NCBI GenBank assembly: GCA_017448795.1
Contig: JAFSKV010000066.1
Span: 1-64,000 of the forward strand
Source: Synergistaceae bacterium
GTDB lineage: Bacteria; Synergistota; Synergistia; Synergistales; Aminobacteriaceae
Length of the DNA: 64,000 nucleotides
Direction: 5' to 3'
Part shown: positions 1-64,000 of the stretch, piece after piece
How positions within the stretch are numbered: position 1 is the stretch's first letter
Layout: each line of letters begins with the position of its first letter
Position numbers and translations under genes: made by a program
The notes under the pieces: model-generated
Database searches by the model: none
Seen by the model: only the letters and a program-made list of their open reading frames with translations
Told to the model about the DNA's origin: nothing

Positions 1-125
1 GAACAGTCGTCAGCAATAATCACTTCATCGGGCGGCAAAGTCTGCTCACGTATAGAGTCGAGCTGCTCGCGGATAAATTCTGCTCCGTTGTAGGCGGCCA
101 TCACGACAGAAATTCGGGGAGGCAT
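1..125 (-). CDS. Glycosyltransferase family 2, N-terminus only
   Basis: The minus strand from an ATG at 125 reads MPPRISVVMAAYNGAEFIRE and continues with EQTLPPDEVIIADD, the usual start of a GT-A fold family 2 glycosyltransferase: the beta-strand with the AAYNG motif, then a helix and the DD pair that helps bind the sugar nucleotide. Only 41 codons lie in the window, so donor and acceptor cannot be inferred. It diverges from the oxidoreductase gene at 211, with 85 bases between the two starts. Family call is solid for such a short piece; specificity is unknown. Confidence 0.75.
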   Translation of the reverse strand, partial: MPPRISVVMAAYNGAEFIREQLDSIREQTLPPDEVIIADDC

Positions 126-210
126 GTCTTGCGCTCAAGTCCTTTCACACGGGGATATGATATTATTCACAGCAACCCGATTATACCAAAGCAGGAGGCA
201 GATTTTACCC

Positions 211-1074
211 ATGAAGAACATAGCCTTTATCGGAGCCGGGAGAATGGGAAAGCCTATGATAAAGAATCTCATAAAGCTGGGCTTCTCTGTCGACATATAC
301 GCCCGCTCAATCATGAAGGTGTACGACATAATCAGCAACGGCGCGAAATATCACAGCTCTGTTTACGACTGCGCGAAAGATTCCGACGTGGCAATAACCA
401 TGCTGGGAGTCCCCAAAGATGTCGAGGAAGTATATTTTGTGTCAGGCGGACTCCTAGACAGCATGAAGGAAGGCTCGTACATTATCGACATGACGACAGC
501 GAGTCCTTCCCTCTCGAAAATGATTCATGATGAGGCGGCCAAACGCGGGCTTCACTTCCTCGATGCTCCTGTCACCGGGGGCGTGAACGCCGCGAAGAAC
601 GCATCACTGTCAATCATGGTCGGCGGTGATGAGGACGACTACAACGCCTGCCTGCCTCTGTTCCGTGCGATGGGTACGAACATCAACTACATGGGAGAAT
701 CCGGGATGGGCCAGCACACGAAGCTCGCCAACCAGATAATCATAGCCGGGACTATCGCGGGAGTCTGCGAGGCCATGACCTACGCGAGGGCTGAAGGACT
801 CGACATGCCGAAGTTCCTGCGTTCTGTGTCGACCGGGGGCGCAAGCTCGAAGCAGCTCGAAAGTGCCGGGCCTAAGATACTTGACCGCGATTTCACGCCC
901 GGCTTCAGCGTCAAACATTTCGTGAAGGACTTGCTGCTTGCTGTTGACGAGGCAGGGAAGGAAGGCCTGAATCTTGATGTCTTGCTTACGGTGATGAGCC
1001 ACTACAAACAGCTTGATGATGACGGATTCGGCGAGAACGGTACGCAGGTTCTCATCAAATATTACGGAGGCTAG
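211..1074 (+). CDS. NAD(P)-dependent 3-hydroxyisobutyrate dehydrogenase-family oxidoreductase
   Basis: A 287-residue beta-hydroxyacid dehydrogenase (3-hydroxyisobutyrate, tartronate semialdehyde and similar substrates). The Rossmann motif GAGRMG is at residues 8-13, the substrate-loop motif DAPVTGG lies near residue 115, and the catalytic lysine sits in GMGQHTKLAN near residue 170. Length is normal for the family. The ATG at 211 follows an AGGAGG-like site (gcaggaggc near 191); an in-frame ATG at 124 has no such site and would add 29 residues that do not resemble the family. Ddl begins 4 bases after the stop, so the two are probably co-transcribed. The physiological substrate cannot be read from sequence. 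Confidence 0.88.
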   Translation: MKNIAFIGAGRMGKPMIKNLIKLGFSVDIYARSIMKVYDIISNGAKYHSSVYDCAKDSDVAITMLGVPKDVEEVYFVSGGLLDSMKEGSYIIDMTTASPSLSKMIHDEAAKRGLHFLDAPVTGGVNAAKNASLSIMVGGDEDDYNACLPLFRAMGTNINYMGESGMGQHTKLANQIIIAGTIAGVCEAMTYARAEGLDMPKFLRSVSTGGASSKQLESAGPKILDRDFTPGFSVKHFVKDLLLAVDEAGKEGLNLDVLLTVMSHYKQLDDDGFGENGTQVLIKYYGG

Positions 1075-1078
1075 TTAC

Positions 1079-1996
1079 ATGAAGAGAGTAGCAGTGTTGT
1101 GCGGAGGGGACGGCCGGGAGCGCGAGGTCTCACTCAGGAGCGGCAAGGCGGTAACGGACGCGCTTGTTGACGCTGGCTTCGAGGTGTTCATGATTGACCT
1201 TCTGAGGCTTGGTGATGCTGACAGTCTGAAACGTTCGGGGGTTGACGGGGTATTTATCGCGATGCACGGGGACTGGGGCGAGGGAGGACAGCTTCAGGCG
1301 AAACTTGCGGAGATGGGTATACCTTACACGGGTTCAGACCCTCACGCGAGCGCGCTGGCAATGGACAAGTGGGAGGCACAAAGATTCTTTGACCGCGCAG
1401 GAATTCCGGTGCCAAAGTCAATATTCATCCCCAAGAATTACGATGAAGTTGTGCGTGAGTTAGGCCGGGATATTGTGGTGAAGCCTTGCTCCGGGGGGTC
1501 AACGGTCGGCGTGTCAATCATCCACGAACTTACCCCGCAAAATCTGAATGACGCTCTGAACCTTGCGCGTGAGAGTTACGCGGGCGAGGTCATGGCCGAG
1601 GAGTACATACCGGGCCGTGAGCTTACGTGCGCTGTGTGGGAGCGTGAGGGAAGGACTGAGGCACTGCCCGTGATCGAGATTCGTCCGCATGAGGGGTACT
1701 ATGACTACGCGAACAAGTACACTAAGGGTGCAACTGAGTACATAGTCCCGGCGGAATTGCCTGATGACATCGCGGCCATGATTGGGGATTACGCGGTGAG
1801 GGCTCATGAGGCGTTGGGGTGCAGGGGGTACAGCAGGGCGGACTTCAGGCTGACGGATGAGGGGAAGGCGTATATCCTTGAGGTGAACACAGCACCGGGT
1901 ATGACGGCTACGAGTCTTGTGCCTAAGGCGGCGGCGGCTGTGGGGGTTAGTATGCCGGAATTTGTCTCAGCAATAATGAGCATGGCTAAAGTGTGA
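1079..1996 (+). CDS. ddl: D-alanine--D-alanine ligase
   Basis: A 305-residue ATP-grasp ligase that joins two D-alanines for the peptidoglycan pentapeptide in the cytoplasm. Visible motifs: GGDGREREVSLRSG near the N-terminus, HGDWGEGG, YTGSDPHASALAMDK, the ATP-grasp loop VKPCSGGSTVGVS, EEYIPGRELTCAVWE, and EVNTAPGMTATSLVPK near the C-terminus where metal-binding acidic residues sit. The ATG at 1079 has a ggagg site overlapping the end of the upstream gene (1066-1070). An upstream in-frame ATG at 1013 lies inside the oxidoreductase gene and is unlikely. Length is typical. Confidence 0.95.
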   Translation: MKRVAVLCGGDGREREVSLRSGKAVTDALVDAGFEVFMIDLLRLGDADSLKRSGVDGVFIAMHGDWGEGGQLQAKLAEMGIPYTGSDPHASALAMDKWEAQRFFDRAGIPVPKSIFIPKNYDEVVRELGRDIVVKPCSGGSTVGVSIIHELTPQNLNDALNLARESYAGEVMAEEYIPGRELTCAVWEREGRTEALPVIEIRPHEGYYDYANKYTKGATEYIVPAELPDDIAAMIGDYAVRAHEALGCRGYSRADFRLTDEGKAYILEVNTAPGMTATSLVPKAAAAVGVSMPEFVSAIMSMAKV

Positions 1997-2005
1997 GAAT
2001 GACTG

Positions 2006-2082
2006 TATAATTTCGGCATCACCAAAAATTTCACACAATAAAGCAACCTTTTCACCCTTGAGAAATCAGCGGCAGATTTCTT
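2006..2082 (+). promoter_or_regulatory. Putative -10 box and leader hairpin of malic enzyme gene
   Basis: TATAAT at 2006-2011 lies just past the ddl stop, but I see no good -35 at 16-18 bases. It would give a leader of about 100 nt containing an imperfect hairpin (GAGAAATC at 2060-2067 with GATTTCTT at 2075-2082). The ribosome site gaggagg is at 2102-2108. Promoter use is inferred, not shown. Confidence 0.4.
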
Positions 2083-2119
2083 GTCGTGATTAATATATTT
2101 TGAGGAGGATAAATCTGTT

Positions 2120-3289
2120 ATGGATTACGCAAAGGAATCACTCAGACTCCACGAGCAGTGGAAGGGAAAAATTGAAGTCATTGCCACAGTCCCAGTCGCA
2201 ACAAAAGACGACCTGTCCCTCGCCTACACGCCGGGCGTTGCTGAACCCTGCCTCGCCATCCAGAAAGACGTGGGCAGGAGCTACGACCTGACACGAAGGC
2301 ACAATCTCTGTCTCGTGGTAACTGACGGAAGCGCAGTGCTCGGACTCGGCGACATCGGCCCGGAAGCAGGTATGCCCGTCATGGAAGGCAAGTGCGTGCT
2401 GTTCAAGGCATTCGGCGGAGTCGACGCTTTCCCTCTGTGCGTGAAGACAAAGGACGTTGACGCTTTCGTTGAGACTGTGTACAACATTTCCGGGTCATTC
2501 GGCGGCATCAACCTTGAGGACATCGCCGCCCCTCGTTGCTTCGAGATTGAGCGCAAACTGAAGGAGAAATGCGACATCCCGATTTTCCACGACGACCAGC
2601 ACGGTACAGCAGTAATCACGCTCGCAGGACTCATCAACGCCCTTAAGGTTGTGGGAAAAGACATCGGCAAAATCAAGGTGGCAGTCAACGGTGCAGGAGC
2701 GGCGGCAATCGCAATCACCAAGCTGCTCATCTCAGCAGGCCTCAAGAACGTAACACTCTGCGACAGAACGGGAATCGTCTACAAGGGACGCGAGAAGGGC
2801 ATGAACTGGATCAAGTCAGAGATGGCCGAAGTAACCAACCCCGAAGGCCTCCGCGGCGGACTGGCTGACGCAATGAAGGGCGCGGACGTGTTCATCGGAG
2901 TGTCAGCACCCGGAAGCGTTACTCAGGACATGGTGCGCTCAATGGCAAAAGACCCCATCATCTTCGCATGTGCCAACCCAACCCCCGAAATTTTCCCGGA
3001 CGACGCAAAAGCAGCAGGGGCAGCAGTCATCTCAACAGGCAGGAGCGATTTCCCCAACCAGATCAACAACGTCCTTGCGTTCCCCGGAATTTTCCGCGGC
3101 ACATTCGACGTGAGAGCCAGCGACATCAACGAGTCAATGAAGGTTGCGGCATCACACGCTCTTGCTGACTTGGTCGACAACCCCACGCCGGACTACATCA
3201 TCCCCGCGGCGTTTGACCCAAGAGTCGGGCCTGCTGTGTCGAAGGCTGTTGCTGAGGCGGCAAGGAAATCAGGAGTGGCGAGGCTCTAA
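2120..3289 (+). CDS. NAD(P)-dependent malic enzyme, short single-domain type
   Basis: A 389-residue oxidative decarboxylase converting L-malate to pyruvate and CO2 with reduction of NAD(P). Malic-enzyme motifs appear in order: YTPGVAEPC, GLGDIGPEAGMPVMEGK with the catalytic lysine, FGGVDAFPLCV, EDIAAPRCFEIE and FHDDQHGTAV (metal ligands), the dinucleotide motif NGAGAAA, CANPTPEIFPD, and FPGIFRGTFD. The length matches the short bacterial form without the phosphotransacetylase tail. The start follows a strong gaggagg site. The downstream 2HCT symporter suggests a malate-fermenting operon: import, then decarboxylation. Cofactor preference cannot be fixed from motifs alone. Confidence 0.93.
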   Translation: MDYAKESLRLHEQWKGKIEVIATVPVATKDDLSLAYTPGVAEPCLAIQKDVGRSYDLTRRHNLCLVVTDGSAVLGLGDIGPEAGMPVMEGKCVLFKAFGGVDAFPLCVKTKDVDAFVETVYNISGSFGGINLEDIAAPRCFEIERKLKEKCDIPIFHDDQHGTAVITLAGLINALKVVGKDIGKIKVAVNGAGAAAIAITKLLISAGLKNVTLCDRTGIVYKGREKGMNWIKSEMAEVTNPEGLRGGLADAMKGADVFIGVSAPGSVTQDMVRSMAKDPIIFACANPTPEIFPDDAKAAGAAVISTGRSDFPNQINNVLAFPGIFRGTFDVRASDINESMKVAASHALADLVDNPTPDYIIPAAFDPRVGPAVSKAVAEAARKSGVARL

Positions 3290-3320
3290 TCCCGCACGTT
3301 ATTGCAGTGCTGGCGCGAAG

Positions 3321-3488
3321 ATGAATGTTGACGAAGTAGACGAGGTTGTGCGGGTGATGGACTTGCTGTTCAGGACGGTCTATCACGAAGGGCGCGCGAT
3401 TGTCTGCGAAACACGCGGGGAAGCCGAGAAGCTGAGGCAGGAATTTTCCCGCGGACATCATGACGCTGGTGCTGCAAATTCCACATGA
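3321..3488 (+). CDS. Small hypothetical protein, 55 aa
   Basis: A 55-codon frame between malic enzyme and the 2HCT symporter, rich in E, V and R (MNVDEVDEVVRVMDLLF at the start), predicted mostly helical. No membrane segment, no recognised family, and no convincing ribosome site before its ATG. Position and codon use fit a genuine small operon member, but it may be an unused frame filling a 214-base gap between two real genes. Confidence 0.3.
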   Translation: MNVDEVDEVVRVMDLLFRTVYHEGRAIVCETRGEAEKLRQEFSRGHHDAGAANST

Positions 3489-3503
3489 CAAGGAGAAATC
3501 ATA

Positions 3504-4883
3504 ATGTCAGACGAATACAAAGGCTTCAAGATTTTCCACCTTCCCCCGAAATACTTTGCGGCGTTCGCGGCTGTCGTGCTTCTGTCGGCAATGCTGGGAG
3601 TCCTTCCCGCTGGCATGGCCGGGTGCTTCGCGTTCATGATAGTGTGCGGGGCAATCCTTCAGGAAATCGGCGACAACCTCCCAATCGTCAACACGTTCCT
3701 GGGCGGCGGGCCTGTCGTGATAATCTTCGGAATGGGCTTCCTGCGCTACATGAACTTCTTCGGGGCGTTCGACGTGATTTCCGGCCTCATCGGCAAGGGA
3801 GATTTCACCGCAACGCTCATGAAGAACATTGATACCTTCTTCAAGCCGACGGGGGCATTCCTCGACTTCTACATTGCGGCTCTGATTACAGGCTCAATTC
3901 TCGGCATGAACAGAAAGCTCCTCATCAAGGCGGCGGCGCGTTACTTCCCTGCGATATTCGGGGCAATCATCGTGTCATTCGGGCTTGTCGCGGTGGCCGG
4001 GCATTTCTCAGGCTTCGGCGTGGTCAAGGCAGTCCTCCTCATCGCTCTTCCCATCATGGGCGGAGGAATGGGAGCGGGTGCAGTTCCTCTCAGCAAGATA
4101 TTTGAGTCCTCCGGGACAATGACGGCTGAGGAAGCAATCTCCATCATGAACCCGGCAGTCGCAATCGGCAACGCAACATCAATCGTCCTCGCAGGAATCC
4201 TCGTGAAAGTCCTCGCGTCAAAATTCTTCAACGGTCAGGGCTCACTCATGAAAACAGGCGCGAATGAAGACCCGTCAGAGTACGAGATTTCCCCCGAAAT
4301 GCAGAAGAAGCGCGACAAAGTTACCGTAACCAATCTCGGAATCGGCCTGCTTGTGTCGACAACATTCTTTGCTTGGGGCTATATCGTTGCGGGCGCGTGG
4401 ATTAAGCTCGTCCCTTCCGTCAACATTCACGCCTATGCATGGATGATTATCACGGTCGCTCTGTGCAAGGTCTTCAACGTCCTGCCTGAGTTCATCGAGG
4501 TGTGCTGCTACCAGTGGTTCCAGTTCGTGATGGGCAATCTTACGTCAATGCTCATGGTCGGAATAGGACTGTGCTACCTGAGCCTTGATGTTGTCATAAG
4601 CAGCTTCAGCATGATGTACCTGTTGATGTGCTTCCTTGCGTGCATCGGTGCGTTCATCGGCGCGGGTCTTGTGGGGTCATTCGTGGGGTTCTACCCTGTC
4701 GAGGCCGGAATAACTGCGGGGCTTTGCATGTCGAATATGGGCGGAACAGGGGACGTTGCTGTTCTCTCTGCGGCGCATAGGATGGAGCTTATGCCGTTTG
4801 CGCAGATATCCTCACGGCTTGGCGGGGCAATAATCCTCATTATAGGCTCGCTCATGCTGTCTACGCTGGGAAGTATGCTCTAG
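3504..4883 (+). CDS. 2-hydroxycarboxylate transporter (CitS/MleP family)
   Basis: A 459-residue inner-membrane carrier of the 2HCT family (TC 2.A.24), which moves citrate, malate or lactate with Na+ or H+ or by exchange. It has about 11 hydrophobic segments and two copies of the glycine-rich re-entrant-loop signature: MGGGMGAGAVPLSKIFES near residue 190 and GGTGDVAVLSAAHRME near residue 415, whose arginine is the conserved carboxylate contact. The aaggag site at 3490-3495 supports the ATG. Immediately downstream of malic enzyme, so malate is the likely substrate. Symport versus precursor-product exchange is not decidable here. Confidence 0.92.
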   Translation: MSDEYKGFKIFHLPPKYFAAFAAVVLLSAMLGVLPAGMAGCFAFMIVCGAILQEIGDNLPIVNTFLGGGPVVIIFGMGFLRYMNFFGAFDVISGLIGKGDFTATLMKNIDTFFKPTGAFLDFYIAALITGSILGMNRKLLIKAAARYFPAIFGAIIVSFGLVAVAGHFSGFGVVKAVLLIALPIMGGGMGAGAVPLSKIFESSGTMTAEEAISIMNPAVAIGNATSIVLAGILVKVLASKFFNGQGSLMKTGANEDPSEYEISPEMQKKRDKVTVTNLGIGLLVSTTFFAWGYIVAGAWIKLVPSVNIHAYAWMIITVALCKVFNVLPEFIEVCCYQWFQFVMGNLTSMLMVGIGLCYLSLDVVISSFSMMYLLMCFLACIGAFIGAGLVGSFVGFYPVEAGITAGLCMSNMGGTGDVAVLSAAHRMELMPFAQISSRLGGAIILIIGSLMLSTLGSML

Positions 4884-4893
4884 GGGTGAGGCC

Positions 4894-5724
4894 ATGAAGA
4901 AGTTATTGGCGGCGTTGCTGGCTGTTGGGCTTCTTGCTGGCACTGCGTCCGGGGCTGGTCTCAGGATGGGAGTCCTGACCAAGCAGAACATGTCCGAGGA
5001 AGAGTTCATCAGTTCCGTAATGGCGGCTGAGGCTGGTTTTCTTGGCTGGCGCATCAAGAACGCGGAACACAGAAGCGAGGACAGTCTGGCGTATTTCGAC
5101 TCGCTGAACGCAATGTTGATGGCTCTCCGTTCAGGCAGGATTGACGAGGCCGCAATGCCCGCGTTTGTCGCTGAGTATGTCGTGAACATGAACGATGACT
5201 TCACGATAATCTGCGCGATTCGTATGCCTACAACGCACCTTGCGCTTGGTTTCAGGAATGATGACTTAGGCCGGAGACTCCGTGAGATGGTCAACATCGC
5301 TCTTAAGTCAATGAAGACTGATGCGACGCTGGACATTCTCCACGCCAAATATCTTGGTATGCCGGGAAAATCACAGCCTGCCGCCGCGGTGTTCACGAAT
5401 TTCCCCAGGGCTCAGACGATTCGTGTTGCGGTAACAGGAGACCTTCCCCCGCTGGACATGATTTCGCCCAACGGGACTCCTGTCGGCTACAATACTGCGG
5501 TGCTTGCAGAATTAGGCCGGAGGATGGGACTCAACATCGAGCTGGTGAACATCGAGGCAAGCGCAAGGACAAGCGCGCTGACATCGGGACGTGTTGACGC
5601 GGTCTTCTGGTATCAGGTCTGGCAGACGGGGGGCAAGGAGCCTGATTTGCCCGACGGTGTCCTTCTGTCAGAGACATATTACGGCTGGGATATGTTCATG
5701 CACCTGAAGCACTCAGTGAGGTAA
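4894..5724 (+). CDS. Exported amino-acid-type substrate-binding protein, circularly permuted lobes
   Basis: A 276-residue exported protein with a Sec signal peptide (about residues 1-20). It resembles family 3 periplasmic binding proteins, but the order is unusual. Residues about 22-160 match the second lobe (ALRSGRIDEA, then LREMVNIALKSMKTDATLDI and KYLG). Residues about 175-270 match the first lobe, which normally opens the mature protein (IRVAVTGDLPPLDM, GYNTAVLAELGRRMGL, SGRVDAVFWY). A similar truncated copy is at 26119-26718. No permease or ATPase is adjacent, so it may be a stand-alone receptor or share another ABC complex. It starts 10 bases after the symporter. Ligand unknown. Confidence 0.75.
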   Translation: MKKLLAALLAVGLLAGTASGAGLRMGVLTKQNMSEEEFISSVMAAEAGFLGWRIKNAEHRSEDSLAYFDSLNAMLMALRSGRIDEAAMPAFVAEYVVNMNDDFTIICAIRMPTTHLALGFRNDDLGRRLREMVNIALKSMKTDATLDILHAKYLGMPGKSQPAAAVFTNFPRAQTIRVAVTGDLPPLDMISPNGTPVGYNTAVLAELGRRMGLNIELVNIEASARTSALTSGRVDAVFWYQVWQTGGKEPDLPDGVLLSETYYGWDMFMHLKHSVR

Positions 5725-5725
5725 C

Positions 5726-6319
5726 ATGCCTTGCCTGAAATGTGGGACTGACTCGCCCGGTGCAATAAGATTCCGCGCCCTTGAGGTTCACACGCTGCAC
5801 ATCCGGGACTTTGATGGCGAGAGAATCATTCAGGCATTAGGCGACTTCAGGGAATACGAGATTTGTACGGCCTGCGCTTCTGAGGAGGTGCAGGCTGTTT
5901 TCTTGCCCGCGAAAAGAATCGTGATGATGTGCCTTCCGTTCGTCCTGCTGACGGTTGGGGGGGCTGTGCTGTCGTTGTTGCTGACGTTCGGGGGCTTCAT
6001 GCCCGCAGTTCGTGCGTTAGGGCCGGTTGCCTTTGTTGTCGGGATGATTGGGACGGCGGGGAAGGCTCGCGAGATTCTGGGGGAACGTGAGACGGTCAGC
6101 AAAATGAATCGTGATGACGCTGTGAGATATTGCGCGTGGCAGATTGTCCTGAAGAATGCCCCGAAAAAGTACAACGACAACGACATAACATATATTCCCG
6201 TCAGCAAAGACACACTGAGAATGACACCGTCTGAGCTTGCGGACAAGTACGGCCTTCTTCCGCCGATTTCCTCGAAGGCACATGAGCTTATGCACAACGG
6301 AGGGACAAAAGATGAGTGA
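5726..6319 (+). CDS. Hypothetical membrane protein with N-terminal Cys pairs
   Basis: A 197-residue protein I cannot assign to a family. Two cysteine pairs (CLKC at residues 3-6 and CTAC near residue 52) could form a zinc ribbon. Two adjacent hydrophobic segments follow (about residues 65-110), then a polar C-terminal region of about 85 residues. It begins one base after the preceding binding-protein gene and its end overlaps the AEC carrier by 8 bases, so it belongs to the same operon. A membrane-anchored accessory protein is plausible; no function is claimed. Confidence 0.7.
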   Translation: MPCLKCGTDSPGAIRFRALEVHTLHIRDFDGERIIQALGDFREYEICTACASEEVQAVFLPAKRIVMMCLPFVLLTVGGAVLSLLLTFGGFMPAVRALGPVAFVVGMIGTAGKAREILGERETVSKMNRDDAVRYCAWQIVLKNAPKKYNDNDITYIPVSKDTLRMTPSELADKYGLLPPISSKAHELMHNGGTKDE

Positions 6320-7253
6320 GAGTTTTGTTGCGGCACTGAAGGTAGTATGCCCGATGATGATAATGATGGCGGTAGGCTGGCTTTGCAGGGTGAAGGGTGT
6401 AATCTCGCGCCCGGCCATGAAGGAATATGACCGTGTAATCTTCAACGTGTTCATGCCGTTGCTACTGTTCAAGAACATATACGAGATGGATTTTTCCGGG
6501 GGCTTCGCGCACAAAGAGATGATATACGCGGGAGTGTGCCTATTCGTGATATTCGCGCTGTGCATGAGGATGCCCGCATATCTCACTGATGACCCGCGCA
6601 AGTCCTGCGTAATCGGCCAAGCTGTCGTGAGGTGCAACTATATTATCTTCGGTGTTGCTGTGTCTGAGGCGTTGTACGGCGAGGGCAATATCGGAATGGT
6701 AGTGATGCTTGGGGTTGTTGTGGTCCCGGCGATAAACATATTCTCGGCTATCATCCTTGAGGCCGGGCGTTCGGGCAAGTCGAGTCCGGGCAAGCTCCTT
6801 CTCGCAGTCCTCAAGAATCCCATGATAATTGGGGCAATATTCGCGTTCGTGTTCAAGGCCTTCAACATTCCTATAGCCGCGCCCGTCTGGTCAGTGATAA
6901 GGAGCATAGCGAACTCGACAACAACAGTCAGCTTCCTATCATTGGGAGTCGGTCTGGACATGGCCGGGGGAGTCTCGGACAAGAGGCTTCTACACTGGGG
7001 AATATTCCTGCGGATGCTGATTGTTCCGCTGATGTTCATGCCTGTTTCTGTGCTGATGGGGTTCAGGGGTCAGAGCCTGTGCGCAATGATGGTAGTGTTC
7101 GCGTCTCCTTCTGCGGTTGCGTCGTATCCTATGGCGGTGGCGATGGGTGCTGACGGGCAGTTAGCGGGTCAGCTTGTGTGCGTTACGACGGTGCTGTCGG
7201 TGCTGACGATATTTCTGTGGACGTTCGGGCTCAAGAGCCTGGGGCTGATGTGA
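6312..7253 (+). CDS. AEC family (auxin efflux carrier-type) transporter
   Basis: A 313-residue membrane protein with about 10 hydrophobic segments. The family pattern is seen in VICPMM-like first helix (VCPMMIMMAVGW), KEYDRVIFNVFMPLLLF, the middle LLAVLKNPMIIGAIFAF and the late SPSAVASYPMAVAMG. Bacterial AEC proteins carry malate, malonate or other organic acids. It overlaps the previous gene by 8 bases (ATG at 6312), indicating translational coupling. In this malate operon an organic-acid importer or exporter is the natural reading, but the substrate is inferred only. Confidence 0.88.
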   Translation: MSESFVAALKVVCPMMIMMAVGWLCRVKGVISRPAMKEYDRVIFNVFMPLLLFKNIYEMDFSGGFAHKEMIYAGVCLFVIFALCMRMPAYLTDDPRKSCVIGQAVVRCNYIIFGVAVSEALYGEGNIGMVVMLGVVVVPAINIFSAIILEAGRSGKSSPGKLLLAVLKNPMIIGAIFAFVFKAFNIPIAAPVWSVIRSIANSTTTVSFLSLGVGLDMAGGVSDKRLLHWGIFLRMLIVPLMFMPVSVLMGFRGQSLCAMMVVFASPSAVASYPMAVAMGADGQLAGQLVCVTTVLSVLTIFLWTFGLKSLGLM

Positions 7254-7267
7254 GAGGAGGATATATC

Positions 7268-7882
7268 ATGAGGAATGTTTGCGTTATGGTGATGATGCTG
7301 GTGCTTGTGTTTGGGACGGCTGGGTATGGTGCTGTCTCTGATGATGTGTATGTGCGCAAGGACGTGTTCGAGGCATATATGCATAGGGTTGATGACAAGC
7401 TGGACATGATACTTGGGCTGATTAGGGAACAGCGCGAGGAGCATAAAGCCCAGATAACGGAGCTCAAGGACGAAATAAAGGGAATCCGTGAAGAGAATAA
7501 AGCGCAGATAACGGAACTCAAGGATGAGATAAAGGCAATCCGTGAAGAGAATAAAGCGCAGATAACAGAACTACGCGAGGAACTCAAGGACGAGATAAAG
7601 GGAATACGGGATGAACAGACAGCCCAGCGCAAAGACATAAACGCCCTGTCGAACCGAGTATCAGAGCTGACAGGACGAATAGAAGGGCTTGACGCACGAT
7701 TAGGAGACTTGAGGAACGATATATATCTCGGACTCGTGATACTTGGGATAATAGTCGGCCTCCCTGCGGTGCAAAAGATATTCCAGAGCATCGCCGACCG
7801 CAAGCCCTCCTTGACGATTGAGGATGTCAGGCGGCTCATAGAAGAAAACAACATGAAGCTGTCAGGGAAAACGCAGGCATGA
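7268..7882 (+). CDS. Secreted or anchored coiled-coil protein with 18-aa repeats
   Basis: A 204-residue protein: signal peptide (residues 1-20), a long coiled coil (about 35-150) with three near-identical 18-residue units (ENKAQITELKDEIK followed by GIR or AIR), and a C-terminal hydrophobic segment (about 158-178) with a short basic tail. The ATG at 7268 follows ggagg at 7256-7260; upstream in-frame codons lie in the AEC gene. Last gene of the malate operon. It resembles bacterial apolipoprotein-like or DUF1640-like coiled coils; function unknown. Confidence 0.72.
   Translation: MRNVCVMVMMLVLVFGTAGYGAVSDDVYVRKDVFEAYMHRVDDKLDMILGLIREQREEHKAQITELKDEIKGIREENKAQITELKDEIKAIREENKAQITELREELKDEIKGIRDEQTAQRKDINALSNRVSELTGRIEGLDARLGDLRNDIYLGLVILGIIVGLPAVQKIFQSIADRKPSLTIEDVRRLIEENNMKLSGKTQA
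7445..7612 (+). repeat. 54-bp in-frame tandem repeats, about three copies
   Basis: Units of 54 bases at 7445-7498, 7499-7552 and 7553 to about 7612 encode the repeated AQITELKDEIK block. The third copy has a short insertion (LREE). Copy number could vary by slippage without breaking the frame. Confidence 0.75.
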
Positions 7883-7890
7883 AACATAGT

Positions 7891-7919
7891 TTGTAGGCAA
7901 AAACTTTCCGGGCTATAAT
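7891..7919 (+). promoter_or_regulatory. Sigma-70-type promoter of methyltransferase gene
   Basis: TTGTAG (7891-7896), 17 bases, TATAAT (7914-7919); start expected near 7926. This places a potential TTG start at 7920 inside the promoter and supports translation from a downstream GTG. Confidence 0.7.
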
Positions 7920-7949
7920 TTGGGCAGTAAAACTTTTCTGGGAGGACTG

Positions 7950-8579
7950 GTGAAAGTGGGACTGCTCAATAAGTTTTTCGACAACGCCGGGAAACCGTCG
8001 GGCATAATGGGGCGCGTGATGATCTGGGGAATGAACGTGTTTCACGCCCGTGTTGCCCGCTGGGGAATGTCGCGGATGAATGCGGGGTCGCCGTCAAGAA
8101 TCGCCGAGCTTGGGTGCGGGGGCGGAATGAATATTCATGACTTGCTGGAGAGATTCCCGGCCTCTCATGTTACCGGGCTGGACTATTCGCCGCTGTCGGT
8201 CATGAAGGCACGTGAGCGCAACAGGGACATGATTTCGGCAGGACGCTGTGAGGTCATCGAGGGTGATGTGTCAGCTATGCCGTTTGATGACGGGGAATTT
8301 GACCTTGCTACGGCGTTCGAGACTATATATTTCTGGCCGGGACTCGTGAGGTGCTTCGCTGAGGTCAGGCGGGTGCTGAAACCGGGCGGGCATTTCGTGA
8401 TTGTGAGCGAGTCTGACGGTAAGGACAAGCCGAGCCTCTGGTTCAACAGCATAATTGACGCAATGAATCTCTACACGCCGGAGGAAATCGAGTCAGCCTT
8501 GAGGGGTGCGGGCTTCAAGGAGATTAGGACGGAGCATCACGAGGGGCATTCATGGATTGTTGTTGAGGCGGTGAAGTAA
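7950..8579 (+). CDS. Class I SAM-dependent methyltransferase
   Basis: A 209-residue methyltransferase of the Methyltransf_11 type. Motif I is AELGCGGGMN (SAM-binding glycine loop), motif II ends in VTGLDYSP, then GDVSAMPFDDGEFDLATAFE (motif IV) and RVLKPGGHFVIVSE (motif V/VI). The GTG at 7950 follows ggagg at 7941-7945; a GTG at 7956 has better spacing and is equally possible. An upstream TTG lies within the -10 region. Convergent with the prepilin gene. Substrate unknown; the family covers quinones, small metabolites and lipids. Confidence 0.87.
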   Translation: MKVGLLNKFFDNAGKPSGIMGRVMIWGMNVFHARVARWGMSRMNAGSPSRIAELGCGGGMNIHDLLERFPASHVTGLDYSPLSVMKARERNRDMISAGRCEVIEGDVSAMPFDDGEFDLATAFETIYFWPGLVRCFAEVRRVLKPGGHFVIVSESDGKDKPSLWFNSIIDAMNLYTPEEIESALRGAGFKEIRTEHHEGHSWIVVEAVK

Positions 8580-8582
8580 CAG

Positions 8583-8614
8583 AAAACCTCCGGGAGAATG
8601 TGTGTTCCCGGAGG
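8583..8614 (-). terminator. Rho-independent terminator of prepilin gene
   Basis: Perfect 9-bp stem CCTCCGGGA (8587-8595) with TCCCGGAGG (8606-8614), loop of 10. The U-run lies on the minus strand (aaaa at 8583-8586). It may act in both directions between convergent genes. Confidence 0.75.
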
Positions 8615-8644
8615 CTGGGCTGTCGTCGTGTGTGATTTGGGGAG

Positions 8645-9166
8645 TTATGGTGTCGTTGTCGTTGGTGTGGCTTGGATCTTGCCGGACATGAGTCTTACCT
8701 CGAACTCGTATTTGCCCGCAGGCATCACATCTTTTTCAGCAGCATCCCAGTATTGATTATAGCCTTTTATCTTCTGCAACGCTGTCCTGATGTCGGAATT
8801 TTCAGGGTCGTCGGAGAAGTCCACTGTTACTTTCCAGTTTTCGATACCTTTGCCTGTAGCAACATACTTGACTTTATTACCCCCTGTACTGAAATCAACC
8901 CACGTAGGCAAAGTAACCAGAAGCATATCATCTGCTTCTACATCAGAAAGGCTGGTTACTCCTGTAGGCATCTCTCTGTCTTCATCAACTACATACAACG
9001 CCGCCGCTGTCTTGCAGGCCTCAACATTCCGCGCTATCGTAGCCGCCTTAGCCTTTGCCGTCGCGCCCCTCACCGAGTAAGTCATGACACTAGCAAGCGT
9101 AGCCAGAATCGCCACCACAACCAGCAGCTCAACCAGCGTGAAACCCTTGCGCGCCCTCTTCATCAT
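8645..9166 (-). CDS. Type IV pilin / type II secretion pseudopilin-like protein
   Basis: A 173-residue prepilin: short basic leader MMKRARKG, cleavage site G^F, then the hydrophobic N-methylated helix TLVELLVVVAILATLASV with the essential Glu at position +5. The globular part has one Cys and a Thr/Pro tail. The ATG at 9166 follows an aggagg site; an earlier in-frame ATG at 9193 has none. Assembled in the inner membrane and exported as part of a pilus or pseudopilus. No assembly ATPase, PilC or prepilin peptidase lies nearby, so it is an orphan here. Which system uses it is unknown. Confidence 0.85.
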   Translation of the reverse strand: MMKRARKGFTLVELLVVVAILATLASVMTYSVRGATAKAKAATIARNVEACKTAAALYVVDEDREMPTGVTSLSDVEADDMLLVTLPTWVDFSTGGNKVKYVATGKGIENWKVTVDFSDDPENSDIRTALQKIKGYNQYWDAAEKDVMPAGKYEFEVRLMSGKIQATPTTTTP

Positions 9167-9364
9167 ATACCGCCCTCCTGTATTCAGACACACTCAGATT
9201 GTCATGTCCCGTACAGTCCATTCCGTCCAAGTATGCCCCGGAGGACACCTGAAGCGATGACTGCCTGCCTTGTTGCGCTTGTTACATGAAGTTTATCATG
9301 GAATGCGGAAATAGCATCACATGCCGCGATATGCAAAACATGCCCCGCACACTCCTGCCCGCGC

Positions 9365-9397
9365 AAAAAATCCCCCTGCCGCAATGACAAGGGGATT
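9365..9397 (-). terminator. Terminator of the TRAP/reductase operon
   Basis: Ten-bp stem AATCCCCCTG (9369-9378) with CAAGGGGATT (9388-9397), loop 9, minus-strand U-run from the aaaaaa run at 9365-9370. It lies about 30 bases past the reductase stop. The 190 bases between it and the prepilin gene show no further gene. Confidence 0.82.
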
Positions 9398-9426
9398 CCC
9401 GTTTTCACAGTCAGTTGCTTGCTACG

Positions 9427-11475
9427 CTACTTCCCTAGAGCCGCGTTCCTCCCTGCGATTCTTCCGAACACTACACCGTCAGTAAGCGCGTTTCCTCCGA
9501 CTCTGTTCGAGCCGTGAATGCCCCCGGTAACCTCGCCTGCCGCGTAAAGCCCCGGTATCACGCTCCCGTCCTCACGCAGAACCTGAGCCTCAGTGTTGAT
9601 CTTCACGCCGCCCATTGTGTGGTGAAGTGTCGGCGACAAAGGCACGCAGTAGAACGGGGCTTTTGCGATTGGCAGCTCTACTTCATCCTTCTCGAAGTCT
9701 GTATCTTTCCCGGCCGCAACAAGCTCATTGTACCGGGCAACAGTCGCCTTCAAGCCCTCAGCGTCAATGCCAGCCTTGTTCGCGAGTTCCTCAAGGGTAT
9801 TGCCGACATAGAGATAACCCTTGCTCGTGAGGTTGTCCAGCTCGGCAGGAGGAAGCTCCTTAACGCCCGCGTAGAATCCGCCCTCACTGTCGAATATCGA
9901 GTACATGATCTGTCCAGGCTGTGCTATTGTCGCGTTGGAGATTACATCCCTGCGTCCGCTCTCCTCAACAAAGCGTTTGCCTTCCTTGTTGACGTAGATT
10001 GAGTTCTTGATGACCCCGGCGAAGTGGCTCTGCAGTCCTCCTGTTACCGGGTTTCCGTGCGGATGAATCTGTACATACTGCATCCCCTCAAGTGCCGCGC
10101 CTGCATTTACCGCCATCGTGATCCCGTCGCCTGTTGACGTTGGGGCGTTGGACGTGGGAAGACCGCTGAGGCCGTTATACTTCCTGACGAGCTCCGCGCT
10201 TGCCGCATAGCCTCCTGTTGCGAGGACTACCCCCTTGTCCGCGATGAACCTGTATTCCTGGCCGTTCTTGGTGTCGAAAGCAACAACCTCATTCACGCGC
10301 CCGTTTTTGTCGGCAACGAGCTGTTCTGCCTTGCAGTTGAGGATGACCTTTCCGCCGAGTTCAGCGACTCTCTTCGCGAGGGGGGCAACGAAGCCGTTGA
10401 AGGCTATCTTGTCTTTCTCGTCGAGACTGCGAGGCCACAAGCCGCCGATTGTCTGGTACACCATCTCAGTCCACACAGTCCCGTGATCCGTCAGCCAGTG
10501 CCGGGCTTCGAGTGCGTTGCGGGTCAGGACTGCCACAAGTGCCGGGTCAGCCTTGAAGTCTCCTGCCTCAAGAGTATTCATGAAGAACTTTTCGACGCTG
10601 TCCTCGACGGGGGGATTCATCTTGCTCTGTCTCTCAGGGTCTGGAGCGTTGAGAGTCCCGCCAGCCCTCGCAGTGTTGCCGCCAATCATCTCGTTCTTCT
10701 CAAGGATGATGACAGTCGCGCCGTTCTCCAGAGCCTCAGTAGCCGCCGCGAAACCTGCTCCGCCCGCGCCTATCACGATAACGTCAGCCTTCATCTCAAC
10801 GGGGGTATCACTCTTTGCGGGGTACTCGATTTTCCGGCCCTCAAGGACTGACATTGTGATTCCCGTCTGCTTCAGGCAATCACGAACTGCCGCCATGAAT
10901 GCCCCGCTTGTTACGGTCGCCCCGCTGACAGCATCACATGCTATTGACTGGTTGGCGATGATTTTCCCGGTCAGAAGCTCAATCGCCGTTATTCCAATTC
11001 CGGGGGACTCTATGCTCTCTGTCTTGATGTCGGTGATTTTGTCCTCCGTTACCGTCATCGTTACCTTGATTGCTCCGTTGTGGCCTGTTACTGTGGCGGT
11101 GTATGTGCCGGGCTTGAAGGTGCTTACGGTCTCTGAGACTTTCCCGGAGGCTTGGGCAATGCAGGCGTTCACGGCTTCTTTCAGCGCGTTGGACGACATT
11201 GTTGCGCCGGTCATTCCGTCAACCTGTGTGCTTTGAGCTGACAGAATCGCGGGGATGACCTTCTCGAACGCCTTATCGCCGAGTCCGGGTGTTTCTTCGT
11301 GCTTCACTATCTTTATGTCCGTGATTTTGTCCGCGTCAAACGTAACTGATACTTCGATGGGGACGTTGACGTTGTTACCTGTTGCTTTTGCCGTGTACGT
11401 TCCGGGGGTGTAGGCCTCAGCGCATATGCACAGCAACATTACCGCTACGATTGCCAGTGCTATAACTTTCTTCAT
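9427..11475 (-). CDS. Exported FMN/FAD reductase of the fumarate/urocanate reductase family
   Basis: A 682-residue exported flavoprotein: Sec signal (1-21), two FMN_bind domains (about 25-105 and 120-205, each with the flavinylation motif, DGMTGATMSS at 86-95 and SGATVTSGA at 184-192), then an FAD_binding_2 reductase domain (about 229-680) opening with VIVIGAGGAGFAAA. Catalytic-type residues of soluble fumarate reductases are visible: IHPHG, ESGRRD with the proton-shuttle Arg region, LHHTMGGV, and GLYAAGEVTGGIHGSNRVGG. This fits periplasmic reduction of an enoate-type electron acceptor. Last gene of the operon behind the TRAP genes. Substrate unknown; a cyclic unsaturated acid is inferred from neighbours. 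Confidence 0.88.
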   Translation of the reverse strand: MKKVIALAIVAVMLLCICAEAYTPGTYTAKATGNNVNVPIEVSVTFDADKITDIKIVKHEETPGLGDKAFEKVIPAILSAQSTQVDGMTGATMSSNALKEAVNACIAQASGKVSETVSTFKPGTYTATVTGHNGAIKVTMTVTEDKITDIKTESIESPGIGITAIELLTGKIIANQSIACDAVSGATVTSGAFMAAVRDCLKQTGITMSVLEGRKIEYPAKSDTPVEMKADVIVIGAGGAGFAAATEALENGATVIILEKNEMIGGNTARAGGTLNAPDPERQSKMNPPVEDSVEKFFMNTLEAGDFKADPALVAVLTRNALEARHWLTDHGTVWTEMVYQTIGGLWPRSLDEKDKIAFNGFVAPLAKRVAELGGKVILNCKAEQLVADKNGRVNEVVAFDTKNGQEYRFIADKGVVLATGGYAASAELVRKYNGLSGLPTSNAPTSTGDGITMAVNAGAALEGMQYVQIHPHGNPVTGGLQSHFAGVIKNSIYVNKEGKRFVEESGRRDVISNATIAQPGQIMYSIFDSEGGFYAGVKELPPAELDNLTSKGYLYVGNTLEELANKAGIDAEGLKATVARYNELVAAGKDTDFEKDEVELPIAKAPFYCVPLSPTLHHTMGGVKINTEAQVLREDGSVIPGLYAAGEVTGGIHGSNRVGGNALTDGVVFGRIAGRNAALGK

Positions 11476-11496
11476 GTTTGCGCCTCCTTATGATAA

Positions 11497-11526
11497 CCCC
11501 CGGCAATGCCTGGACACTACCGGGGG
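11497..11526 (-). promoter_or_regulatory. Intra-operon GC hairpin before reductase gene
   Basis: CCCCCGG (11497-11503) pairs with CCGGGGG (11520-11526). No U-run follows, so it is more likely an attenuator, processing or mRNA-stability element between dctP and the reductase than a full terminator. Confidence 0.5.
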
Positions 11527-11548
11527 ATGAATATTGCTGACTTGGTGA

Positions 11549-12661
11549 TTATTCTGCAGGTTTTGCTTCCGCTGGAGCTGGTGCTTCAACAGGTGCGGGG
11601 GCTGTCGGAGCTGCTTGCGACTGAGACGCTGATTCCGCCGGCTTCTCGATCGCGCTGGCAAGCTCAAGGCTCTTCTCAAGGATTGTGGCGAGTCCGTTCG
11701 TTACACCGTCAATCCTCCTGTAGAGGTCTCTCACTCCCTGGACCGCTAGGACATCCGTGAAGAATGAGTTGTCGTACTCAATCATCTTCATGTTGCCCTT
11801 GACGAGGATTTCCTTGTTGGACTTGTCGATTTCCTCAAGTTTCGGGCGCATCTCGGTTAGAGCCTCGGATATGGCCTTGTCGAGGACTGCCTTGTGCTCC
11901 GGCGAAAGAGCGTCGTACAGCTTCTTGTTCATGCATATCTGGTTGCAGTAGAGGATGTGATTCGTGCAGGCAAGGAAATTCTGCACTTCCTCAAAGTGCG
12001 CGCCCACGCATGTATCAGCCGCGTTCTCCTGAGCGTTGACTGTCCCCTGCTGGAGGGAGATGTACAGTTCCGCCCAAGCAAGCGGTGTAGGCTCCGCGCC
12101 GATTGCCGTCCAGAAATCCATGTGGTTCTTGTTCTCCATCGTGCGGATCTGGAGTCCCTTGAAGTCTGAGAGGGTCTGCAAATCCTTGTTGGCCGTCGTG
12201 AGCCTGTATGTCGCGTTCTGCATGAAGCCAAGAAGGTGAAGCCCGGCTTTCTCGTAGGCCTCGGAGATTTTCTTGTGGAACTCGGAGTCGCCGTTAAGCA
12301 CCTTGTCGATTGTGTCGCCGTTATATCTCGCGAACACCATAGGAAGGTCGAACACAGCTACTTCCGGGATGAACGACACAACCGGGGCTGTCTGGCACAG
12401 CATGATTGCGATATATCCCTTCTGTGCCTGACGGAGCAAATCCGCGTCGCCGCCAAGTTCGCCGTTGGGGAAATAGTCGATGACGAGTCCCGCGTTTGCC
12501 GCTCTCACTTTCTCCTGCACAAGCTGGACGAACACCTGTCCTGCCGCGCCCTTCGCTGTAGTGTCGGCGGTAACAAGCCACAGTTCATCCATCTCTGACG
12601 CTCCGAACGCTGCCGAGCCGAGAGCAAGCGCCAACATAAGGGCAACGATAAATTTCTTCAT
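11549..12661 (-). CDS. dctP: TRAP transporter solute-binding subunit, DctP family
   Basis: A 370-residue periplasmic binding protein with a Sec signal (1-20). DctP-family features include FPNGELGGDADLLRQAQKG, LPMVFARY, GLQIRTMENKNHMDFWTAIGA with the carboxylate-binding Arg, and TPLAWAELYISLQQGTVNAQEN. This family usually binds organic acids through that Arg. The last 25 residues form an unusual Ala/Pro/Glu-rich tail beyond the fold. It ends the tripartite dctQ-dctM-dctP set and precedes the reductase. Ligand is inferred from context only (shikimate- or quinate-like acid). Confidence 0.92.
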   Translation of the reverse strand: MKKFIVALMLALALGSAAFGASEMDELWLVTADTTAKGAAGQVFVQLVQEKVRAANAGLVIDYFPNGELGGDADLLRQAQKGYIAIMLCQTAPVVSFIPEVAVFDLPMVFARYNGDTIDKVLNGDSEFHKKISEAYEKAGLHLLGFMQNATYRLTTANKDLQTLSDFKGLQIRTMENKNHMDFWTAIGAEPTPLAWAELYISLQQGTVNAQENAADTCVGAHFEEVQNFLACTNHILYCNQICMNKKLYDALSPEHKAVLDKAISEALTEMRPKLEEIDKSNKEILVKGNMKMIEYDNSFFTDVLAVQGVRDLYRRIDGVTNGLATILEKSLELASAIEKPAESASQSQAAPTAPAPVEAPAPAEAKPAE

Positions 12662-12673
12662 GACTTCACCCTC

Positions 12674-13963
12674 CTAATATACAAGCCATGTGCTTATCTC
12701 AGGAATGTAGACGATAAGCGCGAGTGAAAGCAGGAATGCCACGATGAACGGGAACGCTCTCTTTGCGACATCCATAGGCTGATCCTGAGAGATATTGCCC
12801 GCGACGAACAAGTCAAGTCCGAACGGAGGAGTCGCAAGCCCTATCGACAAGCAGCACACAAGAACAACGCCGAAATGTACCTCGTCAACACCAAGCATCT
12901 TGACCGCAGGCAGAAGGACGGGTGCGAGAATGATAATCGCCGGGCCGGTGTCCATAATCATGCCCAGAATCAGGAAGATGATTGTGCAGACTGTCAGGAC
13001 TGAAACGGAGCTGTGGAAGTTGTTGACGATGAAATCCTGCACCGCTGATGTCGCGTGAGTGAGTGAGAGGACGCGCCCGAATGCTGTCGCAAACGCGAGG
13101 ACAAATGCGAGTCCGCCGTAAGTCTTGACGCTGCCCGTGAGGAATCCCGGAAGAGCCGAGAAGCTGATTGTCCGCTCAATGAACAGGCACACGATGATTG
13201 CGTAGAAGACCGACACAACCGCCGCTTCAGTCGGGGTGAAGAAGCCCGTGTAAATACCGCCGAGAATGATAATCGGGCACATCAGAGCCCAGAAGGAGTC
13301 CTTGAAGAGAGGCCAGAATCCGTCTTTGCTGATGTCATCGAGACGAGCCTTAATCTTCGCTTTGTCCTCGCCCTTAGTCATGCAGTAGAACACAGCGTAG
13401 GCCATCAGGAACAAGCCGATAAGGATGCCCGGGAAAACTCCGCCCAAGAAGAGCTTGCCTGTTGACACGCCCGTAGCCAGCGAGTAAAGCACGAACGGTA
13501 TCGACGGGGGAATGATGACTCCCAAGCCGCCGGCAACCGCTATGAGTCCCGCCGCCCACGTCTTGTTGTAGCCGAGGTCAACCATGAAGGGGACGCACAT
13601 TGCGCCGACAGCCGCCGTTGTAGCAGGGCCTGAGCCTGAGATTGCCCCGTAGAACAGGCAGGTGAGAACGACCGCGCAGGGAATGCCGCCCGTCATCCTT
13701 CCCACGAAATAGGAGAAGAAGTTGAACAGTTTCTTGGAGATTCCGCCCTCAGCCATGATAACGCCGCCGAGTATGAACAGGGGAACCGCAAGAATCGGTG
13801 TCGAGTTCGCGCCGGACAAAGTGTTATCGACGATCTGGGGAATGACCCCGCCGCGCGCCATCATGAGGATGGGGGCGACCGAGCCGAGAATCATGCTGAC
13901 CCCGATAGGTATCGAGATGATTATTGCCACAAGGAACACTACGAATACGAGTAACGCTGCCAT
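12674..13963 (-). CDS. dctM: TRAP transporter large permease, DctM family
   Basis: A 429-residue inner-membrane protein with about 12 helices, the Na+-driven channel subunit of TRAP transporters. Family features: the N-terminal hydrophobic start, GGVIMAEGGISKKLFNF, SGSGPATTAAVGAMCVPFM, PPSIPFVLYSLATGVSTGKLF, FFTPTEAAVVSVFYA and LATPPFGLDLFV near the C-terminus. It starts 3 bases after dctQ and ends 12 bases before dctP, a tight operon. Confidence 0.94.
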   Translation of the reverse strand: MAALLVFVVFLVAIIISIPIGVSMILGSVAPILMMARGGVIPQIVDNTLSGANSTPILAVPLFILGGVIMAEGGISKKLFNFFSYFVGRMTGGIPCAVVLTCLFYGAISGSGPATTAAVGAMCVPFMVDLGYNKTWAAGLIAVAGGLGVIIPPSIPFVLYSLATGVSTGKLFLGGVFPGILIGLFLMAYAVFYCMTKGEDKAKIKARLDDISKDGFWPLFKDSFWALMCPIIILGGIYTGFFTPTEAAVVSVFYAIIVCLFIERTISFSALPGFLTGSVKTYGGLAFVLAFATAFGRVLSLTHATSAVQDFIVNNFHSSVSVLTVCTIIFLILGMIMDTGPAIIILAPVLLPAVKMLGVDEVHFGVVLVCCLSIGLATPPFGLDLFVAGNISQDQPMDVAKRAFPFIVAFLLSLALIVYIPEISTWLVY

Positions 13964-13966
13964 AGA

Positions 13967-14539
13967 TTACTTCGCCCCCTCTGCTGACTTTGCCGCTTCA
14001 AGCTCGGCCTGCGCGTCAAGCTGTGTCTGCTCAAGCGTGGTAAGCTCCTTCTCGTTGAACTTGCTCAGGTGGATGAAGAACATCTGCACCGCCCTGAGTG
14101 TCGCCAGCCCGAACCCGAAAAGACCGCACGCATAAAGCCACCACATAGGCCAGTTCATCGCGGGAGAAGTCTCAGCCTTCGCGCCCTCCAGCATTTCGCC
14201 CGCTGACCACTTCAGGCACTCTATGCTGTGATACGCAAGCAGAGCCATGCAGGCCGCAACGATAATGTCGACGCAAAGATTGATGGTCTTGCGCAGTTTC
14301 TGGGGCATGAGGTCAAGCACCACGCTAACACGGAGCATGTTGGCCTTCCTGATTGTGTAGGGAAGGGAGATGAACACGCTCATTATCCACATGAAGCGGG
14401 AAAATTCCTCCGCCCACGTGAGGGACTGGATGAACGGGATTTTCCTGACGACAACCTGAAGCATCATGACACATGCGATCAGTATCAGGAATATGACAAG
14501 TAAGCACTCCTCGAAATGCTCGTCAAGCCATTTGAACAT
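13967..14539 (-). CDS. dctQ: TRAP transporter small permease, DctQ family
   Basis: A 190-residue four-helix membrane protein. The DctQ signature is seen in SLTWAEEFSRFMWIMSVFISLPYTIRKA (split here by length: W-A-E-E then F-x-x-W), followed by two further helices and a charged, likely cytoplasmic tail (LTTLEQTQLDAQAELEAA). It is the first of the three TRAP genes. Somewhat longer than usual because of that tail. Confidence 0.9.
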   Translation of the reverse strand: MFKWLDEHFEECLLVIFLILIACVMMLQVVVRKIPFIQSLTWAEEFSRFMWIMSVFISLPYTIRKANMLRVSVVLDLMPQKLRKTINLCVDIIVAACMALLAYHSIECLKWSAGEMLEGAKAETSPAMNWPMWWLYACGLFGFGLATLRAVQMFFIHLSKFNEKELTTLEQTQLDAQAELEAAKSAEGAK

Positions 14540-14574
14540 GAAACAAACTCCTCCTGACTGTGAAAATATTATTG

Positions 14575-14596
14575 CCCCCGGATGTCGCGCCGGGGG
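14575..14596 (-). promoter_or_regulatory. Intra-operon GC hairpin between lyase and dctQ
   Basis: CCCCCGG (14575-14581) pairs with CCGGGGG (14590-14596), loop 8, and no strong U-run. Like the 11497 hairpin it separates functional blocks of the operon and may set the ratio of enzyme to transporter mRNA. Confidence 0.5.
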
Positions 14597-14609
14597 TTTG
14601 CTGCCTTTG

Positions 14610-15551
14610 TTACTCTGCCTGAGACGCGATTAAATCCTTCGAGCGTCCAGCCCTGAGAACGTAGCTGTCCAGGTCATGGCCGACAATCTCGCGTACCTTG
14701 CGGGACATCTCCATAACCTTGAGAACGTCGACTCCCGTCTCAATTCCCATCTCGTCCATCATGTTGATTACGTCCTCAGATGAGATATTGCCAGCCGCGC
14801 CCGGTACGAACGGACAGCCGCCGAGCCCGCCGAATGAGGCATCAAAGCGTGTCATTCCTGCCTGCATTGCCGCGATTATGTTGGCGATTGCCGCGCCGCG
14901 TGTGTTGTGGAAGTGAAGCCACCATGAAGCCTGGGGGTATTTCCCGCGCACGTGCCTGCAAAGCTCGAATACCTGATTGGGGACTGCCTGCCCTGAAGCG
15001 TCCGACAAAGAGATTTCGTTGATGCCAACCTTCAAGTAAGCCTCAATTATCGCGTCAACATCCTCAACGGGAGTCCTTCCTTCCCAAGGGGACGCAAAAG
15101 GCATTGAGATTGAGCCGGAGATTTCGATTCCGTTCTCATTGGCCATCTTCACGCAGTCCGCGAAGCCCGCAACGCTCTCTTCTGGAGTCCTGTTGAGATT
15201 CTTTAGGTTGTGCATACGGCTTGCTGACACGTTGAGCTTGACCTTCTTGCATCCGCAGTCTATAGCCCTCTGAACGCCGCGAGTGTTGGGGATTAACGCC
15301 CTGAGCTGTACATCCTCCGGGACCTCGCCGATTCTCTTGAAGACTTCATCAGTGTCCGCCATCTGAGGGACTCTCACGGGGTGCATGAATGAGCCTACCT
15401 CAATGACCTTGTAGCCCGCCTCAATGAAGCCCCGCAGGATTTCTACCTTCTGGTCGGTTGTGGGGTAAACTTTCTCGTTCTGTATGCCGTCCCTGAGACC
15501 GACCTCGCATATTGTTACCTTTGCCGCGTAAAAGCTGGGTATATTCTTCAT
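14610..15551 (-). CDS. HMG-CoA lyase-like DRE-TIM metallolyase
   Basis: A 313-residue TIM-barrel metallolyase of the hydroxymethylglutaryl-CoA lyase branch. Motifs: EVGLRDGIQNE (DRE-type metal site), SLSDASGQAVP, the HFHNTRGAAIAN metal His pair, and the family signature FDASFGGLGGCPFVPGAAGN with its Cys. The ATG at 15551 has an aggtg site 6 bases upstream and overlaps the aroD-like stop region; a GTG 9 bases earlier is possible. No CoA transferase or ligase is near, so a non-CoA aldol-type substrate, or one activated elsewhere, is conceivable. True leucine-type HMG-CoA lysis cannot be excluded. Confidence 0.85.
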   Translation of the reverse strand: MKNIPSFYAAKVTICEVGLRDGIQNEKVYPTTDQKVEILRGFIEAGYKVIEVGSFMHPVRVPQMADTDEVFKRIGEVPEDVQLRALIPNTRGVQRAIDCGCKKVKLNVSASRMHNLKNLNRTPEESVAGFADCVKMANENGIEISGSISMPFASPWEGRTPVEDVDAIIEAYLKVGINEISLSDASGQAVPNQVFELCRHVRGKYPQASWWLHFHNTRGAAIANIIAAMQAGMTRFDASFGGLGGCPFVPGAAGNISSEDVINMMDEMGIETGVDVLKVMEMSRKVREIVGHDLDSYVLRAGRSKDLIASQAE

Positions 15552-15552
15552 G

Positions 15553-16344
15553 TTATGCACCTGCCTGTGCGTTGTGAATCTTGGTGAGCATTTCCTTCAA
15601 CTCGCCGACCTGAATTTGACCAGGCGCGGAAGTCTGTCCTGCTGCCCCGAACGTCATGCATGACCCTGAAAGCTCACAGGCAACCCGGCTCATCATCCCA
15701 AGAGGCCCCATCGAGATTGTGAGGAACGGGCGGTCAGTGAGCTTCTCGAACTCAACGGAAGCGGCTATGACTGCGAGAACATCAGCCTTTGACTTGGGCA
15801 TGACGGCAGCCTTGGGCATGTCTGCTCCTGCTCCCTGCTGGTGTCTGAGGGTGGTAACAATCTCGTTCGCGTGAGGAGTCGCAGAGAAGTTGTGCCTTGA
15901 ACCGACAACGAGACAGCCTGCTTCATGAATCTTGCCGACAAGTTCAGCCGAGCAGTCAGAGGCAGGGGCGTTCCAGTCAGTTTTTCCCCAGAACATTTCG
16001 ACATCGACAAGGTCAGCGTCCCCGGATTTTGCTACAGCAAGATTAGCCGCGGCGTAATCCTCAAACTTGGGGGCAATCTCTCCGCCTTCAGGCTTTGTGC
16101 GGATGGTGAACAGTATCGGGGTGTTCTTGAGGACTCCGCGAAGTGCCTTCAACGTCTCAAGCAATACGGGGGTGTTCATCAAGTCAGCGTAGAAATCCGC
16201 CCTCCACTCGACCAAGTCAGCAGGAAGCCGTGTAATCTCTTCAGCCTTTGCGAGGATGTCAGCCTTAGTTTTCGCGACAATGGGGACGATAGTTTTCGGG
16301 ACACCCGCGCCGAGTTCAACGCCGTGAACTTTGATTGTCTTCAT
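15553..16344 (-). CDS. aroD: Type I 3-dehydroquinate dehydratase
   Basis: A 263-residue class I dehydratase making 3-dehydroshikimate from 3-dehydroquinate by a Schiff-base mechanism. Visible catalytic and binding residues: Glu in LVEWRADFY, Arg in LFTIRTKPEGGE, Glu in LVDVEMFWG, His in SRHNFSATP, the Schiff-base Lys in MPKAAVMPKSKADVL, and the closing TFGAAGQTSAPGQ. In this operon, next to a TRAP transporter and a divergent AroE, a catabolic role (quinate/shikimate utilisation) is at least as likely as biosynthesis. It starts 3 bases after the upstream gene's stop. Confidence 0.93.
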   Translation of the reverse strand: MKTIKVHGVELGAGVPKTIVPIVAKTKADILAKAEEITRLPADLVEWRADFYADLMNTPVLLETLKALRGVLKNTPILFTIRTKPEGGEIAPKFEDYAAANLAVAKSGDADLVDVEMFWGKTDWNAPASDCSAELVGKIHEAGCLVVGSRHNFSATPHANEIVTTLRHQQGAGADMPKAAVMPKSKADVLAVIAASVEFEKLTDRPFLTISMGPLGMMSRVACELSGSCMTFGAAGQTSAPGQIQVGELKEMLTKIHNAQAGA

Positions 16345-16347
16345 GGC

Positions 16348-17205
16348 CTAGTCGATACCGTTCGCCGCAAAATACTTCTTGGCGACATCGAGGCACTGCC
16401 TAGCATGTCCTGCAACACCGCGGGCCTTGATTTCCTTCAGGTTGGGAAGCTCAATTGACAGCGGGATGTTGGGCATAGCCTTTACCATGTCAGCGATTGC
16501 CATTGCGCCTTCGCCGGGATACATTCTGCCTTCGCGGGCTGTGAACAGCATAAGGTCATCCTTGATGTTGTCGAGCACGGGGTCTCCGTTGGGCATGTCC
16601 TCAGTTGCCGGGCCTGCAGGTCCGTCGCAAAGGTGGATGAAGCGGAAATACTTGCGGGGTGTTCTCGCGAGCTCTGCACCTGTTACGCCTGCGCGTCCTG
16701 CGTGGAGCGTGTCGACCATCACGAAGACGTTATCACGGTAAAGGTTGTCGATGAGGGTTATATCTTCCTGAAGGTTTCTGACACCCGCCCAAGGAAGGAA
16801 CTCAATGTTGAACATGAGGCCGTACTTCTTGGCCATGTCTGCGACTTTTCCGGCTGTCTCTGTGTACCATTTGACATCGCGTGTCCATACTGAGCCGAGA
16901 ACGTCAGTAGCTCCGAGTTTTGCGGCGGCCTCGAATGCTGGCTCGTACTCGTTGATGTCGAGGTCTTTGCGGATGCGGGCAAGCTCAATGTCCATCACGG
17001 GCATATCGTACTCTTTGAGGGCTGCCTGAATGTCTGCGAAGAGCTTGGGGTCTTCCTGCGGGAGGAATGAAGGTTCACCGGGAAGGTGCATAGGGATTGT
17101 GCGGAGGCTGACGAAATCATACCCGGCTTCTTTTGCGATCTTGATCTGATCCATCGGGTTGGTTCCGGGGATTGTGAGGTATGCGAGTGAAAATTTGCGT
17201 GACAT
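16348..17205 (-). CDS. Sugar phosphate isomerase/epimerase-like TIM barrel (possible 3-dehydroshikimate dehydratase)
   Basis: A 285-residue AP-endonuclease-2/xylose-isomerase-like TIM barrel. Candidate metal ligands are Glu in FNIEFLPW, Asp in VDTLHAGR, His in FIHLCDGP and Glu in LSIELPN. This superfamily includes inosose dehydratases, hydroxypyruvate isomerases and QuiC-type 3-dehydroshikimate dehydratases; the aroD and aroE neighbours favour the last by context, but the sequence alone does not prove it. The ATG at 17205 follows aaaggag at 17219-17225. A hairpin (GCCGCC with GGGCGG region, about 17246-17268) separates it from the aroE-like gene. Confidence 0.82.
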   Translation of the reverse strand: MSRKFSLAYLTIPGTNPMDQIKIAKEAGYDFVSLRTIPMHLPGEPSFLPQEDPKLFADIQAALKEYDMPVMDIELARIRKDLDINEYEPAFEAAAKLGATDVLGSVWTRDVKWYTETAGKVADMAKKYGLMFNIEFLPWAGVRNLQEDITLIDNLYRDNVFVMVDTLHAGRAGVTGAELARTPRKYFRFIHLCDGPAGPATEDMPNGDPVLDNIKDDLMLFTAREGRMYPGEGAMAIADMVKAMPNIPLSIELPNLKEIKARGVAGHARQCLDVAKKYFAANGID

Positions 17206-17280
17206 TGTGATACTTATCTCCTTTCGTGTCGTGAAAATGAACAAACCGCCCATGTGAAAGCGGCGGCATGATTCCTGTTA

Positions 17281-18159
17281 CTACTTGCCTTCTTTTTCCT
17301 TCATGATTGTCTCGAGGGTCTGGCGCATGACATCCAGCGGCACGGCCTTTCCGCCTGTCCAAAGCTGAATCTGCCTCAGTCCCTGATACAGTGTCATTCC
17401 GAGTCCGTTGATGGTCTTGCAGCCGACTTCAGCGGCTTCCTTGAGGAAACGGGTGATTGCGGGGTTGTACGTGGCATCGAAGCAAACGTGCGAGGGCTTG
17501 AGATATTTCTTGTCGACGCAGGTATATTCTTCCTTGCCGCGCATTCCGAGTCCTGACAGGTTGAGGATGATGTCTGTCTCGCCGAGTGCCTTTGCGATTG
17601 CCGCCTCATCTGCTGAACGAATGGGTACGCACACGCCGGGGTAGAAGCCGTTGATTTCGTTGCTGAGGGTCTCGCACATTTCTGAGCGTGAGGAGATATA
17701 GATTCTCTTCGCGCCTGCTTCAGCGAGTTCAAGACACACTGACCTGCCAGTTCCGCCCGCGCCGAATGAGAACATGACTTTGTCCTTGATGGTGCAGCCC
17801 TGTTCGAGGATGTCGCGGAGTGCGCCGTATCCGTCTGTGTTGTAGCCTACGAGTTTTCCTTCGGCTGTCTTGACGACGGTGTTGGAGCTTCCCATTTTCT
17901 TGCAGAGGGGATCATAGTCGTCGAGGTACTGCATGACTTCGACCTTGTTGGGCTTGGTTACCGCGCAGCCGAGGAATGTGGGCATGTAGCGGATTCCGTC
18001 GATGATTTCCTTGAGGTGGGTGCTGTCGGCCTCGCAGTAGCAGTAGACCATGTTGAAGCCTGCGGCCTGGTATGCTGAGTTCTGCATACGTGCGGCGAAT
18101 GACTGACCCAGAGGCGTGCCGATGAGTGCGATAAGTCTGCTGTTAATATCGATCTGCAT
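17281..18159 (-). CDS. aroE: Divergent shikimate/quinate dehydrogenase
   Basis: A 292-residue shikimate-dehydrogenase-family enzyme. The catalytic Lys is in CAVTKPNKVE, the catalytic Asp in GYNTDGYGA, and the nucleotide loop is FGAGGTGRS. The N-terminal substrate motif, normally HSxSP, reads PLGQSFAARMQ: the first Ser is kept, while His, the second Ser and Pro are replaced. Those positions contact the ring carboxylate, so substrate preference may differ. The ATG at 18159 has aggag at 18171-18176; an ATG at 18180 lacks a ribosome site. First gene of the operon. Confidence 0.87.
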   Translation of the reverse strand: MQIDINSRLIALIGTPLGQSFAARMQNSAYQAAGFNMVYCYCEADSTHLKEIIDGIRYMPTFLGCAVTKPNKVEVMQYLDDYDPLCKKMGSSNTVVKTAEGKLVGYNTDGYGALRDILEQGCTIKDKVMFSFGAGGTGRSVCLELAEAGAKRIYISSRSEMCETLSNEINGFYPGVCVPIRSADEAAIAKALGETDIILNLSGLGMRGKEEYTCVDKKYLKPSHVCFDATYNPAITRFLKEAAEVGCKTINGLGMTLYQGLRQIQLWTGGKAVPLDVMRQTLETIMKEKEGK

Positions 18160-18221
18160 AGCTATTAACGCTCCTGACATATGAAATTTTTGGTGAAAGT
18201 TTTGTTATTGGAACGGTGATA

Positions 18222-18250
18222 ATTTTATTCACAAGAAATCCAGAATGCAA
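18222..18250 (-). promoter_or_regulatory. Promoter of the shikimate-like/TRAP operon
   Basis: On the minus strand TTGCAT (18245-18250), 17 bases, TAAAAT (18222-18227); start near 18214. The AT-rich region up to 18300 holds repeated AATTTCATCA/TTTCACCA-like words that could be operator half-sites, a guess only. Confidence 0.65.
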
Positions 18251-18309
18251 ACATAATTTTACTGGTATTGATGAAATTTTGTTGACTGTAAAAAAATTTG
18301 CCACTGCGT

Positions 18310-18698
18310 TTATAGCTGGAGGACGTACTGGCAAAGCTCTTGTGTGTCAGGAAGGTATATCATCATGAGGATTTCGGGCATATCGCAGGCTCTCATGATT
18401 TCGCGGGCGTATTCGACATCGGGCGGGGACAATTTGCGGCCTCCTTTTGGGTGTGAGTGAACGAAGCCGATGAACTCGATTCCGTGTTCTGCCCACTCAG
18501 CTATGACTCTGTTGAGGCTGTCTACGTCAGGGGTGTAGGTGCTGCGCTCTGTTATGCCTGTGCTGTCGTGGTGGAAGGCTGTTACTGTGTGAGGGGCGGT
18601 GAGACTGACTCCGAGAATGCCGCCTGTTTCGGGGATTCTGTGATTGCTGAAATTCCTCCCGGCAGAACAACAGCCCTCGCATTTTTCTGTTCGGTCAT
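18310..18698 (-). pseudogene. JAMM/MPN-domain protein broken by a frameshift
   Basis: From ATG 18698 (ribosome site GAAGGGGGG) the frame begins MTEQKNARAVVLP and soon ends. A different frame then runs to the stop at 18310 with clear JAMM/MPN residues: ETGGILG (Glu), GFVHSHPKGG (two His) and SPPDVEYA (Ser/Asp zinc site), ending YVLQL. The second frame has no start codon after its own upstream TAA. The 389-base span is one short of a multiple of three, so a single missing base in the first 75 bases would restore a protein of about 129 residues. JAMM proteins are zinc isopeptidases or nucleotide-related hydrolases. Real mutation, -1 frameshifting or a sequencing error remain open. Confidence 0.7.
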
Positions 18699-18939
18699 CT
18701 TATTTCCCCCCTTCCATTGTCAGAAAGCGTTGCGCCAAAAAGCCCCCCTCATGAAGAAACCACCCGGCGCAAATCCGAAGCACACAACTAACACTCATCT
18801 TCCCGCACTGTGTTATGATAGCCACACATCAATAGCACAAGTTTCTTGTCCTTGTTTTTTTGTGCCGCCAGTCCACAAATCCCCTATCACACTCATCCTC
18901 AGCATTAAACCACAAGGCTAATCACCCGGAAATCTCATG

Positions 18940-18948
18940 TGGTACAAT
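18940..18948 (+). promoter_or_regulatory. Extended -10 promoter of ADP-ribosylglycohydrolase-VWA gene
   Basis: TGGTACAAT (18940-18948) fits TGn plus a -10 box; no good -35. Start would be near 18955. Between 18699 and 18940 I see no gene. Confidence 0.5.
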
Positions 18949-18993
18949 ACTCCGCACCCCAAATTTCACAACAAGAAACGGAGAACGATACTC

Positions 18994-20544
18994 ATGATTC
19001 CAGGAGCATTAATCGGCGACATTATAGGCAGTGCTTACGAGTCCAGGACGCGAAAAGTTAAGTCAAAGGATTTCCCGCTAATATCCGAGCATTCACACTT
19101 CACGGACGACTCTGTTATGACTATGGCAGTTGCTCACACTCTCATGAAGTGGAAGAAGGGTACTCCCATTGACGAGTCAGAATACGAGTCAGCACTGACA
19201 GAGACATTGCGCGGTTTCGGCAGGGATTACCCTAGCGCAGGCTACGGAAGAAAGTTCAAGGCGTGGCTGTTCTCAGATGACCCCAAGCCCTATAACGGTT
19301 TCACCAACGGCGCGGCCATGAAAGTATCTCCTGTAGCATGGTGGTTTGACGACCTACAGACCGTCGAGAAATTCGCGGCACTCACAGCAGGCATAACCCA
19401 CAGCCACCCCGAAGGCATCAAGGGCGCGCAGTCAACAGCGGCGGCAGTTTTCCTCGCAAGGACAGGCAAGAGCAAGGACGACATTCGGAGCTACATCACG
19501 ATACGTTACGGCTACGATTTGTCCCGGAGGCTTGATGACATACGGCCGGGCTACGAGTTCGACACAACATGCGCCGGAACAGTCCCGGAGGCTATAATCT
19601 CGTTCCTTGAGAGTGAGAGTTTCGAGGACGCAATCAGGAACGCTGTATCACTCGGCGGGGACGCTGACACACTGGCGGCAATAGCAGGGTCAATCGCTGA
19701 GGGCTTCTACGGTGTCCCGGAAGAAATGGAGTCGCTTGTTCGTCCGCTGCTTGACGGGTTCATGATTTCTGAGGTTGAAAGATGGAACAAGGCACTCAAC
19801 GGCGGGGATGTTACGGAGGACTCAACGCCAGCCGAGAAGGTGAAGAACGGAATAACGGAAATGGTGTTCATTCTGGACAGGAGCGGCTCAATGTCAGGGC
19901 TTGAGTCAGACACAATCGGGGGCTTCAATTCTATGGTCGACAAGCAGAAGAAGGAACCGGGCGAGGCGTTCGTGTCGACCGTCCTGTTTGACGACCAAAT
20001 TGACGTGATACATGACCGAGTCAAACTCACGGAGATTCCCCCGCTCACAGAAAAGGAGTACTTCACGCGCGGGATGACAGCCCTTCATGACGCAATGGGC
20101 AGGGCAATTCACCACATCGCGGGAGTCCACAAGCACATGAAACCCGAAGAAGTCCCGGAAAATGTTGTGTTCGTCATCATCACTGACGGGATGGAGAACG
20201 CAAGCACTGAATATTCAGGCTCCAAGGTCAAGAGCATGGTCGAGCATGAGAAGGCAAAACACGGCTGGGAGTTCCTGTTCATCGGCGCGAACATGGACGC
20301 TATAGCTGTTGCCGGGAGGCTCGGAATCGACAGGGGAAGATCGGCGAATTACCGCTCGGACAGGAGGGGCACGGGAAAAGTATTCATGAGTCTCAGCCGG
20401 GCTATGTCATACAGCCGTATGGAACGTGCGATGCCTGAAGACTGGTCGGCGGAAATTGACGAGGATTTTGCTGACGAGGACAGAGAACCCGACAGCGGGA
20501 CAACTACTGTCCGTGATATTTTCATGCGAAGGCACAAGAAGTAA
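18994..20544 (+). CDS. ADP-ribosylglycohydrolase fused to a von Willebrand factor A domain
   Basis: A 516-residue fusion. Residues 1 to about 260 are a DraG/ARH-type ADP-ribosylglycohydrolase: GALIGDIIGSAYE, the metal site FTDDSVMTMA, GFTNGAAMKVSP, and GGDADTLAAIAGSIAE. Residues about 288-450 are a VWA domain with a full MIDAS: DRSGSMSG (DxSxS), the Thr in GMTALHDAMG, and the Asp in IITDGMENAS. The tail is acidic with a basic end. No signal peptide, so cytoplasmic. It probably removes ADP-ribose from a protein or nucleic acid target recruited by the VWA domain. No ADP-ribosyltransferase lies nearby. The ATG at 18994 follows cggaga. Confidence 0.88.
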   Translation: MIPGALIGDIIGSAYESRTRKVKSKDFPLISEHSHFTDDSVMTMAVAHTLMKWKKGTPIDESEYESALTETLRGFGRDYPSAGYGRKFKAWLFSDDPKPYNGFTNGAAMKVSPVAWWFDDLQTVEKFAALTAGITHSHPEGIKGAQSTAAAVFLARTGKSKDDIRSYITIRYGYDLSRRLDDIRPGYEFDTTCAGTVPEAIISFLESESFEDAIRNAVSLGGDADTLAAIAGSIAEGFYGVPEEMESLVRPLLDGFMISEVERWNKALNGGDVTEDSTPAEKVKNGITEMVFILDRSGSMSGLESDTIGGFNSMVDKQKKEPGEAFVSTVLFDDQIDVIHDRVKLTEIPPLTEKEYFTRGMTALHDAMGRAIHHIAGVHKHMKPEEVPENVVFVIITDGMENASTEYSGSKVKSMVEHEKAKHGWEFLFIGANMDAIAVAGRLGIDRGRSANYRSDRRGTGKVFMSLSRAMSYSRMERAMPEDWSAEIDEDFADEDREPDSGTTTVRDIFMRRHKK

Positions 20545-20558
20545 TTTCACCGCATCAT

Positions 20559-20593
20559 GGCCGGGAACGGGGCAATTCACCTCATGCCCGGCC
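20559..20593. terminator. Bidirectional hairpin between convergent genes
   Basis: GGCCGGG (20559-20565) pairs with CCCGGCC (20587-20593), loop 21. No U-run on either side; terminator role is inferred from its place between two gene ends. Confidence 0.45.
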
Positions 20594-20606
20594 TAAGTTC
20601 CGGCGG

Positions 20607-21011
20607 TTACATGGCAATCTTCACCGCACACCACACCAGCGCAAGCCCCATCACAACATTGAACGGCCTGTAATACCGCACAAGGAATCTCTGCAGCAAT
20701 CCCCCGGCAGTCCCCCACATGCACCAGCTCACAGCACTCACCGCGATATGCCACGCAAGCCACAGGATATATGCCGCCCCGAAATACTTCAGCCAGCCAA
20801 CAACACCGGGCATGTACTGCGCAAGCCCGCTGCATGACAGTATCACCATCGCCATCACAGCCGTGAACCCCGCAAATATCCCCCAGATTACCCGGCTTCC
20901 CTTCCTCCAGCCGTATGTGCTGACCGAGTAAAGCGACATGAGATTATTCGGGCCCGGCGTGAATGTCGTGATTAACGCGTAAGGCATGTATGACAGCACA
21001 GTATCAAGCAT
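20607..21011 (-). CDS. LysE/RhtB-type exporter, internally shortened
   Basis: A 134-residue membrane protein with the LysE/RhtB N-terminus: TPGPNNLMSLYSVSTYG, WRKGSRVIWGIFAG, and a third helix ending GAAYILWLAWH. Usual members have about 200 residues. Here the third helix runs directly into SWCMWGTAGGLLQRF and a family-like end (YRPFNVVMGLALVWCAVK), so about 65 central residues seem missing. The ATG at 21011 follows ggagg (21023-21027). It diverges from the cysteine operon and RhtB relatives export cysteine and other amino acids, so a former cysteine exporter is plausible. Function of the short form is doubtful. Confidence 0.7.
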   Translation of the reverse strand: MLDTVLSYMPYALITTFTPGPNNLMSLYSVSTYGWRKGSRVIWGIFAGFTAVMAMVILSCSGLAQYMPGVVGWLKYFGAAYILWLAWHIAVSAVSWCMWGTAGGLLQRFLVRYYRPFNVVMGLALVWCAVKIAM

Positions 21012-21064
21012 GAAATTACCAGCCTCCTTTGAGTCCGGGCAACTATAACACAAAAACAGGCCTA

Positions 21065-21093
21065 TTGATTTAGTGTGCTATTCGTGGCATAAT
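21065..21093 (+). promoter_or_regulatory. Promoter of the cysteine biosynthesis operon
   Basis: TTGATT (21065-21070), 17 bases, CATAAT (21088-21093) preceded by TGG, an extended -10. Start near 21100, so the mRNA carries about 195 nt before cysK, including the leader peptide. Confidence 0.72.
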
Positions 21094-21126
21094 TCCCCGT
21101 AACAATTCCCGGAGAGGTGAAACAGT

Positions 21127-21195
21127 ATGACAGACCGCGAAATTTTCACAGCAACCTTTGAGGCTGTATGCTGTTGCCGCCCCCTCACACTGTAA
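21127..21195 (+). CDS. Cysteine-triplet leader peptide
   Basis: A 22-codon frame, ATG 21127 to TAA 21195, with a good ribosome site (ggagaggtg, 21111-21119). It encodes MTDREIFTATFEAV, then three consecutive Cys codons (TGC TGT TGC, 21169-21177), then RPLTL. It lies between the operon promoter and cysK. Runs of the end-product amino acid in a tiny ORF are the hallmark of attenuation leaders, and Cys-rich uORFs are known before cysteine genes in mycobacteria. Scarcity of Cys-tRNA would stall the ribosome here and change the fold of the downstream leader. Function is inferred from position and composition. Confidence 0.75.
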   Translation: MTDREIFTATFEAVCCCRPLTL

Positions 21196-21294
21196 TTCCG
21201 CGCAGGCACATTCCATCCGTCAACCAGAATTTCACCGCACGGCCTGGCACGTCATCAGGCAGAATATCACGCACACACAAAGGAGAGTATCATC
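21196..21294 (+). promoter_or_regulatory. cysK leader RNA with mutually exclusive short pairings
   Basis: GCCTG (21242-21246) can pair with CAGGC upstream (21203-21207) or downstream (21256-21260). CCTTTG inside the leader ORF (21156-21161 region) is complementary to CAAAGG of the cysK ribosome site (about 21278-21283). No intrinsic terminator is visible, so control of translation seems likelier than transcription attenuation. Confidence 0.4.
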
Positions 21295-22227
21295 ATGCCG
21301 AAAGTTTACACGTCAATTGACCAGCTCATAGGACGCACGCCCCTTCTCGAACTCACGCGCATAGAGAAGCATTACGGTCTGTCCGCGAAAATCCTCGCCA
21401 AGCTCGAATACTTCAACCCCGCCGGAAGCGTCAAGGACAGAATCGCAAAAGCCATGATAGACGACGCAGAAGCACAAGGACTCCTCAAGCCCGGAAGCGT
21501 CATCATCGAACCCACAAGCGGCAACACAGGAATCGGACTGTCATCCGTCGCGGCAACAAGAGGCTACAGAATCATCATCGTTATGCCTGAAACTATGTCG
21601 GTTGAACGCAGGAAGCTCATGAAGGCTTACGGGGCTGAGTTAGTCCTCACAGAAGGAAGCAGGGGAATGCGCGGGGCAATCGAGAAAGCCTCGGAGCTTG
21701 CGGCGGAAATCCCGGACTCCTTCATCGCCGGGCAGTTCGTCAACCCGTCAAACCCCAAAGTCCACCGCGAGACCACAGGCCCGGAAATCTGGCAGGACAC
21801 AGGCGGCCATGTCGACATCTTCATTGCAGGCGTTGGGACCGGCGGGACTCTCACAGGAACGGGAGAATACCTGCGCTCGGTCAACCCTGACGTGAGGATT
21901 ATCGCGGTCGAGCCGTCCGGGTCTCCTGTGCTGTCAGCGGGGCGTTCCGGGAGCCACAAGATTCAGGGCATAGGCGCGGGGTTCGTCCCTGAAGTCCTCA
22001 ACACGAGGCTCTACAGCGAGATATTCACCGTGAACGATGACGACGCGATTAACACCGGGAAACTGACCGGGAAACTTGAGGGCTTCCTTGTGGGGATTTC
22101 GTCGGGGGCTGCGCTTTTCGCCGCGGTTGAGACAGCAAAGAAGCCTGAGAACGCCGGGAAGAACATTGTCGTGATACTTCCTGACACGGGGGAGCGTTAT
22201 TTGTCGACGGCACTTTTCGCGGAATAG
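21295..22227 (+). CDS. cysK: Cysteine synthase (O-acetylserine sulfhydrylase)
   Basis: A 310-residue PLP enzyme that makes cysteine from O-acetylserine and sulfide. Features: IGRTPLLEL, the PLP lysine in [11 protein letters not shown], the substrate loop [10 protein letters not shown], the phosphate-binding loop [10 protein letters not shown], the [10 protein letters not shown] segment, and the PLP-N1 Ser in GISSGAA. Length is typical. The aaggag site precedes the ATG. It is followed after 3 bases by serine acetyltransferase, giving the complete two-step pathway, both under the Cys-codon leader. Confidence 0.95.
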
Positions 22228-22230
22228 GCC

Positions 22231-23031
22231 ATGAATGTTGATGAGGCTTTGCGGTCAGCAGAAGAAGGACTGATGTTCTTTGCCGAGAAGGATGAGACTG
22301 ACTACAACGGCATACGTGAGAATGTGGAGGGGGCATTCCGTCATCTTCTGGCGGCTATGTTCCCTTCCCACGTCAACCCTGAAGGACGGAGCATCGCTGA
22401 GAACCTGAGGCTTGCTGCTGACGGGCTGAGGGCGGCTTTGTCCAGGCTTGCTGACGGTGAGAGGGCTGAACGCTTCACGGCCATGCTCATATCACGTCTG
22501 CCGGAAATCAGGCGGGTGTTGTGGACCGACATTGTGGCGGCGTATCAAGGCGACCCTGCGGCGAAGAGCCCGGATGAGATTATCCTTGCTTACCCGGCAT
22601 TCACGGCAATCAGCGCGTACAGGGTGGCACATGAGCTTTACGCGGTGAACGCCCCTTTAGTCCCAAGAATCATAACAGAGTATGCTCACAGGCTGACGGG
22701 TATAGACATTCATCCGGGCGCGGCAATAGGTGAGTATTTCTTCATCGATCACGGTACGGGAGTCGTTATCGGCGAGACCTCGACAATCGGCCACAGGGTC
22801 AAGATATACCAGAATGTTACGATAGGAGCGAAGAGCTTTGATGTTGCGCCCGACGGATCACTAGTGAAGGGCATAAAGCGTCATCCAGACATAGGGAACA
22901 ACGTTGTGATTTACGCGGGGGCTACAATATTGGGAGGCCAAACGGTCATCGGTGATGACTGCGTGATAGGGGGGAATGTGTGGCTGACTCACTCGGTGAA
23001 GGCCGGGCGGGTTGTGCTGAATGAGCGGTGA
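22231..23031 (+). CDS. cysE: Serine O-acetyltransferase (EpsC/CysE type)
   Basis: A 266-residue hexapeptide-repeat acetyltransferase that makes O-acetylserine from serine and acetyl-CoA. A long N-terminal helical domain (about 1-150, with AAYQGDPAAKSPDEIILAYP) precedes the left-handed beta helix: GIDIHPGAAIGEYFFIDHGTGVVIGET with the catalytic His and Asp region, then VKIYQNVTIGAKS and IGNNVVIYAGATILGG. The C-terminus lacks the usual end-product inhibition tail of E. coli CysE, consistent with control by the leader instead. It partners CysK, its usual complex partner. Confidence 0.93.
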   Translation: MNVDEALRSAEEGLMFFAEKDETDYNGIRENVEGAFRHLLAAMFPSHVNPEGRSIAENLRLAADGLRAALSRLADGERAERFTAMLISRLPEIRRVLWTDIVAAYQGDPAAKSPDEIILAYPAFTAISAYRVAHELYAVNAPLVPRIITEYAHRLTGIDIHPGAAIGEYFFIDHGTGVVIGETSTIGHRVKIYQNVTIGAKSFDVAPDGSLVKGIKRHPDIGNNVVIYAGATILGGQTVIGDDCVIGGNVWLTHSVKAGRVVLNER

Positions 23032-23040
23032 GGAAAAGAG

Positions 23041-23090
23041 TATAATTCTTGCCGGGAATGCGGATGTAAGAGTCTGCTCCCGGCAATTTG
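23041..23090 (+). promoter_or_regulatory. TATAAT box and strong hairpin upstream of ToxN-like gene
   Basis: TATAAT at 23041-23046, followed by a perfect 9-bp stem TTGCCGGGA (23049-23057) with TCCCGGCAA (23078-23086), loop 20, then TTTGATT. In type III systems a leaky terminator sits between antitoxin repeats and toxin. Here there is no repeat array, so the hairpin could be that terminator, the cysE terminator, or a single-copy antitoxin. Confidence 0.5.
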
Positions 23091-23113
23091 ATTCTCAGGA
23101 GGAAGTTATATTC

Positions 23114-23677
23114 ATGAATGACAGCGGATATTCTTTATGGTTCTACAATATTGACGTTGACTATATCAAGTTCCTTCACAGCGTTGACGGCAAGGTTCAG
23201 TACTCGCAGGGCAGTGATTACAGCTCAAAGCCTTTTCTAGGCGGTTTCAGTATTGACGGCATAAGATACTTCGTCCCGCTTTCATCACCCAAGAGCAAGC
23301 ATATACACTGGGACTATGAGGGAGATACTTACATCATGATTCATGAGACCATCAGGGAGGAAGACAGGAAGCCCAAAAACGTAATCAGGCGGCAGACGGA
23401 TGAAGGCCTCGAAAAAATACTAGCCATACTCTATTTCAACAACATGATTCCCGCCCCTGAAGGATGCTATGAGCCTGTCGGGGATTTCATCAACATTAGG
23501 GATGATTTGTATTATGACCTTCTACGCAAAGAATACTATTTCTGCCTGAATATTGACGGCAAGATAGCCTGCAAAGCCAGGAAGCTGCATGACGCGCAGA
23601 AAGAAGCAGGCGTAACGGATGAATTGTGCTGCGACTTCATGAGGCTGGAAAAAGCAATGAGAGAATATCAACGTTAG
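23114..23677 (+). CDS. ToxN/AbiQ-like type III toxin endoribonuclease
   Basis: A 187-residue protein resembling ToxN/AbiQ/CptN toxins, which cut RNA and are held in check by a repetitive RNA antitoxin. Family-like segments: LWFYNIDVDYIKFLHSVDGK near the N-terminus, GGFSIDGIRYFVPLSSPKSKH containing the Ser-Ser-Pro-Lys catalytic-type motif, and a later IRDDLYYDLLRKEYYF helix. The ATG at 23114 has aggagg at 23097-23102. No tandem repeat antitoxin is seen upstream. Such systems can abort phage infection or act as addiction modules. Family call is by eye and moderate. Confidence 0.7.
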   Translation: MNDSGYSLWFYNIDVDYIKFLHSVDGKVQYSQGSDYSSKPFLGGFSIDGIRYFVPLSSPKSKHIHWDYEGDTYIMIHETIREEDRKPKNVIRRQTDEGLEKILAILYFNNMIPAPEGCYEPVGDFINIRDDLYYDLLRKEYYFCLNIDGKIACKARKLHDAQKEAGVTDELCCDFMRLEKAMREYQR

Positions 23678-23680
23678 CGC

Positions 23681-23719
23681 AAAAAATTCCCCCAGTCATC
23701 CAACATGGCCGGGGGGATT
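23681..23719 (-). terminator. Terminator of amino-acid ABC operon
   Basis: Stem ATTCCCCC (23686-23693) with GGGGGAT (23712-23718), loop about 18, minus-strand U-run from aaaaaa at 23681-23686. It also separates the convergent toxin gene. Confidence 0.72.
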
Positions 23720-23726
23720 CTTGTCG

Positions 23727-24491
23727 TTACCGTCTCAAGACTTTTGAGAGAAACTCAACCGTTCGCGGCTGTTTCGGGCGGTCAAAGACTTCTTCCGGCG
23801 TGCCTTCCTCGCTGATTATGCCCTTGTCGATGAACAGCACCCTGTCCGAAATCTCGCGGGCAAACCCCATCTCGTGCGTAACAAGATACATAGTCATCCC
23901 TGAGTCGGCAAGCTCCTTCATGACATCCAGAACCTCGCCTATCATCTCCGGGTCAAGCGCGCTGGTAGGCTCGTCAAAAAGCAGCATGTCAGGACTCATA
24001 GCCATAGCCCGCGCAATAGCCACCCTCTGCTTCTGCCCTCCCGACAGCCTGTCAGGCCACTCGTCAATCTTGTCCGCAAGACCGACCCTCGCCAGAAGCT
24101 CACGCGCCTTTGCGTCGGCCTCGTCCTGAGTCATGATTTTGAGGTCGACAGGAGCAAGAGTCAGGTTCTTCCTCACAGTCAGGTGCGGGAAAAGGTAGAA
24201 GTGCTGGAACACCATCCCCATATGACGGCGCACAAGGTTTATATCACACTTGGGACTCGTTATGTCCTCGCCCTTGAAGGTGATTGTCCCGGACGTGGGA
24301 GCCTCCATCTGGTTCAGGCAGCGGAGGAATGTGGACTTTCCAGACCCGGAAGGCCCTATCACCGCTATCTTCTCGCCCTTGCGGATGCCTGTCGTGATTC
24401 CGTTGAGGACGCTCAATGTCCCGCCGTCCTGAAGCCGGAATGTCTTGTGAAGATCCGTAACAGTAAGAATCATGTCGTCATTCATGGCCAT
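23727..24491 (-). CDS. Amino-acid ABC transporter ATP-binding protein (GlnQ/HisP type)
   Basis: A 254-residue ABC ATPase. Walker [10 protein letters not shown]-loop [11 protein letters not shown], signature [14 protein letters not shown], Walker [15 protein letters not shown] and the His switch VTHEMG are all present, with the polar amino-acid transporter pattern (FLRCLN after Walker A). The ATG at 24491 follows aggagggg and overlaps the permease stop. It powers the permease and binding protein encoded just upstream. Confidence 0.95.
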
Positions 24492-24493
24492 GA

Positions 24494-25300
24494 TTAACCC
24501 CTCCTGCCCCTGCTGAGCCAGTGTTCCAGCTTGCTCACAAGTTTAGTCAGCACCATCACCATAATCAGGTAGATTATCGCTACCATGACTAGGGGCTGTG
24601 AGTGTTCGAGCGTCAAGGCCTGTATGTTTTGCCCGGCGCGTGTCAGGTCATCAATCCCGATATACCCGGCTATTGATGTCTCCTTCAGCAGGGCTATGAA
24701 CTCGTTGAACAGCATCGGGACGACATTTCGCAGAGCCTGGGGGAGAATTACACGCCGCATTGATGTCCCGTAAGTCAGGCCGAGAGATCTTGCCGCCTCC
24801 ATCTGGCCGGGGTCAATGGACTCGATTCCTCCCCTGAAGATTTCCGCCACATATGCCCCGGAGTTAAGCCCGAACGCTAATATCGCTATGTACTGGGTGT
24901 TGAGGTCTCTTGCGCTGGCAAAAATCGTGAAGTTCCAGATGAGCAGCTGAACCATTGCAGGAGTCCCGCGCAGGACGGTGATATAAGTCTCGGCCAGCTT
25001 GTTGAGGACGGGGATGTGCATTCCGCCGTTGTGGGCAACACGTATCACGCTCAGAATCAGCCCGACAATCACGCCTATCACAGTCGCACCGGCCGTCATG
25101 AAGAGCGTCGACTTCAGCCCGTCAACAAGCATCATGTAGCGGTCATCCTTGATGAAGTTCTGGTAGAAGCGGCGGTTGAAATCACTCCATGCCTCCACCG
25201 TAAAGAACCCCGACTCCCACAGCGCATAGACCAAGAACGCCCCGACGAACCCAAGCAGTATATCGCCGCGGCCCGCTCCGGGATAGCTCTTACTTCTCAT
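24494..25300 (-). CDS. Amino-acid ABC transporter permease
   Basis: A 268-residue HisM/GlnP-type permease with an N-terminal extra helix and about 4-5 further helices. The polar amino-acid family block is clear: [20 protein letters not shown] and the EAA loop [20 protein letters not shown], followed by [15 protein letters not shown]. The ATG at 25300 overlaps the end of the binding-protein gene by 11 bases; an ATG 6 bases upstream is also possible. Usually works as a homodimer when only one permease gene is present, as here. Confidence 0.93.
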
Positions 25301-26084
25301 AGTCATCCGCCCGGACAAGAGCGACCTGCTTCGTCCCGTCAACATAATCGTCCGAGAAGTCCATGTTCTCCCTGCGCTCGTCGTTCACGGTGATTCCCGC
25401 GCAAATCATGTCGACTTTTCCGGTTGATACAGCTGTCGGAAGAGCGTCAAAGTTCATGTTGATGATGACGAGTTCCCTGCCGAGCTTCTTGGCGATGTGG
25501 GCGCACATCTCAACGTCGATTCCGATGAAGCCGCTTCCTACTTTCAGCTCATAGGGCGCGAATCCTGCCTCAGTCCCGACATAGAGCTTGCCGCCCTCAG
25601 CTCCCTTGTTGAAGTCAATATCTCCCGGCTTGACCGCTGAATAATCGCCGTCCAAGTATCTCGCGAAAATAGCGGCCATTGTCCCGTCAGCCTTCATCTC
25701 AGCGAGTATCTTGTTGACCTGCGAAACAAGCTCTGTGTTGCCTTTCTTGAAGCCGATCGCGTAGCTCTCGACGCTCAGAGCCTCGTCCATGATTGCGAGT
25801 CCCTCGACCTCGTTCACGAATCTCTTGGCGGGCATCTCGTCCATGACTATTGCGCGGACTTTCTCCTGCTTGAGGGCGGCCACTGCGTCAACGTACTTCT
25901 CGTAGGTCGTGAGGAGCTCGCCCTTCTTGTCGCCCAAAAGATCCTCGGCGATGTACTGGCCTGTTGTGCCTCTCTGTGCGGCGAGGCGTTCACCTTTGAG
26001 GTCGGCGGGGGATTTGAGCTTCCCGTCAGCAGAAGCGCAGGAGCAGAACGCAAGAACGAGCATCAACGCAAAAACTTTTCTCAT
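25290..26084 (-). CDS. Amino-acid-binding protein with circularly permuted lobes
   Basis: A 264-residue exported binding protein (Sec signal 1-19). In family 3 binding proteins the mature chain starts with KLxVGTEAxFxPYE and later shows LKGxxxAxQRGTTG. Here the order is reversed. Residues about 22-150 carry the second lobe (SPADLKGERLAAQRGTTG, VRAIVMDEMPAKRF, YAIGFKKGNTEL, KILAEMKADGTM). Residues about 166-262 carry the first lobe (KLYVGTEAGFAPYELK, GFIGIDVEMCAHIAKKLG, AGITVNDERRENMDFSDDYV). The chain ends at the inter-lobe hinge. It is fully intact and sits in a complete ABC operon, so it is probably functional. Ligand likely a polar amino acid. Confidence 0.88.
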   Translation of the reverse strand: MRKVFALMLVLAFCSCASADGKLKSPADLKGERLAAQRGTTGQYIAEDLLGDKKGELLTTYEKYVDAVAALKQEKVRAIVMDEMPAKRFVNEVEGLAIMDEALSVESYAIGFKKGNTELVSQVNKILAEMKADGTMAAIFARYLDGDYSAVKPGDIDFNKGAEGGKLYVGTEAGFAPYELKVGSGFIGIDVEMCAHIAKKLGRELVIINMNFDALPTAVSTGKVDMICAGITVNDERRENMDFSDDYVDGTKQVALVRADDYEK

Positions 26085-26118
26085 GATGATAATTCCTCCT
26101 TAATGTGGATGGGCTGTA

Positions 26119-26718
26119 TTATACGCTATTCCGCCCTCTCAATTGCCCCGCGGGTCTTCCTGCCGGGTCAAAGTAGTCAACCGGGGGAAGGTCTCCTGTT
26201 ACTGCTACTCTCATGACCCCGCTGCCCTCTATGACCGGGAAATCGGCTGCTGCAGGCTCGCCGGACACAAGGACATTCTCACGGATTAACCGCTCAAGTG
26301 TGCCGTCAGACTTCATGTCGTTGATTGCGAGGTTGACGGCCAGCATCTTGGGCTTGTCCTCCTCACGCATGGCCAGGGACAGGCCGAGTATTGGGTTGTG
26401 GTGGTGGTCGATGAGAGCCAGGTTCTTGTTGCGGGCGGCTGTGTACTGTGCGGTGTAGATTCCCACGCTGAAGCGGTCAATCCTGCCTGAGCGCAACGCC
26501 ATCAGCATATCGGTCATGTTGTCGAATATCACGATTGTGTTGGTGTTGGTGAAAGGGGCTGGCTTGCCTTCTGCTTCTGCCACATTCTCTGACCAGCGGA
26601 GAACGTCATCCTCATTCATTCCGATTGGCGCGAGGACTCCGATTCTTGCCGCGTCAGCATGTGCTATTGCAGCTGAAACCAGAGCAAGAACCAGCGCGGT
26701 TACAGCGTGTTTCTTCAT
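26119..26718 (-). pseudogene. Truncated permuted substrate-binding protein
   Basis: A 199-codon frame with a Sec signal and a complete second-lobe half (ALRSGRIDRFSVGIYTAQYT, LAINDMKSDGTLERLI), then the opening of the first lobe, VMRVAVTGDLPPVDYFDP, after which it stops within 15 residues. The homologue at 4894 continues for about 85 more residues from the equivalent point (GYNTAVLAE). The break is abrupt: the next operon gene's ribosome site follows within 30 bases. It starts at 26718 after aggagg. Probably a deletion remnant, though a half-protein could persist. Confidence 0.65.
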
Positions 26719-26757
26719 GGGTAAAGCCTCCTGTTGTTGGGAAATTTTGACGTGAGA

Positions 26758-26785
26758 ATTATACCGCTTGACATTGAGGCACAAA
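26758..26785 (-). promoter_or_regulatory. Candidate promoter of ABC operon
   Basis: Minus strand TTTGTG (26780-26785), 16 bases, TATAAT (26758-26763). The -35 overlaps the U-run of the upstream terminator. A second TATAAT overlaps the truncated gene's stop codon (26118-26123 region) and could drive the binding-protein gene directly. Confidence 0.5.
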
Positions 26786-26811
26786 AAAAGCCCCGGAGAA
26801 ATCCCCGGAGC
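26783..26811 (-). terminator. Terminator of beta-propeller gene
   Basis: Nine-bp stem with two G-U pairs (26803-26811 with 26790-26798), loop 4, followed on the minus strand by seven U (26783-26789). Strong Rho-independent form. Confidence 0.88.
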
Positions 26812-26827
26812 TTCAAGTCAGCAAAAT

Positions 26828-27898
26828 CTATTCTACAGCGCAGACCTCGCCGGAGCTCACGAAGTAGAACACACCGTCGCGGTAAAGACCGTCAAACGAC
26901 ATCCCGTCAAGCTCTGTGATTGTGTTGATGATTCTCCCGGTCTTTGCGTCAAAAGCGAACACAGGCTCTGATACTGCCGCCGAAAGAATGACCCCGCCGC
27001 CGATAAGGGGAGCAGCACCGATTTCGCCGTCGTCAATGGAAGTGTCATACCGCCAAATCTCTTTGCCCGTGTGCGCGTCAAGGACAACGATATACCCGCG
27101 CCCTGTTCCTACAGCCACGAGGCCTTCACCGACTGCGGGCTGTGTCGTTACGGGGTCGCCGACTTTCACCGTCCACAGAGGCTCGATGCCGTCGACCTTC
27201 ACCGCTGTAACTGAGCCGTCCCATGAGGAGAAGTACACTACACCGTTGCTGTAAGTCGGGGTATTAAGCGCGCCGCCTGCACCGCCTCCGCCGATTCTCT
27301 TGCCTGTCTTGGCGTTGATGATGCTGAATGTCCCGTCATACTCGCCGAGGAAAACGAGTCCGCCGTGGTATTCGGGGGCTGTCCTGAGTCCCTGGTCGCT
27401 GGCCAGATATGTCCAGTCTACTTTTCCGTTGCTCTCGTCATGGGCGTAAAGTTTCCTGTCTCCCTTTGAGGCGAAGACTTTTCCGCCGCCTGCTGTCGTT
27501 CCGTCCGAGAGCGTCTCGTGGGTGTCGACCTCGTGCATGTTGTCGTGTTCGTTGGGGATGTAGCTCCAGTGCCTCTCGCCGTTGGAGATGTTCATGCAGT
27601 ATATTTCACCGCCGCCCTGAGCGAATATCACATGGCCGTGCGCTGTGATTGAGGGTGTCCCGCAGGCCGCGTCGGTCGTTCCCTGCCTTGACCAGATCAC
27701 TTTGCCCGTGTTCTTGTTGACACCGTAGAATCTCCCGGACTGGTCGCCGAAGAGAAGGACATTCCCGGAGAGAGCCACGCCGCTTGTGATGCGCGCGTCA
27801 TAGGGGAAGTGCCATACCAACCTGCCCTCTACAGCCCAAGCCTGAGCCGCAAAGAGGGCGACGACTAACACGAATACTGCTGTGCAAACCTTTTTCAT
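26828..27898 (-). CDS. Exported PQQ-type beta-propeller repeat protein
   Basis: A 356-residue protein with a Sec signal (1-22) and about seven blades of the PQQ/BamB-like type, seen as repeated units such as VNKNTGKVIW, HDESNGKVDWTY, INAKTGKRI, LDAHTGKEIWRYD and FDAKTGRIINT. No Cys lipobox, so soluble periplasmic. Such propellers scaffold outer-membrane assembly or bind quinone cofactors in dehydrogenases; no dehydrogenase catalytic residues are evident. Single-gene unit with its own terminator, divergent from the ankyrin gene. Function not assigned. Confidence 0.85.
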   Translation of the reverse strand: MKKVCTAVFVLVVALFAAQAWAVEGRLVWHFPYDARITSGVALSGNVLLFGDQSGRFYGVNKNTGKVIWSRQGTTDAACGTPSITAHGHVIFAQGGGEIYCMNISNGERHWSYIPNEHDNMHEVDTHETLSDGTTAGGGKVFASKGDRKLYAHDESNGKVDWTYLASDQGLRTAPEYHGGLVFLGEYDGTFSIINAKTGKRIGGGGAGGALNTPTYSNGVVYFSSWDGSVTAVKVDGIEPLWTVKVGDPVTTQPAVGEGLVAVGTGRGYIVVLDAHTGKEIWRYDTSIDDGEIGAAPLIGGGVILSAAVSEPVFAFDAKTGRIINTITELDGMSFDGLYRDGVFYFVSSGEVCAVE

Positions 27899-28010
27899 TG
27901 CTGGTATTCACCTCATTGGAATTTTGCCATATTGTAACATACTGTTTTTCACAATCCGCCCTATAGTAAATGCGTCAAAATTTAGCTGTTGAAAGGAGCT
28001 TTTTCCTGTC

Positions 28011-28343
28011 ATGAAAAAAGTGTTATCAGGCGTTCTTCTGGCTGTGCTGTTCGCGTCGGCGGCTTTCGCGGATGCCACTGCGGATCTGTTCAAGGCTGTG
28101 GAAGAGGACGTTACGGTTGACGTGGTGCAGGGGTTCATCAAGGCCGGAGCTGACCTCAAGGCCACTGACGAAGAGGGGAAGACCATCCTCGTCCACGCGG
28201 CAGGCTTCAGGAACAACCCCGCGATATTCCAGGCACTCCTTGAGGCAGGCGCGGACGCAAGCGCAAAGGACAAGGACGGACACACCGCGAAGGATTACGC
28301 GACGGCAAGCGGAAGCACGGAAATCGCCAAGCTGTTCAACTAA
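28011..28343 (+). CDS. Small exported ankyrin-repeat protein
   Basis: A 110-residue protein with a signal peptide (1-20) and about two and a half ankyrin repeats: VVQGFIKAGADLKATDEEGKT and ALLEAGADASAKDKDGHTA, ending in a capping repeat. Periplasmic protein-binding role likely. The ribosome site gaaaggag precedes the ATG. Monocistronic with a strong terminator. Partner unknown. Confidence 0.85.
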   Translation: MKKVLSGVLLAVLFASAAFADATADLFKAVEEDVTVDVVQGFIKAGADLKATDEEGKTILVHAAGFRNNPAIFQALLEAGADASAKDKDGHTAKDYATASGSTEIAKLFN

Positions 28344-28371
28344 CCTCACGGAGCGACAAGCAGAAGAAAAC

Positions 28372-28409
28372 GAGAACTCTGTACCTTTTGGGCGCAGGGT
28401 TCTCTTTTT
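28372..28409 (+). terminator. Terminator of ankyrin gene
   Basis: Ten-bp stem GAGAACTCTG (28372-28381) with CAGGGTTCTC (28395-28404), one G-U pair, loop 13, then TTTTT (28405-28409). Confidence 0.88.
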
Positions 28410-28410
28410 G

Positions 28411-29769
28411 TTACACACCTATTCCCATTACCCTGCTGGCAACCGCGAAATACAGCGTCAGGCTTCCAGCGTCAACAATCGTCGTGACAATCGGCGAGGC
28501 CATCAATGCCGGGTCAAAACCAAGAGCCTTGGCCAGCAAGGGCAGCATCCCCCCGACAGTCTGCGCGAATATCACTGTCCCGAAGAGGCTTATACCCACA
28601 ATGATTGACAGCAATAAATCCCCGCTCATTGCGTACTTGTAGGCGAAATTCACCAGCGCAAGCCCACCGCCAACCATCAGGCTCACACGAAGCTCCTTCA
28701 CGAGGACAGTCAGAGCATCCCGGAGTCTCAGCTCACCGACAGCTATTCCGCGTATCACTAGTGTTGACGACTGGGAGCCCGCATTTCCGCCCGTGTCCAT
28801 CAGCATCGGTATTGACGCAATCAGCGCAGGGAACGCCGCAAATACAGCCTGATAGTGAGTGAGTATAGCCCCGGAGAATGTCGCAGAAATCATCAGCACC
28901 ATGAGCCAAATCACGCGCTTCTTGGCCAGCTCGCTGATTCCCATCGACAGGTACGGCTCATCCATCGGGAGCATGGCCGCCATCTTGTGGAAGTCCTCCG
29001 TGCTTTCCTCCTCCAAGACCTCCATAGCGTCATCAACCGTTACGATTCCGACAAGGTGATTCTGTGAGTCGACAACAGGAATTGCCATGAAGTCATACTT
29101 CTGGAACAGCTCCGTGACTTTCTCGCGGTCGTCGTTTGTGTTGACTGTGATAATGTTCGCGTCCGTCATGATGTCGCCTATCTTGTCCTCGTATTTCGAC
29201 AGGAGCATTGTCCTGACCGTAACGACTCCAATCAGCGCGCCCTTGGGGTCAGTAACGTAGCATGTGTAGAGTGTCTCCTTGTCTGCCCCGACCTCGCGGA
29301 TGTGCCTGAAGGATTCCTCAACGTTCATGTCAGGCTTGAGGGAAATATATTCGGTGGTCATGATGCTTCCGGCTGAGTCTTCCTGATACTTGAGGAGCTG
29401 ATTTATCCCCCGGCGGGTTTCCGGGCTTGCGGACTCAAGAATGCGTTTGACGACATCGGCGGGAAGTTCCTCGACAAGGTCAGCCGCGTCATCAAGGAAC
29501 AATTCATCGACAATGCGGCCTAACTCTGGCGCTGTGAGCTGTGAGACGAGGGCTTCTTTTGTGTCGGGGATTAGGTGTGCGAAGACTTCGGCGGCCTGGT
29601 CCCGTCCCAGTGCGCGGAAGAGTATCACTCTTGCTTCTGGTTCGAGCTGCTCCAGGGTGTCGGCTATGTCGGCCTCGTTCATGTCTTCTGTGAGCGCGCG
29701 GAGCTCGCGGATGTTCTTGGTGTCGGTGAGGGATTGTATCTTGCCGAGGATTTCTGTGATTTCGGGCAT
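28411..29769 (-). CDS. mgtE: Magnesium transporter MgtE
   Basis: A 452-residue Mg2+ channel. N-terminal helical MgtE_N domain (about 1-125), paired CBS domains (about 130-255, with AGSIMTTEYI and IPVVDSQNHLVGIVTVDDA), a connecting helix, then five membrane helices with the selectivity segment DTGGNAGSQSSTLVIR and GMLPLLAKALGFDPALMASP. The cytoplasmic part senses Mg2+ and gates the pore. The ATG at 29769 follows aggagg. No M-box leader is seen because folC lies immediately upstream. Confidence 0.95.
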   Translation of the reverse strand: MPEITEILGKIQSLTDTKNIRELRALTEDMNEADIADTLEQLEPEARVILFRALGRDQAAEVFAHLIPDTKEALVSQLTAPELGRIVDELFLDDAADLVEELPADVVKRILESASPETRRGINQLLKYQEDSAGSIMTTEYISLKPDMNVEESFRHIREVGADKETLYTCYVTDPKGALIGVVTVRTMLLSKYEDKIGDIMTDANIITVNTNDDREKVTELFQKYDFMAIPVVDSQNHLVGIVTVDDAMEVLEEESTEDFHKMAAMLPMDEPYLSMGISELAKKRVIWLMVLMISATFSGAILTHYQAVFAAFPALIASIPMLMDTGGNAGSQSSTLVIRGIAVGELRLRDALTVLVKELRVSLMVGGGLALVNFAYKYAMSGDLLLSIIVGISLFGTVIFAQTVGGMLPLLAKALGFDPALMASPIVTTIVDAGSLTLYFAVASRVMGIGV

Positions 29770-29791
29770 GGTAAGCACCTCCTGTGTGGTA

Positions 29792-31081
29792 TTAACGCAG
29801 AATTTTACCACGCTTGACGTAACCTATCAGGTACAGACTCCCGCAGACTATCACGCTGTCATTCTCACTAATTGCCCGCCTGATTGCCGCTTCAGGAGTA
29901 TCGTGTGCTTCCGGCTGACTCCCCCACGCGAAATTGCCAGCCGCTTCCAGCAATTCATCCGGCGTTGCGCTCCTAGCCATCCCCGGGACACGCGACACAT
30001 ACAGCCACGGCCTCAGCGTCTCACTTATCAGCCCCAGGCATCCCGTATAATCCTTGTCCCTCATGGCCGCGTAGACCACAGCAAATTTCCTGTCAGGCCA
30101 CAATTCACGGACGCTCCCGCACAAGTTCTTCACGCCGTCCAAGTTATGCCCCCCGTCAAGAATGATTAGCGGCTTCCTGCTGACTACCTCAAGCCTTCCC
30201 GGCCATGCAGCATTTTTCATCCCTTCACGGATTGAGGCCTCCGAGATTTTCGGGAAAGACTCCCTCATTAGAGATATTGCCGACAAAGCGAGCGCGGCGT
30301 TCCTGACCTGATAGCTCCCGATAAGCCCCGTCATGACCCCCTCAAGCTCCAATCCCGGCGCGCAGAAGTCGAACGTGTTGCCTTCAGCCGTAACGTGAAC
30401 ATTCTCCGTCTTTGTCTGTTTGCTGACGATGAAGGGCAATGCTCCTTTTTCCCGGCAAATTTCCGTGAACATAGGCACTAATGACTCGTCATATCCTGAG
30501 AATACCGCCGGGACATTTCTTCTTACGACCGCGAATTTTTCCCCCGCAATGTCCTCAAGCGTCGGCCCTAAATATTCTATGTGGTCATAAGAGACTGACG
30601 CTATCACAGAACAAGCCGTGCTGCTCATGGTGTTGGTTGCGTCAAGTTTCCCGCCCAGCCCAGCCTCAATGACTCCCGCCTCAATTCCTGCCTTCCGCGC
30701 AAGCTCAAACGCTCCCGCCGTGAGAAGCTCAAAGTATGACGGCAAATCTTCACCCGGCATGATATTGCCCGCGGCAACCCTCACAGCGTCAATCCATTCA
30801 TCCGCCGTGAGTGCCTCACCGTCAACAAGAAGCCTCTCACCCGGACTCTCAAGATGGGGGCTCGAATAGAAGCCCGTCCTGTAACCCGACGCAGTGAGAA
30901 CCGACGAGATGAACGCGCCTGTTGAGCCTTTGCCGTTTGTGCCGACTATGTGGACTGACCTGAAGGAGTTTTGCGGATTGCCCATTCTCCCAAGAAGCCG
31001 GGAAATTCTTTCAAGGCCGGGAATTATCCTGTTATCGGAATGAGCGTAAAGCAGTTCTTCCAGAGTGTCAAAATTTTTCAT
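29792..31081 (-). CDS. folC: Folylpolyglutamate synthase / dihydrofolate synthase
   Basis: A 429-residue Mur-ligase-family enzyme that adds glutamate to folates. Motifs: VGTNGKGSTGAFI (P-loop), YSSPHLESPGERLLVDG, EAGLGGKLDATN, SVSYDHIEYLGPTLEDIAGEK and the C-terminal ILDGGHNLDGVK. The ATG at 31081 has an aggagg site; an earlier in-frame ATG at 31108 is in the upstream terminator. It follows the SPOR gene and precedes mgtE. Confidence 0.94.
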   Translation of the reverse strand: MKNFDTLEELLYAHSDNRIIPGLERISRLLGRMGNPQNSFRSVHIVGTNGKGSTGAFISSVLTASGYRTGFYSSPHLESPGERLLVDGEALTADEWIDAVRVAAGNIMPGEDLPSYFELLTAGAFELARKAGIEAGVIEAGLGGKLDATNTMSSTACSVIASVSYDHIEYLGPTLEDIAGEKFAVVRRNVPAVFSGYDESLVPMFTEICREKGALPFIVSKQTKTENVHVTAEGNTFDFCAPGLELEGVMTGLIGSYQVRNAALALSAISLMRESFPKISEASIREGMKNAAWPGRLEVVSRKPLIILDGGHNLDGVKNLCGSVRELWPDRKFAVVYAAMRDKDYTGCLGLISETLRPWLYVSRVPGMARSATPDELLEAAGNFAWGSQPEAHDTPEAAIRRAISENDSVIVCGSLYLIGYVKRGKILR

Positions 31082-31106
31082 GCGTTGCTTCCTCCTGTTT
31101 TGCGGC

Positions 31107-31137
31107 AAAAAAATAGAGCAGGTGATTTTTCCTGCCC
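31107..31137 (-). terminator. Terminator between SPOR gene and folC
   Basis: Stem GAGCAGG (31116-31122) with CCTGCCC (31131-31137), one G-U pair, loop 8, with a minus-strand U-run from aaaaaaa (31107-31113). It would end the cell-division operon, leaving folC to read-through or an unseen promoter. Confidence 0.72.
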
Positions 31138-31157
31138 TTTTCCGTATTCTTTTGTGC

Positions 31158-31844
31158 TTACTGTTTCATCGGCGGGAATGAGAATGCTGACTTGTAACCG
31201 AGTTTCTTCATGGCATCGACTACGAGTCCCGCCTGATATTTGCTTTCGCCTGCCACTACCCAGACCTTGAAGTGTTTTGACGCTGGATTCTGGTAGACTT
31301 TTGCCTTGAACCCTGCGCGTTTGATTTTCTTGACGGCTTCTTCTGCTCCTGACTTTGACGTGTACGCCCCTGTTTGTACGCGCCATTGTTTGCTTTCAGG
31401 GAGCTTTGAGGCTTTCAGGGGCGCTGGCTTGCTTGGGGCTTCTGGTTTCTTGGCGGGAGAAGGAGTCTGGGCTTTGGGAGCCTGTGAGACTGCCGGCTTC
31501 ACTTCAGAAATTGCGGGGGCTGCTGAATTGTCCGCGACAGCAAGCACGGTATTTTCGCGGGCTGCTTTGTCTTCTGCCATGATGTCGGCTGAAGGCTCAG
31601 GGGTCTTCGCGGCGGGGGGAAGGCTGCTTCTCTCACGCTCGGCCATGAGGGCGGGCGAGTCAGCATATGCCCTCGTCGACGTTATGGAGGGGGAGGGCTT
31701 CATTCCGTTCACGAAAAACTGGCGACCCGCTAGTATCAGCAGACCAAGCGCGGCTACTCCCACAATGGGCAGGACTATATCACCGAATGACGGAAGGAGG
31801 CTGTGTTTCTTGATGCCTCTCCTGTTTGTTATGCGTCTTGACAT
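31158..31844 (-). CDS. SPOR-domain cell-division protein
   Basis: A 228-residue bitopic membrane protein: basic N-terminus, one membrane helix (about 24-44), a long Pro/Ala/Lys-rich linker, and a C-terminal SPOR domain (about 153-224: WRVQTGAYTSKSGAEEAVKK, FKAKVYQNP, FKVWVVAG). SPOR domains bind denuded septal peptidoglycan, placing this at the divider. Three bases downstream of ftsZ. Resembles FtsN or DedD in layout but not assignable to either. Confidence 0.88.
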   Translation of the reverse strand: MSRRITNRRGIKKHSLLPSFGDIVLPIVGVAALGLLILAGRQFFVNGMKPSPSITSTRAYADSPALMAERERSSLPPAAKTPEPSADIMAEDKAARENTVLAVADNSAAPAISEVKPAVSQAPKAQTPSPAKKPEAPSKPAPLKASKLPESKQWRVQTGAYTSKSGAEEAVKKIKRAGFKAKVYQNPASKHFKVWVVAGESKYQAGLVVDAMKKLGYKSAFSFPPMKQ

Positions 31845-31846
31845 GG

Positions 31847-33142
31847 CTAATCCCTGCGGTTCTTCCTGTAAATCGACGGCTGGTCGTACAGCCTGCGCTG
31901 AAGCCCCATGAACGCGTCGCGCTCGTTCCCGGAGGGCTGTGAAAGCCTGCTCTCTTCAAGGCCTTCCTGCTGTATCCTGCGCTTCTGCTCGTACAGGGTG
32001 TAGAGAGTCCTTCTTGGCGGCTGGGGTGTCTGGATAACCTGCGGCTGAGGCGGCTGGACAGAAGGCGGTGCTGTATCCTGCGGCTGAGGAGGGACGGGAG
32101 GATTAGGCTTCACTCCGGGATTGCGGTCATGTATCCCGGCGGAAATGCCCCCTCTTCTTGTCTGTATGGGCGCGTCGTCCGGGAATGTCGCTATCAGTGT
32201 AACGTGAACTTTCTCGCCCAGAGTCTCATCTATGACATGACCCCAGATAACCTGAGCGTCAGGGTCTGCCGTGGCCTCGATGATCTGCGCTGCGTCTGAC
32301 ATTTCGCCGAGCAGTATCTCGTTGCCTGTCGTTACGTTAAGAAGTATGCCTTTCGCTCCTGTTACAGGGAAGGTCATAAGCGGGGAAGTTATCGCGTTCT
32401 CTGCGGCTTTCTTTGCGCGGTCTTCGCCTTCGCCCTCGCCCATTCCCATTATTGCCGTTCCTGCTCCTGTGAGGATGGCCTTGATGTCAGCAAAGTCAAG
32501 ATTCACGAAGCCTGATTTTGTGATGAGGTCAGTAACTCCTTGGACAGCCTGGCGCAATACCTCATCAACCTTCTTGTATGCGTCAACAATTTTCATCTTC
32601 ACGCCGTTGTCCATCTGGAGCAGCTTGTCATTCTCCACGACAAGAAGAGCGTCAACATTCTTCTTAAGGTGCTCGATGCCTTCCTCAGCCGTGCGCATTC
32701 TCTTTCCCATCTCGAAAGCGAAAGGCTTTGTTACGACACCGACAACAAGGACTCCCATATCCCTTGCAGTCTCAGCTATGACGGGGGCAGCTCCTGTGCC
32801 TGTTCCGCCTCCCATTCCTGCCGTAACGAAGAGCATATCAGCACCGGTAATGTATTCCTTGATGCGGTCTATGCTTTCCTTCGCGGCGTTCGTGCCGACC
32901 TGGGGGTTAGCTCCCGCTCCGAGCCCCCGCGTGAGAGTCTCGCCGAGTATTATCTTGTTGGGCGCCATGTTCATATCGAGGGCGCGCGCGTCAGTGTTGG
33001 CAGCGACAAAGTCAACACCCTGGACATTTGACTCTATTATGTGGTTGAGGGCATTTCCCCCGCCGCCTCCCACACCGAACACAACTATTTTCTCATTCTG
33101 GCGGATATTGTTGTTGGTGAGCTTGAAAAGGTTATCATTCAT
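31847..33142 (-). CDS. ftsZ: Cell division GTPase FtsZ
   Basis: A 431-residue tubulin homologue that polymerises into the division ring. GTP-binding features: FGVGGGGGNALNHI, the tubulin signature GMGGGTGTGAAPVIAE, and the T7 loop NLDFADIKAIL with catalytic Asp. After about residue 320 comes a long Pro/Gln-rich linker and a conserved C-terminal tail (QPSIYRKNRRD) that would dock FtsA. Order ftsQ-ftsA-ftsZ is classic. Confidence 0.97.
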   Translation of the reverse strand: MNDNLFKLTNNNIRQNEKIVVFGVGGGGGNALNHIIESNVQGVDFVAANTDARALDMNMAPNKIILGETLTRGLGAGANPQVGTNAAKESIDRIKEYITGADMLFVTAGMGGGTGTGAAPVIAETARDMGVLVVGVVTKPFAFEMGKRMRTAEEGIEHLKKNVDALLVVENDKLLQMDNGVKMKIVDAYKKVDEVLRQAVQGVTDLITKSGFVNLDFADIKAILTGAGTAIMGMGEGEGEDRAKKAAENAITSPLMTFPVTGAKGILLNVTTGNEILLGEMSDAAQIIEATADPDAQVIWGHVIDETLGEKVHVTLIATFPDDAPIQTRRGGISAGIHDRNPGVKPNPPVPPQPQDTAPPSVQPPQPQVIQTPQPPRRTLYTLYEQKRRIQQEGLEESRLSQPSGNERDAFMGLQRRLYDQPSIYRKNRRD

Positions 33143-33202
33143 TCAGCGCTTCTCCTCCTTCGGCTGTGATTGTATTTTATTTTTCACGGCATGACAAGCG
33201 GG

Positions 33203-34648
33203 CTAGAACAATTTTTTGAACCTGTCAAAAACTTTCCCCACGAACTGGAACACGTTGGCCGGCCTCTGCTCATCCTGCCTTTCATCCTCGCCGTAATCAT
33301 CCCCGTAGCCTTCTTCCTGTTCCCCCTCATATCCCCCCGGCTCATAGCTGCCTGCGTCCTCGTCCGGCTCTTCGTCCTCATCATCATACAGCCCTTCCGT
33401 GTCCCTGTCCCTGCGTTCCTTGCGCTTCTGCTCTTGGCGGCTTCTCTGCTCTGAGCGCTCGGACAGCCCTGGAAGCACCTGGTCAGATTCCATGAAAACG
33501 TACGGGTCGCGCTCGACTGTAACCTGATACTTGAGTATCCCCGCCGCGCTGACGAATGAGGCGTTGTCGAGACCCGGGGGCATAGCGTAGACCGGCTCGA
33601 CTGCTCTCCGCACCGGCATCTGTAGTATGTTCTCAAGCATCATGTCTATTCCGGGCGTGTCGCTCACTCCTCCTGACAGGATTATTCCGCTGGGGAAATT
33701 CTGGGGCGTGCACTCGGACAGCTCGTCGCGGACATATTTCCCGAAAAGCTCCTCAAGGCGGGCAAGGACAACGTCAAGGGCGAAATCGACATCAATCCCG
33801 TTCTGCCGCAGCTCCTCTTCGTCGGCCGTGAATATGCGCTTCTTGAGATGCTCGGCTTCCCCGGGTGAAATGTGGAGCACCTGTGCTAGGTCATTGCGGA
33901 CATGGTCGCCGCCTATAGGGATGCTTATGACGCGGAAAGCCCGGCCGTTGCGGTAAAGGACAATGCCTGTCGTCCCTCCGCCTATGCAGATTGAGATACA
34001 GCCGGAACGCATCTCTTCCTCGTAGACAGCACCAAGTGACGAGGCAAGGGGCTTAAGCACTAGGCCCTTCACGTTCAGCCCGACAGTCTGGACACAGTTC
34101 ACGACATTCTGCGCGTAAGTCATGGGAACTGCAACTGTCTGCATCCATATGTCAAGGCGGCTTCCGTTCATGTTGAGCGGCTCATCAATCGGCCGTCCGT
34201 CAAGCTCGTAACTCGTGGGTATCATGTGAAGGGAATACATGTTGTTCCTTGTGGCTGAAGCTAATACTGAGTTTGCCCTTGCGCGGTCAATGACACGGTT
34301 CAGGTCTCCTTCCTCGACTGACTTGGACTCCCGCCCTCCAAGCGTCACCATCCCGTGAGTCGACTCGCTCTCCACGTCCATTGCGTTGAATGCAACAACT
34401 ACATTGCTCAGGCGTTTGGCTGATATTCCGGTTATGCTCTGCGCGTCCTTAAATGCCTTCTCCACTGACTGCCGGGCATCCTGGAGGCTGACGATGATTC
34501 CCTTTGAGATCCCGCGCGAAGGTGCAATCCCGAACCCTACAACGTGGACAGAGTCAGGATAACGGCGGTCTCTCTCCGCTACTATCATAGCAATCTTCGT
34601 AGTCCCCATGCTTAACCCCACTAGGAGGTTGTCAGATTTTCCCGGCAT
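33203..34648 (-). CDS. ftsA: Cell division protein FtsA
   Basis: A 481-residue actin-like protein tethering FtsZ to the membrane. Features: phosphate-1 loop VGLSMGTTKIAMIV, the 1C subdomain (about 85-160), ICIGGGTTGIVLYRNG (phosphate 2), IILSGGVSDTPGIDMMLEN (adenosine motif), an acidic linker (about 400-460, many D/E) and a C-terminal amphipathic helix VFQFVGKVFDRFKKLF. Longer than usual because of that acidic linker. Confidence 0.95.
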   Translation of the reverse strand: MPGKSDNLLVGLSMGTTKIAMIVAERDRRYPDSVHVVGFGIAPSRGISKGIIVSLQDARQSVEKAFKDAQSITGISAKRLSNVVVAFNAMDVESESTHGMVTLGGRESKSVEEGDLNRVIDRARANSVLASATRNNMYSLHMIPTSYELDGRPIDEPLNMNGSRLDIWMQTVAVPMTYAQNVVNCVQTVGLNVKGLVLKPLASSLGAVYEEEMRSGCISICIGGGTTGIVLYRNGRAFRVISIPIGGDHVRNDLAQVLHISPGEAEHLKKRIFTADEEELRQNGIDVDFALDVVLARLEELFGKYVRDELSECTPQNFPSGIILSGGVSDTPGIDMMLENILQMPVRRAVEPVYAMPPGLDNASFVSAAGILKYQVTVERDPYVFMESDQVLPGLSERSEQRSRQEQKRKERRDRDTEGLYDDEDEEPDEDAGSYEPGGYEGEQEEGYGDDYGEDERQDEQRPANVFQFVGKVFDRFKKLF

Positions 34649-34700
34649 TTTTCTTTACGTTCCCTTCTTTGTTTTCTGTATTTCGCGGTGCATTGGTGAA

Positions 34701-35465
34701 TTATAACTTACGCAGAAATATTTTCCCCTCATATGTCGCGTCTATTATATGGTTGCCGCCCTCAGAGACAAGCCTCATGAACACGTCATCTATCTCCGCC
34801 CCGACATCATGGCCTGAGTATTTCCCCCGCTGGAGGTAGAGCTCGAATCTCTGCGCGCCGTGGGAAAGCTTCAGGAAAAACAGGTCCATCCCCGCCCGGC
34901 GCTCCCATGTTATGTCAGTCGCGGCCTCGTACCATTTGCACCCCCTGAAGTCCTCAAGAAACGACGCTATCACCCCTGTGTCAATCGGCGACTTGAACAC
35001 CCCGCTCATCTGGGGCTGCGGCTCCCCGTCCTGCGCGTTCCCGTCGTCAGGTATCTTCCAGACGAGACGGCCCGCCTGGTCATCATTCTGCCGCCCGCGC
35101 TCGAAAAGCCACATCCTCCCCTCGCGCGAGATGCACCAAATATGGCCGCGCCAGTCCACCTTCACCCATGCCGTGAGCCAGTCTATCCTCGTCCTGAAAC
35201 GGCCTATGCCCTCCATCTCCGTGCTGACTGTGACGGGCATGTCCCGCTCAAGGAACTCCTTCATACCGTCAGCGTCCTTCAGCATGTAGGGCCAGAAAGT
35301 CAGGCATCTTTTCGGGAAAACGTCCCACAGCCTCCGCTCAAGTGCCTGGGACTGGGACTCAACCTTGTAGCCCCTCAGCGTGAACCAGTACCTGTAATCC
35401 GACATGTACAGGAGACTTCCCGCCGCTATTGCAAGCAGAAAAAGCCTCGACGACCTGACACGCAC
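34701..35465 (-). CDS. FtsQ-like cell division membrane protein
   Basis: A 254-residue protein with one N-terminal membrane helix (about 6-21) and a periplasmic domain of about 230 residues (LWDVFPKRCLTFWPYMLK, WLTAWVKVDWRGHIWCIS). Its place between murB and ftsA, size and topology fit FtsQ/DivIB, but the POTRA sequence is too divergent to be sure. It starts at a GTG 7 bases after the murB stop with a weak ribosome site, consistent with coupling. Confidence 0.68.
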   Translation of the reverse strand: MRVRSSRLFLLAIAAGSLLYMSDYRYWFTLRGYKVESQSQALERRLWDVFPKRCLTFWPYMLKDADGMKEFLERDMPVTVSTEMEGIGRFRTRIDWLTAWVKVDWRGHIWCISREGRMWLFERGRQNDDQAGRLVWKIPDDGNAQDGEPQPQMSGVFKSPIDTGVIASFLEDFRGCKWYEAATDITWERRAGMDLFFLKLSHGAQRFELYLQRGKYSGHDVGAEIDDVFMRLVSEGGNHIIDATYEGKIFLRKL

Positions 35466-35472
35466 AGCAGGA

Positions 35473-36375
35473 TCACTGAGACCTGAAGCACGGGGAAAGC
35501 GTCCTTATTTCCGGCTCTAAGATGATTCCCGTCTGCTCACGGACTCTTTCCGCGCACAAAGCCGCCAGCTCCGTAACGTCAAAGCTTGAAGCGTTCCCTG
35601 TGTTCACTATGAAGTTAGCGTGCTTCTCAGACACAGACGCTCCGCCGACAGTGAGTCCCTTGCACCCGCATTCATCGAGGAGCTTTCCTGCTGAATACCC
35701 TTCAGGGTTCTTGAACGTGCAGCCCGCGCTTCGGAAATTCAGAGGCTGGTTCTTCCGCTTCTCCATGAAGGAAATATATTCGTCCCTGTCGCCGGGAGCG
35801 GCACTCCTGAATTTCATCAGTGCTGACACCGCAATTACCCCCATGCCAGACAAAGCGCAGTGCCTGTAGCCGTACTCAAACTCGCCGCGCCTGTAAGTCC
35901 TGAGATTCCCGGAGCTGTCGACGGCTTTCACTGACTCGGCAAATTCGCAGACACCGCGGCCGCCCGCCCCTGCGTTGCCCATCAGCGCGCCGCCCAGAGT
36001 GCCGGGTATTCCCGCGGCAAACTCAAGCCCTCCCAAGCCCATGACGCTAAGGGATGACACCAGACGCGGGAAACTATAGCCTGCTTCGATTTCTGCGGAA
36101 AATTCATCGCGCCGGATGAAAGAGACAAGCCTTCTTGTTGAGATTACGAGGCCGGGTATTATGCCGTCGGGAATGATGAGGTTGCTTCCGCCTCCTATGA
36201 CGTACACGGGAATGCCCCCCGCCTGCCTGATTATTTCCTGAAGCTGCGGCAACGATTCAGGCTGGGCAAAAAATTCCGCTGTCCCTCCTGTCTCCAAAGT
36301 GGAGAGATGAGACAGAGGCTGGTTTTCCATTATAATTATGTCGGGCGATTGTGGAAATAAACTGTTCAACGGCAT
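35473..36375 (-). CDS. murB: UDP-N-acetylenolpyruvoylglucosamine reductase
   Basis: A 300-residue FAD enzyme that reduces UDP-GlcNAc-enolpyruvate to UDP-MurNAc. Motifs: YVIGGGSNLIIPD (FAD), GLEFAAGIPGTLGGALMGNAGA, FGYR-like FEYGYRHC, the catalytic Ser region RSAGCTFKNPEG, LLDECGCKGLTVGGASVSEKHANF, and the C-terminal Glu in LEPEIRTL. The start is uncertain: ATG 36375 (used; keeps the FPxxxIxxENxPLS lead-in) or 36330. Neither has a clear ribosome site. Confidence 0.93.
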   Translation of the reverse strand: MPLNSLFPQSPDIIIMENQPLSHLSTLETGGTAEFFAQPESLPQLQEIIRQAGGIPVYVIGGGSNLIIPDGIIPGLVISTRRLVSFIRRDEFSAEIEAGYSFPRLVSSLSVMGLGGLEFAAGIPGTLGGALMGNAGAGGRGVCEFAESVKAVDSSGNLRTYRRGEFEYGYRHCALSGMGVIAVSALMKFRSAAPGDRDEYISFMEKRKNQPLNFRSAGCTFKNPEGYSAGKLLDECGCKGLTVGGASVSEKHANFIVNTGNASSFDVTELAALCAERVREQTGIILEPEIRTLSPCFRSQ

Positions 36376-36419
36376 CACGCATTCATTAAAATCACGGTCA
36401 ATTTTCTGGTAATTATACC

Positions 36420-37787
36420 CTAAACATTTTGATTCTCAGCTAGGAAATTTTCACCAAGCCTGTAGACATCCCCCGCTCCCATGGTAAGAAGCAGGTCTCC
36501 TGGCTCAAGCTCCTTCTCAAGTGTCCCGCCTGCCCCGCCAATGCTGAGGGCTTCAATCCTTCCGCACCCCTGCCGTATGACTTCCTGGGATGAGCTGTGA
36601 GGGCGTTCCTCTTCTCCAGCGGAATATACAGGGAGTATGTATGCTTTATCCGCCGCGCTGAGAGCCTCCGCTATTTTCCCGGCGAACATGGCCGTCCTTG
36701 TGAACCTGTGAGGCTGATATACCACGACGATTCTTCTTTCGGGATATATTCCTCTTACTGCCGCGAGAGTGGCCCGGATTTCCGACGGATGATGCGCGTA
36801 ATCATCCATGACAAGAACGCCGCTTACCGTGCCCTTGACCTGCATACGTCTTTCAGAGCCGTGAAAGCCCCGCAGAATTTCCGCGCTTGTGGCGAAGTTA
36901 ATGCCGCAGATTTCAGCCGCCGCTATTGCCGCAAGGGCGTTAAGTACGTTGTGTTCCCCTGAAACTTTGAGGGTGAGACGGCCTTCTTCCCTGCCGAGAT
37001 GAGAGACGGTGCAGGAGATTCCTCCGCCGTGATTCCGGGTCAAGTCATAAGCTCCCCAGTCCCACGATTTCCCCCAGCCGTAACGGAGGATGCCCCCGCG
37101 GGATTTTCCGCACAGCTCAAATACGCGGGAAGAGCCTTCGTCCTCAGCGCAGAGAATCAGAGTCCCTCCTTCCTTTCTTCCGTCAGCAAAACGCGTGAAA
37201 GCCTTGATTACGTCCTCACGCGCCGGATAATGGTCGACGTGATCCCAGTCAGCATTAGTGATCACAGCGATGTCGGGCGTGAAAAGCTCGAATGACCCGT
37301 CAGACTCGTCAAGCTCGGCGATGAAGTGAGGCCCTGAGCCTGACACTGAGTTCGAGCCAATGTCAGGGACGTTTGCGCCTACGTAGACTGTGGGACTGAG
37401 GCCGGCCTTGAGGAAAATTAGCCCCGCCATTGATGTCGTCGTAGTCTTTCCGTGGGCTCCTGCTATGCCGATGCCGCATGACCTGTTGAAGAGGAAGCTC
37501 AATGCCTGCGCCCGCGAGAATACCGGGATGCCTCTTTCTGACGCGCTCAATACTTCGGGGTTGTCGCGGTGAACTGCGCTACTGAGAATTAAAGCGTCTG
37601 GTTTGTGAGTGTCTATGTGGGAAGGTGAGTGAGGAATTTCGCAGGTGATACTGCCTAAGTCATAGTGTGAGGGCTTGAGGTCGCAGCCTGAGACTTCGAG
37701 GCCTTGGGACTTGAGGAGGAGGGCAAGCGCGCTCATACCAGCCCCGCCGATTCCCATAAGGTGGACGCGGTGAATGTTCTGTAACAT
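36420..37787 (-). CDS. murC: UDP-N-acetylmuramate--L-alanine ligase
   Basis: A 455-residue Mur ligase. N-terminal UDP-binding domain with HLMGIGGAGMSALA, the central ATPase loop GIAGAHGKTTTTSM, TNADWDHVDHYP with the metal His, SGEHNVLNALAA, and the C-terminal DDYAHHPSEIRATL and VVVYQPHRFTRT. First gene of the mur-fts operon. The ATG at 37787 lacks a strong ribosome site. A GTG at 37805 lies next to a gagga sequence but is too close to it. Confidence 0.95.
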   Translation of the reverse strand: MLQNIHRVHLMGIGGAGMSALALLLKSQGLEVSGCDLKPSHYDLGSITCEIPHSPSHIDTHKPDALILSSAVHRDNPEVLSASERGIPVFSRAQALSFLFNRSCGIGIAGAHGKTTTTSMAGLIFLKAGLSPTVYVGANVPDIGSNSVSGSGPHFIAELDESDGSFELFTPDIAVITNADWDHVDHYPAREDVIKAFTRFADGRKEGGTLILCAEDEGSSRVFELCGKSRGGILRYGWGKSWDWGAYDLTRNHGGGISCTVSHLGREEGRLTLKVSGEHNVLNALAAIAAAEICGINFATSAEILRGFHGSERRMQVKGTVSGVLVMDDYAHHPSEIRATLAAVRGIYPERRIVVVYQPHRFTRTAMFAGKIAEALSAADKAYILPVYSAGEEERPHSSSQEVIRQGCGRIEALSIGGAGGTLEKELEPGDLLLTMGAGDVYRLGENFLAENQNV

Positions 37788-37837
37788 GAGAGAAAAATTT
37801 TTCACTCCTCGATGCAATATGTCGCTCTGAAAACCGT

Positions 37838-37846
37838 ATTGTAACA
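37838..37846 (-). promoter_or_regulatory. Extended -10 promoter of mur-fts operon
   Basis: Minus strand TGTTACAAT (37838-37846): TG, one base, TACAAT. No good -35. Start near 37831, about 45 nt before murC. Confidence 0.5.
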
Positions 37847-37940
37847 CGGCGTGAAGAAATCACCTGGTCATGAAAACAGAGGGGCAGTCTTTCAGGATTT
37901 TGAGGCTCAAGCATGAGAGAACATGCGCTCCCTAACGGAG

Positions 37941-37974
37941 AAAAAAAATTCCCCCCGGTCCCGGAACCAGGGGG
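37941..37974 (-). terminator. Terminator of glycosyltransferase gene
   Basis: Nine-bp stem (37966-37974 with 37951-37959, one G-U), loop 6, followed on the minus strand by a U-run of eight (37941-37948). Confidence 0.85.
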
Positions 37975-37994
37975 ATGATTATTCCTTCTGTCTT

Positions 37995-41403
<3,409 letters not shown>

Positions 41404-41407
<4 letters not shown>

Positions 41408-42063
41408 TCTATTTTCCCTCCTAATATATGACCCATCCGGTGAGCCTTTGTGCCCAAGTATTTCTCGTTGTACTCGTTGGGACTAATGACGATTGGGACG
41501 CGCTCGGTGATTTCTATGCCGTATTGTTCGAGGCCGGAAATCTTGCCGGGGTTGTTGGTCATCAGGCGTATCTGCTTGAGGCCTAAGTCCTTGAGGATCT
41601 CCGCGCCGGTTCCGTATTCCCTCATGTCGGGCGGGAAACCTAACGCAACATTAGCGTCCACAGTGTCGAGTCCCTCATCCTGGAGCTTGTAGGCACGCAG
41701 CTTGTTGAGGAGTCCTATTCCGCGTCCTTCCTGCCTCATGTAGAGCAATGCCCCGCGCCCCTCGTCAGCAATCATCTTCAAGGCCGTGTGCAATTGCGGC
41801 CCGCAGTCGCAGCGAAGAGAGCCGAGAACATCCCCGGTGAAGCACTCGCTGTGTATTCGGACTAGGACGGGTTCGGGAGTCCCAATATCACCCATGACCA
41901 GCGCAAGGTGAGTGTGTGAGTCGTCATCTTGGGTTATGCTCCTGTACGCGCTGACCTGAAATGTTCCCCATTGGGTCGGGATTGGGACGGTTAATTTCTT
42001 CTCGACGCGCTTGAAGTTTGACTTTGTGATTATGATTTCGTGATTATGGTTATGGCAGTCCAA
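41404..42063 (-). CDS. ribA: GTP cyclohydrolase II
   Basis: A 219-residue enzyme opening riboflavin synthesis from GTP. Zinc Cys cluster [19 protein letters not shown], the substrate motif [20 protein letters not shown], and [14 protein letters not shown] are intact. It seems to start at TTG 42063 with an agagag site. Its first 30 residues ([17 protein letters not shown] then PTQWGTF) resemble the linker of bifunctional RibBA, so the RibB half may have been lost. No ribB is in the window. Confidence 0.9.
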
Positions 42064-42094
42064 GTATTTATCATCTCTCTTTGCTGGGCTAATT

Positions 42095-42373
42095 TTAGCG
42101 GATATATCTTACTTCGCCAAAATATTGCCTCCAAGCAGCAATAATCATACTGCTGTCATTCTCAATAACCCGCATTATTCTCCGCAGAGTCTTAGGCGGT
42201 ATCAATGCATCGTTATGGCACAATTCCACTTTGCCGTCGCTGGTTATCCACAATTTTGCGGTCAGAGCAGACTGGCGGGCATATGCAACGTGAACATGGA
42301 CAGGTTCAAAGAGCTGGTTCTCGTTTGACCAGAAGAAGACAACGTACCTACCTACCCAGAGAATCGTCGGCAC
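42095..42373 (-). CDS. DUF4160-like protein
   Basis: A 92-residue protein starting at [41 protein letters not shown], then a Trp-containing C-terminus. This matches the pattern of DUF4160 proteins, small proteins often paired with a second small gene and suspected to be toxin-antitoxin-like. It overlaps the end of the upstream gene by 26 bases, implying coupling. Function unproven. Confidence 0.72.
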
Positions 42374-42626
42374 CGAAAATCCCTCCGTCCTTTGAGAACT
42401 CTACGAACAGTGCCTCATTCCTCATCACAAGCTGCCTCAAAAAAAGCATCTCCAGGTACGAATAGCCATTATTCTCCCACCTGAACATTGGTAGCCAGCA
42501 TTCCGCACTCTTGAACATGCCGTCATCTGTCGGTGTCTCAATGTAGACCTTGACCGTTCCGTCCGGGTACATCTCTGAGTGTGTAATCTCTGTGTTGTCG
42601 TTGAGGGTCATGAACGGGTACATCAT
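42348..42626 (-). CDS. Small partner of DUF4160-like protein
   Basis: A 92-residue soluble protein ([49 protein letters not shown]). I do not recognise the family. It occupies the place usually taken by the DUF2442-type partner of DUF4160. ATG at 42626 or 42623, with aaaggag about 14 bases upstream. Its upstream region holds a possible -10 (TAATAT). Confidence 0.62.
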   Translation of the reverse strand: MMYPFMTLNDNTEITHSEMYPDGTVKVYIETPTDDGMFKSAECWLPMFRWENNGYSYLEMLFLRQLVMRNEALFVEFSKDGGIFGADDSLGR

Positions 42627-42687
42627 TGTGACAGTCTCATCTCCTTTCGGGTTATATTAGCACACAAACAGCACGGGCAAATCCTCA

Positions 42688-42696
42688 TGCTATAAT
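42688..42696 (+). promoter_or_regulatory. Extended -10 promoter of mtnA
   Basis: TGCTATAAT (42688-42696), no clear -35. Start near 42703, a short leader of about 28 nt with no room for a SAM riboswitch. Confidence 0.6.
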
Positions 42697-42730
42697 CACG
42701 TTCATCAATCCCAGAACGAAGGCGGCAAAC

Positions 42731-43816
42731 ATGAACATACTCACATACGAATCTGTCTCACTCGACGAAAACGAACCTTCCCTCCTCATCCTCGACCAGA
42801 CGAAATTACCCAACGACATCAACATTCTTCACCTGACCGACATTCACGACATTCACCGCGCAATCTACACCCTTCAAGTCCGAGGAGCCCCGGCAATCGG
42901 AATAGCGGCCGCGTTCGGACTCTACCTGTCAGCAAGAAGCCTCAACGCTCAGGATTACCCCTCATTCATGGCCGGACTCAAAGAAGCCCGCGACTTTCTC
43001 AATTCCGCCCGGCCTACAGCGGTAAATCTCTCGTGGGCATTGAACAGGCTCTACTCAGTCGCAGAAGATAGCAGGGACAAATCCATTCCCGAAATCGTCG
43101 AGGCACTGAAGCTTGAAGCACTCGCGATTAAGTCAGAGGACACGGAAATGTGCAGGCGAATCGGTGAGCACGGCCTGACGCTCATTCATGACGGCGTAAC
43201 AATCCTCACTCACTGCAACGCCGGGCAGCTCGCAACGTCAAAATACGGCACGGCACTAGCTCCCATTCATCTTGGCCGCGAAAAGGGAATGAATTTCAGA
43301 GTCTACTGCGATGAGACAAGGCCGCTGTTACAGGGTGCGAGGCTGACAGCGTTTGAGCTTATGGCGGATGGGGTAGATACAACGCTGATTTGCGACAACA
43401 TGGCCGGGCAGGTCATGAAGGAAGGGAAGATTGACGCGGTATTTGTGGGGTGCGACAGGGTGGCCGCCAACGGGGACTCGTGCAACAAAATCGGAACATC
43501 AAGCCTCGCGGTTCTGGCGAAATATTACGGCGTTCCTTTCTACGTTCTCGGTCCAACGTCAACAATAGACATGAGCATTCAGACGGGGGCGGAAATCGTC
43601 ATCGAACAGCGCAAGCCCGAAGAAATCACGGAGATGTGGTACGCTCAGAGAATGGCTCCCCAAGACGTGAAGGTGTATAACCCGGCGTTTGACGTTACGG
43701 ATCATGAGCTTATCACCGGGATTGTTACCGAACACGGAATCGCAAGGCCTCCCTACACTGACAGCCTCCGGGAGATTTTCACGACAATAGAGAAGCCCAG
43801 TACTCCGAGCCTCTAG
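42731..43816 (+). CDS. mtnA: S-methyl-5-thioribose-1-phosphate isomerase
   Basis: A 361-residue methionine-salvage isomerase converting methylthioribose-1-phosphate to methylthioribulose-1-phosphate. Motifs: VRGAPAIGIAAAFG, the catalytic Cys in LTHCNAG, DETRPLLQGARLTAFEL, DNMAGQVM, and GCDRVAANGDSCNKIGT with the catalytic Asp. No other salvage genes are adjacent. Its 3' end overlaps ribE on the opposite strand by 38 bases. Confidence 0.95.
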   Translation: MNILTYESVSLDENEPSLLILDQTKLPNDINILHLTDIHDIHRAIYTLQVRGAPAIGIAAAFGLYLSARSLNAQDYPSFMAGLKEARDFLNSARPTAVNLSWALNRLYSVAEDSRDKSIPEIVEALKLEALAIKSEDTEMCRRIGEHGLTLIHDGVTILTHCNAGQLATSKYGTALAPIHLGREKGMNFRVYCDETRPLLQGARLTAFELMADGVDTTLICDNMAGQVMKEGKIDAVFVGCDRVAANGDSCNKIGTSSLAVLAKYYGVPFYVLGPTSTIDMSIQTGAEIVIEQRKPEEITEMWYAQRMAPQDVKVYNPAFDVTDHELITGIVTEHGIARPPYTDSLREIFTTIEKPSTPSL

Positions 43817-44411
43817 CGTCAGGCTGAAATCCCGCGAGCCTCGCAGCATATTTCCCAAGAATATCCGTCTCAATGTTGACGATTCCCCCGGCCATGACTC
43901 CCCCAAGCGTCGTGGCCTCAAGAGTCGCCGGGATAATCCCAACGCTGAATGACTCGCTCCCGGCATCAATCACTGTCAGGCTCACACCGTCAACAGCAAC
44001 GCTCCCCTTCTCCACAATCCCCCGCAGAAGCTCGCGGTTTTCCGGGACAAACACAGCTTCCTTTGTGTCAGTCCCATGAATAGCCCTCAGCGTCGCCACA
44101 CCGTCAACATGTCCAAGCACTAAATGACCGTCCAGCCTGTCAGTGAGCCTCATTGCTCGCTCAAGATTGACCCTCACGCCGGGACGCAATCCGCGCCCGA
44201 ACCACGTCCGCGAAAATGTCTCCTGCATCATATCAACGTCAAAGGTGTGTGAGTCATTGCGCGTTACGGTGAGACATGCCCCGCTGACGCTGACCGACTG
44301 CCCGGTGAAAAGTTCCCCCGAAATCCCCGCCTCAACCGTCAGTCTGTAATACGTTCCCCTGCGGCTGAAGCTTCGTATTGTCCCTGTCGTCTCTATAAGC
44401 CCGGTGAACAT
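43779..44411 (-). CDS. ribE: Riboflavin synthase alpha chain
   Basis: A 210-residue tandem-barrel enzyme forming riboflavin from two lumazines. First half: MFTGLIETTGTI, VSVSGACLTVT; second half: DGHLVLGHVDGVATL and KGSVAVDGVSLTV. C-terminal helix present. It overlaps ribD by 19 bases, so the two are coupled, and overlaps mtnA tail-to-tail. Confidence 0.95.
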   Translation of the reverse strand: MFTGLIETTGTIRSFSRRGTYYRLTVEAGISGELFTGQSVSVSGACLTVTRNDSHTFDVDMMQETFSRTWFGRGLRPGVRVNLERAMRLTDRLDGHLVLGHVDGVATLRAIHGTDTKEAVFVPENRELLRGIVEKGSVAVDGVSLTVIDAGSESFSVGIIPATLEATTLGGVMAGGIVNIETDILGKYAARLAGFQPDARGSEYWASLLS

Positions 44412-45502
44412 GATAGCCTTCCTTCCGTCATAATGTCCCCGCCAAGAATGAGCGTCCTTGCCCCGGTGAGAGTGAATGCCGCCTTTACGTCCCGGAATCC
44501 CGCCCCTACATCAAGCCCCCTGCCCTCGCCGAATATTTTTGCCGACGCTGTGAATATCCTCATGTAATCCGCAAGACCCTCACGGAGAAACGCGCTCAAC
44601 ACTTCCGGGCCTCCCTCGGCCATGAGAGTCAACACTCCGAGTCCAGCAAGAGTCCTCAACGCCTGGAACAAATCAACATGTCCGCCTGATGATGGGACTT
44701 CCTCGACCTTTGCGCCGGAATCCTCAAGTGCTTTCTTCTGCTGACGGTCTGAATTTTCCGCCGTGAGGATGATACATTTCCCGTCCGTCCCGATTACTTT
44801 TGCTGACGGGGGAGTCCTCAAGCGCGAGTCCAGTATCACACGCATGGGGTTCACTCCGTCGACAAGCCTCACTGTAAGCTCCGGGTCATCAGCCAGCACA
44901 GTCCCAACACCAACAAGAACAGCGTCATTCTCCGCCCTCATCCTGTGAGCCTCAGTGCGTGCTTCCAGTCCCGTTATCCATTTGCTTGACCCGTTGGCGA
45001 GATTCATCCGGCCGTCCAAGCTCATTGCAGCCTTCAGACTCACGAAAGGACGGCCGTATTTGTGGACGAAAACAAAGCCCTTGTTGAGGAATTTTGCCGA
45101 CTCTGTGATTTCACCTTCAAGCTCCGTTACAGTTATTCCTGCCTCACGAAGGATTGATATTCCGCGCCCGTTGACTTTGGGATTAGGGTCTCTCATCGCG
45201 GTAACAACATGGCCGACCCATTCAGCTACAAGCCTGTTTGCGCAGGGGGGAGTCTTCCCGTAGTGGGAGCATGGCTCAAGTGTTACGTAGACCGTTGAGC
45301 CTCTCACGTCATGGCCGCGTGAATGTGCGTCATTGATGGCCTCGATTTCTGCGTGAGGATTTCCGCACTTGTGATGCCAGCCCGTGCCGATGATTTGACC
45401 GTCCTTCACGATTACACAGCCCACCATAGGATTCGGGGAAGTGCGGCCGAGTCCGTTTCTTGCGAGCGACAATGCGCGGGACATGTATTCTGTGTGTATG
45501 AT
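44393..45502 (-). CDS. ribD: Bifunctional riboflavin deaminase/reductase RibD
   Basis: A roughly 369-residue enzyme. Deaminase domain with zinc ligands (NPHAEIEAI and LEPCSHYGKTPPCAN), then the reductase domain (VSLKAAMSLDGRMN, DAVLVGVGTVLADDP, LMAEGGPEVLSAFL). Start is odd. An ATG at 45547 lies inside the promoter spacer, and an ATG at 45484 is 25 bases after the only ribosome site and removes conserved residues. The site GGAGG (45510-45514) points to ATC at 45502 with 7-base spacing, giving IIHTEYMSRALSLA, which fits the family. A non-AUG start is therefore proposed, with ATG 45484 as the fallback. Confidence 0.9.
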   Translation of the reverse strand: MIHTEYMSRALSLARNGLGRTSPNPMVGCVIVKDGQIIGTGWHHKCGNPHAEIEAINDAHSRGHDVRGSTVYVTLEPCSHYGKTPPCANRLVAEWVGHVVTAMRDPNPKVNGRGISILREAGITVTELEGEITESAKFLNKGFVFVHKYGRPFVSLKAAMSLDGRMNLANGSSKWITGLEARTEAHRMRAENDAVLVGVGTVLADDPELTVRLVDGVNPMRVILDSRLRTPPSAKVIGTDGKCIILTAENSDRQQKKALEDSGAKVEEVPSSGGHVDLFQALRTLAGLGVLTLMAEGGPEVLSAFLREGLADYMRIFTASAKIFGEGRGLDVGAGFRDVKAAFTLTGARTLILGGDIMTEGRLSCSPGL

Positions 45503-45534
45503 TGTGATACCTCCGGGAAAATTTTGTTGGCTGT

Positions 45535-45563
45535 ATTTTATTCGCATGGTGTATGATTGGCAA
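45535..45563 (-). promoter_or_regulatory. Promoter of ribD-ribE
   Basis: Minus strand TTGCCA (45558-45563), 17 bases, TAAAAT (45535-45540); start near 45528. There is no space for an FMN riboswitch between it and ribD. Confidence 0.68.
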
Positions 45564-45590
45564 TTATTTTTCAGGAGGCAAGATTAAACC

Positions 45591-47789
45591 TTGAATGCCA
45601 GAAAACTTTTGCTTACTCTCTCAACCGTCATCATCATATTCACATCATCATTCGCTTCACGATCTTCACGGCAGCCCAAAAGCTCATACGACATAATCAT
45701 AGCAGGAGGAGGAACAGGAGGAATTTCCGCCGCAATCCAGGCCGCAAGAATGGGTGCAAGTGTCCTCGTCGTCGAGTCCTCAACATGGATAGGAGGACAG
45801 GCAACCGCCGCAGGTGTCTCAACAATGGACGACATGTCCAGGCAGATGAGCGGGATATATCAGGAGTTCATCACCCGCATCAAAAGCTACTATGACTCCC
45901 GCGGCAAGTCTATGGGAACTTGTTACTGGCACACGGGTTCGCTTGCTTTCGAGCCGAGAATAGGGCAGGAAGCCTTCATCTCCATGATAAACGAGGCAAG
46001 GAGGCGCGGGACTCTTGAGTTCCTCATGAACTCGGAAGTGGTCAGCGTGAACATGGACAGGCATACTGTCAGCGGCGTAACAGTCAGGACACCTTCAGGG
46101 AATCGTTCTTACGCCTGCAAGGTACTCATTGACGCGACGGAATACGGCGACATTCTCCCCCTCACAAAGACTCCTTACAGGGCGGGTAACTCTGTCTCGA
46201 AATTCCTCAACCATGAGGCCATGATTCAGGACATAACATGGACGGCCGTGCTCAAGAAATATCCCGGCGGTGTCCCCGCTTACCTGAGGCCGGAAAACCC
46301 CTTACCCGGCTACGACCTTGCCCGGCGCAACTATGAGAGCTTCATCAGCGCGGACGGCTACAACTTCAGGAACACTTACCCCGTACAGACCCCCGTGAAC
46401 TTCATCACATACACGGCATACAGGGGCATTCCTGACAGCTCCAACCCTTACAGCTATGACGCATCAAAAGAAAGCAGGCCTTACATCACTAAGACCGGGC
46501 TTAACTGGGGCAATGATTATCCCGGCGCATACGGATGGATCAACGGCAGAAGAGGCCTCCCTGTGTCATACCTTGAAGATAGGAACTTGAGGCTTCAGGT
46601 TGAACGTGAGGCGTTAATCAAGACGCTGCATTTCATCTATTATATACAGAACGAACTGGGCGAACCCTGGTCAGTTACGGATGACGAGTACACGAACAGG
46701 ATCCTCCCGGAGGCGGCCCGGACTCTTCCGCGTGAATGGCAGGAAATCGTACGAAGAATGCCGGTTATCCCCTACGTTCGCGAGTCCCGGCGCATAATAG
46801 GCGCGCACACAATCACATCACAGGAGCTTCTGCGCAACTCACTCAGCTACAGGGACGGACATACCAGCCGCGAATTTTCCGACGCAATCGCAATAGGAGG
46901 CTACATTCTTGACCTTCACGGGGCGAATACTGACGCTGATACTGAGTGGGAATTTGAGGAGACTACGAGGCATCAGGAACTCAACAGGCCGCGCGGACCG
47001 TTTCAGGTTCCTATGAGCGCGCTTATTCCGAACGAGACAGACGGACTTATTGCTGCCGAGAAAAATATTTCCGCAACACGCCTAGCCGCCGGTTCACTGA
47101 GGCTTCAGCCAATCACTATGATGACAGGTCAGGCAGCCGGAGCTTTGGCCGCTGTCTGCGTGAGAGAGAACAAACAGCCCCGTCATATTCACCCCATGCT
47201 GGTACAGTGGGAGCTTCTGAAGTCGCACGTGTCTTTGTCCCTGTGCAAATATTCAGATGTCCCGCCTGAACACAGCCTCAACCCAAGCGTACAGATCTCG
47301 AACATGTACGGCCTAATCACCCCGAACGAATACCCTCACGCCCCATCCTTCAACCTCCGTGAATGGGAAAACCCTGTACTTGAGATGGCGATAATCAAGG
47401 GAGCGGATAAAGGAGTCTTCGGCGTGAATGACATTCTCACAGGCAGTGATGTTATTGAGATTCTGGAGAGGGCGCAGAGAGTCCTGAACATGAAGGACGC
47501 AAAGAGGGTAACAGTTGAGAGACCTGACAGGACGATTTCCCGCAGTGATTTCGTGAAGGCTGTGTGTGATGCTTTTCCTGTTTTGGGGACGGCGAAGCCT
47601 CCGAAAAACTCCCGGCTTCCTTTCAGACTCGGCAAAAACAGGAATGCTGACTACGCGGAAATTCTGGGACGGCTTGGGATTCTCAGCGTCTACGGAATAG
47701 AGAGCGAATTTCATTACGGCTACCCGGTGACGAAGGGCGAGGCCTGCGACATTATCGTGAGGGCGTGTATTTCAGCGGCAGGATTATGA
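45591..47789 (+). CDS. Exported FAD-dependent oxidoreductase with SLH-like tail
   Basis: A 732-residue protein: signal peptide (1-22), FAD_oxidored-type core opening with DIIIAGGGTGGISAAIQAARM and VESSTWIGGQATAAGVS, IDATEYGDILPL in the middle, and RLQPITMMTGQAAGALAA near residue 510. The last 200 residues hold two S-layer-homology-like stretches (EMAIIKGADKGVFGVNDIL; LGRLGILSVYG with PVTKGEACDIIVRAC). Starts at TTG with aggagg 12 bases upstream; an in-frame stop precedes it. Likely periplasmic or surface-bound. Substrate unknown. Confidence 0.84.
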   Translation: MNARKLLLTLSTVIIIFTSSFASRSSRQPKSSYDIIIAGGGTGGISAAIQAARMGASVLVVESSTWIGGQATAAGVSTMDDMSRQMSGIYQEFITRIKSYYDSRGKSMGTCYWHTGSLAFEPRIGQEAFISMINEARRRGTLEFLMNSEVVSVNMDRHTVSGVTVRTPSGNRSYACKVLIDATEYGDILPLTKTPYRAGNSVSKFLNHEAMIQDITWTAVLKKYPGGVPAYLRPENPLPGYDLARRNYESFISADGYNFRNTYPVQTPVNFITYTAYRGIPDSSNPYSYDASKESRPYITKTGLNWGNDYPGAYGWINGRRGLPVSYLEDRNLRLQVEREALIKTLHFIYYIQNELGEPWSVTDDEYTNRILPEAARTLPREWQEIVRRMPVIPYVRESRRIIGAHTITSQELLRNSLSYRDGHTSREFSDAIAIGGYILDLHGANTDADTEWEFEETTRHQELNRPRGPFQVPMSALIPNETDGLIAAEKNISATRLAAGSLRLQPITMMTGQAAGALAAVCVRENKQPRHIHPMLVQWELLKSHVSLSLCKYSDVPPEHSLNPSVQISNMYGLITPNEYPHAPSFNLREWENPVLEMAIIKGADKGVFGVNDILTGSDVIEILERAQRVLNMKDAKRVTVERPDRTISRSDFVKAVCDAFPVLGTAKPPKNSRLPFRLGKNRNADYAEILGRLGILSVYGIESEFHYGYPVTKGEACDIIVRACISAAGL

Positions 47790-48354
47790 GCGGGGGAAAA
47801 TATTTCAGCTTCATCGCTCTCGGCGGGGAGAACAATGTCGGCGGAAGCTGTTACGCTCTCAGAGCCGGGAAAAACATCATCCTTCTTGACGCTGGCGTCC
47901 GTTACACAGCTGACCTTCTCACCCGTCTTCCTGACACAAGGCCTCTCTATGACACGTGGGGGATTGAAAGCCTCATGGACGTTGACGCGCTTGTGATAAG
48001 CCATTCACACGCAGATCACGCGGGGGCTCTGCCATATTTTGCGGGGGACATGGGAGGAAGGAATATATTTTCGTCGGAGGCAGTCCCGGATATGCTTCTT
48101 GCGCAGAACAGCATTGCCGCTTCAGTGTCGGATATGATTGCGCCTGTGCCTTGGGGGGGTGAAGTATCACACTGAGGGCTGGGAGTTCACGCTTTTTCCT
48201 GCCGGCCATGGCTCTTCTGGAAATGGGGGGCGTTAAGATTCTCTACACGGGGGATTTCTGCTTGTTCGGCCAGCTCACCGTGGACGGCGCGTCTTTCCCC
48301 GACATAAAGATTGACACTCTAATATGTGAGACTACATACGGATATTCCAGGTGA
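47786..48354 (+). pseudogene. Beta-CASP metallo-beta-lactamase fold gene, disrupted
   Basis: Intact for 129 codons: GGENNVGGSCYALRAG, LLDAGVRYT, and the metal motif SHSHADHAG. It then ends because a run of seven G (48153-48159) shifts the frame; with six G it would continue WGVKYHTEGWEFTLFPAGH. A second break follows near 48210, after which ALLEMGGVKILYTGDFC and ICETTYGYS are readable, then a stop at 48352. The rest of the beta-CASP domain is missing. It overlaps the preceding gene by ATGA. A former RNA- or DNA-processing nuclease. Confidence 0.8.
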
Positions 48355-48367
48355 GTGATTCTCACAG

Positions 48368-49237
48368 ATGCAGGACATAAGGCCGCCGGAACTCACAGAA
48401 AGGCTCAGGGAATATCTTGAGTCAGAAATATCATCGCGACGGGAGGCAGGAGAAAGCAAAATCATATTGAGCAGGATAGATTCCACGGCTCTCATGCGCC
48501 TGTGCCAATGCTCCGGGAAAAATGAAGCCTCGCTTGAAGGCCTTATGGCTTCCGGGGACAAGGACATTGTGAGTGCCGCAGGGTTCATCATTAAGGACAT
48601 GGCCGGGCTTTCAGAATGGGGCGCAAAGATAAGGCGTTACGCGGAGCTTCTGGCGAAAATTGAGCGCGGAGGGAAAAAATCCGTGCTAAACCTTCCCCCG
48701 AAAATCAGCCCGTCAAAGAAGCCCCTTCCCCCTCAACAGCTCAAGAAACACCGGAAATTTCCGCCCTCATGGAACAGATTGACACGCTCAGAAACGAACT
48801 CGAAAGCGCGTACATCCGCCTCAATGCCAGCGAGGAAAGCTATGATATTCTCTAGGAAGAAGGCAGGGAAGCCGCCATAAACGATGTGCTTATCCTCATG
48901 AACTCGCAGGCTTCAGGGATGCTTATTGACCAGTTCGCAAGATGTGAGCAGACGATCAGGCAGGCCTCGGAAAAAGGCATAACCCTCCCGGAAGAATATG
49001 CTTCCATCTCACTTTGCGTGAATATTCATGCGTACTATGAGAAACGTTTTCGGGATAAAACCTGTCCTTAAGACGGGCGAAATTCTGGAGATAAATCTTG
49101 ACTAGGCAGAAAGATATGTTTACACGGGGTCAGGCTTCAAGGACGCTGCGGAGGTAAAGAAGGTAGAAGTTACGTCTCCCGGCTGGAAAAGGAATGATGA
49201 AATATTCTCGCGCCCTCAGGTGATGGAATGCCGCTGA
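48368..49237 (+). pseudogene. GrpE-like/coiled-coil partner gene, disrupted
   Basis: Readable as one protein only across breaks. MQDIRPPELTERLREYL to about 48700 is frame one. After a frameshift comes a Pro-rich linker and coiled coil (EISALMEQIDTLRNELESAY). A TAG follows within SYDIL-EEGREAAINDV (48852-48854), then SQASGMLIDQFARCEQTI, a frameshift near 49045, PVLKTGEILEINLD, another TAG, AERYVYTGSGFKDAAE and a stop at 49235. Layout (coiled coil plus beta-rich end, next to an Hsp70) suggests a GrpE-like exchange factor; that is inference. Confidence 0.62.
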
Positions 49238-49262
49238 GATTCACTGAAAGGAGACATCCATA

Positions 49263-50935
49263 TTGCCACGCAACCTTTATCTCGGCATTGACCTGGGCAC
49301 AAACAATTCCGTCGCCGCCTAGAGCCAGGTCAATGATGACGGCAGGTTCGTAACACGCGCCGTTGAGCTTCGTGTTCTGGACGAGAACAGGAGGGAGGTC
49401 AGAAGAAAGATACTTCCCTCGTGCGTTTATTTCAGGAGCAGCAGCGAGCCTTCCATAGTCGGAGAATATGCCCGGAGAATGCTCCAGCATCACAGCAGCA
49501 ATGTTGTGAAATCCGTCAAAAGCCTCATGGGTACAGGCCAAGTCATCACCATTGACGGCAAGGACTATACCCCCGCAGAAATCTCATCAATCATACTGAA
49601 ACAGATAGCGTTGTCCTCAAGGCACCAGAACCTCGGAACAGTCCCCAATGACGCAGTGATAACGATACCTGCCTCATTCGACACAGACCAGACTTCAGAC
49701 ACGAGCAAAGCCGCGGAAATGGCAGGCTTCCGTGTCACAGAAGATGACGGCTCGCCCCGCAATATCTTCCTGCGTGAGCCTGTAGCCGCCCTCTATGACT
49801 TCCTCAGCAGGCAGGACTCCGGCGAAATTCCAAGATCGTTGGATTTTTCCGGGTCTAAAACTGTCCTTGTGTTTGACATTGGCGGAGGGACGCTCGATAT
49901 TTCACTGCATGAAGTAACGAGGAACCCGGAATGAAAACACTCAGCCATGCCGTACGACATAAAGCCGCTGGCAGTTTCCCTCCACACTCTTCTGGGAGGC
50001 GATAACTTTGATGCTCTTCTGCGGGATTTCTTCATCAGCAAGATTCCCGGCTTCGACATAAACAGTCTCTATCAAAGCCAGGCCGCGCAGTTCGAAAGCC
50101 TGATGCTCAACGAGGCCGAAAACGCGAAAATCACCCTCAACTCCGACATCGAGACCTACAGTATGCAGGGGGAGCCTTACAGCGGGTTCGAGTACACTCT
50201 CACAGCATAGGAATACAGGCGCATAATGTCCCCTTACCTTGCGCCCGACCTCACGATGAAGTCCCTTGATGATTTAGACTCCCTCGCAGGAAGAACTTAC
50301 AACATCATCTACCCTGTGCTTGACCTTCTCGACAAAGCCAGAAGAGACCTAGGACATGTCCCGAAAATTGATGCGGTACTCATGAACGGGGGAATGTCGA
50401 AACTTTTTGCCGTCCGCGAAAGAATCCGGGACTTCTTCGGGTTCGAGCCTCTGGAAGCCGGTGATCCTGATCTGGCTGTGGCAAGGGGGGCTTCCGTTTA
50501 TCACTACTGGAAGCACCTGGGCATAAAGACAAGGGCAGGGACACTGATTGACATTCAGGCCTATGTTGACGACTCCGAGACTATGAGTCTCAGAGTGTGG
50601 AACCCGGACTCGCCCTATGAAAGCTACACAGTCGAGAATATCCGCGCTGACAGGGACGAAGCATATACCCCACATGAGTACATCGCTCCTCCCGGAGGAT
50701 TCATGGCCGGGATAATGACGCTCTACGGGAAGATTTCTGACAGGGCCGCGAGAATGCTGGGACGGCTTGCCCGCGCGTCTGACCCGCACAGCACCGCTAT
50801 GGCCACGAAATACCTGGAAGCCTTATGCATGCCGTCGGAGATAAGGGACAACATAAGGGAATGCCTCAGAACCGGCTCGGCGGGGAACTCAGCGTCGAGC
50901 AGAAAGACAACCTTCTTGCCCTCAGAGACTCATAG
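49263..50935 (+). pseudogene. Hsp70/DnaK-like chaperone gene, disrupted
   Basis: Hsp70 ATPase features are clear: LYLGIDLGTNNSVAA, VVKSVKSLMG, AVITIPASFD, REPVAALYDFL, VLVFDIGGGTLDIS, LGGDNFD and VLMNGGMSKLFAVRERI. The frame is cut by TAG 49320-49322 (after SVAA), TGA 49932-49934 and TAG 50208-50210, and a frameshift near 50865 is needed to reach the natural-looking end VEQKDNLLALRDS. The C-terminal 150 residues are not a standard DnaK substrate domain. It starts at TTG after aaaggag. Non-functional unless stops are recoded. Confidence 0.82.
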
Positions 50936-50943
50936 ACACCTCA

Positions 50944-50976
50944 AACCCTGCTCCCGGCAAAATCAGGAGCGGGGTT
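50944..50976. terminator. Hairpin between Hsp70 remnant and SSS gene
   Basis: Eleven-bp stem AACCCTGCTCC (50944-50954) with GGAGCGGGGTT (50966-50976), one G-U, loop 11. No strong U-run; it overlaps the last codons of the convergent symporter gene. Confidence 0.6.
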
Positions 50977-52357
50977 CTTCCCTCGTCAGCAAAACCTGAA
51001 GCCCCATGACCGCAAACGACAGCAATATTCCGCACGTCGACGCGTTGAGCCTCACGCCCATAACTTCCCACGTCAGCCCCGAAAATGTCATGTACACCGT
51101 AAGGCCTGCCCCCAACACCGCCGACATTACCGCCCCGGAATTCCCGGCTCTCCTCGTGAACAGCCCGAACACAAGCGGCGCGCTCAGTGATACGCTCATG
51201 AGTGAGTAGAATATCGTCAACGCTGATATGATGCTCTCAAGCCTCAGTGCCAATATCACACCGACAACCCCGCATACTACCGTAACAATTCGTGAGATTC
51301 GGAGAAGGTTCTTGTCGCTGACTGCAGGATTCATGAAGCGTTTGTAGATGTCATTCGTGAGAGACCCGGCCAGCATGTACAGGACAGTATCAGCCGTGCT
51401 TACTTCAGCCGCGAATATCCCGGCAAGTGCAAGCCCCGCCGCGAAGAACGGCATCATCTCCTTCATGGCCAACGGCAACGCCAGATCCGCCCGCGACAAT
51501 CCCGGAAGGCAAGCCCCCGCTGACATCCCGATAATCACAGGTATCACCGCAAACACTAACTGAACGAGTCCGTTAATGGCAGTCCCAACCTTCACAGCCC
51601 GCTCATTTTCCGCCGCAAAAACCTTCCCGATTAATCCCGGCGAGATGAAAAACGACGGCACGAGCATCACAATGTATCCGATAATGGCCGTGCTTCCCAT
51701 CCCGAAGAAGTCAAAATATGTCTCTTTGCTGACTGCTGACTTGATGCCCCCGATTCCTCCTGCATAGCTCAGGGCAAAAGGAACGGCCACGATGAACCCG
51801 GCAAGAATCACGGCAAGCTCGACGATATTCACGAACGCGCTCGACAGAATCCCACCCGCCGCAAAATACAGAGTAGTAACAACCGCGCCTATAATCACGC
51901 CGTGAACCTTGGGGATTCCCGCCACAACGTCAAGAATCCACGCAATCCCCAGCAGCTGCCCGGCGAAAAGCGCGAGAGTCCCGACCGACATCATCACCGC
52001 GATAATCCCAGAGAATGCCCGGCTGTAACGCGCGTCAAGGTAGTCGCTGAGTGTGTAGTAGTCATGCTCGCGGGCAATGCGCCAGATTTTAGGCCCGACA
52101 ACGTACGCTAGAATCAACGAGCCAATCCCCGCGCTGCCTATCCACCACCATGCGGAGACACCGTGAGTGTAAGCCAGTGCCGCGACACCGACAGTTGAGC
52201 CTGCTCCGATATTGGCCGCTATGAGAGACGTGAAGAGAAGGCCGGCTCCGAATTTCCGCCCGGCAACAAAGAAGTCTGACGCTGATTTGACCTTGCGCCC
52301 GGTTATTGCTCCGATTGCAACGAGAACAGCCGCGTACACGAATATGAATGACAGCAC
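50963..52357 (-). CDS. Sodium:solute symporter (SSS family)
   Basis: A 464-residue permease with about 13 helices. Family features: SASDFFVAGRKFG, LLFTSLIAANIGAGSTVG with a Na+ site region, YYTLSDYLDARYS, and the late GIFAAEVSTADTVLYMLAGS. GTG 52357 follows agggggaa; longer in-frame readings lack a ribosome site. Substrates in the family include proline, pantothenate and sugars; none can be singled out. Confidence 0.9.
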   Translation of the reverse strand: MLSFIFVYAAVLVAIGAITGRKVKSASDFFVAGRKFGAGLLFTSLIAANIGAGSTVGVAALAYTHGVSAWWWIGSAGIGSLILAYVVGPKIWRIAREHDYYTLSDYLDARYSRAFSGIIAVMMSVGTLALFAGQLLGIAWILDVVAGIPKVHGVIIGAVVTTLYFAAGGILSSAFVNIVELAVILAGFIVAVPFALSYAGGIGGIKSAVSKETYFDFFGMGSTAIIGYIVMLVPSFFISPGLIGKVFAAENERAVKVGTAINGLVQLVFAVIPVIIGMSAGACLPGLSRADLALPLAMKEMMPFFAAGLALAGIFAAEVSTADTVLYMLAGSLTNDIYKRFMNPAVSDKNLLRISRIVTVVCGVVGVILALRLESIISALTIFYSLMSVSLSAPLVFGLFTRRAGNSGAVMSAVLGAGLTVYMTFSGLTWEVMGVRLNASTCGILLSFAVMGLQVLLTREEPRS

Positions 52358-52494
52358 AATATTTTTCCCCCTGAATTGTGAGTGTGTGGTGTGGAATGCC
52401 GGCTTTGAGAGTCTCCCGTAACACACAAAAAATCCCTGTCCAGATTGTTGGTCTAAACAGGGACTAATTTCTTCCGTCATCTTGTGGGATTGTT

Positions 52495-52568
52495 TGGCTG
52501 GGAATCAGGGATTCGAACCCCAATTACTTGATCCAGAGTCAAGCGTGCTGCCGTTGCACCAATTCCCA
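52495..52568 (-). tRNA. tRNA-Gln (anticodon CTG)
   Basis: Minus-strand cloverleaf: acceptor TGGGAAT with ATTCCCA, anticodon stem CTTGA/TCAAG around loop CTCTGGA (anticodon CTG), T-loop GGTTCGAATCC, discriminator G and encoded CCA (52495-52497). Confidence 0.95.
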
Positions 52569-52640
52569 GCGTATGAATGCTAAGGATTTCCTCAAAGCAC
52601 CAGCAAATTTTATCAGCAAACCCGAAAATGTCAACAACTC

Positions 52641-52649
52641 TGCTATAAT
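52641..52649 (+). promoter_or_regulatory. Extended -10 promoter of epimerase gene
   Basis: TGCTATAAT (52641-52649); no clear -35. Start near 52656, leader about 28 nt. Confidence 0.6.
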
Positions 52650-52683
52650 CACGCGTAAATCTCACACAAAGAAAGGATTTCAC

Positions 52684-53628
52684 ATGTCAGGAAAAAGAGT
52701 GCTTGTTACCGGGGGGGCTGGCTTCATCGGCTCCCACCTTTGCGAGAAATTGCTTGAACAGGGAAATGATGTAGTCTGCGCGGACAACATGTTCACGGGG
52801 CAGAAGAGGAACATACGCCACCTCATGAAGAATGACTACTTTGAGTTTCTCCGCAAGGACATAATCGAGAATATCTACGTTGAGTGTGACCAGATATACA
52901 ACCTAGCCTGCCCCGCCTCGCCGATACACTACCAGTATGACCCCATCAAGACAACAAAGGCCTGCTTCATGGGTGCGCTGAACACTCTGGGCCTCGCGAA
53001 AAGATGCCACGCCCGAATCCTCCAGGCATCAACCTCAGAAGTCTACGGAGACCCTGAAGTCCACCCTCAGCCAGAAAGCTACCGGGGCTGTGTCAACCCG
53101 ATCGGAATCCGCTCATGCTATGACGAGGGCAAGAGGATAGCCGAGACTCTCTTCTTCGACTATCACCGCCAGCATCATGTAGACATCAAGGTCGTGAGAA
53201 TCTTCAACACTTACGGCCCAAGGATGCGCCCGGATGACGGAAGGGTCGTGAGCAACTTCATCGTCCAGGCTCTCAGGGGTCAGGATATTACGGTTTACGG
53301 GGACGGCACGCAGACAAGGAGCTTCTGTTACGTGAGCGATTTGGTCGACGGGATGATAAGGATGATGAACAGCAGGGACGGATTCACAGGCCCGGTAAAC
53401 TTGGGAAATCCCGGCGAGTTCACAATGATGGAGCTTGCGGAGATGGTGATACGGCTGACGGGTTCGCGCTCAAAGATTGTACACCTGCCGTTGCCGGAAG
53501 ATGACCCGACGCAGAGGAAGCCGGTTATTGACCTCGCTAAAAAGGAGCTTGGCTGGCAGCCCACAATAAAACTTGAGGACGGACTCCGTGAGACAATCGA
53601 GTATTTCCGCCGGACGATTGATGTATAG
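52684..53628 (+). CDS. NAD-dependent sugar epimerase, UDP-glucuronate decarboxylase-like
   Basis: A 314-residue short-chain dehydrogenase/reductase acting on nucleotide sugars. [15 protein letters not shown] (NAD loop), [13 protein letters not shown], the Ser-Thr-Ser of [15 protein letters not shown], and the Tyr-x3-Lys catalytic pair in [11 protein letters not shown], then [10 protein letters not shown]. The [15 protein letters not shown] block is characteristic of UDP-xylose synthases. The ATG at 52684 follows gaaagga. The next gene is a lipid-linked sugar transferase, so UDP-xylose or a related sugar may feed surface polysaccharide. Confidence 0.9.
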
Positions 53629-54220
53629 ACGCCGCGTGAAGAGAGCCCTCGATGTCGTGGTGAGTCTTGCGGCTCTCGTCATACTTTCACCCGTCATGCT
53701 TGCGTGCATCCTCATCATCAAGCGCGAGGACAAAGGCCCGGCGTTCTTCACCCAGAAGCGAATCGGCAGGGGAAAAGTCCCGTTCCTTATGTACAAGTTC
53801 CGCTCAATGAGGATGGACACTCCCCGCGACACGCCGACTCACCTTCTCGCCAACCCTGAGCGTTATATTCTCCGCTGCGGAAAATGGATGCGCAAGTACT
53901 CCCTCGATGAACTGCCTCAGCTGTGGAACATTCTTGTTGGGGACATGTCGGTTGTCGGGCCTCGTCCTGCATTGTGGAATCAGTATGACCTTATCGCCGA
54001 GCGGGACAAGTATGGAGCGAATGACATACGGCCGGGGCTGACAGGGTGGGCGCAGATTAACGGCCGTGATGAGCTGGAGATCCCGGAGAAGGCCAGGCTT
54101 GACGGGGAATATGTGGGGCGTGAAGGGTTCATGTTTGATGTTATGTGCGTGTGGAGGACGGTCTTCAAGGCCGCGCGGCATGAGGGGGTTGTTGAGGGAG
54201 GCACGGGAGCTAAGGGCTGA
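53621..54220 (+). CDS. Undecaprenyl-phosphate sugar phosphotransferase (WbaP/EpsL-type)
   Basis: A 199-residue bacterial sugar transferase of the monotopic phosphoglycosyl transferase type. An N-terminal re-entrant helix ([20 protein letters not shown]), then [22 protein letters not shown], the catalytic Asp-Glu in [25 protein letters not shown] and [16 protein letters not shown]. It transfers a sugar phosphate onto undecaprenyl phosphate to start a glycan. The ATG overlaps the epimerase end by 8 bases. Confidence 0.94.
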
Positions 54221-55084
54221 TTATCCCTCCGTGTCCTCAATGCTCCCCCGCAGGTCATACAGCCTGTAATTCCCCCGGTAACCGCTCAGGCTCATATCAT
54301 ACGCGAGACTCCCAAAAGCCTTGCTGACCATCCCCGAAATCCTCGCAATCCCCTTCAGCGGAATCTCACAGCCCGGTATCATCAGCATTTTCCGCCCGTG
54401 AGACTCCGCAATCATCCTCACAATATCGGACGTGCATGAATATTCCCCGTTCTGAGGCCAGAATATCCCGTGCGCGCAGTCCTCAGCAATCAGCCTCACG
54501 AACTCCGCAAAATTCTTCACGTAAAGCATAGAACGTTTGTTGCTGACTTTCGGGAAAAACGGCAGCCATCTCCCAATCCGTGAAAGCAGACGGTAATTCC
54601 CCCGGCAATTTTTCCCGTAAATCATGGGGCATCTCAGCACACACACCCTGAAATTCCCGCTGTCCAGAGGAAGAAGCATATTCTCCGCCTGAACCTTGCT
54701 GTCCCCGTAATAGCTCGCAGGCGTAACAGGAGTCCCGTGGGTGATTGTCCGGGTCTTGCCGATTGGGGCGGGCCTTCCGTAGACGATTGACGAACTCATG
54801 AACACGAACTGACTCACTCCGTCCTTCATGGCCTTGCGCGCTGTGTCGAAGGCCAGCTGTGTATTGACGCGGTAATAGTCATCCTTGAGGCTCGATTTCG
54901 CCGAATCGTGCGCGATTCCTGCCGTGTGAATGACCGTGTCGAAGCCGGAAAAACTCTCTGACTTCCACGAGTCCCCCCGAAGGCTTATCGTGTCGACGTG
55001 ATATTTTCCCGGCCATGATGAAAGGTGCTGACGGATTGCACGGCCTGTGTAGCTGGCTGCTCCTGTGATTAGTATTCTCTTCAT
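54221..55084 (-). CDS. NAD-dependent epimerase/dehydratase family protein
   Basis: A 287-residue extended SDR. LITGAASYTGRAI replaces the usual GGxGFIG; FDTVIHTAGIAHD, FVFMSSSIVYG and the YYGDSKVQAE catalytic Tyr-x3-Lys are present. Similar proteins act on nucleotide-sugars in surface glycan loci. It ends directly against the sugar-transferase gene, tail to tail. No clear ribosome site before the ATG at 55084. Product unknown. Confidence 0.85.
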   Translation of the reverse strand: MKRILITGAASYTGRAIRQHLSSWPGKYHVDTISLRGDSWKSESFSGFDTVIHTAGIAHDSAKSSLKDDYYRVNTQLAFDTARKAMKDGVSQFVFMSSSIVYGRPAPIGKTRTITHGTPVTPASYYGDSKVQAENMLLPLDSGNFRVCVLRCPMIYGKNCRGNYRLLSRIGRWLPFFPKVSNKRSMLYVKNFAEFVRLIAEDCAHGIFWPQNGEYSCTSDIVRMIAESHGRKMLMIPGCEIPLKGIARISGMVSKAFGSLAYDMSLSGYRGNYRLYDLRGSIEDTEG

Positions 55085-55130
55085 GGGAAAAAGAAAGTGA
55101 GTAGTGATTAGTGGAGAGTGATTAGTACGA

Positions 55131-55170
55131 CCACTAGCCACTGACCACTAGCCACTGACCACTAGCCACT
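55131..55170. repeat. 14-bp tandem repeat over cstA stop
   Basis: CCACTAGCCACTGA at 55131-55144 and 55145-55158, then 12 of 14 bases at 55159-55170, running into the cstA stop codon (55169-55171, minus strand). Upstream are two copies of GTGATTAGT (55104-55112, 55118-55126). TAGTGG and CCACTA words can pair. Confidence 0.9.
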
Positions 55171-56836
55171 ATACTTTGCGGACTTTGGCGGTGAAAAGCT
55201 CCTTCCAGCAGTGAGACACAACAAGCACCGCAAGAGTCATCAATGCCAGAGCGATTATCAGCTGTAGCCCGTCAACCATGAACACGAACGCACCAGCACT
55301 CAGCTTCAGCACAATGTTGTACACGCTTATCACAAGTGCACTCATCGTAACCACAAACATGAACGTCATAGGTACATACAGCATCCATCCCTTACGCCCG
55401 GTTACTCTCAGGAACACCGCAAGAGCCGTCAGCACAAGCGCGCTCAAAAGCTGGTTCGCCGCCCCGAAAAGAGGCCATATGCTCGCATACCCAGCAAGGC
55501 ACAGCGCATAAGCCAGCAACAGCGTGATGATAGTCGCAACATAAGTGTTGGTTACGAGCTTCACCAGCAACCCGGCTTCCTCGCCTTCTGACGGTGCAAA
55601 AAGTTCCTGCCACGACATGCGCCCGATTCTGGTTACCGCGTCAATCGTCGTCATTGCCAGAGCTGAGACGCACATCATGATGACACAGGATGACACGTTC
55701 GCAGGAAGCCCGAACATCGTGAAGAACCCGCCTATTGCTGTCCCGAAAATCTGGAACGGAGTCCCCGACGGAAGCCCGCCCCCCTGAGACGCAGAGCAGG
55801 CAATCACCAGTGAGACAACGCCGAGCAGAGTCTCAACCAGCATTGCCCCGTAACCTACCGTGAGCATGTCGCGCTCGTTCGAGATTGATTTTGACGATGT
55901 CCCGGATGACACGAGGCTGTGGAATCCTGAGACCGCTCCGCAGGCTATTGTGATGAACAGTATCGGGAACAAGGGCTGATTCTTGACCGTCCAGCCTGAG
56001 AACATGGGCATCTGAATTTCCGGGTTCGCCACAATGATTCCTATTGCTCCGCCGAATATCATTCCAAGAAGAAGGAACACGCTCAAATAGTCGCGGGGGT
56101 GCTTAAGTAACCACATGGGCAAGACTGACGCAATGAAGCAGTACACGAACACAACGTACCTCCAAAACGGGCCGTCATGGTACATGGGATTCGCGATTCC
56201 TGCCCACAGCATGGCCGCGACAAGGACAACTCCGACAACAAATTTCGTCATCTCTCCCGTCCTCATGAAGCGCATGAATACCCCGAAGACCATTGCCGCG
56301 AAAATGTATATCATCGAGATTGATGCCGCTGAAGCTCCGGGTACATTCTGGCCGCCGTCTTTCGTGAAACCGTTGAACGTCCCGGCGAGAATGTCAGCAA
56401 ACGCCGCGATTACCAGCAGGGTGAACAGCCAGCAGAACATGAGGAACAGCTTGCGCCCGGTCTTGCCTATGTAACGCTCAATGATGAGTCCCATAGACTT
56501 GCCTTCATTCTTGACTGAAGCATACAGTGCCGTGAAGTCTTGGACTGCCCCGAAGAATACCCCGCCGACTAACAGCCACAAAAACGCCGGAAGCCATCCG
56601 AACATTGCCGCGATGATTGGTCCTGTTACCGGGCCTGCTCCTGTTATGCTGTTGAACTGGTGGGAAAACACAGTGAAGCGTGAAGCGGGTACGTAGTCTT
56701 GTCCGTCCTCGAAGCGGTAAGCGGGGGTTTTTGCTGACGGGTCAATTCCCCAAGTCTTCACGAGCCAGCGGCCATAAAGCAGATATGCCAGCACAAGCAC
56801 AACTACAGCTATGCCGACAAGCGTTAAACCGTTCAT
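55169..56836 (-). CDS. cstA: Carbon starvation protein CstA-type transporter
   Basis: A 555-residue membrane protein with about 15 helices. CstA family blocks: YGRWLVKTWGIDPSAKTPA, DGQDYVPASRFTVFSHQFNS, ITGAGPVTGPIIAAMFGWLP, and CGAVSGFHSLVSSGTSSK. Members take up pyruvate or peptides under starvation. The stop codon lies in a 14-bp tandem repeat. Single gene with no visible terminator. Substrate not fixed. Confidence 0.94.
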   Translation of the reverse strand: MNGLTLVGIAVVVLVLAYLLYGRWLVKTWGIDPSAKTPAYRFEDGQDYVPASRFTVFSHQFNSITGAGPVTGPIIAAMFGWLPAFLWLLVGGVFFGAVQDFTALYASVKNEGKSMGLIIERYIGKTGRKLFLMFCWLFTLLVIAAFADILAGTFNGFTKDGGQNVPGASAASISMIYIFAAMVFGVFMRFMRTGEMTKFVVGVVLVAAMLWAGIANPMYHDGPFWRYVVFVYCFIASVLPMWLLKHPRDYLSVFLLLGMIFGGAIGIIVANPEIQMPMFSGWTVKNQPLFPILFITIACGAVSGFHSLVSSGTSSKSISNERDMLTVGYGAMLVETLLGVVSLVIACSASQGGGLPSGTPFQIFGTAIGGFFTMFGLPANVSSCVIMMCVSALAMTTIDAVTRIGRMSWQELFAPSEGEEAGLLVKLVTNTYVATIITLLLAYALCLAGYASIWPLFGAANQLLSALVLTALAVFLRVTGRKGWMLYVPMTFMFVVTMSALVISVYNIVLKLSAGAFVFMVDGLQLIIALALMTLAVLVVSHCWKELFTAKVRKV

Positions 56837-56919
56837 GAGATTGTGATTCCTTCTTTCGTTTGGGTGAAATATCGCCGGAATATAGCACCGTCAAAATTTT
56901 CTGTCAATCAATCAGCCGT

Positions 56920-57261
56920 CTACAGTCCCGCAACCTCATCAACCTTAGCCGCTATTCTCTCAATCGTCAGCTTGTCCCCTCCGAGCCTCGCGACTTCCTC
57001 CCCGTCCCGGAAGAATATGAATGTCGGCTGCATCATCACAGGGGGATGAACCATCATCGCGACTCTTCTGTTTCTTGATGTGTCGACCGAGCAGAACTTG
57101 ACCCTTCCAGCGTACTTGGGATTGTCCGCCAGCTCGTGATACTTCGGCATGAGCGCAAGGCAAGGCCCGCACTTAGGCCCCCAGAAATCCAGCACTGAAG
57201 GATGGGGGCTGTTCCTGATTTCCGCCTCGAAATTCTCCTTAGTTATCTCCGTTACTGCCAT
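56920..57261 (-). CDS. trxA: Thioredoxin
   Basis: A 113-residue thioredoxin with the active site WGPKCGPC (the Lys after Pro is unusual; WCGPC is typical, here shifted to GPKCGPC) and the cis-Pro region MMQPTFIFFRDGEEV. Divergent from trxB, its reductase, sharing the control region. A minus-strand extended -10 (TGGGATAAT, 57296-57304) is a candidate promoter. Confidence 0.9.
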   Translation of the reverse strand: MAVTEITKENFEAEIRNSPHPSVLDFWGPKCGPCLALMPKYHELADNPKYAGRVKFCSVDTSRNRRVAMMVHPPVMMQPTFIFFRDGEEVARLGGDKLTIERIAAKVDEVAGL

Positions 57262-57393
57262 GTTATTCGCCTCGTTTGCTTTGTGGGATGAGCATATTAT
57301 CCCATATGAGCCGCCCTATAAGTCAACACAAACAATCCCGCGTGTAGTATCATTACGGCATTCCACACAGACACACACAAAGGAGGCTACATC

Positions 57394-58323
57394 ATGGAGA
57401 AACACGAGCTGGTGATAATCGGAGCCGGCCCGGCGGGAATGTCCGCGGCTGTTTACGGGAAGAGGGCAGGGCTTGATGTTCTTGTTCTTGAGCGGGGAAT
57501 TGCAGGAGGACAGATCAACAACACTGACGAGGTCGAGAATTACCCGGCAGTTCTTCGCGCGTCAGGGCAGGAGCTGGGCGAAATGTTCAAGTCCCACGCG
57601 ATGAAGTTCGGGACTGAGATTAGGCGGGTTGACGACAGCAGGGTAGAAATCCGGGACGGCCGCAAAATCGTCATCACAAAGAAGGGCAAAGAGTCCGCCG
57701 AAATAGAGGCTGATGCTGTGATTGTTGCTACCGGGGCGCACTTCAAGCGTCTTGGCTGTGAGGGCGAGGCAGAACACATCGGGCAGGGAGTGAGCTTCTG
57801 CGCTACATGCGACGGCGCGTTCTTCGAGGGCTACGACATAGCGGTAGTCGGGGGCGGGAACACGGCGGTTGAGGAGGCCTGTTACCTGACGAAGTTCGCC
57901 ACGAAAGTCTACATCATACACAGGCGCAATGAGTTCCGTGCGGACAGGTCAGCGGTGGCAAAAGCCCTAGCCAACCCGAAAATTGTCCCGGTCTACGATA
58001 CTGTGGTCGACAAAATCGAGGGTGCTGGCATGGTCGAGAACCTGGTGATCCGCAACGTGAAGACGGGCGAGACTGGCAATCTTGACGTGGCTGGAGTGTT
58101 CATGTTCGTGGGGCAGGAGCCGGAGTCAGAGTGCGTGAAGGGAGTCGTCGACATGGAGAAGGGCGGCTGGATAATCACGGATGAGAGGATGAGGACTTCC
58201 GTTGAGGGCATCTTTGCGGCGGGGGATGTGAGGAGCAAGTTCCTGCGTCAGGTGATAACGGCGGCCTCTGACGGTGCGGTTGCGGCCATGTCAGCGAGCG
58301 CGTACATCAACAGCAAGGAGTAA
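57394..58323 (+). CDS. trxB: Thioredoxin reductase
   Basis: A 309-residue flavoprotein. FAD loop IIGAGPAGMSAAVYGKRAG, redox-active SFCATCDGAFF, NAD(P) loop VVGGGNTAVEEACYL, HRRNEFRAD and the C-terminal GIFAAGDVRSKFLRQVITAASDG. The HRRNEFRA motif is the usual NADPH contact. The ATG follows aaaggagg. Supplies electrons to the adjacent thioredoxin. Confidence 0.95.
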   Translation: MEKHELVIIGAGPAGMSAAVYGKRAGLDVLVLERGIAGGQINNTDEVENYPAVLRASGQELGEMFKSHAMKFGTEIRRVDDSRVEIRDGRKIVITKKGKESAEIEADAVIVATGAHFKRLGCEGEAEHIGQGVSFCATCDGAFFEGYDIAVVGGGNTAVEEACYLTKFATKVYIIHRRNEFRADRSAVAKALANPKIVPVYDTVVDKIEGAGMVENLVIRNVKTGETGNLDVAGVFMFVGQEPESECVKGVVDMEKGGWIITDERMRTSVEGIFAAGDVRSKFLRQVITAASDGAVAAMSASAYINSKE

Positions 58324-58405
58324 CGCTCAGGGACGAGTCAGGAATTGGGGGAGACTGTGAGGAATCCGGCCTCCCTTTCTGCCGTATGAAGGAGGATAAC
58401 TGTAT

Positions 58406-59280
58406 ATGTGGCAAGCTATCAGCGGAGCAAGCAATGAGATTGTCGGCGGTATTGTTGTTGCGGGGCTGTTGGGGCTGTTTGGGCTGGTGTACAGACGGTA
58501 CAAGGCACTCAAGGAGGAATTTGCGCGGACGGAACAAGAGATTGAACGCATGAAGGAGGAAGCAGGCCAGCTTAGTGCGGCGAAAGAGGAGCATGAACGT
58601 CTGAGGGCGGAGCTTCATCGCAAGGACGAAGAATTGAGGCACAAGGACGAGGAATTGAGGCAGGTGAAGGCGAAATCGCAAGAAGACTCTCTGCGTATCA
58701 AGAAGCTGTGGGAACAGGTGAGTGATGCGGAGGTTCAACTTGAGACAATGCAGGCAGAGTTACGGCGCAAGGACGAGGTACTGAGGCAGTCTGAGGCGAA
58801 ATCTCAGGAGGCTTCACGGCGTATTGAGGCGTTGCAGGGTCAGCTTGAGACAGCGCAGACGGAGTTACAGCGCAAGGACGAGGCACTAGAGCGGGCAGAA
58901 GCGAAATCTCAGGAGGCTTCACGGCGTATTGAGGCACTACAGCAGGAGCTTGAACGGGAAAAAGCCAAGAAGAGACTTCCTCCGATGAGTGATGCGGATT
59001 TCCTGAAACTCTGCGAGTCAGGTGATGCCCGGCAAGTTGACGAGGCAATAAAGCACGGCGCGAACGTCAATGCTAAGGATAATAGAGGCGTTACGGCTTT
59101 AATGTTGGCAGCTAATAACCGTTGGCAGCTAATAACCGCCATACAGTAGTCACGGAACTACTCCTGATACACGGTGCTAGTGTCAACACTAAGGATACTT
59201 ACGGTTGGACGGCTTTAGACTACGTAAGAAACGGTAAACCAGAAATTGCCAATCTCCTCCGTTCATACGGCGCAAAATAA
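58406..59280 (+). pseudogene. Membrane-anchored coiled-coil ankyrin protein split by a 17-bp duplication
   Basis: Membrane helix at residues 14-30, a long coiled coil (about 35-195) with repeated AKSQEASRRIEAL blocks, then an ankyrin domain (MSDADFLKLCESGDARQVDE, HGANVNAKDNRGVTALMLAA). At 59105-59138 the 17 bases coding for LAANN are duplicated in tandem, so the frame stops at 59149. Removing one copy restores a perfect ankyrin end, NRHTVVTELLLIHGASVNTK and onward to RSYGAK, stopping at 59280 (about 285 residues). The present product is 247 residues. Recent lesion or a switch. Confidence 0.85.
59105..59138 (+). repeat. Perfect 17-bp tandem duplication
   Basis: TTGGCAGCTAATAACCG at 59105-59121 and again at 59122-59138, identical. 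It shifts the ankyrin reading frame by -1 (+17). Confidence 0.97.
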
Positions 59281-59335
59281 CCCCTCCCGGTCAGACTCAT
59301 GGCCGGGGGAATCTCATATCATGTTCCTTGCCCGC

Positions 59336-59791
59336 CTACTTGTCGGACTCCGCTGGCCTGTTCTCCCTCACTGCCGATTCACCCCTGTCCTCCATGTTGA
59401 AGAACACGAACTTGAACCTGCACAGATCCTCGTCCTTCTCGTTCACTATGTCCGCGTCAATGTAGAATATCCGTCTTCCCGCTTTCCTGACTTTGGCCGT
59501 GCATATCAGCTTCTGCGCGTTACGTGAGCCTCTCAGGTAGTCCACATGCCCGTTGACCGTAACACCGTAGCCCCCCGCGCTGATGAACGCAACCCCCGCC
59601 GTGTCATCCGCCATCGTGAAGAGAACTCCCCCGTAAGGTATACCGTAAGGGTTGAAGTGGTACTCCTGAAGCTCAAGCTCGCTCACCGCCACTCCGTCCT
59701 CGACCTTCACGAACTGGAAGCCCGTCTTGTACTCGACATCATTCCGAAGCGTCTCTAATGCCTCGCGGTTAATCTTTGTTTCTCCCGACAT
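59336..59791 (-). CDS. PaaI-type hotdog thioesterase
   Basis: A 151-residue single hotdog domain: HFNPYGIPYGGVLFTMADDTAGVAF (helix and active-site loop; Asp present), then VDYLRGSRNAQKLICTAKVRKAG. Likely hydrolyses a small acyl-CoA in the cytoplasm. ATG 59791 follows gggag; longer readings run into a minus-strand TATAAT (59914-59919) that is probably its own promoter. Substrate unknown. Confidence 0.86.
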   Translation of the reverse strand: MSGETKINREALETLRNDVEYKTGFQFVKVEDGVAVSELELQEYHFNPYGIPYGGVLFTMADDTAGVAFISAGGYGVTVNGHVDYLRGSRNAQKLICTAKVRKAGRRIFYIDADIVNEKDEDLCRFKFVFFNMEDRGESAVRENRPAESDK

Positions 59792-59928
59792 TGTGATAAC
59801 ATTCTCCCTTGCTGTGAATTGTGTGATGAGTGCGCTGCTGTTGCTGTGAACACGGTCAGCCGACAAATTTTTTGTGGGACTTGGGACACTTGCCGCTCCG
59901 TTTTCCAGCAAGAATTATACAGCCCTTG

Positions 59929-59957
59929 TTGACAAAATAATATTTTCCCTGTACAAT
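59929..59957 (+). promoter_or_regulatory. Strong promoter of gdhA
   Basis: TTGACA (59929-59934), 17 bases, TACAAT (59952-59957). Start near 59964. The best consensus promoter in the window, fitting a highly expressed catabolic enzyme. Confidence 0.82.
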
Positions 59958-60008
59958 TCCCGCCCATAAGAAAATTGCAAATATACAGAATATTTTGAAG
60001 GTGTTACG

Positions 60009-61301
60009 ATGGTAGACGAGAACGGAAGAAGAATAGGCAACAACCTCATCCTCAACACAGCACTGCGCGACTTCTACGCGGCGGCTGACGCAATGCACCT
60101 CAGCGAGGGCCTCATCCAGATACTGAGCTACCCTGAGAGAAGGGTCGACGTGTCAGTCCCGGTTACTCTCGACGACGGAAGCGTCAAAGTCTTCCAGGGC
60201 TTCAGGGTTCAGCACTCGACAGCGTTAGGGCCGTCAAAGGGCGGCATCCGTTACGCGATGGACGTAAGCGGGCAGGAGTGCGAGGGACTCGCAATGCTCA
60301 TGACGTGGAAATGCTCACTGGCCGGGATTCCTTACGGCGGAGGCAAAGGCGGAATCTGCTGCGACCCGACCCACATGTCCCGCAACGAGAAAGAGAGAAT
60401 GTCCCGCACGTTCGGCGCAAGAATCGCACCCATCATCGGCAGGTGGTCAGACGTTCCCGCTCCCGACATGTACACGGGCGGCCAGGAAATGGTCTGGATC
60501 ATGGATACTATCTGCAAGATGCTCGGACACTTTGAGCCTGCAATGCTCACAGGTAAGCCCATCGACTACTGGGGGGCTCCCGGAAGGACTGAGGCGACAG
60601 GGCGCGGACTCGCTCAGTGCGTTTTCGAACTGCTGAGGATTAAGGGGCTTGACCCGTCAAAGATGAGGGCGGCGGTTCAGGGCTTCGGCAACGTCGGAAG
60701 CTACGCGGCGAAAATCATGAACGAGGCCGGAATCAAGATAGTTGCCATCAGCGACACAACAGGCGCGTACTACAACCCCAACGGAATCAACATCACGAGG
60801 GCGTTCGAGTACATGAACACGAATCCTGGCGCAAGAGGACGCAAGCTGACAGGGTTTGAGAAGGAAGGCTGCGAGAAATTGCCGGGTGATGACATCATAG
60901 GGCTTGACTGCGATATATTCTGCCCGTGTGCGGCTCAGGGAGTACTCAACCAGGACTCAGCCGGGAAGCTCAAGGCCAAGTACGTTTTCGAGGGCGCGAA
61001 CTCACCGACTACACCAGAGGGCGAAGTCATCCTCAATGACAAGGGCGTAATCGTTGTGCCGGACTTCCTCGCGAACGCAGGCGGCGTTGTGGGGTCATAT
61101 TTCGAGTGGGCGCAGAACCTTCAGGGCTTCACGTGGACGGAAGATGAGTACAACCAGAGGCTCGTCAAGCTCATGAAGGATAACTTCTGCAAGGTGTGGG
61201 ACTTCGCGGAGGCAAAGAAGGTAACAATGAGACGCTCGGCGTACATGGCCGCCATCAAGAGGGTAGCCGACATCGTGGAGCTTCGCGGGGTTTACCTGTA
61301 G
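60009..61301 (+). CDS. gdhA: Glutamate dehydrogenase
   Basis: A 430-residue Glu/Leu/Phe/Val-dehydrogenase interconverting glutamate and 2-oxoglutarate plus ammonia. Motifs: FRVQHSTALGPSKGGIRY, catalytic Lys in GIPYGGGKGGI, the Asp of VPAPDMYTG, and the NAD loop AVQGFGNVGSYAA. Length fits the hexameric class. It has a consensus promoter and a strong terminator, as expected for an amino-acid fermenter. Coenzyme choice is not certain. Confidence 0.96.
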   Translation: MVDENGRRIGNNLILNTALRDFYAAADAMHLSEGLIQILSYPERRVDVSVPVTLDDGSVKVFQGFRVQHSTALGPSKGGIRYAMDVSGQECEGLAMLMTWKCSLAGIPYGGGKGGICCDPTHMSRNEKERMSRTFGARIAPIIGRWSDVPAPDMYTGGQEMVWIMDTICKMLGHFEPAMLTGKPIDYWGAPGRTEATGRGLAQCVFELLRIKGLDPSKMRAAVQGFGNVGSYAAKIMNEAGIKIVAISDTTGAYYNPNGINITRAFEYMNTNPGARGRKLTGFEKEGCEKLPGDDIIGLDCDIFCPCAAQGVLNQDSAGKLKAKYVFEGANSPTTPEGEVILNDKGVIVVPDFLANAGGVVGSYFEWAQNLQGFTWTEDEYNQRLVKLMKDNFCKVWDFAEAKKVTMRRSAYMAAIKRVADIVELRGVYL

Positions 61302-61381
61302 CAGACAGCGTTTGTGTTCGTTCTGTTACACCCTTCCGACTAACAGACATCGACACGAAAAGATATATATTCACACGCAAG

Positions 61382-61420
61382 AAGCCTTCCTGCCGCAACA
61401 ACAGGAGGGCTTTTCTTTTG
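61382..61420 (+). terminator. Terminator of gdhA
   Basis: Eleven-bp stem AAGCCTTCCTG (61382-61392) with CAGGAGGGCTT (61402-61412), one G-U pair, loop 9, then TTTTCTTTT. Confidence 0.88.
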
Positions 61421-62281
61421 TCAGCGCGTGATTTCCCCGTGAAAGAAGTAGTTGACCACAGCAGGAGGAGCGTCAAAGTCCCGGCTCATAGTGTCGTCAT
61501 TGCGGACATACGGCAGGCCTTCAGCATCACAGTAAGCCCGCATCGCCTCATCCAGCCCGTGCCAGTACGACATATCACCCTCAGCGTAAATTTCCCGGTA
61601 CAAGCCCTCAAGCTCCGGGCGGTTCTCACGAATCCACGACAATATTTCACCCTTGAAGCTCCCCCGCAAGTTCAGGTTCTCCAGCCACACAAGATTGCAG
61701 ATGCCCCTTACACGGTCAATTATCGCAGGTACGTCCGTTATTCCCGGGAATATCGGCGAGATGAAGCAGGTTGTACGGACTCCCGCCTCGTGGAACACCC
61801 TCATAGCCTCAAGCCGCCTCCCAATGCTCACAGCCGAGTCCATCTCAGCCCGGAAATCCTCATCCAGCGTGTTTATGCTCCATGAGACTCTTGCGCCAGG
61901 GAACGAGCGTATCAGGTCAATATCACGGATAGCTAGGTCTGACTTTGTGGCGATGCTCAGTCTCACGTTATGACCGCTCAATTCCTCAAGGAGTCTCCGC
62001 GTCCGGCAGTACTTCGCTTCAAGCGGCTGGTATGGGTCTGTTACTGACGACAGGAAAATTTCCCGACCCGCGTATTTCTCCGGATGCTTCAGGGGCGGCC
62101 ATGTCTTAACGTCAACAAAGCTGCCCCATTTCTCCGGGTGGTTCGTGAACCTCTTCATGAACGACGCGTAACAGTACTTGCAGGCGTGGGAGCATCCCAC
62201 ATACGGGTTGGCCGAGTAATCTGACACAGGCAGGTTCGACTTCGTGAGGATGGATTTCGCCGGGACTTCCCTCACTATCAC
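61421..62281 (-). CDS. SPL family radical SAM protein
   Basis: A 286-residue radical SAM enzyme with the cluster motif CSHACKYCYA (Cys-x3-Cys-x2-Cys), preceded by SANPYVGCSH and followed by DVKTWPP and VTDPYQPLE. This resembles spore photoproduct lyase-like proteins widespread in non-sporulating bacteria; the true substrate is generally unknown. It overlaps dapF by 4 bases (ATGA). Confidence 0.9.
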   Translation of the reverse strand: MIVREVPAKSILTKSNLPVSDYSANPYVGCSHACKYCYASFMKRFTNHPEKWGSFVDVKTWPPLKHPEKYAGREIFLSSVTDPYQPLEAKYCRTRRLLEELSGHNVRLSIATKSDLAIRDIDLIRSFPGARVSWSINTLDEDFRAEMDSAVSIGRRLEAMRVFHEAGVRTTCFISPIFPGITDVPAIIDRVRGICNLVWLENLNLRGSFKGEILSWIRENRPELEGLYREIYAEGDMSYWHGLDEAMRAYCDAEGLPYVRNDDTMSRDFDAPPAVVNYFFHGEITR

Positions 62282-63117
62282 TCGCTGTATTCCCCCGTGA
62301 AGACCTCGACAGCAGGCCCGGTCATCCAGCAGGTGTCATCACCGTCAACATGAATCACCAAGTCCCCCCCGCGAAGGTGAACGAGAACGTCAGCGTCCCT
62401 GTCCAGCTTCCCGGACACAACCCCCGCGAAAACGCTCGCAGTCGTCCCGGTTCCGCAGGCCATAGTCTCGCCTGATCCGCGCTCGTACACGCGCATGTTG
62501 ATTTCACGCCGCGATATTATGTCGACAAACTCGGAGTTTACACGCTTGGGGAAAAACTCGTGAGTCTCGAAGTACACCCCCTCAGCCGCGAATTTCGAGT
62601 CCGGCCATGAATGGATGTCCGCGATTATGGTGTTGTCCTCCGTGAAATATACAGCGTGGTCGTTGCCGACGTTGATGCCGATGTACTTCAAGGCCATTCC
62701 GTGAACCGTGATGTCGTCCGGGACTCTCGTTGTCGCCGTGCCTTTGCCCATGTTCACGCGGACTGATGAGACTTTGCCCGCCCCGTCAACCGTGAGATAC
62801 AGCGTCCTCATCCCCACGGGCGTATCAATCGTGAGCTCGCGCCTGTCAGGGGGGATTATGCCGTGCTCGTAGACGTATTTTGCCACGCAGCGGATGCCGT
62901 TCCCGCACATGGTGTCAGATGAGCCGTCGGAGTTGTAGAGCTGCATGAAAGCGTCGGCGTTGGGAGTCGGCAGAATGAGGATGAGGCCGTCCGCGCCGAT
63001 TCCCTTGTGGCGGTCTGAGATTCTGACTGAGAGATTCGCGGGGTCATTGACGGTTTCCTCGAAGCAGTTGACGTAGACGTAATCGTTCCCGCAGCCGTGC
63101 ATTTTGGTGAACTTCAT
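62278..63117 (-). CDS. dapF: Diaminopimelate epimerase
   Basis: A 279-residue cofactor-free epimerase making meso-diaminopimelate from the LL form for peptidoglycan and lysine. The two catalytic cysteines lie in DTMCGNGIRC and MACGTGTTAS; MHGCGNDYVYV and HKGIGADGLILI are at the N-terminus. The ATG follows ggagg. Indicates a meso-DAP cell wall. Confidence 0.96.
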   Translation of the reverse strand: MKFTKMHGCGNDYVYVNCFEETVNDPANLSVRISDRHKGIGADGLILILPTPNADAFMQLYNSDGSSDTMCGNGIRCVAKYVYEHGIIPPDRRELTIDTPVGMRTLYLTVDGAGKVSSVRVNMGKGTATTRVPDDITVHGMALKYIGINVGNDHAVYFTEDNTIIADIHSWPDSKFAAEGVYFETHEFFPKRVNSEFVDIISRREINMRVYERGSGETMACGTGTTASVFAGVVSGKLDRDADVLVHLRGGDLVIHVDGDDTCWMTGPAVEVFTGEYSE

Positions 63118-63266
63118 GAATGTAGCCTCCGTTTGTGTGATGAAGTGATTCTACACCTGGCGGAAATCACAGAGCCTCTCAGTCTTTGCGAGCCTCAGAA
63201 TTTCTCACGCAAAACTGCCTGTCATAATGTTACGTTTTTGCTGTCTGGCCATGCCTCAGTTGATTA

Positions 63267-63296
63267 TTGACAAAAAAAAGTGGTGCAAAATACATA
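63267..63296 (+). promoter_or_regulatory. Candidate promoter of surface-protein fragment
   Basis: TTGACA (63267-63272), 18 bases, TACATA (63291-63296); the -10 is weak. It makes upstream start codons unlikely. Confidence 0.45.
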
Positions 63297-63370
63297 GGGT
63301 AGTTCTGCGTGTGTTACCTAGTACAGCTTCAAAGGTTTTCACTATATTCCGAAAGGAGGTTGAAATTGAC

Positions 63371-64000
63371 TTGGGCAGCTCAACCGCGACAGCCACGTCA
63401 ACAATCACTGCTGCCCCCGCGCACGGAGGAAGAGTTACCCTCAGCCTTTCATCAGCACCAAGCTGGGCGACACTGAGCGGCTCAACAGTAACCTTTGCTC
63501 CCTCTGACGCAGGTCTCTACACAGCGACTGTTACGGCGACTGAAGAGTTCATGTCAGGAGATGTGGCCGGACACTCAACGCCCGCAACAGAGACTGCCGA
63601 GGCTATAATCACAGTTACAGTAACGAAGACAGTTCCTTCCAACCCGGGCGGCGGTTCAGAAGCGGCTCAGGAAGTAAAGAGAACTGTTCTCAAGAAGAAG
63701 CTCCTGCAGATCATCGACAGCCGGTATGCAACAATGCCCACAATCGATGAAATCAAGGCTGAAGTGTCACAGCAGGTACGCGATACGCTCAACGATGGCG
63801 CTGCTAAAAACGCGATCGCCAGCAAGATAGCCGGGCTTTTGGGTGTGTCAGCACTTGGAGACACCACAACCCATACCCTTGACCATAAAACTCCCATTCA
63901 GCAACAGAAAAATCAAGGTCAATTTCCTTTCCTCAAAGGGGATATCCTCTTCTTTGGCAGCGGCAGACGCTGAAGGCGGCAACCAGGCAGTGTTCCTCGA
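63371..64000 (+). pseudogene. Surface-protein fragment with Ig/cadherin-like domain, frameshifted, partial
   Basis: After an aggagg site (63354-63359) a TTG at 63371 or ATT at 63365 opens a Ser/Thr/Ala-rich beta domain like those of adhesins (RVTLSLSSAPSWATLSGSTV, then FAPSDAGLYTATVTATEE), followed by a helical stretch (DEIKAEVSQQVRDTLNDGAA). There is no signal peptide. The frame ends at 63973, but another frame from about 63865 reads TPQPIPLTIKLPFSNRK and continues open to the window edge, so a single-base lesion is likely. Probably a 5'-truncated, frameshifted gene continuing beyond 64000. Confidence 0.55.

Follow-up and report, generated by a model that had tools for sequence, protein, structure and literature searches.

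Cys codons upstream of cysK

The locus raises the question of whether a short reading frame containing three consecutive Cys codons, located ahead of the cysteine synthesis genes cysK and cysE, senses cysteine and controls both genes, and by what means this control could be exerted. The term "window" refers here to the whole stretch of DNA that was analysed, 64,000 nucleotides in length. The following features of the window form the basis of the analysis.

21065..21093, + strand: promoter, sigma-70-like, with -35 TTGATT, a 17-nt spacer and an extended -10 element TG-g-CATAAT
21114..21120, + strand: leader ribosome site GAGGTGA, within the conserved block GAGGTGAAACAGTATG
21127..21195, + strand: leader ORF of 22 codons, with an ATG start, the peptide MTDREIFTATFEAVCCCRPLTL and the stop codon TAA
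21169..21177, + strand: three Cys codons in a row, TGC TGT TGC (codons 15-17), where the ribosome is proposed to stall
21280..21287, + strand: cysK ribosome site AAGGAGAG
21295..22227, + strand: cysK, cysteine synthase A (TIGR01139, 441.8 bits, cut-off 350.95)
22231..23031, + strand: cysE, serine acetyltransferase without a C-terminal tail (best NCBIfam matches cysE and EpsC, both below curated cut-offs)

The original prediction had placed a 22-codon ORF with a good ribosome site and the codons TGC TGT TGC between the promoter at 21065-21093 and cysK, and all of these elements were confirmed. The leader ORF matched the RNA model R1 with an E value of 2.3e-12, the training set of this model having included the sequence of the window. 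When the 64-kb window was searched against Rfam, no family (T-box, SAM or other riboswitch) was found at the leader, and the only match was a tRNA elsewhere.

Conservation of the leader within the genus

Conservation of the leader was studied in 43 species-level genomes of the genus, from which the regions upstream of cysK were extracted. Leaders were recognised in 27 of these regions, and a covariance model built on them added one more. The leader was thus present in 28 of the 43 genomes. In five genomes, cysK was missing or cut at a contig end and could not be assessed, and ten species had cysK without the leader. The significant matches of the model were all located directly upstream of cysK, one per genome, apart from one genome in which the stretch was duplicated and two matches were obtained. 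Searching 188 genomes of the phylum with the same model gave no further matches at E <= 0.001. Because the leader occurred in 28 of the 43 genus genomes, as a single copy at each locus immediately ahead of cysK, its presence there is beyond chance.

Runs of two to six Cys codons, usually three to five, were found at the equivalent place in all aligned leaders of the genus and were in frame with the conserved GAGGTGAAACAGTATG start in every case. The ribosome site block GAGGTGAAACAGTATG itself was almost invariant. The Cys run, the frame and the start context were therefore the strongly kept parts of the alignment, and the N-terminal residues of the peptide were variable. In a tree of CysK proteins, the leader-bearing species formed one clade with approximately three losses. 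A promoter-like element preceded cysK in many relatives, including several without the leader, and several of the species that had lost the leader retained a similar promoter directly ahead of cysK. A pattern scan of the window's own genome and of the genus, aimed at other Cys leaders built in this way, returned the cysK leader alone, the other matches being in unrelated sequence. Public records of the genus matching the leader were those of Synergistaceae or Synergistales from the rumen or other ruminant sources (goat rumen, goat abomasum, red deer).

It had been proposed that relatives be searched for Cys-rich ORFs ahead of cysK, with their absence as the main ground for abandoning the idea. 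The Cys leader ORF was kept ahead of cysK in 28 of the 38 genus genomes with an assessable cysK start, and Cys leaders of another build were found in five sister genera. Since the leader is conserved, this ground falls away, and from the comparison of sequences a cysteine-sensing leader is very probably the best explanation of the locus.

One leader differed in its surroundings. In L025 (contig C89 of genome G016), approximately three tandem copies of a repeat of approximately 110 nt lay between the Cys leader and cysK. Each copy ended in the ribosome-site-like sequence AGGAGGAATTTATTT, and the leader was consequently located approximately 580 nt upstream of cysK.

Predicted pairing of the leader start with the Cys codons

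Folding of the genus alignment with RNAalifold predicted a hairpin, designated P1, in which the Cys codons pair back to the ribosome site and start codon of the same leader. Its arms in the window, delimited by RNAalifold and duplex analysis, were as follows.

21115..21133, + strand: 5' arm of P1, comprising the leader ribosome site, the start codon and the next codon
21163..21182, + strand: 3' arm of P1, comprising the Cys codons and their flanks

P1 was predicted in all 27 leaders that were folded. The first register given by RNAalifold was one of several permitted by the Cys repeat, and slid registers also scored; for this reason, duplex and exposure tests were relied upon. The cognate arms had a duplex energy of -20.4 kcal/mol, as compared with -16.8 kcal/mol for arms swapped between species (permutation p 5e-5), and 12 cells of the alignment were altered on both sides of a pair, as compared with 5.2 in shuffles; the relatedness of the species contributes to the difference in duplex energy, and neither the permutation nor the shuffling removes its effect fully. 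Pair 18-75 was G-C in 23 cases and A-U in three. Compensation was illustrated by ACAAGCAA with UUGCUUGU in L012 and by ACAACAAUGCGU with ACGUGUUGUUGU in L145.

The predicted structure depended on the position of the ribosome, and covariation supported it. On average over the 27 leaders, the unpaired fraction of the leader ribosome site and AUG was 0.13 in the full leader, with P1 closed, and 0.45 when a ribosome occupied the Cys codons, with P1 open; the value was lower in the full leader in all 27 cases. It was 0.48 before the Cys codons were transcribed and 0.35 in dinucleotide shuffles. In the window, the leader ribosome site was unpaired to 0.17 in the full leader. Shuffling of codons within the leaders gave an exposure of 0.36, as compared with 0.18 observed, and the observed value was the lower one in 26 of the 27 leaders. 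P1 is thus a well supported hairpin in terms of prediction and covariation.

The Cys run might instead serve the peptide, which would be a small thiol- or metal-binding product rather than a sensor; this is hardly credible. The protein sequence does keep its Cys runs, but the remaining residues show little conservation, the peptide is encoded only ahead of cysK, and both third positions and neighbouring codons track the RNA pairing of P1. The role of the leader as a sensor is strongly supported by the sequence comparison.

Proposed mechanism

The locus combines a translatable short ORF that has its own ribosome site with a run of codons for the end product ahead of the operon, the arrangement that characterises ribosome-mediated attenuators. 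The reading preferred here, to which a probability of roughly 0.62 is assigned, is that the leader is a cysteine-responsive, ribosome-mediated attenuator of cysK-cysE in which P1 is the switch and Rho the readout. According to this model, the first ribosome would start on the leader before the Cys codons are transcribed. With plentiful Cys-tRNA, it would finish the ORF, P1 would close and translation of the leader would cease; the C-rich untranslated spacer would then be open to Rho, and transcription would stop ahead of cysK. With scarce Cys-tRNA, the ribosome would wait on the Cys codons and hold P1 open, ribosome loading would continue, the start of the spacer would be covered and cysK-cysE would be expressed.

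A more general description of the same layout is put forward tentatively, at somewhat less than even odds. It would be a self-locking attenuator, in which the Cys codons lock the leader's own ribosome site, so that translation of the leader is switched off after a completed round and remains possible only while a ribosome is starved at these codons. The operon would be read out by the loss of ribosome cover, without a terminator or a mask on the next gene.

Proposed readout of ribosome occupancy

The region between the leader and cysK contained the following features.

21196..21279, + strand: untranslated spacer of approximately 85 nt, G-poor and C-rich, a candidate Rho-loading stretch
21242..21260, + strand: small hairpin GCCTG...CAGGC within the spacer, with no U tract in the window

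In the genus, the distance from the leader stop codon to the cysK start was 67-187 nt and was longer in L025. The hairpin GCCTG...CAGGC was kept, with some compensating changes, in many leaders of the genus and was absent in others. An intrinsic terminator was not conserved: terminator-like sites were found in five of the 27 leaders, one of them convincing. C exceeded G in the spacers of all 27 genus leaders, which is a modest bias, since approximately 9% of control stretches of the same length reached the value of the median leader and approximately 4% of stretches of the window reached the window's own value. A rho gene was found in the genome. Because no terminator was conserved, the spacers contained more C than G and a rho gene was present, Rho is favoured as the reader of ribosome occupancy. 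As judged from sequence, Rho would be the most likely readout and is also the least certain step of the model, with mRNA decay as the main alternative. It should be noted against Rho that the cover given by a ribosome on the Cys codons would reach no further than the first part of the spacer.

If decay were the readout, the Cys-codon sensor, P1 and the stalled ribosome would act by shielding the 5' end of the mRNA from RNases. Ribosome loading at the extreme 5' end is what the conserved switch acts on, and protection of this end fits such a switch as well as Rho does. However, no particular RNase site was indicated by the sequence, and Rho accords slightly better with a spacer rich in C and poor in G, so that control through mRNA stability is considered unlikely.

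Control of translation was also considered, as in mycobacteria, where Cys leaders are reported, as cited in PMC13236596, to act by this mode: the Cys-codon region would hide the cysK ribosome site until a ribosome stalls and exposes it. The window has CCTTTG in the ORF, the complement of CAAAGG at the cysK site, and the original prediction included a pairing between these two regions. However, this pairing was not favoured, the cysK site being already 66% free in the window, and the CCTTTG match was absent from relatives. Pairing between the Cys region and the cysK site averaged approximately 0.1 bp, and when the leaders were folded with a ribosome on the Cys codons, as had been suggested, exposure of the cysK site barely changed in most of the 27. 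Masking of the cysK site is therefore distinctly unlikely; by prediction, the leader ORF does not mask the ribosome site of the next gene as a mycobacterial-type translation attenuator would.

Classical transcription attenuation of the trp/his type, with an intrinsic terminator and an antiterminator, would find its terminator in the hairpin of the GCCTGA-TCAGGC type present in the spacer of many leaders, which is followed by a U tract in L007. Against it, terminator-like sites were as scarce as stated above, the hairpin was missing in several leaders and no antiterminator pairing was conserved when P1 was blocked. With neither a conserved competitor structure nor a conserved hairpin plus U tract, a trp/his-type attenuator is very unlikely. 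The alternative pairings that had been predicted for the trailing part of the leader were likewise not conserved. Of the cysteine-sensing attenuation originally predicted, the sensor is well supported, its ORF, frame, start context and Cys run being conserved, and the mechanism based on those pairings is not supported.

Cys leaders in sister genera and more distant relatives

In five sister genera of the family, the orthologous cysK was preceded by a Cys leader of another build, for example MRSFLRKLLRLQFCSGQMCCCHRF... The motif SGQMCC was common to several of these leaders, and their stop codon was mostly located just 24-50 nt before cysK. P1 was not consistent among them, and behaviour like that in the genus was predicted in L248 only. 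It follows that P1 is not required for every Cys leader of the family and that it is not an automatic outcome of a Cys-rich leader.

In order-level relatives belonging to other families, no Cys leader was found in the examined stretches upstream of the best cysK match. Where the upstream gene was readable in these relatives (L155-L172), the best cysK match lay directly downstream of a cysE-like gene. This gene order is the reverse of the cysK-cysE order of the window, and the cysE-like product has a coiled C-terminal extension.

A phylum-wide pattern scan gave mainly scattered matches, and reversed-pattern controls matched too. When all GTDB species were scanned for the start context, scattered single matches were obtained outside Synergistaceae/Synergistales; the titles of their records had no common pattern, and from these titles the matches were taken as chance.

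Relation to known systems

Cys leader peptides have been predicted upstream of cys operons and cbs in Mycobacterium, Propionibacterium and Bifidobacterium, where no obvious terminator was seen and Rho was suggested (PMC1262725). Mycobacterial polycysteine short ORFs have been reported as translation attenuators (Canestrari et al. 2020, as cited in PMC13236596). In Rhodobacterales, the motif uORFC-8-2 upstream of cysS combines a Cys uORF and an intrinsic terminator and has been read as ribosome-mediated attenuation (PMC8632094). The view that Cys leaders are known in actinobacteria, on which the original prediction drew, is accordingly right and incomplete, since Rhodobacterales have such a uORF before cysS as well.

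The leader studied here resembles the actinobacterial ones in being a short ORF with a Cys run near its stop codon, cysteine synthesis genes downstream and no obvious terminator. It differs from them in belonging to another phylum, in its Shine-Dalgarno site (the ORFs of mycobacteria have been described as leaderless), and in the predicted pairing of the ribosome site with the Cys codons, of which no description was found for theirs. With uORFC-8-2, which has tandem Cys codons at approximately codons 14-15, it shares the location of such codons in a stem. However, uORFC-8-2 is defined by cysS, two stems and a terminal U run, and has two Cys codons and a terminator with that run; the present leader precedes cysK-cysE, usually has three to five Cys codons, lacks a conserved U run and terminator, and is not a member of that motif.

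In E. coli tnaC, too, Rho acts on an untranslated stretch behind a leader ORF, the arrangement proposed here; tnaC, however, stalls with tryptophan bound, by an effect of the nascent peptide, whereas starvation at Cys codons is proposed for the present leader. The trp/his attenuators of enteric bacteria similarly rely on a ribosome that waits at end-product codons and thereby sets RNA folding. Here, in contrast, there is no conserved terminator/antiterminator pair, and the conserved fold joins the leader start with the regulatory codons. For trpL of enteric bacteria, there has been discussion of a leader that sequesters its own ribosome site.

A limited literature search returned no description of a Cys-codon leader in Synergistota, and on this basis the lineage and the anatomy of P1 appear to be new. 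If the proposed model is true, codon-sensing control of cysteine synthesis reaches a phylum for which no earlier description was found, among gut bacteria represented here mainly by metagenomes, and the known layouts are extended by one whose start site is locked by the sensing codons of the same leader. P1 gives a sharp prediction for reporter fusions, and natural deletion controls are available in the ten genus species whose cysK lacks the leader.

Products of the operon and neighbouring genes

The CysE protein had been predicted to lack the inhibitory C-terminal tail. As a matter of anatomy, this was borne out by structure matches and by comparison of the C-terminus across the genus: the closest solved structures were 3f1x, 9u39 and 6lcn, and in most of the genus the protein ends just past the left-handed beta-helix (HSVKAGRVVLNER), whereas chains of the E. 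coli type run on far past the aligned portion. An absent tail might, as the original prediction suggested, make the leader the main point of feedback.

The divergent gene at 20607-21053 (- strand) resembles the cysteine/O-acetylserine exporter family, with PRK10323 as the closest member. Its product is approximately 47 residues shorter than its relatives, owing to an in-frame gap midway along the sequence. The gene may be non-functional here, or the gap may be an effect of assembly.

At its end, cysE is overlapped by a gene (23021-23677, + strand) with a match to ToxN, known from type III toxin-antitoxin systems (Pfam PF13958, E 9e-35). Further downstream, a gene for a solute-binding protein of the SBP_bac_3 family (25290-26084, - strand) adjoins a cystine-type ABC transporter. 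The best family match of this protein begins at residue 168 and a second matched stretch lies near the N-terminus; the SBP_bac_3 domain looks circularly permuted or fused.
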